IMG/VR virus record: IMGVR_UViG_3300011115_000580
Span: 1 to 24,651 of that record
Length of the DNA: 24,651 nt
Source of the DNA: a virus
Reading direction: 5' to 3' (one strand)
Shown piece by piece: positions 1-24,651 of the stretch. Both the position numbers and the translations under genes were made by a program. The notes under the pieces are model-generated. The model was not told the DNA's origin. It searched no databases and saw only the letters and a program-made list of their open reading frames with translations. Each line of letters starts with the position of its first letter. Position 1 is the first letter of the stretch.

Positions 1-1
1 A

Positions 2-220
2 GCTGTAACGGTTGCTGGCGCAACCGGCACTTGGAACGCCATGAAGGGCTTTTTTGGAAAAGAAACCCGCGCAGAGATAGCGGGCATTCTGACCAATATG
101 AACCCAAGCCAATCAATAGCGTTTTTGGAACGTCTTAAAGTTCTCCAAGCGCAGGGAGAAGTTACCACCAAGGCAATTAAAGCTACCGCTGCAGCGGCAA
201 CTACCTCGATGAACGAATAG
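2..220 (+). CDS. C-terminal end of an unidentified phage (probably virion) protein, truncated by the window edge
   Basis: An open frame runs in from the left edge and ends at TAG 218-220, giving the last 72 residues of a larger protein. The visible part contains TGTWNAMKGFFGKETRAEI, then a helix-like stretch rich in Leu, Lys and Gln, and an Ala/Thr-rich end. It lies 9 bases before the tail fibre start and on the same strand, so a tail, neck or ejection protein is likely from context. I do not recognise the family, and no catalytic motif is visible in this fragment. Confidence 0.6.
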   Translation, partial: AVTVAGATGTWNAMKGFFGKETRAEIAGILTNMNPSQSIAFLERLKVLQAQGEVTTKAIKATAAAATTSMNE

Positions 221-229
221 GAACTCACC

Positions 230-2071
230 ATGCCTCGTAACGGAGCAGGAACATACACGCTACCCGCCGGCAACCCAGTTGAGGCCAACACCGTCATTAC
301 TGCCGATTGGGGCAATACGACGATGGAGGACTTGGGTAACGAGATCACGAACAGCCTAAGTCGCGAGGGCGATGGCGGCATGAACGCGCCGCTGCGCTTT
401 GTGGACGGGGATCAGAACGCACCAGGCATCAGTTGGGTTTCGGAAACCAACACTGGGTTCTATTACCTGGGCGCGGGCGAGTTCTGGGTCTCTGTGCTGG
501 GAACGGATATCGTTCAATTCACGGCAAACGGCGTACTCATCCCGACTGGCATAGATCTGATCGTGCAGGGCGACGTTGAGCTAAACGGCGACATCCAGGT
601 CGATGGCGATCTTACTGTTGATGGCACGATCTTTGGCAACGTCACCGGCAACGTGACGGGCAACCTGGCTGGCAACGTGACGGCGGCGAGTGGCACCTCG
701 ACCTTTACTAACGTGACGGTTAACACCGGCATGGACATGACTAACGGCATTATCGCCAATGTGGCGACACCCATTGCCAGCGCCGATGCCGCGAATAAGG
801 GCTATGTAGACGGCCTGGTCGGCGGCGTTACCAGCGTAGCAATGACCGCGCCGGCTGTGTTCACGGTAACTGGTAGCCCCGTCACCTCAACTGGCACCCT
901 GGCGCTGACGTACTCTGGCACTGCGCTTCCAGAAGCCAACGGCGGCACCGCGCAGACCACCTACACGACGGGCGATCTGCTCTATGCCAGCGGTGCAAAC
1001 ACGCTGTCCAAGCTGGCGGTTGGTACGACGGGCCAGGTGCTGAAGGTCGCTGCTGGGGCGCCGGCATGGGGGACAGACAGTGCGGGTACAGGCACCGTTA
1101 CCAGTGTCGCGCAGTCGTTCACGGGCGGCTTGATTTCAGTCGGCGGCTCGCCCATCACGACCTCTGGCACTCTGGCGCTGACTGTAGCCGGCACCAGCGG
1201 CGGCATACCTTACTTTAGCGCGGCCTCGACCTGGGCCTCGTCGGCTGCGTTGACGCAGTACGGCGTTGTGTACGGCGGTGGTGCGGGTGCCCCTCCTGTT
1301 GCCACAGCCAACGGCACTACGGGCCAGGTGCTGACTGCGACGACCGGCGGAGCGCCAAGCTGGGCCTCCCCGGCTACAAGTGGCACAGTTACCAGCGTTG
1401 CTGTTTCTGGTGGCACTACGGGCCTTACGACGAGTGGTGGGCCTATCACCGGCAGCGGCACGATCACGCTTGCCGGTACGCTCGCACCAGCCAACGGCGG
1501 CACAGGCGTTGCCAACAACGCGGCATCTACGCTGACGATCTCAGGCGCTTACGCGACAACGCTTACCGTCACCGCTGCAACGGGTGTAACGCTTCCGACA
1601 ACGGGAACGCTGGCAACGCTTGCTGGCACCGAGACGCTGACCAATAAGACGCTGACTTCGCCCACGCTGACCACTCCTGCTCTCGGAACGCCAGCATCAG
1701 GCAACTTATCGTCTTGCACCGCTGACGGCACGGATCAGGTTGGCTTTAAGAACATCCCGCAAAACAGTCAGAGCGCAGCCTACACGCTGGTTTTAGCTGA
1801 TGCTGGAAAGCACATCTTCCATCCATCAGGAGACGCCAACGCGAGGACGTACACCATCCCCGCAAACAGTTCTGTGGCTTACCCAATCGGAACGGCGCTT
1901 ACGTTTATCAACATGACTGCTGCGGTGGTGACGATAGCGATCACAACAGACACGATGTATTTGTCCTCGGCGGGAACGACTGGATCGCGGAGCTTGGCGC
2001 AATATGGCTCTGCCACGGCGGTCAAGATGACATCGACAACGTGGCTGATCTCTGGATCGGGCCTCACCTAA
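230..2071 (+). CDS. Phage tail fibre / receptor-binding type protein
   Basis: A 613-residue protein. Its N-terminal part (about 1-110) is non-repetitive, as expected for a virion-attachment region. It continues as a Gly/Thr/Ser-rich shaft with recurring short motifs: GTVTSVA near 285 and again near 385, ANGGT, TTGQVL (twice), and a TLTNKTLTSPTLTTPALGTP segment around 465-485. These repeats are characteristic of trimeric phage fibre shafts. The last 110 residues (from about SQSAAYTLVLADAGKHI to WLISGSGLT) resemble a compact C-terminal head common in fibre proteins. A GGAAC sequence lies just before ATG 230. It probably sits outside the virion and contacts the host surface. The stop overlaps the start of the glycine-rich protein (TAATG), so the two are probably co-translated. 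The fibre class is firm; the receptor cannot be told. Confidence 0.85.
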   Translation: MPRNGAGTYTLPAGNPVEANTVITADWGNTTMEDLGNEITNSLSREGDGGMNAPLRFVDGDQNAPGISWVSETNTGFYYLGAGEFWVSVLGTDIVQFTANGVLIPTGIDLIVQGDVELNGDIQVDGDLTVDGTIFGNVTGNVTGNLAGNVTAASGTSTFTNVTVNTGMDMTNGIIANVATPIASADAANKGYVDGLVGGVTSVAMTAPAVFTVTGSPVTSTGTLALTYSGTALPEANGGTAQTTYTTGDLLYASGANTLSKLAVGTTGQVLKVAAGAPAWGTDSAGTGTVTSVAQSFTGGLISVGGSPITTSGTLALTVAGTSGGIPYFSAASTWASSAALTQYGVVYGGGAGAPPVATANGTTGQVLTATTGGAPSWASPATSGTVTSVAVSGGTTGLTTSGGPITGSGTITLAGTLAPANGGTGVANNAASTLTISGAYATTLTVTAATGVTLPTTGTLATLAGTETLTNKTLTSPTLTTPALGTPASGNLSSCTADGTDQVGFKNIPQNSQSAAYTLVLADAGKHIFHPSGDANARTYTIPANSSVAYPIGTALTFINMTAAVVTIAITTDTMYLSSAGTTGSRSLAQYGSATAVKMTSTTWLISGSGLT

Positions 2072-2931
2072 TGAGCGGCGCACTTCAAGCATTATTTATG
2101 AATATGCGGAGCTTTGGCAACCCGCCGCCGTCAATTGAACACCTCGTCGTCGCTGGTGGTGGTGGTGGCGGTACTAATGCTGGTGGTGGTGGTGGTGCTG
2201 GTGGGTTCCGTACTGGCACAGGCTTAGCTGTAACGGCTGGTACTTCGTACACCGTGACCATTGGTGCTGGTGGTGCATCAGCAACAAGCGGGACTAGTTC
2301 TATATTTTCTACAATTACGTCTAATGGCGGTGGTCGCGGTGGTGGGTATAATGGTTCTGGGCCAGAAACCGGAGGCTCTGGGGGTGGTGGAACTTCTAAT
2401 GCTGGGCAACCTGGAACACCTGGGATTTCTACGGGTGCTGCTGGCAACACTCCATCTACGTCTCCGTCTCAAGGCAGCACTGGTGGAAACGGTGGGACGC
2501 TTGTAACGACGAACTCCGGCGGCGGCGGCGGTGGTGCTTCTGCTGTTGGAGCCAATGGTAATGGATCAGGCGGCGGTGGAGCTGGCGGTGCTGGTACTGC
2601 ATCTACTCTTAGCGGCCCCTCCGTTACTTACGGTGGTGGCGGCGGTGGAGGATCATATCCACCGTATAGCGGTGGCACAGGCGGCAGTGGTGGCGGCGGT
2701 GCTGGCGGGGCGGCTTCTGCCGCTGTGGCTGGGACGGCGAATACAGGCGGCGGCGGCGGTGGTGGCGCGGCGGGTGGCGACCCAGGTTTCGCTGGCGGCT
2801 CTGGCGTTGTGATTATTCGTTACGCTGACACATATGCCGCAGCGGCATCCACGACAGGTTCGCCCACAATTACCGTTGCTGGCGGGTACAGAGTATATAA
2901 ATGGACCGGATCAGGGACCATCACGTTTTGA
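2071..2931 (+). CDS. Glycine-rich tail protein, putative adhesin
   Basis: 286 residues from ATG 2071, chosen because it overlaps the fibre stop as TAATG; an upstream in-frame GTG at 2041 would lie inside the fibre gene. From about residue 25 the protein is dominated by glycine runs (GGGGGG, GGGGGAGG, GGSGGGGAGG). It ends with the GSGVVIIRY motif and a small beta-rich tail, YRVYKWTGSGTITF. That ending is typical of phage glycine-rich domain proteins found next to fibres. In gp38-type adhesins glycine runs form packed polyglycine-II helices that carry receptor-binding loops, and a similar role here is an inference. The glycine codons are strongly GGT/GGC-biased and produce a low-complexity DNA stretch at 2150-2810 that is prone to slippage. 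It could instead be a fibre-tip structural protein. Confidence 0.75.
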   Translation: MSGALQALFMNMRSFGNPPPSIEHLVVAGGGGGGTNAGGGGGAGGFRTGTGLAVTAGTSYTVTIGAGGASATSGTSSIFSTITSNGGGRGGGYNGSGPETGGSGGGGTSNAGQPGTPGISTGAAGNTPSTSPSQGSTGGNGGTLVTTNSGGGGGGASAVGANGNGSGGGGAGGAGTASTLSGPSVTYGGGGGGGSYPPYSGGTGGSGGGGAGGAASAAVAGTANTGGGGGGGAAGGDPGFAGGSGVVIIRYADTYAAAASTTGSPTITVAGGYRVYKWTGSGTITF

Positions 2932-3527
2932 TTACACACAACCTGTTCCCAACGCCTGTATCGTTCCTTGAGCTAGGCCGCGAGTTTAGCGAAGAGGAAA
3001 CCGACTTCCTGCTGAACCTTGAGCAGAAGCCCAACGACGGCAACACGACCAGCAAAGACCGTCACCTTCTAAATGACCCCAAGCTGGCCTCGTTGCGTGA
3101 ATTTATGGACGCTTCGGTTTCTGCGTACTTCAAGGAAATCTACAGCCCGAAGAACGAAGTCAGTCTCCGCATTACCCAGTCCTGGGTGAACTACACCAAG
3201 CCGGGGCAGTGGCACCACAAACATGCCCACCCGAACTCGTTCATAAGCGGCGTGTTCTACATTAAGGCCAACAAAGAAACTGACCGTATTCACTTCTTCA
3301 AAGACGGCTATCAGCAGATCAAACTGCCGGTAGATCAGTTCAATCTGTACAACTCAGAAAGCTGGTGGTTGCCGGTTGGAACGGGCGAATTGGTCCTGTT
3401 TCCGTCCTCGTTCACGCACATGGTCGAGGCTGTAAAAGGCGAAGACCTGCGCGTTAGTATGTCGTTCAACACCTTCCCGGTGGGCTACGTTGGCGACGAC
3501 GACAGCCTCACCGGCTTGCATTTGTAG
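2901..3527 (+). CDS. Putative 2-oxoglutarate/Fe(II)-dependent oxygenase (phage-type 2OG-FeII_Oxy_5-like)
   Basis: About 200 residues. The centre reads WVNYTKPGQWHHKHAHPNS followed by SGVFYI, and a later segment has LVLFPSSFTHMVEAV then LRVSMSFN. This is the layout of a double-stranded beta-helix oxygenase. HAH would supply the first metal ligands (this family uses HxH rather than the usual HxD), the His in FTHMVE the distal ligand, and the Arg in LRVS the 2-oxoglutarate contact. Such genes are common in phages near structural genes, and their substrate is generally unknown. ATG 2901 overlaps the upstream gene by 31 bases. TTG 2928 is a serious alternative because it abuts the upstream stop (TTGA) and has an AGGGA about 10 bases upstream; it would give LITHNLF as the first residues. 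Family assignment is good; the substrate (protein, DNA or a metabolite) is unknown. Confidence 0.75.
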   Translation: MDRIRDHHVLITHNLFPTPVSFLELGREFSEEETDFLLNLEQKPNDGNTTSKDRHLLNDPKLASLREFMDASVSAYFKEIYSPKNEVSLRITQSWVNYTKPGQWHHKHAHPNSFISGVFYIKANKETDRIHFFKDGYQQIKLPVDQFNLYNSESWWLPVGTGELVLFPSSFTHMVEAVKGEDLRVSMSFNTFPVGYVGDDDSLTGLHL

Positions 3528-3537
3528 GATCAGGCAC

Positions 3538-3903
3538 ATGGCCCATTTCGCTGAATTAGATGCCAACAATGTAGTCTTGCAAGTGATCGTTGTCGGCAAT
3601 GCAGACACCGCTGACGCAAGTGGCGTGGAGAAAGAATACATTGGTGCAGCTTTTTGCGAACGCCTTCTCGGTGGCACATGGAAGCAGACAAGCTATAACG
3701 GCAACATCCGCAAACATTACGCTGGGATTGGCTACACCTACGACGCTGGCCGGGATGCCTTTATTACGCCACAACCGTTTCCATCTTGGGCGCTGGACGA
3801 TAACGCCGATTGGCAAGCCCCTGTGCCGATGCCGACTGACGGCAAAATGTACGGGTGGGATGAGCCGACCCTTAGCTGGATTGAATCTGGCTTACCGACA
3901 TGA
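3538..3903 (+). CDS. Small conserved phage protein of unknown function
   Basis: 121 residues beginning MAHFAELDANNVVLQVIVV. The start at ATG 3538 is preferred over an upstream in-frame start at 3490 because an AGGA lies 8 bases before it, directly after the preceding stop. The sequence is rich in Trp and Tyr, with several short beta-strand-like segments and no predicted membrane segment or signal peptide. Proteins with this MAHFAELD...NVVL opening are often seen in tailed phages near tail or lysis genes, but I know of no assigned function. The stop overlaps the next start as ATGA, placing it in the same transcript as the lysis genes. A tail-tip or fibre-associated role is only a guess from position. 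Confidence 0.7.
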   Translation: MAHFAELDANNVVLQVIVVGNADTADASGVEKEYIGAAFCERLLGGTWKQTSYNGNIRKHYAGIGYTYDAGRDAFITPQPFPSWALDDNADWQAPVPMPTDGKMYGWDEPTLSWIESGLPT

Positions 3904-4052
3904 ACACCGAAGCCAAAATAGACGCGCACATCGACATCTGCGTCGTGCGTTATGAAATGATTAATGCCAGGTTAAAACGGCTGGAGCATATCGTTCTCGC
4001 AACGGCAGGGTTTATTATTGTACTGCTGCTGGGCCTGGTGCTGAAAAGCTGA
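3900..4052 (+). CDS. Small single-span membrane protein, holin-region candidate
   Basis: A 50-residue protein overlapping both neighbours by 4 bases or fewer (ATGA at 3900 and TGATG at 4050-4054). The first 30 residues are charged and helical, with a pattern suggesting a short coiled coil (INARLKRLEH). They are followed by one hydrophobic span, IVLATAGFIIVLLLGLVLKS. A soluble helix followed by a C-terminal transmembrane segment is the arrangement of XhlA-like haemolysin or holin-accessory proteins. Its place immediately before the lysozyme supports a lysis role. It could be the holin or only an accessory; a second membrane segment, common in holins, is absent. Confidence 0.7.
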   Translation: MNTEAKIDAHIDICVVRYEMINARLKRLEHIVLATAGFIIVLLLGLVLKS

Positions 4053-4753
4053 TGAAAGCCTCTGCGGCAGCAATTGGATTAATCAAAAGCTGCGAAGGCT
4101 GTTCACTCACAAGCTATGTCTGCTCTGGCGGTGTTACGACCATAGGCTATGGTCATACGGGACCAAATGTATTCGCCAACCAAGTCATAACGCAGTCTGA
4201 TGCAGACACGCTCCTGCGTCTTGATGTCTCCCGATTTGAGGCAGTGGTAGACAAAATTTGTCCAGAGGCAACGCAGTGTCAGTTCGATGCCTGTGTCTCG
4301 CTGGCGTACAATATTGGCCCCCAAGCCTTCGCCAAATCTAGCGTAGTGCGTTTACACAATCTGAAGCGGTACGCGGAAGCGGCACAGGCGTTCATGCTCT
4401 GGAACAAGGCTGGCGGCAAAGTCTCTCGCGGGCTTCAGTCGCGCAGGGCCAAAGAGAGCGCGTTATACCTTGAGAGCGAAGTCAGGGCTGACGAGTATTA
4501 CCCGCCTTCGACGGCAGAGGGCGAAAAGCCCCTGGCCCAGTCCCGCACTCTGCAAAGCCAGATCGGCGCTGGGGTGATGACGGCGGCAACGGTTGCCAGC
4601 GCCGGGGTGATCGACAAAGAGACGGTTGGCTCAATGATCCAGTTTCTGCCTTACCTCAAAGACTTCTGGTGGCTGTTCGCCATTGCCGCCGTGGGCTACC
4701 TGGCCTGGGGCGCGTGGGCCAGAATCAGTGACCGCCGCGAAGGTAGGTCGTGA
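4052..4753 (+). CDS. Endolysin: GH24 (T4-type) lysozyme with a C-terminal membrane segment
   Basis: 233 residues. Residues 8-36 carry the GH24 signature, with a catalytic Glu15 in KSCEG and the TTIGYGHT block. Measured from Glu15, the T4-lysozyme Asp20 position is Cys24 and the Thr26 position is Thr30. This is therefore the Glu-Cys-Thr form of the triad, not Glu-Asp-Thr. QCQFDACVSLAYNIG and SRGLQSRRAKESALY match the C-terminal lobe. It would cleave the N-acetylmuramic acid to N-acetylglucosamine bond in peptidoglycan. After about residue 150 there is a linker, then a hydrophobic span, FWWLFAIAAVGYLAWGAW, and a basic tail. The enzyme may thus be held on the membrane, which is unusual next to a separate small membrane protein. 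There is no N-terminal signal-anchor. The stop overlaps the i-spanin GTG start (GTGA). Confidence 0.93.
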   Translation: MKASAAAIGLIKSCEGCSLTSYVCSGGVTTIGYGHTGPNVFANQVITQSDADTLLRLDVSRFEAVVDKICPEATQCQFDACVSLAYNIGPQAFAKSSVVRLHNLKRYAEAAQAFMLWNKAGGKVSRGLQSRRAKESALYLESEVRADEYYPPSTAEGEKPLAQSRTLQSQIGAGVMTAATVASAGVIDKETVGSMIQFLPYLKDFWWLFAIAAVGYLAWGAWARISDRREGRS

Positions 4754-5154
4754 TTGGCCTCATTAGCAGCTTCATTCCCTGGCGCTTGGTTGCGATTCTG
4801 GGCCTTGCTGCCGGCATAGCCCTAGCCGTTGGTTGGGTTAGCTCCCGGCTTCAGCTAATCGGGGCGCTGCGCGTACAGCTAGACGCGGCGACCACAACTG
4901 CCAACGCCAACGCCGCGCTGGCTAAACAGGCAGAGGCTGAAAATGAGCGAATTAAGGCGATATTGGAACAATCGGCTCTTGCCCAGGCTGGGATCAGGTC
5001 AACTGCCAGGAAGCGGCAACTGGCTATTGTGGCCTCCCCGGCGGTGGGTGAGCCTCCTCTTTCTGACGCTGGCAGGGCTTGGATTGACGGGCTGCCAGAC
5101 GCAGCCCCGGGTGATCGAGCGCCTGGTGCCGCTCCCAGCGCCAAGCGTCCCTAG
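4750..5154 (+). CDS. Rz: i-spanin (Rz-like inner-membrane spanin subunit)
   Basis: 134 residues starting at GTG 4750, which overlaps the lysozyme stop as GTGA. A single N-terminal hydrophobic span (about residues 10-30, VAILGLAAGIALAVGWV) is followed by an Ala/Gln/Glu-rich helical region likely to form a coiled coil, then a Pro/Ala-rich tail. This is the type II inner-membrane topology of Rz. With the lipoprotein encoded within and beyond its 3' part, it would bridge the periplasm and fuse the two membranes in the last step of Gram-negative lysis. Function is assigned mainly from topology and context, since spanins diverge strongly in sequence. Confidence 0.8.
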   Translation: MIGLISSFIPWRLVAILGLAAGIALAVGWVSSRLQLIGALRVQLDAATTTANANAALAKQAEAENERIKAILEQSALAQAGIRSTARKRQLAIVASPAVGEPPLSDAGRAWIDGLPDAAPGDRAPGAAPSAKRP

Positions 5155-5305
5155 CGCCCTCCTAATGCCCTGTCTTGGGCCGTCCAAGCCGGGGGGCGAG
5201 TGGACCCAGCGTACCCTGATCCTGATAGCCGACCAGCTACGCGAGGCGCTTGACCTTTGCAACGCGGATAAGGCTGCGATTCGGACTGTTTTGAAGCCGA
5301 AATAG
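4943..5305 (+). CDS. Rz1: o-spanin (Rz1-like outer-membrane lipoprotein), overlapping the i-spanin gene out of frame
   Basis: Its frame begins inside the i-spanin gene and extends 151 bases past it. The reading contains a basic stretch (PPRRW), a hydrophobic core and a clear lipobox, LAGLGLTGC, followed by a proline-rich segment (LVPLPAPSVPSALLMPC). This is a standard Rz1 design: signal peptidase II would cut before the Cys and the lipoprotein would sit in the outer membrane. ATG 4943 has an AGAGG about 8 bases upstream, but it puts 35 residues before the signal core. TTG 5027 or GTG 5048 would give a more normal lipoprotein signal peptide. The mature part is long for an Rz1 and ends in a helical region (ILIADQLREALDLCNADKAAI). 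Confidence 0.8.
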   Translation: MSELRRYWNNRLLPRLGSGQLPGSGNWLLWPPRRWVSLLFLTLAGLGLTGCQTQPRVIERLVPLPAPSVPSALLMPCLGPSKPGGEWTQRTLILIADQLREALDLCNADKAAIRTVLKPK

Positions 5306-5318
5306 CCGAAATAGCTGA

Positions 5319-5365
5319 ATAAAGAACATAAAGATCGGTTCTTTATGTTCTTTATCTTCTTTATG
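5319..5365. terminator. Perfect 16-bp inverted repeat plus three TTCTTTATS repeats between convergent genes
   Basis: The arms ATAAAGAACATAAAGA (5319-5334) and TCTTTATGTTCTTTAT (5340-5355) are exact complements around a 5-base TCGGT loop. The right arm continues into a third copy of a 9-base unit: TTCTTTATG 5339-5347, TTCTTTATC 5348-5356 and TTCTTTATG 5357-5365. It lies between the ends of the rightward lysis genes and the leftward recombination operon, where a bidirectional terminator is expected. The stem is AT-rich and has no clean T-tract, so a protein-binding role is also possible. Confidence 0.55.
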
Positions 5366-5373
5366 TGTTGACA

Positions 5374-5389
5374 AAAGGCTTCAGCCTTT
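5374..5389 (-). terminator. Short hairpin at the end of the leftward recombination operon
   Basis: AAAGGC (5374-5379) and GCCTTT (5384-5389) pair around a 4-base loop that contains part of the stop codon of the last leftward gene. Read leftward, the stem is followed by TTGT, so it is at best a weak Rho-independent terminator. It may act together with the inverted repeat beyond it. Confidence 0.4.
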
Positions 5390-5692
5390 GAGCAGCGCCA
5401 GCAAATCAGTCAGCTTTATGACGCAGCGCCATTCCTGCTGGCTCTGGCGAAAGGCGACCACCGGCACCTCCCAGTCCTCGACACAAGCCTCGATCTGCCT
5501 AACCCAAGCCATGATAGCCAGGGTTTCCCGGCGCTTAATCTCAAAGCGGTATTTGCCTAGCTGAAGATCGTCGCCGCCCTCGCGGGCCTGGCCCAGCTTG
5601 CGTTTGACATCAACGCCCAGGGCCTCGGATACCAGCGCGGCAAACTCTCGCTCCGCGCCGGCACCTTTGTTACGGCTCATGCGCCCGCCCAT
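5381..5692 (-). CDS. Small PD-(D/E)XK nuclease, Holliday-junction-resolvase-like
   Basis: 103 residues. Residues 6-18 (SRNKGAGAEREFA) give the conserved N-terminal Lys/Glu block (Glu14). EGGDDLQLG supplies the acidic pair Asp41/Asp42, and FEIKRRE the Glu51-x-Lys53 of a PD-(D/E)XK active site. Overall size and order match the small putative Holliday junction resolvases encoded by many phages. Its likely job is nicking or resolving branched DNA before packaging. It is the last gene of the leftward recombination operon. ATG 5692 starts 1 base after the preceding stop and has an AGGAG 7 bases upstream; an internal ATG at 5680 is less well supported. It could instead be a general nickase of the same fold. 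Confidence 0.7.
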   Translation of the reverse strand: MGGRMSRNKGAGAEREFAALVSEALGVDVKRKLGQAREGGDDLQLGKYRFEIKRRETLAIMAWVRQIEACVEDWEVPVVAFRQSQQEWRCVIKLTDLLALLKG

Positions 5693-6049
5693 TTATTTCT
5701 CCTGCGGCGAGGCTGCGCGGGGTGTACGACCCCAACGCGCTGGCTTCTTATCTGGGTTATGCGCGGCTATGTGACATGACCGGCATAGCCACTGTACCTC
5801 AAGCAGCTTGGTGTAGTCGTCGTGATGCCCGTCTAGCCGTTTAGGTTCTACATTGCAGACCTGACAGCGAGTTGGTTTAATGATTAAGCCGCGATTAATT
5901 GCGCTCTCCACAGCCTTGTGAGCAGCACGTTTCTCTTTGTTCTGCTGTACCCACTCAGCGGCTCGCACACTGCTCTTGGCTTTGTACTCAGGATTGGTGC
6001 GCTTGCGTTCTTGGTATTGTGCGTATGCTTCGTCACTTGTGGGTTTCAT
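5693..6049 (-). CDS. HNH-type zinc-binding endonuclease-like protein
   Basis: 118 residues from ATG 6049, which has GGAGGG immediately upstream; a GTG at 6061 in frame is less likely. The C-terminal half reads CQVCNVEPKRLDGHHDDYTKLLEVQWLCRSCHIAAH. This has two CxxC knuckles bracketing a His-His-Asp segment, the usual treble-clef HNH layout in small phage proteins. The N-terminal half is basic and helical, probably for DNA binding. It may cleave DNA during packaging or recombination, or be a free-standing homing nuclease. Its place inside an operon, with spacing kept to a few bases, argues more for a working operon member. The end encodes RAASPQEK, and that DNA is shared with another gene at 13033-13051. 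Confidence 0.75.
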   Translation of the reverse strand: MKPTSDEAYAQYQERKRTNPEYKAKSSVRAAEWVQQNKEKRAAHKAVESAINRGLIIKPTRCQVCNVEPKRLDGHHDDYTKLLEVQWLCRSCHIAAHNPDKKPARWGRTPRAASPQEK

Positions 6050-6060
6050 CTCACCCTCCA

Positions 6061-7209
6061 CTAAAACGGAATGTCATCGTCCCAAGGATCACCTGGGATA
6101 CGCTTTGCAGGGTCGTAAGGCACAAACGGTGCGTAGGCCATTGCACTTAAGTCCTTCGCGTTCCTGCGCTTGCGTACTGGCGTGACCTTCTCGATCCTCG
6201 CGCCGGGAAACGCGGCCTTGATCTCTGCGATCTGCGGCGACTCAATAACATCCTGCGGTGCTATCTCTAGCTCACGGCTGGTCAGGTAAGCCTGACCGTT
6301 CCTAAAGGTCTTGCCACCAGGCATCTCGTACTCGACCCAGCCCTCGCCGGCATCTATGGCAGCGCCTGTAGGCACCAGCGGCGGGATGAATAGGTGCTGC
6401 TCACACGCCCGCTCTTGCTGGCCCTTGGTGAGCTTCCTGCTCTCGATGCTAACATTGCAATGCCAAGTGCCGTCTGCGCCGGGGGTGCTGTGACTGCAAG
6501 TGCGGCAGTTTACTGTAGCCACCTTCTTCTGGTGGCAGTGGGCGTTGAAGTCGCAGAACTTGCAGCCAAAGTATGCCGGGTCTTCACTCAGCTTTGCCGG
6601 CGGCTGCGCTGCGCTGATGATACTTGCAGCGCGACCTAGCAGGACGCTGGACGCGCTCTCGTTGTGATGGACCCACTCTGTGTAAACGTGGTCTGTGTCT
6701 TTATTCACCGCAAAATACAGAGCGCGTTCTAGCTTTAGAAGACGCATATAGATTTGCATCTGCGCGTAGTGCTTGGGCTTGCTGTCTGCAACGCCCTTGG
6801 CCTTAACATCTGCCCATGACTTTGCGTTATGGGTCTTGATCTCGACAACAGCCCAAGTCTTTGGTGCCTCGGGCAGACCTTGGGCGATGGCATCAACGCT
6901 GCCGCCAAAGTGGCCTGTCTTGTCCCGGCATTTGATCTGCTGCCCGTCCTGGTGGGTATGCAGTTCAACGCCTATGCCGCGAAGCTCCTCGAACACGCGG
7001 GCCTCCTCGCGGGTGCCGGTGTCAAACAGCCGTAGGATGCGCCCCTCAAACTGAGGGAGCGCGACCCAGCGGAAGGTCTGCCAGAGATAGCGATCACACT
7101 CAGAGCCAATAATGCTGGCTCCCAGGTGTTTGCGATGAGACTGTGGCTTTGCTGCGTACCACTTGTATATCTCCGCCGTGGTGGAGTTTTGGCGCTCTGG
7201 CAGGTTCAT
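6061..7209 (-). CDS. Cas4/RecB-like PD-(D/E)XK exonuclease with Fe-S type Cys cluster and an SSB-like C-terminal tail
   Basis: 382 residues. The nuclease core has GGSVDAIAQG (Asp106), VVEIKTH (Glu123-x-Lys125) and a QMQIYM motif near 150, as in RecB-family nucleases. Cys38 in GSECDRYLWQ and a Cx2Cx5C set (Cys216, 219, 225) give the four cysteines of a Cas4/AddB-type iron-sulphur cluster. A second Cys group follows (235, 238, 251, 269), probably a zinc knuckle. It likely resects DNA ends to make single strands for the neighbouring Sak4-like ATPase. The last residues are DPWDDDIPF. The final six are identical to the end of E. coli SSB (DDDIPF), the peptide that docks many host repair proteins. 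Four bases separate its start from the upstream gene's stop region. Confidence 0.85.
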   Translation of the reverse strand: MNLPERQNSTTAEIYKWYAAKPQSHRKHLGASIIGSECDRYLWQTFRWVALPQFEGRILRLFDTGTREEARVFEELRGIGVELHTHQDGQQIKCRDKTGHFGGSVDAIAQGLPEAPKTWAVVEIKTHNAKSWADVKAKGVADSKPKHYAQMQIYMRLLKLERALYFAVNKDTDHVYTEWVHHNESASSVLLGRAASIISAAQPPAKLSEDPAYFGCKFCDFNAHCHQKKVATVNCRTCSHSTPGADGTWHCNVSIESRKLTKGQQERACEQHLFIPPLVPTGAAIDAGEGWVEYEMPGGKTFRNGQAYLTSRELEIAPQDVIESPQIAEIKAAFPGARIEKVTPVRKRRNAKDLSAMAYAPFVPYDPAKRIPGDPWDDDIPF

Positions 7210-7212
7210 GGC

Positions 7213-7674
7213 CTACCGCTCCCAGGGTTTCTTGGCTGCGACGGAAGGCGCTGGTTTAGATGACTTACCGCCGCCGATCTTAGTGTAGCTTTCGATGCGG
7301 TTTCTCGTCTCGTCCTTGCGATCAATGTCTACGCTGACCAAGACCGGGATGTCGTGTAGCTGCTCTGTCTGCTGCATCTTATGCGTCAGACCAACGGCAG
7401 CGCACAGGCGATCAAGCTGCTCCTTAGCAATCTCCTCGGCTTTCTTCGAGGGATTGCTGACGTTCAGCCTGTCCCACAAGCGCCTCCCAGCGGCAGGACC
7501 GTCAACGACCTGGAAAGTGACTTCAAGGTATTCGCCGGTTCCAGCTTTTGTTTCTTTGATCTTCGTGTCGATCACGATGCACTCGTAATCTCCGCGAGGA
7601 AGCGGCTCAAACTTGCTGGTCTGGTTAGGATCACGTTCCTTGGCTTCGCCAATCTCATAATCAAATTGCGGCAT
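7213..7674 (-). CDS. DUF669-like putative ssDNA-binding protein
   Basis: 153 residues from ATG 7674 (MPQFDYEIGEAKERD). The pattern is typical of the DUF669 family that accompanies phage Sak4-type ATPases: PLPRGDYECIVIDTKIKETKAGTGEYLEVTFQV, then GRRLWDRLNVSNPSKKAEEIAKEQLDRLCAAVG, then DIPVLVSVDIDRKD. The beta-rich core suits an OB-type fold binding single-stranded DNA. Known SSBs usually end in an acidic tail, but this one ends KKPWER. The acidic tail is found instead on the nuclease encoded just downstream. It is in the leftward recombination operon with 4-base gaps to both neighbours. SSB activity is inferred from family context. Confidence 0.7.
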   Translation of the reverse strand: MPQFDYEIGEAKERDPNQTSKFEPLPRGDYECIVIDTKIKETKAGTGEYLEVTFQVVDGPAAGRRLWDRLNVSNPSKKAEEIAKEQLDRLCAAVGLTHKMQQTEQLHDIPVLVSVDIDRKDETRNRIESYTKIGGGKSSKPAPSVAAKKPWER

Positions 7675-7678
7675 CGTT

Positions 7679-8419
7679 TTATTCCTTCTTGGGTTTGATG
7701 GCTTCGGCAAACGCAGCCCAATCAAGCGGGATGCTTTCGGGTAGCGAGTAGCGGTTCTTTGCCATATACGCGGGGCGCTCACTGGTGAACAACATGCGTT
7801 CACCGCTACTTACACCGCGAGATACAGTCTTGTTAAAACCAACGTCTGACTGCTTCACGATGGTCTTATAATTCGCAAACAACACGGCATCCGCCCACTC
7901 GCGGATTAGGCTTCCGCTGCGCTCCTGTAGCTTGGGCTGATACCTATCGTAAGGCTCAGTCTCTGGGCTATCGAAACGCTTTATCATTGTGTGCGCGATT
8001 AAGATCACGTTCATGCCATGCTTGGTTCTCAAGGCATCAAACGCGGTGACGATGGTGCGCCACTTGTCGGCGGCGATAGATGCGCCCTTGCCGTATGCCA
8101 AATCCTTGGCATCATGCTTGGCTTCCATCTCCTGCCAGATCATAGCCTCCAGCCAATCAAGGCTGTCTAACACGACTGTCTTGTAGTCGTGCTTCTCCTC
8201 GTAGAGCGTAGTGATTGCAGACATGACACTGGCAACAGTCTTTGCCAGCGGGAAATGCTGCACTGGCAACGATCCCAGGCCGTCTTCTGTCAGGATGAAG
8301 ATGGGCTTGGGTGAGTATGCCGCCATAGTGCTCTTCCCTATGCCCTCTACCCCATACAACATTACGCGGGGCGCAAGCGCAGCATCGTTTCTACTAATAG
8401 ATTTAAGATCAAACGCCAT
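7679..8419 (-). CDS. Sak4-like AAA/RecA-fold ATPase (putative single-strand annealing protein)
   Basis: 246 residues from ATG 8419, chosen for its GAGG-type ribosome site. Walker A is GVEGIGKST (23-31) and Walker B TVVLDS (81-86). A further strand, MNVILIAHTMIKRF, ends in a polar sensor-like segment. Length and order match phage Sak4 proteins, which use a RecA-like core to anneal or pair DNA and usually work with an SSB. Here the DUF669-like protein is directly downstream and a resecting nuclease follows. The gene overlaps the preceding one by 11 bases. DnaB/RepA-like helicase loaders share the fold, so annealing activity is probable, not proven. Confidence 0.8.
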   Translation of the reverse strand: MAFDLKSISRNDAALAPRVMLYGVEGIGKSTMAAYSPKPIFILTEDGLGSLPVQHFPLAKTVASVMSAITTLYEEKHDYKTVVLDSLDWLEAMIWQEMEAKHDAKDLAYGKGASIAADKWRTIVTAFDALRTKHGMNVILIAHTMIKRFDSPETEPYDRYQPKLQERSGSLIREWADAVLFANYKTIVKQSDVGFNKTVSRGVSSGERMLFTSERPAYMAKNRYSLPESIPLDWAAFAEAIKPKKE

Positions 8420-8798
8420 CTTCCACCTCAATCTGGACATATACTTTTGCGGGTTTTACAGTGATAGCTGTTGCGATGTGACGCCACAGGTCAGGTCGTT
8501 CTAATCTAATCTGACGCAGCACAGGCTCGTCCTGCTCGATCTTGATCTTGATCGGGCGCATAGGCTCGGGCCATGACATCGTCAAAGCCTGTAGTGCTGC
8601 CACATCTGACTTATACGATAGCTTGCCAGTCGTGCTGATGCGCGTTGAGTTGGAAATGGGCGTGGTGGTCTTGCCCTCTTCTTTAGCCGGGAGGAGTTTA
8701 AGTATCTCCACCTCTGTCTCTATTCTCCTGGCGTTCGCCGCCGTCTCATCTGCCTTGGCTTGCAGCCAGGTGGCAGCTAGTTCTTGGATTGTTAGCAT
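8409..8798 (-). CDS. Unknown conserved phage protein, first gene of the recombination operon
   Basis: 129 residues from ATG 8798 (MLTIQELAATWLQAKADETAANARRIETEVEILKLL). The N-terminus is a helical, Ala/Glu-rich segment. It is followed by a Thr-rich beta-like stretch (TTTPISNSTRISTTGKLSYKSDVAALQAL) and a C-terminal part ending VYVQIEVEDGV. Proteins of this plan recur beside Sak4 and DUF669 genes in phages, but I know of no demonstrated function. The upstream in-frame extension to 8972 is rejected because it runs through the divergent regulatory region and the start of the repressor gene. It overlaps the Sak4-like gene by 11 bases, so expression is probably coupled. Confidence 0.65.
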   Translation of the reverse strand: MLTIQELAATWLQAKADETAANARRIETEVEILKLLPAKEEGKTTTPISNSTRISTTGKLSYKSDVAALQALTMSWPEPMRPIKIKIEQDEPVLRQIRLERPDLWRHIATAITVKPAKVYVQIEVEDGV

Positions 8799-8854
8799 CG
8801 TTTGACCTTTCGTGGTTTGAAAGCGTGTGCTTGTAAAGGGCTGTATAGTTTTTT

Positions 8855-8875
8855 GCAACATGAATATCGTGTTGC
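8855..8875. promoter_or_regulatory. Probable operator: 21-bp dyad between divergent operons
   Basis: The half-sites GCAACA (8855-8860) and TGTTGC (8870-8875) are exact complements. Inside them GA (8862-8863) and TC (8867-8868) also match, around a 3-base centre. It lies in the 129-base gap between the leftward recombination operon and the rightward helix-turn-helix gene, 52 bases before that gene. A leftward TATACA (8847 to 8842) lies close by, but no convincing -35 partner is seen. The repressor encoded next to it is the natural candidate to bind it. Confidence 0.5.
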
Positions 8876-8927
8876 GTTTGCGGAAACACCTTGGCATGAT
8901 GCGCCCCTCACAGGCAAGAGGCAAAAA

Positions 8928-9188
8928 ATGCCGTTCGTTTTCAGAACTAAAAATAAATGCAACCCCGCTCATCGCGTGATCTCTGCGCTTGGCGGCGTCA
9001 GGCCAACATCCCGAATCGTAGATGTTAGCCCTAGTGCCGTTTCGCGGTGGATGCTGCCGAAGTCAAGAGGTGGGACGGGAGGGCGTATCCCGCAGCGGCA
9101 CTGGCAGACAATCATAAACTACGCCAACAAAAACAAGCTGCATATCAGGCTAACTGATCTGATCTATCTGTCGCAGGTTCGAGCCTAG
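8928..9188 (+). CDS. Cro/CI-like helix-turn-helix regulator
   Basis: 86 residues from ATG 8928, which has AGAGG 6 bases upstream; the longer in-frame reading from 8802 crosses the regulatory region and is not used. The core HRVISALGGVRPTSRIVDVSPSAVSRWMLPKSRGGTGGRIPQRHW has the SPSAVSRW recognition-helix pattern and the Lys-Ser-Arg-Gly-Gly-Thr-Gly loop. Small phage DNA-binding proteins with a Cro-like fold show the same features. It probably controls the divergent recombination and replication transcripts through the dyad at 8855-8875. It is followed after 9 bases by the primase-helicase, so it would be autoregulated together with replication. Whether it serves a lysogeny switch is unclear; no integrase is in the window. 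Confidence 0.75.
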   Translation: MPFVFRTKNKCNPAHRVISALGGVRPTSRIVDVSPSAVSRWMLPKSRGGTGGRIPQRHWQTIINYANKNKLHIRLTDLIYLSQVRA

Positions 9189-9197
9189 GGGACTGGC

Positions 9198-11132
9198 GTG
9201 GAGAATAGCGAATTTCTCAGCTTGCTTGCGGGCAAGCTAGACGGTGAGCAGTATTGCTGGGTGTGCAGCTACGCTGGTGATCCTAACAGTCCTGCGGCTG
9301 CATGGGACGGCAGGGCGTATCATGGCAAGCCAGCACAAGCGCAGACGATTGACCGCTGCCGCGACCAGAACACCTATGTCTCAACTGCCGTCCTATCAGG
9401 GCTAGACGATCAGGCGCGGTTTCGGCGTAGCAAGCTGACATTCTTGCGGCTGGCGGTGCTGGTCGCTGACGATTGCAATCCTGATGATCTCGTTGGGCGC
9501 GTCAGTTATGTGATCGAGACCAGTCCCGGCAAGCGGCAGATCGGCGTCTGGCTGGATGCCGACGATCCAGACTGTGTAAACGGTGCGCTGATCGACGCGG
9601 TTATGGGCGATATGTCGGCGGCTGGCTTCATGGCTAAAGCTGACATCAGCGGCAACAACCGAGTGCGCTATGTGCGTCTGCCGGTGGGTAGCAACCTAAA
9701 GCCTCGCAATAGCGGGCCTTGGGCGGTGCGTCTGGAGCAGAGCAACCCAGAGGCGCGGTATAGCCTTGCTGACGCCTGTGCCGTGTTTGGCATCGACCTA
9801 GAGCGGGTTCGCGCTGGCATGTCTGCGCCAAAGGTCAGGCAGCACAACGAGAGCGGTTCCGACCATGCAAGCCTTATCGCGCTGCTGACGGCTGATGATG
9901 TGGATGATCGGTCTTACCATGACCCGCTGCTGAAGCTGACAGGCAAGCTGGTCGCGGGCGGGCTGCATCCCGGCGCGGTAGTCGAGCATGTGCGTGGCAT
10001 AATGATGGCCCATAGGCCAGATACCGAAGCTGAGTTAGCGCGGTGGCGGTCTAGGTATGACGAGATACCCCGCATGGTTGCGGGCGCGGAGCGTCACAAG
10101 CAGCGCGTTGATGCTGCGGCAGAGGATGTGATCCCCTCCTCTACTCCTGCGACGGCAGGGCTGCTTCTGACGCTCACCCAGTTAGAGGAGGCTGCGAAGT
10201 CGGTGCGCTGGTGCGTCAAGGCGCTGATCCCGGCTGATAGCATGGGCATCCTGTTTGGGGCCAGTGGCACGTTCAAGAGCTTTTTGGCGCTCGATCTGTG
10301 TTTGCACTTGGCGCACGACATGGCGTGGTGTGGGCGCAAGACCAATGCCGGCGGCGTGGTCTATGTCGCGGCGGAGGGCGGTGCTGGTATCTCGCGGCGT
10401 GTCAGTGCTTGGCATAAACAAAACAAGCGGATGTTGGCGACGAACTTTGCGGTGTGCGTCACGCCACTGCTGCTGACTGTCGAGGAGCGGATCGTTGCGC
10501 TGCGCGATGCTATCAGTGCGCTGACCTTCAAGCCTAGCCTGATCGTGGTGGATACCTTGTCGCAGACGTTTGCCGGGGACGAGAACAGCGCCAGCGACAT
10601 TAGCGACTATCTGCGGCTTATCAATTTGCATCTGCGCTCTGCGTTTGGGGCGAGTGTGCTGGTGATCCATCACACGGGACACTCTGCCTCTGAGCGGCCT
10701 CGCGGCTCATCTGCCCTGACTGCTAACGTGGACTATCTGCTGGGCGTGTATCGTCCTGACGCGGAGGGCATGTCGGCGCAGTTGGAAGTGCTGAAACAAA
10801 AGGACGGCGACAAGCTGCTGGCGCAACACTTCGACCTGACCAAGATCGTGCTGGGACGCGACGAGGACGGCGACGAGGTGAGTAGTCTGGTCGCGGGGTG
10901 GTACGATAGCGTGAAGGTCATTAAGGACGCGGTGGGCAAGCTGTCGGTCTATGAGCAGATGGTGATCGACGCGCTGGCTGACGGCTTGGTGCTGCAAGAG
11001 GACGAACTGCGGGCGCTGTTTACTGAGGGCAGCGTAGGCACCCAGCGGCAAGCATGGCGCAGGACGATGGACAAGCTGCAACAGCGCCGGCTGATTAAAG
11101 CGGCGGGGATCAAGGAGTGGAGGAAGGTATGA
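9198..11132 (+). CDS. Primase-helicase: RepB-like primase domain fused to a RepA/DnaB-type ATPase
   Basis: 644 residues from GTG 9198, with AGGGG 6 bases upstream. The N-terminal 180 residues (LAVLVADD near 85-92, SYVIETSPGKRQIGVWLD, SGNNRVRYVRLPVGSN) match primase domains of the RepB/archaeo-eukaryotic type. The middle part carries Walker A GASGTFKS (354-361) and Walker B SLIVVDTLS (447-455), then ASVLVIHHTGHS and a GSSALTANVDYLL segment, as in RepA-like hexameric helicases. The C-terminal 70 residues look like a winged helix (QMVIDALADGLVLQEDELRALF ... QQRRLIKAAG). It would unwind DNA and lay primers at the phage fork. No DNA polymerase gene is in the window, so host polymerase or an outside gene is needed. 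The stop overlaps the next start as ATGA. Confidence 0.85.
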   Translation: MENSEFLSLLAGKLDGEQYCWVCSYAGDPNSPAAAWDGRAYHGKPAQAQTIDRCRDQNTYVSTAVLSGLDDQARFRRSKLTFLRLAVLVADDCNPDDLVGRVSYVIETSPGKRQIGVWLDADDPDCVNGALIDAVMGDMSAAGFMAKADISGNNRVRYVRLPVGSNLKPRNSGPWAVRLEQSNPEARYSLADACAVFGIDLERVRAGMSAPKVRQHNESGSDHASLIALLTADDVDDRSYHDPLLKLTGKLVAGGLHPGAVVEHVRGIMMAHRPDTEAELARWRSRYDEIPRMVAGAERHKQRVDAAAEDVIPSSTPATAGLLLTLTQLEEAAKSVRWCVKALIPADSMGILFGASGTFKSFLALDLCLHLAHDMAWCGRKTNAGGVVYVAAEGGAGISRRVSAWHKQNKRMLATNFAVCVTPLLLTVEERIVALRDAISALTFKPSLIVVDTLSQTFAGDENSASDISDYLRLINLHLRSAFGASVLVIHHTGHSASERPRGSSALTANVDYLLGVYRPDAEGMSAQLEVLKQKDGDKLLAQHFDLTKIVLGRDEDGDEVSSLVAGWYDSVKVIKDAVGKLSVYEQMVIDALADGLVLQEDELRALFTEGSVGTQRQAWRRTMDKLQQRRLIKAAGIKEWRKV

Positions 11133-11362
11133 GAGACGATCTTCAAGCTATTGCCGCGATGTTCTGTGCCATCGCACTGATTGTGCTTAACACGTTGCTG
11201 TTTTGCGCCGCAGCACAATGGGTTGCCGGTGTGGCCTATCGGGCAGGGTTAGTTGGTAACGCAGCGCAGTGGACTATTTTTTTTATGAGCCTGTGCTTGT
11301 GCGTAGGCACATTCCTAAGCATCGCTGGGCGCGTGGTAGAGGGGCGCTGGTGGTGGAAGTGA
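11129..11362 (+). CDS. Small two-span membrane protein of unknown function
   Basis: 77 residues from ATG 11129, overlapping the primase-helicase stop (ATGA). It has two hydrophobic spans, roughly IAAMFCAIALIVLNTLLFCAAA and WTIFFMSLCLCVGTFLSIAG, joined by a short loop, and a short basic tail ending RWWWK. The protein is rich in Cys within the membrane part. Its topology (two spans, short ends) fits holin-like or superinfection-exclusion-like phage proteins, but no family is recognised. Co-expression with replication, not lysis, argues against it being the main holin. Its stop is directly followed by the end of the convergent gene at 11363. Confidence 0.6.
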   Translation: MRDDLQAIAAMFCAIALIVLNTLLFCAAAQWVAGVAYRAGLVGNAAQWTIFFMSLCLCVGTFLSIAGRVVEGRWWWK

Positions 11363-11887
11363 TTACTCGCACGACCATACCTCTGTCTGCGTCACTATGT
11401 CTGTCGGCGGGCCAGTGTCCACGGTGAACGACTTGTCCTCGAATAGCGTGCGGTTGGTTGGCTGAATTGTCAGGCGTCCATTGTCTAGCTCAATAAAACT
11501 GAACTCTTTTTGCTGCTCTGGTGAGCGTGTAAACCCATCGTCTGTAAACGAGGCGGTGAATAGATAATCGCCATAATTGTTCCTGGTCTTTACGCGCATT
11601 GCGCGGAGATAAGCATATTCGTGAAGTTGGAACTTGTCGGCGTAGCAATCCCATAGCTGGGCGTTTTGGATTGTCCACGGCACTACTGGGCATCTGCGAA
11701 ACGCAATGGCATGGGGCGGTAGGCTGCGGTAGATAGCGCCACACTCCAGCAGCACATTCAGCCCCCAGGTGCGCCCGTACTGGCTGACCAGGCCGAACCA
11801 TACTGCTGGCTCGAAGCCTTTGCCGTTGGTGCGGATATGGCTGCTATCGACGTATACGTATTTGTGAAATGGGAGGGAGGCGATCAT
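11363..11887 (-). CDS. Conserved phage protein of unknown function
   Basis: 174 residues, MIASLPFHKYVYVDSSHIRT onward. The most distinctive block is GFEPAVWFGLVSQYGRTWGLNVLLECGAIYRSLPPHAIAF, followed by a stretch rich in aromatics (WTIQNAQLWDCYADKF). The pattern recurs in phage accessory regions as far as I recall, but I know of no activity. No Walker motif, zinc knuckle, signal peptide or membrane segment is visible. It is the last gene of the leftward accessory island, 19 bases after the glycosyltransferase-like gene, and may share its transcript and function. Confidence 0.65.
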   Translation of the reverse strand: MIASLPFHKYVYVDSSHIRTNGKGFEPAVWFGLVSQYGRTWGLNVLLECGAIYRSLPPHAIAFRRCPVVPWTIQNAQLWDCYADKFQLHEYAYLRAMRVKTRNNYGDYLFTASFTDDGFTRSPEQQKEFSFIELDNGRLTIQPTNRTLFEDKSFTVDTGPPTDIVTQTEVWSCE

Positions 11888-11906
11888 TTAATCCTCCTGC
11901 TTCTAT

Positions 11907-12767
11907 TCATCCTGCGGTGCCATTCATGCGAACAAGTTTCATCCCGTAATTGTTAATGCCAGACGGCATCACAAGGCCATCGCGGAGTTGTGGGTCGTTA
12001 TCCTTAAATGCGGAATAGTCCACCTCATGGTGCCATCTATTAAACTTCCACGTTACACGCGCAACATCAGGATGTTGTGCCGCTAGGCTTTCAGCGAAGG
12101 CCCGCCGATTGTCTCCAGTATTGTAAATTGTGTCGGTGTTGCCGCCTTTCATTTTCATCGTTTCCGCTTTGTCGCCTAAAAACGCATTAAAAAGGATCGT
12201 TCCCCACTTGTCTTTAAGGGCGCGTAAAATGATATCGGTGTCCTCATTGTAGCGTCCACGCCAGCGGTAGGGGACGGCGCTGTTTATAAGAGTCATTGAA
12301 TAAATTCGAGCGTTAAAGCGGAACGGAGCCAAATTGGCAGATGATTTGCGCCGCGCACGAGCAAAACCGAGATGGTTCATTCCGCTAAAAGCAACATTGC
12401 TGTAGCGATCAGTAAAATTCTCGACACAACGAAAGATGGTTCCGCTGTCTACAGGTACGGCTGTGTTGCGGTTGAGGCGGTAGAACTGACTAATGTTGTC
12501 GTCAATTAACCAGTACCTTTTATGACCCTCTGCAAGCGCGTGATTCCATATCCAATTTCTAACCGGGACAGAACCTTTTTCAAGTTCACTAAGATTTTCG
12601 TCCAACCGCAATAGTTTTGACTCCTCAATTACGGCTGCATAATTTGCGTATTCATTTGGCTCAACAACAACGCGGAACGGCACACCTTTTGCAGTTAGGT
12701 TTTTTACAGTCAAGCGCGACATCCACCGACCCTTTGACGGAATGTAGATAGGGTACTCAGGATTCAT
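11907..12767 (-). CDS. TET-associated glycosyltransferase-like protein (TAGT type)
   Basis: 286 residues. The order of motifs fits the TET/JBP-associated glycosyltransferase family predicted to add sugars to oxidised pyrimidines in phage DNA. IYIPSKGRW (7-15) would be the nucleotide-sugar loop, YWLIDDNIS (85-93) the DxD-like metal site and WRGRYNEDTDIILRALK (169-185) the acceptor/catalytic block. Then come LFNAFL, TMKMKGGNTD and a C-terminal WHHEVDYSAF. The start overlaps the upstream gene by 11 bases. The gene looks AT-richer than its neighbours, suggesting recent acquisition. No TET/JBP oxygenase, cytosine methylase or hydroxymethylase is seen in this window; the only oxygenase-like gene (2901-3527) is of another type and far away. 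The sugar acceptor is therefore open: modified DNA made by genes elsewhere, or a protein. Confidence 0.75.
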   Translation of the reverse strand: MNPEYPIYIPSKGRWMSRLTVKNLTAKGVPFRVVVEPNEYANYAAVIEESKLLRLDENLSELEKGSVPVRNWIWNHALAEGHKRYWLIDDNISQFYRLNRNTAVPVDSGTIFRCVENFTDRYSNVAFSGMNHLGFARARRKSSANLAPFRFNARIYSMTLINSAVPYRWRGRYNEDTDIILRALKDKWGTILFNAFLGDKAETMKMKGGNTDTIYNTGDNRRAFAESLAAQHPDVARVTWKFNRWHHEVDYSAFKDNDPQLRDGLVMPSGINNYGMKLVRMNGTAG

Positions 12768-13026
12768 CGACGTACCTGTAATTAGAAGGAGCTAGATGCT
12801 TTTCTCGTTTCGGAAACCAAATCCAAGTTGTTTTTCTTGTAATTTTTTGCCCAATCAGGGCCGCAAATCTTTCAACATCTTCCTGCGAATCAAAGCTAAT
12901 TTTTATTGTCTGAAACGGCTCTATTGCATCCATTTTGAACTCAGGCATCCCTTGCCATGCGCTTTCCCAACTGCGCGGCGCATCTACAATATCAAAGATT
13001 GACGCTTGTGGTTCTTTGATCGTCAC
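12757..13026 (-). CDS. Small conserved phage protein next to the glycosyltransferase, function unknown
   Basis: 89 residues from GTG 13026, with GGAGGAG just upstream. The core WQGMPEFKMDAIEPFQTIKISFDSQEDVERFAALIGQKI then TTWIWFPKRE looks like a small alpha/beta domain. Proteins with the W-x-MPEF, IKISF, RFAALIGQ and WFPK order recur in phage accessory regions. I know of no function. It overlaps the glycosyltransferase gene by 11 bases, so the two are probably co-translated, and a link with DNA or surface modification is inferred from position only. Base composition is AT-rich like the glycosyltransferase. Confidence 0.6.
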   Translation of the reverse strand: MTIKEPQASIFDIVDAPRSWESAWQGMPEFKMDAIEPFQTIKISFDSQEDVERFAALIGQKITRKTTWIWFPKREKHLAPSNYRYVDES

Positions 13027-13308
13027 CTACTCCTCCTGCGGCGAGGCTGCGTCGATCAACACTTCCCAGATCGCAGCCGCTGGCTCCGTGCGTACCGGCA
13101 TACCAAACAGCGCATCACGCAGCATCTCAGTCGTCGGCACCCGCATCGCCCGAATCGCAGCGCGGGCCGTTTTAATATAATGGGCGCGGCCTTCGTTTGA
13201 TTGCTGCCATGACTGTTCAACCCACGCGGGGGTGGTGATGTATTCCATAGCCAGTTCCATGAGGACGGCGGATACCCTCGTCTCCATCTCAGTCGGTTCG
13301 CGGGTCAT
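13027..13308 (-). CDS. Small phage protein of unknown function
   Basis: 93 residues, MTREPTEMETRVSAVLMELA onward, mostly helical and ending AIWEVLIDAASPQEE. The opening REPTE and the closing IW..LIDAA pattern are seen in many small phage early proteins of unknown role. ATG 13308 overlaps the preceding stop (ATGA), and the stop at 13027 directly abuts the next start at 13026. The DNA coding AASPQE and supplying the next ribosome site (13033-13051) is an exact 19-base match to the end of the HNH gene at 5699-5717. Confidence 0.55.
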   Translation of the reverse strand: MTREPTEMETRVSAVLMELAMEYITTPAWVEQSWQQSNEGRAHYIKTARAAIRAMRVPTTEMLRDALFGMPVRTEPAAAIWEVLIDAASPQEE

Positions 13309-13580
13309 GGCTTGTCCTCCTGCTTTGCCTTGTCGCGTTCAGCTTTCTTCCTGGCTCTGCCGGCGCGGGCGGCTTCCATGTTGGTATTGTTCGCGGCGCC
13401 TAGCTGGCGATAATACTCTGAGTCGCCGCGCACCTTGCGGCGTCCACGGCGTAGGCCACCCATCGCACCCAGCTTGCTCATGTAGGCGGTGATCTCGATG
13501 CGGTCCTGCGGCGTAAGGGTTGCCTCCCACTCGGCGCGGAGGCGGGCTTTTTCTTTTGCGGTCAGATCGTCGTCGTTCAT
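13305..13580 (-). CDS. Small charged phage protein of unknown function
   Basis: 91 residues, highly charged, with Lys/Arg-rich ends (MNDDDLTAKEKARLRAEWEA; ARAGRARKKAERDKAKQEDKP). A central LGAMGGLRRGRRKVRGDSEYY block could bind nucleic acid. No cysteines, membrane segment or catalytic motif. It starts at ATG 13580, overlapping the 39-residue gene's stop by ATGA, and its own stop overlaps the next ATG, so it sits in a fully coupled gene chain. Function unknown. Confidence 0.55.
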   Translation of the reverse strand: MNDDDLTAKEKARLRAEWEATLTPQDRIEITAYMSKLGAMGGLRRGRRKVRGDSEYYRQLGAANNTNMEAARAGRARKKAERDKAKQEDKP

Positions 13581-13696
13581 CCTATGATCCTTCGCGGGGT
13601 CGTGGCGTTGATGTGGACTGCGACCAGGCGCTGGGCGAGGGTGGGCGGTGCTGGGCGTGTAAACAGGGCGCGGAGGGCGTTAAGTATTTTCGTCAT
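13577..13696 (-). CDS. 39-residue basic peptide, unknown function
   Basis: From ATG 13696, with GGGAG 8 bases upstream: MTKILNALRALFTRPAPPTL then AQRLVAVHINATTPRRIIG. It is basic, with an amphipathic N-terminal helix. The stop overlaps the next start (ATGA) and the start lies 17 bases inside the preceding gene, as in a coupled operon. A longer in-frame reading to 13798 is proline-rich and less plausible. Support comes mainly from the ribosome site and the overlaps. Confidence 0.45.
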   Translation of the reverse strand: MTKILNALRALFTRPAPPTLAQRLVAVHINATTPRRIIG

Positions 13697-13856
13697 TGGT
13701 TTTCTCCCATAAAATGCCGGCGTTGCCGCATGGGCCACCTTGGGCGCGGGCGTCCTGGGTGGTGGTGTCGGGCGGGGCGGTGGGCGCGTGACACTCACCC
13801 GCAGAGTGCTGGGGCCAGTGTGCGTGACGGCAGTCGAGGCACATCTGTATTTTCAT
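13680..13856 (-). CDS. 58-residue Cys-rich protein, possible zinc finger
   Basis: From ATG 13856: MKIQMCLDCRHAHWPQHSAG, with Cys at positions 6, 9, 22 and 43 and several His residues between. The CxxC start plus two later Cys suggests one zinc site. Many phages encode such tiny CxxC proteins in early regions, some of which block host enzymes. The start overlaps the preceding stop as ATGA (13853-13856). The in-frame extension to 14075 reads through neighbouring genes and is rejected. Function unknown. Confidence 0.5.
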   Translation of the reverse strand: MKIQMCLDCRHAHWPQHSAGECHAPTAPPDTTTQDARAQGGPCGNAGILWEKTNDENT

Positions 13857-14053
13857 GGATTTTTGCCTTTTGTCTTTTCTTTGAACGCTTTGATGGCGGC
13901 GGCGCGGGCCTCTGGCGTGACGGTGGCCCAGTCGAAATCTGGGGGCGGGCGTCCACGGCGGTATTGCACCTGACCCACCTTCCTCGCGGCTTTGTCGGCG
14001 GCTTCGGCGGCAGAGGGCGGGTGGGTTGCCATTGTTTTTTTGCTGCGTTTCAT
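13853..14053 (-). CDS. 66-residue basic protein, unknown function
   Basis: MKRSKKTMATHPPSAAEAAD onward, with RRGRPPPDFDWATVTPEARAAAIKAFKEKTKGK. The RRGRPPP segment resembles an AT-hook-like minor-groove binder, followed by a helical tail. ATG 14053 overlaps the preceding stop by ATGA and its stop overlaps the following start. A second Met at 14032 is an alternative. A DNA-binding role is a guess from the Arg-Gly-Arg-Pro core. Confidence 0.5.
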   Translation of the reverse strand: MKRSKKTMATHPPSAAEAADKAARKVGQVQYRRGRPPPDFDWATVTPEARAAAIKAFKEKTKGKNP

Positions 14054-14322
14054 AGGCTGTTTTCCGCGTGTTCAATCATTTTATCCCAGAGGCTGTCGCT
14101 GGTTTGAGCGATGTCGAACTGATCTGAGGTGGCTGGCTTGCCGTCTACTTCAAGGGCAATCGTCTCGACCTCGGGCGCTTCGGGCGGCTCGCCTCCGTTC
14201 GCATATGACGCACCTCGCTGTGGCGCGGGGGGCGTGTAGAAGTAGGTCAGCTTTATGTGGCTTTCGATTTCTTCGGAAAACTCAAAAGTGGTTTCGAGGA
14301 TGTGGCTGGTTGTTTTGCTCAT
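14050..14322 (-). CDS. 90-residue acidic protein, unknown function
   Basis: MSKTTSHILETTFEFSEEIE onward; acidic, with a PPAPQRGASYANGGEPPEAPEVETIALEV middle and a helical end (SLWDKMIEHAENSL). It overlaps both neighbours by ATGA. The opening beta-strand (HILETTFEFSEEIESHIKLTYFYTPP) resembles a small beta sheet. No recognised domain, and no function can be assigned. Confidence 0.5.
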   Translation of the reverse strand: MSKTTSHILETTFEFSEEIESHIKLTYFYTPPAPQRGASYANGGEPPEAPEVETIALEVDGKPATSDQFDIAQTSDSLWDKMIEHAENSL

Positions 14323-14402
14323 GGCGTGGCGACCCAGAGCGCGAAGAACAAGAACGCCAGGGCTATGGCTGCGATGGCGGTGGTGATGTACTGGCGGATC
14401 AT
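14319..14402 (-). CDS. 27-residue single-span membrane microprotein
   Basis: A tiny frame, MIRQYITTAIAAIALAFLFF then ALWVATP, fills the only apparent gap between two leftward genes. Its ATG (14402 to 14400) overlaps the preceding stop and its TGA (14321 to 14319) overlaps the next ATG, so both ends show ATGA coupling. The product is one hydrophobic helix with a short basic N-terminus. Coupling at both ends is strong positional support. Function unknown; membrane insertion or toxicity is possible. Confidence 0.55.
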   Translation of the reverse strand: MIRQYITTAIAAIALAFLFFALWVATP

Positions 14403-15142
14403 TTCGCGTCCTCCAGCAACTGCACTAATTTGTTAGCCATGCGTTGATAAGCCGCCGCATCAGCCTTACCAGCCGCCGCATAGGCCGCATCAGCCGCATA
14501 AGCCGCACCAGCCGCATCATCCGCCGCATGAGCCGCCGCATAAGCCGCATCAGCCGCCGCATAAGCCGCAGAAGCCGCCGCATAAGCCGCCGCATAAGCC
14601 GCCGCACCAGCCGCACCAGCCGCATAAGCCGCCGCATAAGCCGCCGCACCAGCCGCACCAGCCGCATAAGCCGCATAAGCCGCATCAGCCGCCACACGAC
14701 CAACCGACTCACCGCGCATCAGCGGCAGCAGTACGTCAGCGCATTGTTTTATTGCTGCCGTCACTGCCGCATCGTTTACACGCGGCAAGCCATCGGTCAG
14801 TAGCCAGTGCAGCCAGTGCCAACCGACACGCGACAAATCCGCGCCGGGTGTAATCGCTGCACTAAAGCGCATAGGCCAGCGCATCGCGTCGGTGTTCGGC
14901 AAGCCTTCAAAAATTGTATCTTCCAACCGCGCCAGCATTTGCGGGATGCCGAGGCGCGTTTCGTATTCTGCGTGATCGTCAGCGTTGCTCGTTGCACCCA
15001 AGCTTTGCAGCGTACAGCCGACAGCGCAGCCTTTTCCGTTTTCCCAGTATTGGCCTTTGACCAGCCGATCGGCGTCGGCGTGGGCTTGTAGATCAGCCAG
15101 CAGCTTCGATTTAATCGCGGGGTCATTGTGATAGGCGCTCAT
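14399..15142 (-). CDS. Conserved phage protein with an Ala/Tyr repeat tail
   Basis: 247 residues. The first 145 form an apparent globular domain: YHNDPAIKSKLLADLQAHADADRLVKG, GCAVGCTLQ, ETRLGIPQMLARLEDTIFEGLPN, then SRVGWHWLHWLLTD. This layout recurs in phages. Residues about 155-230 are repeats of AAYAA, AAGAA and AAADAA, encoded by GCN-rich DNA with an exact 42-base tandem duplication. The end (YQRMANKLVQLLEDAK) is helical. The repeats may form a long alanine helix or a repeat solenoid. AAGGA lies 11 bases before ATG 15142. Function unknown; repeat number is likely to vary between relatives. Confidence 0.65.
   Translation of the reverse strand: MSAYHNDPAIKSKLLADLQAHADADRLVKGQYWENGKGCAVGCTLQSLGATSNADDHAEYETRLGIPQMLARLEDTIFEGLPNTDAMRWPMRFSAAITPGADLSRVGWHWLHWLLTDGLPRVNDAAVTAAIKQCADVLLPLMRGESVGRVAADAAYAAYAAGAAGAAAYAAAYAAGAAGAAAYAAAYAAASAAYAAADAAYAAAHAADDAAGAAYAADAAYAAAGKADAAAYQRMANKLVQLLEDAK
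14581..14664. repeat. Exact 42-bp tandem duplication inside the Ala/Tyr repeat gene
   Basis: Bases 14581-14622 and 14623-14664 are identical. They encode two copies of a 14-residue Ala/Gly/Tyr unit on the minus strand. The surrounding 14450-14700 is built from shorter GCCGCA, GCATAAGCC and GCACCAGCC units. The length is a multiple of three, so the frame is kept. Confidence 0.85.
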
Positions 15143-15175
15143 GGTGGTGGTGTCCTTTTTGTGTTGTTTGAGAGG

Positions 15176-15376
15176 CTAGAGGGGCGAGCGGGTTGCGTCA
15201 AGGGTGGGGTCGATGGCGGCTTGGAGGCGGCGCATTGTCTCGGTTTTGCGGGCGGTGGTGCAGTCGAAGCAGCTTATGACGCGCTTGTGTTCGTCGAGGG
15301 TGATCCGCGCACCTTGCGCGAACTGGCGTGAGCAAGAGCAAGTGCCGGCGAAGCGGGCGTTTATGGTGCGGGTCAT
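15176..15376 (-). CDS. 66-residue zinc-ribbon-like protein
   Basis: MTRTINARFAGTCSCSRQFA onward. Cys13 and Cys15 face Cys36 and Cys39 (SCFDC), separated by ARITLDEHKRV, a compact zinc-ribbon-like arrangement seen in small phage and plasmid proteins with the FAGTC.C start. ATG 15376 overlaps the preceding 28-residue gene by ATGA. The first knuckle is CxC rather than CxxC, so metal binding is likely but not certain. Function unknown. Confidence 0.6.
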   Translation of the reverse strand: MTRTINARFAGTCSCSRQFAQGARITLDEHKRVISCFDCTTARKTETMRRLQAAIDPTLDATRSPL

Positions 15377-15459
15377 TGGGTGGCCTGGAGGACGCGGGTG
15401 GCTGCGTTGTGGGCGTCGGTGACGGCGGCGAAGAGGGCGTGGAGGGTGGTCTTGGTCAT
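15373..15459 (-). CDS. 28-residue leader peptide-like gene at the head of the leftward island
   Basis: From ATG 15459: MTKTTLHALFAAVTDAHNAA then TRVLQATQ. It is a short amphipathic helix. Its stop overlaps the zinc-ribbon gene's ATG (ATGA). It is the first frame after the leftward promoter at 15506-15534, about 40 bases downstream. It may work mainly to couple translation into the next gene. The longer in-frame start at 15585 lies upstream of the promoter and is rejected. Confidence 0.4.
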   Translation of the reverse strand: MTKTTLHALFAAVTDAHNAATRVLQATQ

Positions 15460-15505
15460 GGTGGCGGGGCCTTTTGTTTGTGTGGTTTGTCGGGTTAGTG
15501 AGGGG

Positions 15506-15534
15506 AAATTATTTGAGCGGCTTGCGCCTGTCAA
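15506..15534 (-). promoter_or_regulatory. Leftward promoter of the accessory island
   Basis: Read leftward, TTGACA (15534 to 15529) matches the -35 consensus and TAATTT (15511 to 15506) follows after 17 bases as a -10. It lies 47 bases before the first leftward start at 15459. The bases just after the -35 (GGCGCAAGC) recur at a second leftward promoter upstream of the SprT-like gene. Confidence 0.6.
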
Positions 15535-15632
15535 GCGGGATAATGAGGGGGTGTTTTGGGTGAGGTAGTTTGTAGTCGAAAGCATCGAAATGGGTGCAAG
15601 TTAGGGCCGGTTTTGTTGGGCTAGATGCAAAC

Positions 15633-15859
15633 GCTTCAAGACGTTGAGGCACGTTGAAGCAAACGTTGAAGCAACACTTAGGCCCGGTTTTGCTGGGTAA
15701 GTGTGCGTTTTGGGCTGTTTTCGTGTTTTGACGTTGAGGCAGTTTGCTTCAACGCTTGCGCCTGTTACTTTTAAAACGCTTCAACGGTTGAGGCTGAGTG
15801 AGTGGTTTGGAGGCTAGGGTTTCCGCCGTTTTTTATGGAGGCGCTTCAATCGTTGAGGC
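15633..15859. repeat. Cluster of ten GTTGARGC half-sites, several as dyads
   Basis: Forward copies of GTTGAGGC/GTTGAAGC begin at 15643, 15653, 15665, 15733, 15787 and 15852. Inverted copies (GCTTCAAN) begin at 15633, 15746, 15778 and 15843. Three are arranged as GCTTCAA, a spacer of 2-3 bases, then GTTGAGGC (15633, 15778, 15843). Such clusters are typical of initiator iterons or multi-operator control regions. Confidence 0.65.
15674..15704. repeat. Hairpin inside the half-site cluster
   Basis: ACACTTA (15674-15680) pairs with TAAGTGT (15698-15704), and CCC inside can pair with GGG. The interior is the second copy of the 20-base direct repeat. A stem inside an iteron field is a common feature of replication origins. 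Confidence 0.45.
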
Positions 15860-15884
15860 AGTGTTTTTTCGGTGCCCAAATAAT

Positions 15885-15920
15885 GAGGCTTTCTTCCCCC
15901 CCCCGTAGGGGGGAAGCCTC
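15885..15920 (-). terminator. C/G-rich hairpin, probable terminator of the SprT-like transcript
   Basis: A left arm GAGGCTT (15885-15891), then TTCCCCCC, faces GGGGGGAAGCCTC (15908-15920), giving a long stem with a 4-base bulge. Read leftward it is followed by ATTATTT. It lies about 130 bases after the last gene of the 16825-16053 transcript and before the next promoter. The T-tract is interrupted, so efficiency is uncertain. Confidence 0.45.
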
Positions 15921-15940
15921 AAGGGTGAAGCGTTTGGATA

Positions 15941-16030
15941 TGCACCTTGGGGCCGTGCACCTTGTGGCCATGCACCTTGCGCACCTTGCCGGCGGGCCTG
16001 GTGCGGCGGGCCTGGGGCCGGCGGGCCTGG
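15941..16030. repeat. Two sets of short periodic repeats, about 15-base period
   Basis: TGCACCTTG begins at 15941, 15956 and 15971 (period 15), with a partial fourth copy at 15981. GGCGGGCCTGG begins at 15991, 16005 and 16020. Together they form a 90-base GC-rich block next to the half-site cluster. Confidence 0.7.
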
Positions 16031-16052
16031 GGCTTGGGAGGGAGGAGGGAGG

Positions 16053-16229
16053 TTAGGCTTCGATCTTCTTGGCTGTTCCGCCATGTCGCTCCGCATACGC
16101 CTCAGCGCGAGCTTTGGTTATGCCGAACATGCGCTGCGACATATGTTGGCCGATCCATTGCCAGTCTTGCGGCTCAGTTTGCATCGTGGCAGCGATAAAG
16201 CGAAAGTGTTCTAATGTTGCATGGTTCAT
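16053..16229 (-). CDS. 58-residue phage protein, unknown function
   Basis: From ATG 16229: MNHATLEHFRFIAATMQTEP then QDWQWIGQHMSQRMFGITKA and RAEAYAERHGGTAKKIEA. It is helical, rich in Gln, His and Met, with no Cys and no membrane span. AGGAAAG lies about 9 bases before the start. It follows the SprT-like gene by 29 bases and is likely on the same transcript. The frame is clean and has balanced composition, unlike the low-complexity frames around it. Function unknown. Confidence 0.6.
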   Translation of the reverse strand: MNHATLEHFRFIAATMQTEPQDWQWIGQHMSQRMFGITKARAEAYAERHGGTAKKIEA

Positions 16230-16258
16230 TGTTTCAATCTTTCCTGGTTCAAGGCGGG

Positions 16259-16825
16259 TTACGCGGCGTTAATGCTTCCGCCGCAATGGCAGGTGGGGAG
16301 ACCGGCATCGACATTTTTTTGAGCTGTGCGGCATGACCAGCCGCAATCATCGCAGGTAAGCTTAATCATGCGGGTGCCCTGTTTCTTGCGACCAGACAGC
16401 GCCGTGTTCAAGGCCGCGTGGGGGTATTCGCCGAGGCTATCGGCAAGGGCTTGCAGGTCTTTGATAAGGGCCGGGCCAGGGACCGTGGCGGTCATCTTGC
16501 CGGTGAGGCCGAGGGAAAGGGCAACGCGTTTAAACGCGCCCTTGTGACCGCATTCCAGGCCGACGGCGGCGTGGATCAATTCGTGGAGCAGGATGGCGAG
16601 AACGTCGACGGCGTTTGATTGGCTGGGGCAGATAAATATTTCGGTGGTGTTGTCGGCGCTGGCGAGGTTTGACCAGCATTCGCCGATCCGCTTAAACTTG
16701 CCGCCTTTGCCGCCGGCAGGGATACCGACCGAGGCGCGAACGGCGGGAAGTGGGAAGCCCCGCGCGATGAAGAGAGGCGCGAAACGCTCGACGGCGGATT
16801 GAAGGTATGTTTCACGGGTTTGCAT
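16259..16825 (-). CDS. SprT-like zinc metallopeptidase
   Basis: 188 residues. HELIHAAVG (81-89) is the HExxH motif, with Glu82 as catalytic base and His81/His85 as zinc ligands. The following ECGHKGAFKR (91-100) gives His94 as the probable third ligand, as in SprT/Spartan proteins. The C-terminus carries a zinc ribbon (Cys158, 161, 165, 179, 181; CDDCGWSC ... TCHCGG). Cellular SprT/Spartan proteins cut DNA-bound proteins; a role against DNA-protein crosslinks or host DNA-bound proteins is therefore inferred. AAGGA lies 8 bases before ATG 16825, with a clear promoter upstream. It lies next to the proposed origin region. Confidence 0.85.
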   Translation of the reverse strand: MQTRETYLQSAVERFAPLFIARGFPLPAVRASVGIPAGGKGGKFKRIGECWSNLASADNTTEIFICPSQSNAVDVLAILLHELIHAAVGLECGHKGAFKRVALSLGLTGKMTATVPGPALIKDLQALADSLGEYPHAALNTALSGRKKQGTRMIKLTCDDCGWSCRTAQKNVDAGLPTCHCGGSINAA

Positions 16826-16860
16826 GGTTTGATCCTTTTTGCGTGGTTTCTGTGTCGCGC

Positions 16861-16894
16861 ATTATATATAGGGCAAGGCGCTTGCGTCTGTGAA
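16861..16894 (-). promoter_or_regulatory. Leftward promoter of the SprT-like gene
   Basis: Read leftward, TTCACA (16894 to 16889) is a -35 and, 18 bases on, TATATA (16870 to 16865) overlaps a perfect TATAAT (16866 to 16861). The ATG is 36 bases further. The bases after the -35 (GACGCAAGC) match those at the 15506-15534 promoter with one change. Confidence 0.6.
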
Positions 16895-16944
16895 GAGGGA
16901 AAATGGGGGTTGTGGAAAATAGTTTTAATGAGTAAATATTAGGC

Positions 16945-17352
16945 ATGAAAACGGCGCAAGCGAACGGAAACGGGAAAGTCAGACGCCCCGAGGGGCTGAA
17001 CCGGCTTGTCATTCCCGCGCCTTTGGGCAAACCTCCCGGTGCACAGGCTCTGACAACGCGAGACATTAAACGCGCTATACATGACGCGGCTGTGGACTGC
17101 CGGCCCGGCGGCTTTGCGGAATATCTCATAGAATTGTCACGCTCTGACGTAGCTTCTGACCGCGCCACGTTCGCCGGCTGCGTCCTCCGCCTATTGCCGC
17201 CCGTCCAGGCCCAGGCCGGCGGGCCGCCGATCACCATCAACCTCGGCTGGCTCACCGGGCGGGCCGTCGCCGGCAGCGCTCATGTCACGCTCGATCAGCC
17301 CGCGCCCGCTCCCGCCGACGCGGGGGATGGGCAGGGGGATGGGCTAGAGTGA
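16945..17352 (+). CDS. Possible small terminase subunit
   Basis: 135 residues. The central region (ALTTRDIKRAIHDAAVDCRPGGFAEYLIELSRSDVASDRATFAGCVLRLLP) is helical. It resembles the short proteins with a RDIK..I..A...GG...YL......D...F..CVL..LP pattern that precede large terminase genes in many phages and are often taken as small terminases. The Pro/Ala/Gly-rich tail is likely disordered. Two genes lie between it and the large terminase, which weakens the assignment. No clear ribosome site precedes ATG 16945. A different DNA-binding role is possible. Confidence 0.45.
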   Translation: MKTAQANGNGKVRRPEGLNRLVIPAPLGKPPGAQALTTRDIKRAIHDAAVDCRPGGFAEYLIELSRSDVASDRATFAGCVLRLLPPVQAQAGGPPITINLGWLTGRAVAGSAHVTLDQPAPAPADAGDGQGDGLE

Positions 17353-17549
17353 CGGGCCATTGGCAAGGCATTGATAAGCCTAGGCTTTCTGCCCGAGTGT
17401 GGCGGAGAGGGTATCCGCCACTCGGCCCTGCCCAGGCGAAACAGACCCCCCACCCCCCCGAAAACGGCAGGGCGGGGGGCCTCGGTGCCGGTACCCCCTC
17501 CCCCCCATCGCCAATCCCGTTTTTATTTTTTTCATAAAAAGGAACTCAC
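17353..17549. other. Non-coding stretch with a palindrome, a strong hairpin and poly-C tracts next to the packaging genes
   Basis: A perfect 12-base palindrome AAGCCTAGGCTT lies at 17376-17387. CGAGTGTGGCGGA (17394-17406) pairs with TCCGCCACTCG (17414-17424) apart from a 2-base bulge. C-runs follow at about 17446-17459 and 17504-17515. It separates the small-terminase-like gene from the next gene. It could be an attenuator or terminator, or a packaging (cos/pac) recognition site. The only frame through it is a proline-rich translation of the C-runs. Confidence 0.4.
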
Positions 17550-18095
17550 ATGCGCCCTTTGCTCACCGTCGCGGCCTTAGTCGCGCTGCTGCCCCCCCTG
17601 GCCCACGCGACCACCATTCAGGTCTGCGACGGTGAGTTCGCTCTTTGCGCCGCAAGTCCCACGACTGCGGTCCCAGGCCAGACGATCAACGTCAACGGCA
17701 AGACGTTTCCTCTTGGCACTTCAGTCTGCCCCGTCCTCAAAGGCCCCGCGCTCGCCGACATGGAGCTAATGAACAATTCATGCGCCGCCCCAGCCCCCGG
17801 CAAGGTCTGGAGCTTGTTCCAGCCCCGCAAGCAATTCCCCCAAGCTCCGACCTGGTCAACGCAGCCCGCCGCGTTTAGGAAGTTCACCACCACCGCAACG
17901 CCCACTGGCGGCATGTCAAACATGTTCAGCTTCCCCTGCACAATACGCCCCAACCCCATCAACGGCACAAAGCTTGCCGACTGCTACGGCCCGATGAACG
18001 AAAGCCCCACAGGAACAGCCGTTCCCGCTGGCACAGAAGTTATGACGCAAAGCCCTGCCGGCGCAGCTAACCCTGTTGGTGGCCCGACGCCGTGA
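17550..18095 (+). CDS. Secreted Cys-containing protein of unknown function
   Basis: 181 residues with a clear signal peptide, MRPLLTVAALVALLPPLAHA, likely cut before TTIQVC. Six cysteines follow in the mature part (in VCDGEFALC, SVCPV, NNSCAAP, FPCTI, LADCYG), suggesting disulphides and a periplasmic or extracellular place. The tail is Gly/Pro/Thr-rich. AAGGA lies 7 bases before ATG 17550. It is unusual to find an exported, disulphide-type protein between terminase genes. A host-surface or superinfection role, or virion decoration, can be imagined, but there is no recognised domain. The stop overlaps the next GTG start (GTGA). Confidence 0.7.
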   Translation: MRPLLTVAALVALLPPLAHATTIQVCDGEFALCAASPTTAVPGQTINVNGKTFPLGTSVCPVLKGPALADMELMNNSCAAPAPGKVWSLFQPRKQFPQAPTWSTQPAAFRKFTTTATPTGGMSNMFSFPCTIRPNPINGTKLADCYGPMNESPTGTAVPAGTEVMTQSPAGAANPVGGPTP

Positions 18096-18358
18096 ACTGG
18101 GGCGACATACTTAAAGCGATTATCCCTGTAGTCGTCGCGTCAATTGCGTGGCTGCTGGGCGAAGTAAATGGCATGGGCATCCGCATGACCAAGATTGAGG
18201 GTCAGATGCCAATGTTGATTACACCGCAAGGCATCCCTACCGACAGCCCTTTATCTGCTGATGCGCGGCACAAGATGCGTGAGGAAATATTCACGCAGAT
18301 GAACGATATGAACGTCAGATTGAGGCTGATGGAAGAGCGTCAAAAGCAACTTAAATAG
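18092..18358 (+). CDS. Small membrane-anchored coiled-coil protein before the large terminase
   Basis: 88 residues from GTG 18092, overlapping the previous stop. An N-terminal hydrophobic segment (ILKAIIPVVVASIAWLLGEV) is followed by a variable linker with TDSPLSADARHKMREEIF, then a heptad-like helix (NDMNVRLRLMEERQKQLK). Small proteins with this plan (one membrane span, a TDSPLS block and a coiled coil) are common upstream of large terminases in phages. Their function is unknown. A role in the membrane or in head assembly are both guesses. Confidence 0.6.
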   Translation: MNWGDILKAIIPVVVASIAWLLGEVNGMGIRMTKIEGQMPMLITPQGIPTDSPLSADARHKMREEIFTQMNDMNVRLRLMEERQKQLK

Positions 18359-18379
18359 CAAAAGCACACCCCACAAAAC

Positions 18380-19717
18380 ATGGACATAAATGAATACATC
18401 CCGCGTTCTGTCTTTCTTCCGCTTCATACGCGCAAGAAGCGTTGGGCTGTGGTTATTGCTCACAGGCGCTGCGGCAAGACTGTGGCGATGTGCGCTGACT
18501 TGGTCATTGGCGCGATGGAATCCGACTTGCCCAAGCCGCAGTTTGCCTACCTCGCGCCCTTCCGCGAGCAAGCCAAGAAAGTCGCGTGGAACTACCTCAA
18601 AGAGCTTACCAAACCGCTCCAAGCCAAGCCCCCGAACGAATCTGAATTAAAGATCACCATCAAAAACGGTTTCGGCAACGAATCCACGATCTACGTTGGC
18701 GGCGCTGATCTCCCCGATAATTATCGAGGCATGTACTTCGATGGCGTAGTGCTAGACGAAGTGGGCCACATACGCCCCAGCGCCTGGTACTCGGTCCTAC
18801 GCCCCGCGCTGTCAGACCGCCGTGGTTGGGCAATCTTCGCCGGCACTCCCAGCGGCAAGAACTTCTTTTGGCAGATGCGCGAAGAGGCGCGACTAAACCC
18901 TGACACGCACATGATGATGGAGTTGCCTGCGTCAAAGACTGACATCCTGCACCCTGACGAGCTAAGAGACGCCCGCGCTCAGATGACGGAAGAAACCTAT
19001 CTTACGGAGTATGAAATATCATTCGACGCCGCCATCCCCGGCGCGTATTTCGCCAAGCAGATCGGGCAAGCCTACGAAGACAAACGCGTAGGCAGCTTCC
19101 CCACAGACCAGGAGTTCACCACAGACCTGGTCGCTGACCTTGGGTTTACGGATAGTTGCAGTTGGTGGGGTTGGCAAACAACGCCAGACGGCTACAAGAT
19201 CACCGACTTTTACGAGAACGATAACCAGCCCATATCCCACTACATTGACTGGATTAAGTCCCGCCCGTACAAGGTTGGCACTGTATGGCTACCACATGAC
19301 GCAAAAGCAAAGTCACTACAGACCGGCAAGTCAATCATCGAGCAGTTCCTAAAAGCTGGCATAACCCCGCGAATAGTAACGGATTTGTCGCTGCAAGACG
19401 GCATCGAGTCAGCCCGCCTGATTCTGCCCAAGTGCTACTTTGATGAAACCGGCACTTATGACGGCGTTGAGCATCTTAGAGCTTACATGCGCGAGTGGGA
19501 TGAGCGCACTCAGACTTACCGCAGCCGCCCAAAGCACGACCAGCACAGCCACGCCTCGGATGCGTTCAGATACTTAGCCATTGCCGCCCAGCCAGTTGCT
19601 AAACAGGCACCAAAGGGCGTAAAAAAGATTAAATTGGCAATCGAAGGTGCAAACTACACTTTTGCCCTTGACGATATTTGGGACTGTCAGAACACACAGG
19701 GTGGGCGGTTAGGCTAA
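18380..19717 (+). CDS. terL: Large terminase subunit (DNA packaging ATPase-nuclease)
   Basis: 445 residues. Walker A is AHRRCGKT (27-34) and Walker B is GVVLDE (122-127), followed by a coupling segment, WAIFAGTPSGKNFF. The C-terminal nuclease is RNase H-like, with the first acidic residue in VADLGFTDS (Asp253) and later acidic groups around HDAKAKS and HASDAFRYL. It would pump DNA into the prohead through the portal and cut concatemers. No good ribosome site is seen before ATG 18380, so expression may depend on the upstream gene. The stop overlaps the portal start (TAATG). At 445 residues the length is on the short side but complete. Confidence 0.93.
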   Translation: MDINEYIPRSVFLPLHTRKKRWAVVIAHRRCGKTVAMCADLVIGAMESDLPKPQFAYLAPFREQAKKVAWNYLKELTKPLQAKPPNESELKITIKNGFGNESTIYVGGADLPDNYRGMYFDGVVLDEVGHIRPSAWYSVLRPALSDRRGWAIFAGTPSGKNFFWQMREEARLNPDTHMMMELPASKTDILHPDELRDARAQMTEETYLTEYEISFDAAIPGAYFAKQIGQAYEDKRVGSFPTDQEFTTDLVADLGFTDSCSWWGWQTTPDGYKITDFYENDNQPISHYIDWIKSRPYKVGTVWLPHDAKAKSLQTGKSIIEQFLKAGITPRIVTDLSLQDGIESARLILPKCYFDETGTYDGVEHLRAYMREWDERTQTYRSRPKHDQHSHASDAFRYLAIAAQPVAKQAPKGVKKIKLAIEGANYTFALDDIWDCQNTQGGRLG

Positions 19718-21642
19718 TGGAAAATCAAAACAAGATTGAGTCAAACAGCGACTTTGCCAACACGCCCGCTGGCATGGCCCAACGCTGGGATACCGAAATT
19801 ACGGCATCCAAGAAAGAGCTAAAGAAGTGGCACGACGACGCCATCAAGATTACGAGGCGATACCTAGACCGGCGCGATGACTTTGGACGCGACGAAAGCC
19901 GCGTAAACCTATTCTGGTCAAGCATGAAGGTCTTACTTAGCCTTCTCTACGCCCGCCCGCCAAAAGCCTCAGTAGCGCGATCATTCTTGGACGCAGACGA
20001 CGACCAGGCCCGCGTTGCCGGCGTTATCATGCAGCGCCTACTTAACAGATCGTTCGACGACAACATTTCCAACTGGGACAGTTCAATACGTCAGGGCATC
20101 GAGGACTGGCTGATTGTCGGCATGGGCCAATGCTGGCTCAGATACGAGGTGGAGACGCAAGAAGAACCCATGCCCCCAACCATCGACCCCATGACCGGCA
20201 TGGAAGTTGATACGGGCGAGACATTTGAGCGCATTACCAACGAAGATGCGCCGCTTGATTACATCTACTGGCAGGATTTCTTCTATTCGCCCGCACGCAC
20301 TTGGGACGAAGTACGCTGGGTAGCGCGGCGTGTAGCTATGACCCGCGATCAGCTTATTGCCCGCTTTGGCGAGGAGATCGGCAAGACCGTTGCGCTGGGT
20401 ACGCAGTCTGGCACCTCGGATATGCGCCTAAACAACGAAGCCCCCAAGTATGATCCCTGGTCTAAGGCTGAAGTCTTTGAGATTTGGGATAAGACCAGCA
20501 AGATGGTCTATTGGATGGCAAAAGGCTCTGATGTTATCCTCGACTACAAGGAAGACCCGCTGCAACTAGACGGCTTTTTCCCCTGCCCCAAGCCGCTGGC
20601 GGCAAACCTTACCTCGAGCAACTTCCTCCCGCGCCCCGATTACATTTTTGCGCAGGATCAGTTTAACGAGCTTGACGAGATTAACACCCGCATCACCTGG
20701 CTGACCCGCGCAGCCAAGGTCGTAGGCGTCTACGACAGAAACGCCGAGGGCATCCAGCGTATGTTCTCACAAGCGGCAGAAAACCAGCTTATTCCTGTAG
20801 ACAACTGGGCCATGTTCTCTGAGGCCGGCGGCGTTAAAGGCAAAGTGGACTGGGTGCCGATCGAGCAAGTGGTCAACGCCATCGATCACCTGCGCCAATA
20901 CCGCGCCGACAAGACGCAGCAGATATACGAGGTCTTAGGCATCTCCGACATCATGCGCGGCTCATCGAAGGCGTCAGAAACCGCCACCGCGCAGCAGATC
21001 AAGGCGCAGTTTGGTTCGACCCGCATCCAGCTAAACCAGTTCTACATTGCCGAATGGATCACTAACCTACTGCGCATAAAAGCTGAGATCATCTCAAAGC
21101 ATTTCCAGCCTGAGACCATTGCCACGCGCTCAAACATCATGCGTACGGCAGATGCTCAATATGCCGAACAGGCTATTCAGCTTATCAAAGACGAAAACCT
21201 GGCTGAGTACCGTGTAAACGTCGAAGCCGACAGCATGGCTGCGATGGACTGGTCTGCCGAGCGCGACAGTGCCACGCAGTTCCTGTCTGGCCTGGGCGCG
21301 TTTGTCAGCCAAGTCGCGCCACTTGGTCAGATGATGCCGCAAGCGGTGCCTTACATGCTGAAACTGTTGCAGTGGTCTGTCAGCAAGTTCCGCGTCTCGA
21401 CTGACATCGAGGGCGTCCTCGATCAAGCCATTGCACAGATGCAGCAAGCCGGTATGCAGCCGCCGCCGCCAAACCCCATGCAGATTGCCGAGGTCGAGAA
21501 CAAGAAGGCCCAGGCCGCAGAGCGTCAGGCTAACGCGCAAGGCACAAACGTCGATACGCAGGGCAAGGTCTTGCAGATGAACGCGATGATGCGCCAAGCA
21601 ATGCAGCCCAATCCCGGTCTTCCCCCCATCACAGGACAATAG
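19717..21642 (+). CDS. Portal protein (head-tail connector)
   Basis: 641 residues from ATG 19717, chosen because it overlaps the terminase stop. Long helical segments, an N-terminal MAQRWDTEITASKKELKKWHDDAIKITRRYLDRRDD, a central EIWDKTSKMVYWMAKG and a Gln/Ala-rich coiled-coil C-terminus (PPPPNPMQIAEVENKKAQAAERQANAQ) are typical of the portal family that follows the large terminase. The protein would form the dodecameric ring through which DNA enters. The C-terminal Gln/Met-rich helix may form the barrel. Assigned from position, size and helix pattern. Confidence 0.85.
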   Translation: MENQNKIESNSDFANTPAGMAQRWDTEITASKKELKKWHDDAIKITRRYLDRRDDFGRDESRVNLFWSSMKVLLSLLYARPPKASVARSFLDADDDQARVAGVIMQRLLNRSFDDNISNWDSSIRQGIEDWLIVGMGQCWLRYEVETQEEPMPPTIDPMTGMEVDTGETFERITNEDAPLDYIYWQDFFYSPARTWDEVRWVARRVAMTRDQLIARFGEEIGKTVALGTQSGTSDMRLNNEAPKYDPWSKAEVFEIWDKTSKMVYWMAKGSDVILDYKEDPLQLDGFFPCPKPLAANLTSSNFLPRPDYIFAQDQFNELDEINTRITWLTRAAKVVGVYDRNAEGIQRMFSQAAENQLIPVDNWAMFSEAGGVKGKVDWVPIEQVVNAIDHLRQYRADKTQQIYEVLGISDIMRGSSKASETATAQQIKAQFGSTRIQLNQFYIAEWITNLLRIKAEIISKHFQPETIATRSNIMRTADAQYAEQAIQLIKDENLAEYRVNVEADSMAAMDWSAERDSATQFLSGLGAFVSQVAPLGQMMPQAVPYMLKLLQWSVSKFRVSTDIEGVLDQAIAQMQQAGMQPPPPNPMQIAEVENKKAQAAERQANAQGTNVDTQGKVLQMNAMMRQAMQPNPGLPPITGQ

Positions 21643-21644
21643 TC

Positions 21645-21869
21645 ATGCAAGCCAAGATGCAGATTTACGCTGAAATCCTGCGCCAGATCGGGCGTATGCC
21701 CAACGACTACAAAGAACCCGACATGGAAGACATGGGCGAGATGGAAGAGCCAGAGGGCCACCATTACGAAAGCCCAGAATACGAAGCCGCCGAAGAGAAA
21801 GGCGCAAAGATGGTCTTAGGCAAGAAGGCCGAGGAAGTTCGTACAAAAGGCGAGAAGAAAGAAAGATAA
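21645..21869 (+). CDS. Small acidic protein between portal and scaffold genes
   Basis: 74 residues: MQAKMQIYAEILRQIGRMPN followed by a very acidic middle (EPDMEDMGEMEEPEGHHYESPEYEAAEEK) and a basic tail. AGGA lies about 9 bases before ATG 21645. Likely a helix plus a disordered acidic segment. Position between portal and scaffold suggests a head-assembly role, but I recognise no family. Confidence 0.55.
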   Translation: MQAKMQIYAEILRQIGRMPNDYKEPDMEDMGEMEEPEGHHYESPEYEAAEEKGAKMVLGKKAEEVRTKGEKKER

Positions 21870-21873
21870 AGCA

Positions 21874-22203
21874 ATGCCGCGCTACAAATACGACGAAAAG
21901 ACCAAAAAGGTCATAGAGATCACCACGGAACGCAAAGCAAAACGCACAAACTCAGACCGCGCACTTTGGAACGATGCGCACTACGACGGCGCAAGAACGA
22001 CTGACGGCAAAGACATAAGCAGCCGCAAGAAGCACCGCCAATACATGAAAGACAATAACCTAACGACCAGCGACGACTATACGAACGAATGGAAAGCCGC
22101 AGCAAAAGAACGAGAACACTACAAAGCAAACGGCGGCACAGTCACAAAAGACGACATTCGCAGAGCCATCCACCAGCTAGAAAGTCAAAACAATGGAAAA
22201 TGA
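21874..22203 (+). CDS. Small basic protein in the head module, unknown function
   Basis: 109 residues from ATG 21874, rich in Lys, Arg and Asn. The pattern DAHYDGARTTDGKDISSRKKHRQYMKDNNLTTSDDY is of a kind seen in small head-module proteins of phages, usually between portal and scaffold. No enzyme motif. It overlaps the scaffold gene by 11 bases, so translation is probably coupled. Function unknown. Confidence 0.6.
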   Translation: MPRYKYDEKTKKVIEITTERKAKRTNSDRALWNDAHYDGARTTDGKDISSRKKHRQYMKDNNLTTSDDYTNEWKAAAKEREHYKANGGTVTKDDIRRAIHQLESQNNGK

Positions 22204-23263
22204 ACCATCACTCCGCGAGTCAATTGAAGCCGCGATGCCAGAAGAAGATGATGCCGTTGAGACGGTAGTAGACAATACGCCGGCACCAGAACCCGCTGAG
22301 AAAGAAGAAACGCAGCCAGAGCGCCCGCAATTACGCTCTACCGAAGCCAAGCCCACCGAAGCCAAGACGCTCGAAGCCAAGACTGACGAAGCCACCGGCA
22401 TCCAGCCTGGGCCTAAGTCTTCGCCCAAAGCCGACAGCCGCGCCCCGGCCTCCTGGCACCCCGAGACACGCGAGCATTGGGCTGCGTTGCCTGAGTCTGT
22501 TCGCACAGAGGTAGCTCGCCGCGAACGCGAAGTGCAGACCACGCTGAAAGAGACTGCCGAGGCCCGCAAGTACGCAGAGCAGATCGAGCGCACAATCGCG
22601 CCATACCAGATGTTCATCAAAGCCGAGAACAGCAACCCGCTCCAGGCAATTGATAACTTGATGTCCACCGCCGCCCGTTTAAGGACGGGTTCTTCGCAGG
22701 ATATAGCGCAGTTGGTGTCTGGCCTGGTTAAGCAGTTCGGCGTCGGGCGCTTTGGGCAGAGCTTCATTGAGCAGCTAGACAGCGCCTTGGTGGGCGAAAT
22801 ACCCCGCGTTGACGCACAGCAGCAGCAGCTACAAATGGCTATGCAGCAGCAACTGGCTCCGATTCAGCAGTTTATGAGCCAGCACCAGAACGCACAGGCG
22901 CAAGCGCAGCAGAACATAACCCGGCAAGCCGAGGGCGAAGTGCTGGATTTCATGGAGAAAGCTGAGTTTGCCGAAGATGTGCGCGAGGATATGGCTGATC
23001 TGATGGAAATGGCCCAGCGCCGGGGCCGCGATCTGTCGTTGAATGACGCCTACCGCCAGGCTTGCGCCGGCAATGAGCATGTTCGCAGCGTCTTAGGATC
23101 GCGCCAGAAGGCACAAGGCGCACAGAAGCTCACAGGCGCTGCACAGAAGGCTAGGTCAGCGGCTGTTAGCGTCAGTGGCGCACCGGCAATGGGAGCGCCC
23201 CAGCAGGGCGCTATTGACGTTAGAAGTGCTATTGAAGCGGCTATTGCTAGCCATAGTCGTTGA
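22193..23263 (+). CDS. Capsid scaffolding protein
   Basis: 356 residues. The N-terminal 90 are acidic and low-complexity, including repeated EAKPTEAKTLEAKTDEA units. The middle is helical and glutamine-rich (QQQQLQMAMQQQLAPIQQFM), and the end is Ala/Gly-rich with a helix. It lies between portal and capsid, the classic scaffold position. It would direct capsid assembly and then leave or be degraded. No protease domain is visible. The low-complexity N-terminus is a sign of fast divergence. Assignment is by composition and place. Confidence 0.75.
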   Translation: MENEPSLRESIEAAMPEEDDAVETVVDNTPAPEPAEKEETQPERPQLRSTEAKPTEAKTLEAKTDEATGIQPGPKSSPKADSRAPASWHPETREHWAALPESVRTEVARREREVQTTLKETAEARKYAEQIERTIAPYQMFIKAENSNPLQAIDNLMSTAARLRTGSSQDIAQLVSGLVKQFGVGRFGQSFIEQLDSALVGEIPRVDAQQQQLQMAMQQQLAPIQQFMSQHQNAQAQAQQNITRQAEGEVLDFMEKAEFAEDVREDMADLMEMAQRRGRDLSLNDAYRQACAGNEHVRSVLGSRQKAQGAQKLTGAAQKARSAAVSVSGAPAMGAPQQGAIDVRSAIEAAIASHSR

Positions 23264-23272
23264 TGTTAAGTG

Positions 23273-23281
23273 TGCTATAAT
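23273..23281 (+). promoter_or_regulatory. Extended -10 promoter for the capsid gene leader
   Basis: TGCTATAAT is a perfect extended -10 (TGnTATAAT). No good -35 is found 17 bases upstream, as is usual for extended -10 promoters. It begins 10 bases after the scaffold stop. Transcription would start near 23288, leaving a leader of about 300 bases before the capsid ATG. Confidence 0.6.
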
Positions 23282-23287
23282 AGCTTA

Positions 23288-23591
23288 CGGCACTTTTGAG
23301 GTTGTTTTTGGGTAAAGCTGGACGTTTGCTAAACGAAGCACCATCCCTTGCGGAACGCGGCGTTAAGTAAACACCACCAGCCAAGTCTGTTAACGATTAA
23401 AATTGTGTCGTAAGAACGTGCAGCGAATAACGCCACGGAGAGCCAAGGCTCCCACCGTTGTATCGTCGCGGTCACTGTGCCATCGAGCCTAGCTCGAACA
23501 TGAGGCGACCACATTAGTTCCGCTGCAAGGAACAACGTGTGTCACGCGGAACAAGCATGTTTCGTGAACCCTTACCTCATGGAGAATTAAA
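23288..23591 (+). ncRNA. Candidate structured leader or small RNA before the capsid gene
   Basis: About 304 bases with no gene and many exact complementary segments. CGTTT/AAACG (23323-23335) lies within GCT/AGC. GGCGTTA (23359-23365) pairs with TAACGCC (23428-23434). ACGG/CCGT encloses GAGC/GCTC (23435-23458). GTCGC/GCGAC (23465-23509) encloses TCGAGC/GCTCGA (23483-23497). GTTCCGC (23517-23523) has two competing partners, GGAAC at 23529-23533 and GCGGAAC at 23546-23552; a third GCGGAAC is at 23350-23356. A GGAG ribosome site precedes ATG 23592. It could be a translational control leader for the capsid or an independent RNA. I do not recognise it as a named class. Confidence 0.5.
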
Positions 23592-24563
23592 ATGGCTTTC
23601 CCGAATACCACTGACATTGTGGCAACCACGATTCAGTCTCGTAGTCGCGCTATTGCCGACAACGTGACCAAGAACAACGCCCTGCTTGCCAAGCTCAACA
23701 TGCGCGGCAACATCAAGCCCATCTCGGGCGGTAACGTCATCTTGCAGGAACTGAGCTACGCGCAGAACGCCAACGGCGCGTTCTACAGCGGCTATGACTT
23801 GCTGCCCGTTGCGGCGGCTGATGTCATCAGCGCGGCTGAGTTCAACATTAAGCAGCTTGCTTGCCCTGTCGTGATCTCTGGCCTTGAAATGCTGCAAAAC
23901 AGCGGCAAAGAAGCGTTCATCGACTTGCTCGAAGGCCGCATCAACGTAGCCGAAAGCACGATGTCGAACCTCCTGGCGCAGTCGATCTACTCCGACGGCA
24001 CCGGCACTGGCGGTAAGGAAGTCACCGGCTTGAACGCCGCTGTGCCTTCTGACCCGACCACCGGCACCTACGGCGGCATCAACCGCGCCACTTGGGCGTT
24101 CTGGCGTTCGCAGCTTTATGACTTCAGCGCCGCGTCAGTCACTCCGTCTGCGACAACCATCCAGGCCGCGATGAACTCCATGTGGTCCAGCCAGGTTCGT
24201 GGTTCTGATCGCCCTGACTTGATTGTCTCGGATAGCATTTACTGGACCTACTTCATGACCTCGCTCCAGGCCATTCAGCGTTTTACGACGCCTGAAACTG
24301 GTTCGCTTGGTTTCCCGACGATTAAATTCATGGATGCAGACGTTGTTCTTGACGGCGGCATCGGCGGCTACATCGGCTCCTCGCTGATGTTCTCGCTGAA
24401 CACCAAATACATTTTCCTGCGCCCGCACAAGGACAGGAACATGGTCGCTCTCAGCCCGAACAAGCGTTACTCGGTCAACCAAGACGCGGAAGTCCAAATC
24501 CTTGGCTGGGCGGGCAACCTCACTAGCTCTGGCGCTCAGTTCCAGGGTCGCATTCAAGCCTAA
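23592..24563 (+). CDS. Major capsid protein (HK97-type fold expected)
   Basis: 323 residues, beginning MAFPNTTDIVATTIQSRSRA. The segments NGAFYSGYDLLPV, SDGTGTGGKEVTGLNAAVP, YGGINRATWAFWRSQL and the C-terminal VNQDAEVQILGWAGNLTSSGAQFQGRIQA match the order of major capsid proteins in this group of phages, which fold as HK97-type subunits. It has GGAG about 8 bases before its start, a strong extended -10 promoter and long leader, and its own terminator, all fitting very high expression. No delta-domain or protease-cleavage site is obvious at the N-terminus, and the scaffold is separate. Confidence 0.9.
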   Translation: MAFPNTTDIVATTIQSRSRAIADNVTKNNALLAKLNMRGNIKPISGGNVILQELSYAQNANGAFYSGYDLLPVAAADVISAAEFNIKQLACPVVISGLEMLQNSGKEAFIDLLEGRINVAESTMSNLLAQSIYSDGTGTGGKEVTGLNAAVPSDPTTGTYGGINRATWAFWRSQLYDFSAASVTPSATTIQAAMNSMWSSQVRGSDRPDLIVSDSIYWTYFMTSLQAIQRFTTPETGSLGFPTIKFMDADVVLDGGIGGYIGSSLMFSLNTKYIFLRPHKDRNMVALSPNKRYSVNQDAEVQILGWAGNLTSSGAQFQGRIQA

Positions 24564-24584
24564 GTAGCCGTGGTGGCTCACCTC

Positions 24585-24629
24585 GCCTTGGCGGGCTTGG
24601 TGAGTCCCATGACCGCCAAGGCATTTTTT
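24585..24629 (+). terminator. Rho-independent terminator after the capsid gene
   Basis: GCCTTGGCGG (24585-24594) and CCGCCAAGGC (24613-24622) are exact complements, followed by A and six T (24624-24629). It sits 22 bases after the capsid stop and before the next ribosome site. A second pair, CTCACC (24577-24582) with GGTGAG (24599-24604), overlaps this stem and would compete with it, so termination may be partial. Confidence 0.75.
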
Positions 24630-24646
24630 AACTAGGAGAGATCAAA

Positions 24647-24651
24647 ATGGC
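24647..24651 (+). CDS. Start of the next gene, cut by the window edge
   Basis: AGGAG (24634-24638) lies 8 bases before an ATG at 24647; only ATGGC is visible. The gene follows the capsid in the head module, so a head-completion or tail gene is expected. Nothing about its product can be read. Confidence 0.5.

Follow-up and report, generated by a model that had tools for sequence, protein, structure and literature searches.

Docking tails of the SSB type are normally studied on the single-strand DNA-binding protein (SSB) itself, and host proteins that interact with SSB include RecQ, RadD, PriA, RecO and ExoI. The closest described phage system is that of HK620. When its DUF669 SSB is deprived of the C-terminal hexapeptide NDYPPF, the annealase Sak4 no longer binds SSB-coated single-stranded DNA (ssDNA), and recombineering drops tenfold in E. 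coli, a host with a DDDIPF-ending SSB (PMC5928155, Hutinet et al. 2018). A typical pocket for the C-terminal SSB peptide (SSB-Ct) anchors the terminal carboxyl group by a basic lip (PMC10164576), so that a peptide ending in IPF plus one residue should not fit easily. Beyond PMC5928155, a literature search with subscription journals largely outside its range found nothing on SSB-type tails on phage nucleases or on carrier switching. Here we describe such a tail on a nuclease of a viral DNA (IMG/VR record IMGVR_UViG_3300011115_000580), the whole 24,651-nucleotide stretch of which is referred to as the window.

A preliminary description of this DNA proposed a Cas4-like nuclease ending in DPWDDDIPF; translation of 6061-7209 on the minus strand confirms the ending, and profile, fold and catalytic residues confirm the family. 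Residues 5-280 match phrog_1990 (Cas4-domain exonuclease, E=1.3e-96), and since the match stops at residue 280 the profile of the family does not cover the tail. The AlphaFold2 model (pLDDT 88.9, residues 10-340 well folded) finds SSO0001 Cas4 (E=6.1e-8), LHK-Exo and lambda exonuclease as its top Foldseek matches, and a RecB-type catalytic set (H100, D106, E123-x-K125, Q150xxxY154) is kept in 55/55 relatives. Equally invariant are C38, C216, C219 and C225, one N-terminal and three C-terminal cysteines that may hold a 4Fe-4S cluster. The window protein is a Cas4/lambda-Exo-fold nuclease with predicted exonuclease activity. No SSB domain appears among its Pfam matches, the tail-bearing protein thus showing no SSB OB domain, and its profile gave one chance-level match to PDB sequences (E=0.84).

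The chain ends ...KRIPGDPWDDDIPF, with tip codons GAC GAT GAC ATT CCG TTT TAG. Values of pLDDT between 50 and 68 for residues 341-382 in the AlphaFold2 model predict a disordered arm of about 40 residues, and lend no support to the tail being part of the folded core. Among the 497 closed frames of at least 30 aa in the window, no other than the nuclease has an acidic-hydrophobic PF end, and the background rate of such tips is 2/9,604 ORFs. Relatives were gathered from viral contigs and bacterial genomes via conserved core motifs, not via the tail, and in a tree built on residues 10-285, with the tail left out, all tipped nucleases fall into one clade (SH-aLRT 98). Thirty of the 40 tree rows in this clade have (D/N)DxIPF or a very similar sequence at the C-terminus, five have one extra residue after IPF and five have lost the tip. 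This split is the fair measure of conservation, the 42 distinct tipped sequences having been chosen for possession of the tip; in these P at -2, I or L at -3, and D or N at -6 are found in 42/42, F at -1 in 41 (with one W), D at -5 in 35, and a hydrophobic residue at -7 in 79%. Position -4 is variable, with Pro the commonest residue (18/42) and Glu also frequent in the clade. The tip codons of the same sequences vary synonymously (four Pro, both Phe and three Ile codons are used), and entropy at linker positions -40 to -10 is 2.8 bits on average; L037 and the L012 group have a shorter arm but retain the tip. A degenerate DNA pattern for the tip matched 13/20 viral records of the clade (15-40 kb), once each and always at the nuclease end, its coordinates being assigned to nuclease ends by hand from locus ranges, and the reversed pattern matched 0/20 of the same records.

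These data support the view that the nuclease carries an SSB-type C-terminal motif under selection, with docking as its putative role. A chance C-terminus is rejected on clade conservation together with the background rate, and constraint from an overlapping downstream gene is likewise rejected, in that the downstream sequence varies among relatives and the tip codons change synonymously. Comparison of homologous C-termini, which the preliminary description had called for, gave a divided answer: close homologues keep the tip, which is missing from remoter ones at about 50% identity or less, so the tip is a clade-specific feature. Eight nucleases that have lost the IPF tip (L106, L111, L120, L128, L131, L134, L139, L147) share the end DDLDS(V/I)NW(S/T)GE..KK. 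The near-identical nucleases of L156 and L158 differ by one residue after IPF (IPFE vs IPF), and this pair constitutes a natural test of the importance of the terminal carboxylate.

The DUF669 protein encoded immediately upstream had been taken for the SSB of the module, an assignment upheld by its Pfam match and OB-fold model (pLDDT 84.6; Foldseek match to the DNA-binding protein PrgE with E=1.6e-5, and weakly to PriB and SSB); the matching phrog_6015 is annotated as 'single strand DNA binding protein'. The further claim that this SSB is missing the tip stands insofar as it ends in KKPWER, with neither a DDDIPF-type nor an HK620-like tip, but the protein is not tail-less: the OB-fold model and a PW tip of its own rule that out. 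The Trp is the sole invariant column among 32 DUF669 sequences, and [PA]W lies within the last ten residues of 82/85 DUF669 proteins. With a DUF669 neighbour that has its own OB-fold model, a role of the nuclease as ssDNA coat in place of SSB is unsupported. In the DUF669 SSBs of Cas4-exonuclease modules the conserved Pro-Trp tip sits behind an Ala/Pro-rich flexible linker. The DUF669 of L060 has both motifs in succession, ARPWGQRQQPAGQHLDDDIPF.

The module (Table 1) has the gene order DUF7173/phrog_2480, Sak4, DUF669, nuclease, HNH endonuclease, RusA-like resolvase. The HNH gene may be a mobile insertion, since the sequence right after the nuclease stop varies among close relatives. Elsewhere in the window, a lysozyme-like gene is followed by two ORFs, 4750-5154 and 4943-5305, that overlap in different frames and look like a nested Rz/Rz1 spanin pair, the C-terminal half of the protein of 14399-15142 contains long repeats rich in Ala, Tyr and Gly (AAYAAAYAAGAAG...), and 16259-16825 encodes a SprT-like metalloprotease-type protein (phrog_6361, with a weak Pfam match).

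Table 1. Coordinates of features in the window and the data that identify them
Feature	Position	Strand	Basis
RusA-like / PDDEXK_15 Holliday-junction resolvase	5381..5692	-	phrog_244 1.6e-17
HNH-type endonuclease, 118 aa, between nuclease and resolvase	5693..6049	-	phrog_2340 endonuclease 3.7e-20
Cas4-domain/RecB-family exonuclease with C-terminal SSB-type tail, 382 aa	6061..7209	-	phrog_1990, AlphaFold2, Foldseek
SSB-Ct-like tip DPWDDDIPF, nuclease residues 374-382 (DDDIPF = 6064-6081)	6064..6090	-	Translation, clade conservation
Variable arm from core to tip, nuclease residues 341-373, predicted disordered	6091..6189	-	pLDDT, high entropy
Zinc-ribbon-like Cys/His set of nuclease (C235, C238, C251, C269, H272)	6394..6507	-	55/55 conserved
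DUF669 single-strand DNA-binding protein, OB-fold model, 153 aa	7213..7674	-	Pfam DUF669 E=1.7e-19; phrog_6015 1.9e-31
DUF669 C-terminal tip KKPWER, Trp invariant	7216..7233	-	32/32 Trp
Sak4-like single-strand annealing protein (AAA_24), 246 aa	7679..8419	-	Pfam AAA_24 6.9e-50; phrog_124 Sak4-like 1.8e-45
phrog_2480 / DUF7173-like protein upstream of Sak4	8409..8810	-	Pfam, PHROG profile matches
Divergent AAA_25 RepA/primase-helicase-like replication protein	9198..11132	+	Pfam AAA_25 8.7e-33

The tailed clade also differs in its neighbourhood. A ResIII/RadD-like helicase follows the nuclease in 43/51 untailed loci and was found in none of 17 non-redundant loci of the tailed clade, nor in any of ten records of 35-40 kb, and a RusA-like resolvase lies downstream of the nuclease in all 17 of these loci and in none of the 51 untailed ones. 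As far as their sequence extends, the three sisters L017, L018 and L163 show no tail and no helicase. Since absence of the helicase and gain of the tail fall in the same region of the tree, their association rests on essentially one event, and is a lead, not a statistical result.

Tip carriers were counted across modules with Sak4, DUF669 and a Cas4 exonuclease. For sets a and c below, a simple regular expression was applied to records that are fragments: a terminal PF or PW counts as a tip if any of the four preceding residues is D or E, and the near-variants PY, SF, GIPF and IPF+1 score as none. Among 64 non-redundant metagenomic, prophage and phage modules (set a), 39 have one carrier, 25 none and 0 two, the carriers being DUF6511 (13), the nuclease (12), Cys-rich proteins (9), the helicase (3) and DUF669 (2). 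Of 22 cultured or otherwise annotated phages (set b), for most of which the module region rather than the whole genome was read, 18 show one tip, two a weak one (PB15 GVPF, K251 LYIPF) and two none (H40/1, W9). Here the tip is carried by the helicase in Mcat17, 16-3, TIVP-H6, CRP-902, SE1, K4PH164 and MMDA13, and further carriers are the sliding clamp, in RcTitan and DLP_2, and small ORFs that follow the helicase. Another 43 viral modules (set c) gave 24 with one tip, 18 with none (several of them near-variants) and one with two, its second tip lying on an unassigned ORF 5.7 kb away. Over about 129 modules, an upper figure because the sets overlap (four phages of set b also occur in set a, and L367 of set c is phage 16-3), there is usually one tip, roughly a third have none and one has two. 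A strict rule of one tip per module is thereby weakened, the modules with none including that of a complete phage, Pseudoalteromonas H40/1. Tips at or near DDDIPF are those of the nuclease, of the helicases of SE1, TIVP-H6 and MMDA13 and of the DUF669 of L060. The two clamps, L260 8003-9229 of Rhodobacter phage RcTitan and L262 8345-9487 of Stenotrophomonas phage DLP_2, end in DDEIPF and EDDIPF, respectively. In the small Cys-rich proteins the spacing between the last Cys and the tip is nearly constant; these tips and some of those on DUF6511 may belong to the fold, and the Cys-rich tips are therefore not taken as certain docking tails.

Where a Cas4 exonuclease is present, the SSB almost always ends in PW and another module protein has the tip. 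Where none was seen, as in five Sak4 phages of which three were read over about 9 kb, the SSB mostly holds it (HK620 NDYPPF, Vibrio 2.095 DDAPF, phiPSA1 WDDIPFD, Lactobacillus phiAT3 SDDDLPF; Vibrio H2 ends in NFDF). Beside Sak4, HK620 also encodes a second small protein, HkaM (L247 5754-5942), that ends in SELPF and is an exception to one tip per module. No such tip was found in lambda and P22, two genomes that are both without Sak4. Sak4 itself is present in every one of the 116 loci in which the sequence extends 3.5 kb or more upstream of the nuclease, no Sak4-less locus having been found among them. It is an evenly balanced proposition that modules with Sak4 and a Cas4 exonuclease as a rule have at most one SSB-type docking peptide, a portable element that moved to, or arose independently on, the SSB, helicase, small ORFs, DUF6511, clamp and nuclease, and whose carrier sets the step at which an SSB-tail reader, be it Sak4 or host repair proteins, enters. 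Carrier gains are few and phylogenetically nested, which places mutual exclusion of carriers beyond statistical proof.

From a conserved SSB-type tail on the nuclease we infer all further steps of the mechanism, and that the tail has a docking function of some kind is probable. The nuclease would be the resecting exonuclease of a single-strand-annealing module with the Sak4 annealase and the DUF669 SSB, and its tail peptide RIPGDPWDDDIPF would act as a relocated SSB-type docking plug on a flexible arm of some 40 residues. While exposing single strands it would hold a partner that reads SSB tails and hand this partner to the new ssDNA; if the partner were, as seems likeliest, the phage's own Sak4, resection would be directly coupled to annealase loading. 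Lambda Exo-Redbeta coupling and the loading of Sak4 by the HK620 SSB tail are the models for such a nuclease-Sak4 coupling. We name Sak4 as main partner of the relocated tail tentatively, with somewhat less than even confidence, favoured by its constant presence, the HK620 precedent and tolerance of an extra residue. The extra residue after IPF occurs in two unrelated carriers, the nuclease subclade (five relatives) and the phiPSA1 SSB, the natural forms being IPFD and IPFE, which argues against a pocket needing a free carboxylate. That the clade is without a helicase that often carries the tip elsewhere was counted in favour of a relocated tail on the nuclease. However, the Sak4 proteins of the window and HK620 are only remote relatives, so that the HK620 precedent may not transfer, and the sliding clamp and some other carriers are not obvious Sak4 loaders. 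Sak4 modules without any detected tip (25/64 in set a, and H40/1) also count against Sak4 as reader; in the nuclease subclade that lost its tip no other tip was found in Sak4-module records of up to 36 kb.

Alternatively, the tail may be read by host RecQ, RadD, PriA, RecO, ExoI and others, a possible explanation ranked a little below Sak4. It would then bring to the resecting nuclease a protein such as a host helicase, as a substitute for the phage one absent from the clade, or compete with host SSB for those proteins. In 12 bacterial genomes that carry related prophages, most host SSBs have (F/M/L)DDDIPF or DDEIPF as their end, close to the nuclease tip including its hydrophobic -7, and judged by sequence this match to the host dialect would suit host readers at least as well as Sak4. 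DDDIPF-like tips moreover recur on unrelated carriers, a Lactobacillus phage having DDDLPF, and the helicase distribution points the same way. Nevertheless, the extra residue of the subclade and the preference for Pro at -4 depart from the host dialect, known SSB-Ct pockets anchor the terminal carboxyl group (PMC10164576), and the helicase link is essentially that of a single event. The SSBs compared are those of related-prophage hosts, and for the one host-assigned tailed locus (L162) the host SSB was not found in its MAG. A reader within the module, either the DUF669 OB domain or the DNA-binding face of the nuclease itself, is unlikely; the acidic tail would in that case regulate access to DNA or tie the nuclease to ssDNA coated with phage SSB. 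DUF669, with its OB-fold model, is indeed present at almost every locus read, E. coli SSB shows weak binding of its tail to its own DNA site (PMC5928155), and in T7 gp2.5 an acidic tail and ssDNA compete for one surface, according to work cited in PMC5686142, but simple charge competition has no need of a near-invariant terminal P and F. A tail with no docking function, whether an inherited ornament or a chance C-terminus, is very improbable: losses and the tolerated extra residue show it to be dispensable in some lineages, and tips of small Cys-rich proteins may be fold parts, yet conservation has been long, through synonymous codon change and linker turnover, and such tips are rare in the background.

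Should phages indeed place the plug on a nuclease, helicase or clamp, the role of SSB as a hub would be separable from ssDNA coating, and what the tail does in phage recombination could be tested directly, by swapping the carrier and keeping the peptide. The question bears on how Sak4, a RecA-like annealase, is loaded where the phage SSB has no HK620-type tail, and the tip would offer a sequence handle for docking proteins among unannotated phage genes.

Compared with known systems, the window nuclease resembles Cas4/SSO0001 and the phrog_1990 exonucleases in its PD-(D/E)XK core, QxxxY motif and four cysteines for an Fe-S cluster, and exceeds them by the Cys/His ribbon, a small beta region and the tail. 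Lambda Exo-Redbeta (6m9k, a Foldseek match) offers a nuclease of related fold that pairs with an annealase, although the lambda genome, unlike the window nuclease, showed no SSB-type tail. HK620 shares the partners Sak4 and DUF669 and an SSB-type tip, with docking there established by experiment (PMC5928155), but its NDYPPF is borne by the SSB rather than by the nuclease, the proteins are remote homologues, and its module has the RecBCD hijacker Abc2, no Cas4 exonuclease being seen. Bacterial SSB-Ct (DDDIPF) equals the nuclease tip in the last six residues, and shares with it the hydrophobic -7, a variable disordered linker and conservation confined to the tip; the clade differs in having a nuclease and not an OB-fold SSB as carrier, often Pro or Glu at -4, and, in one subclade, one residue more.
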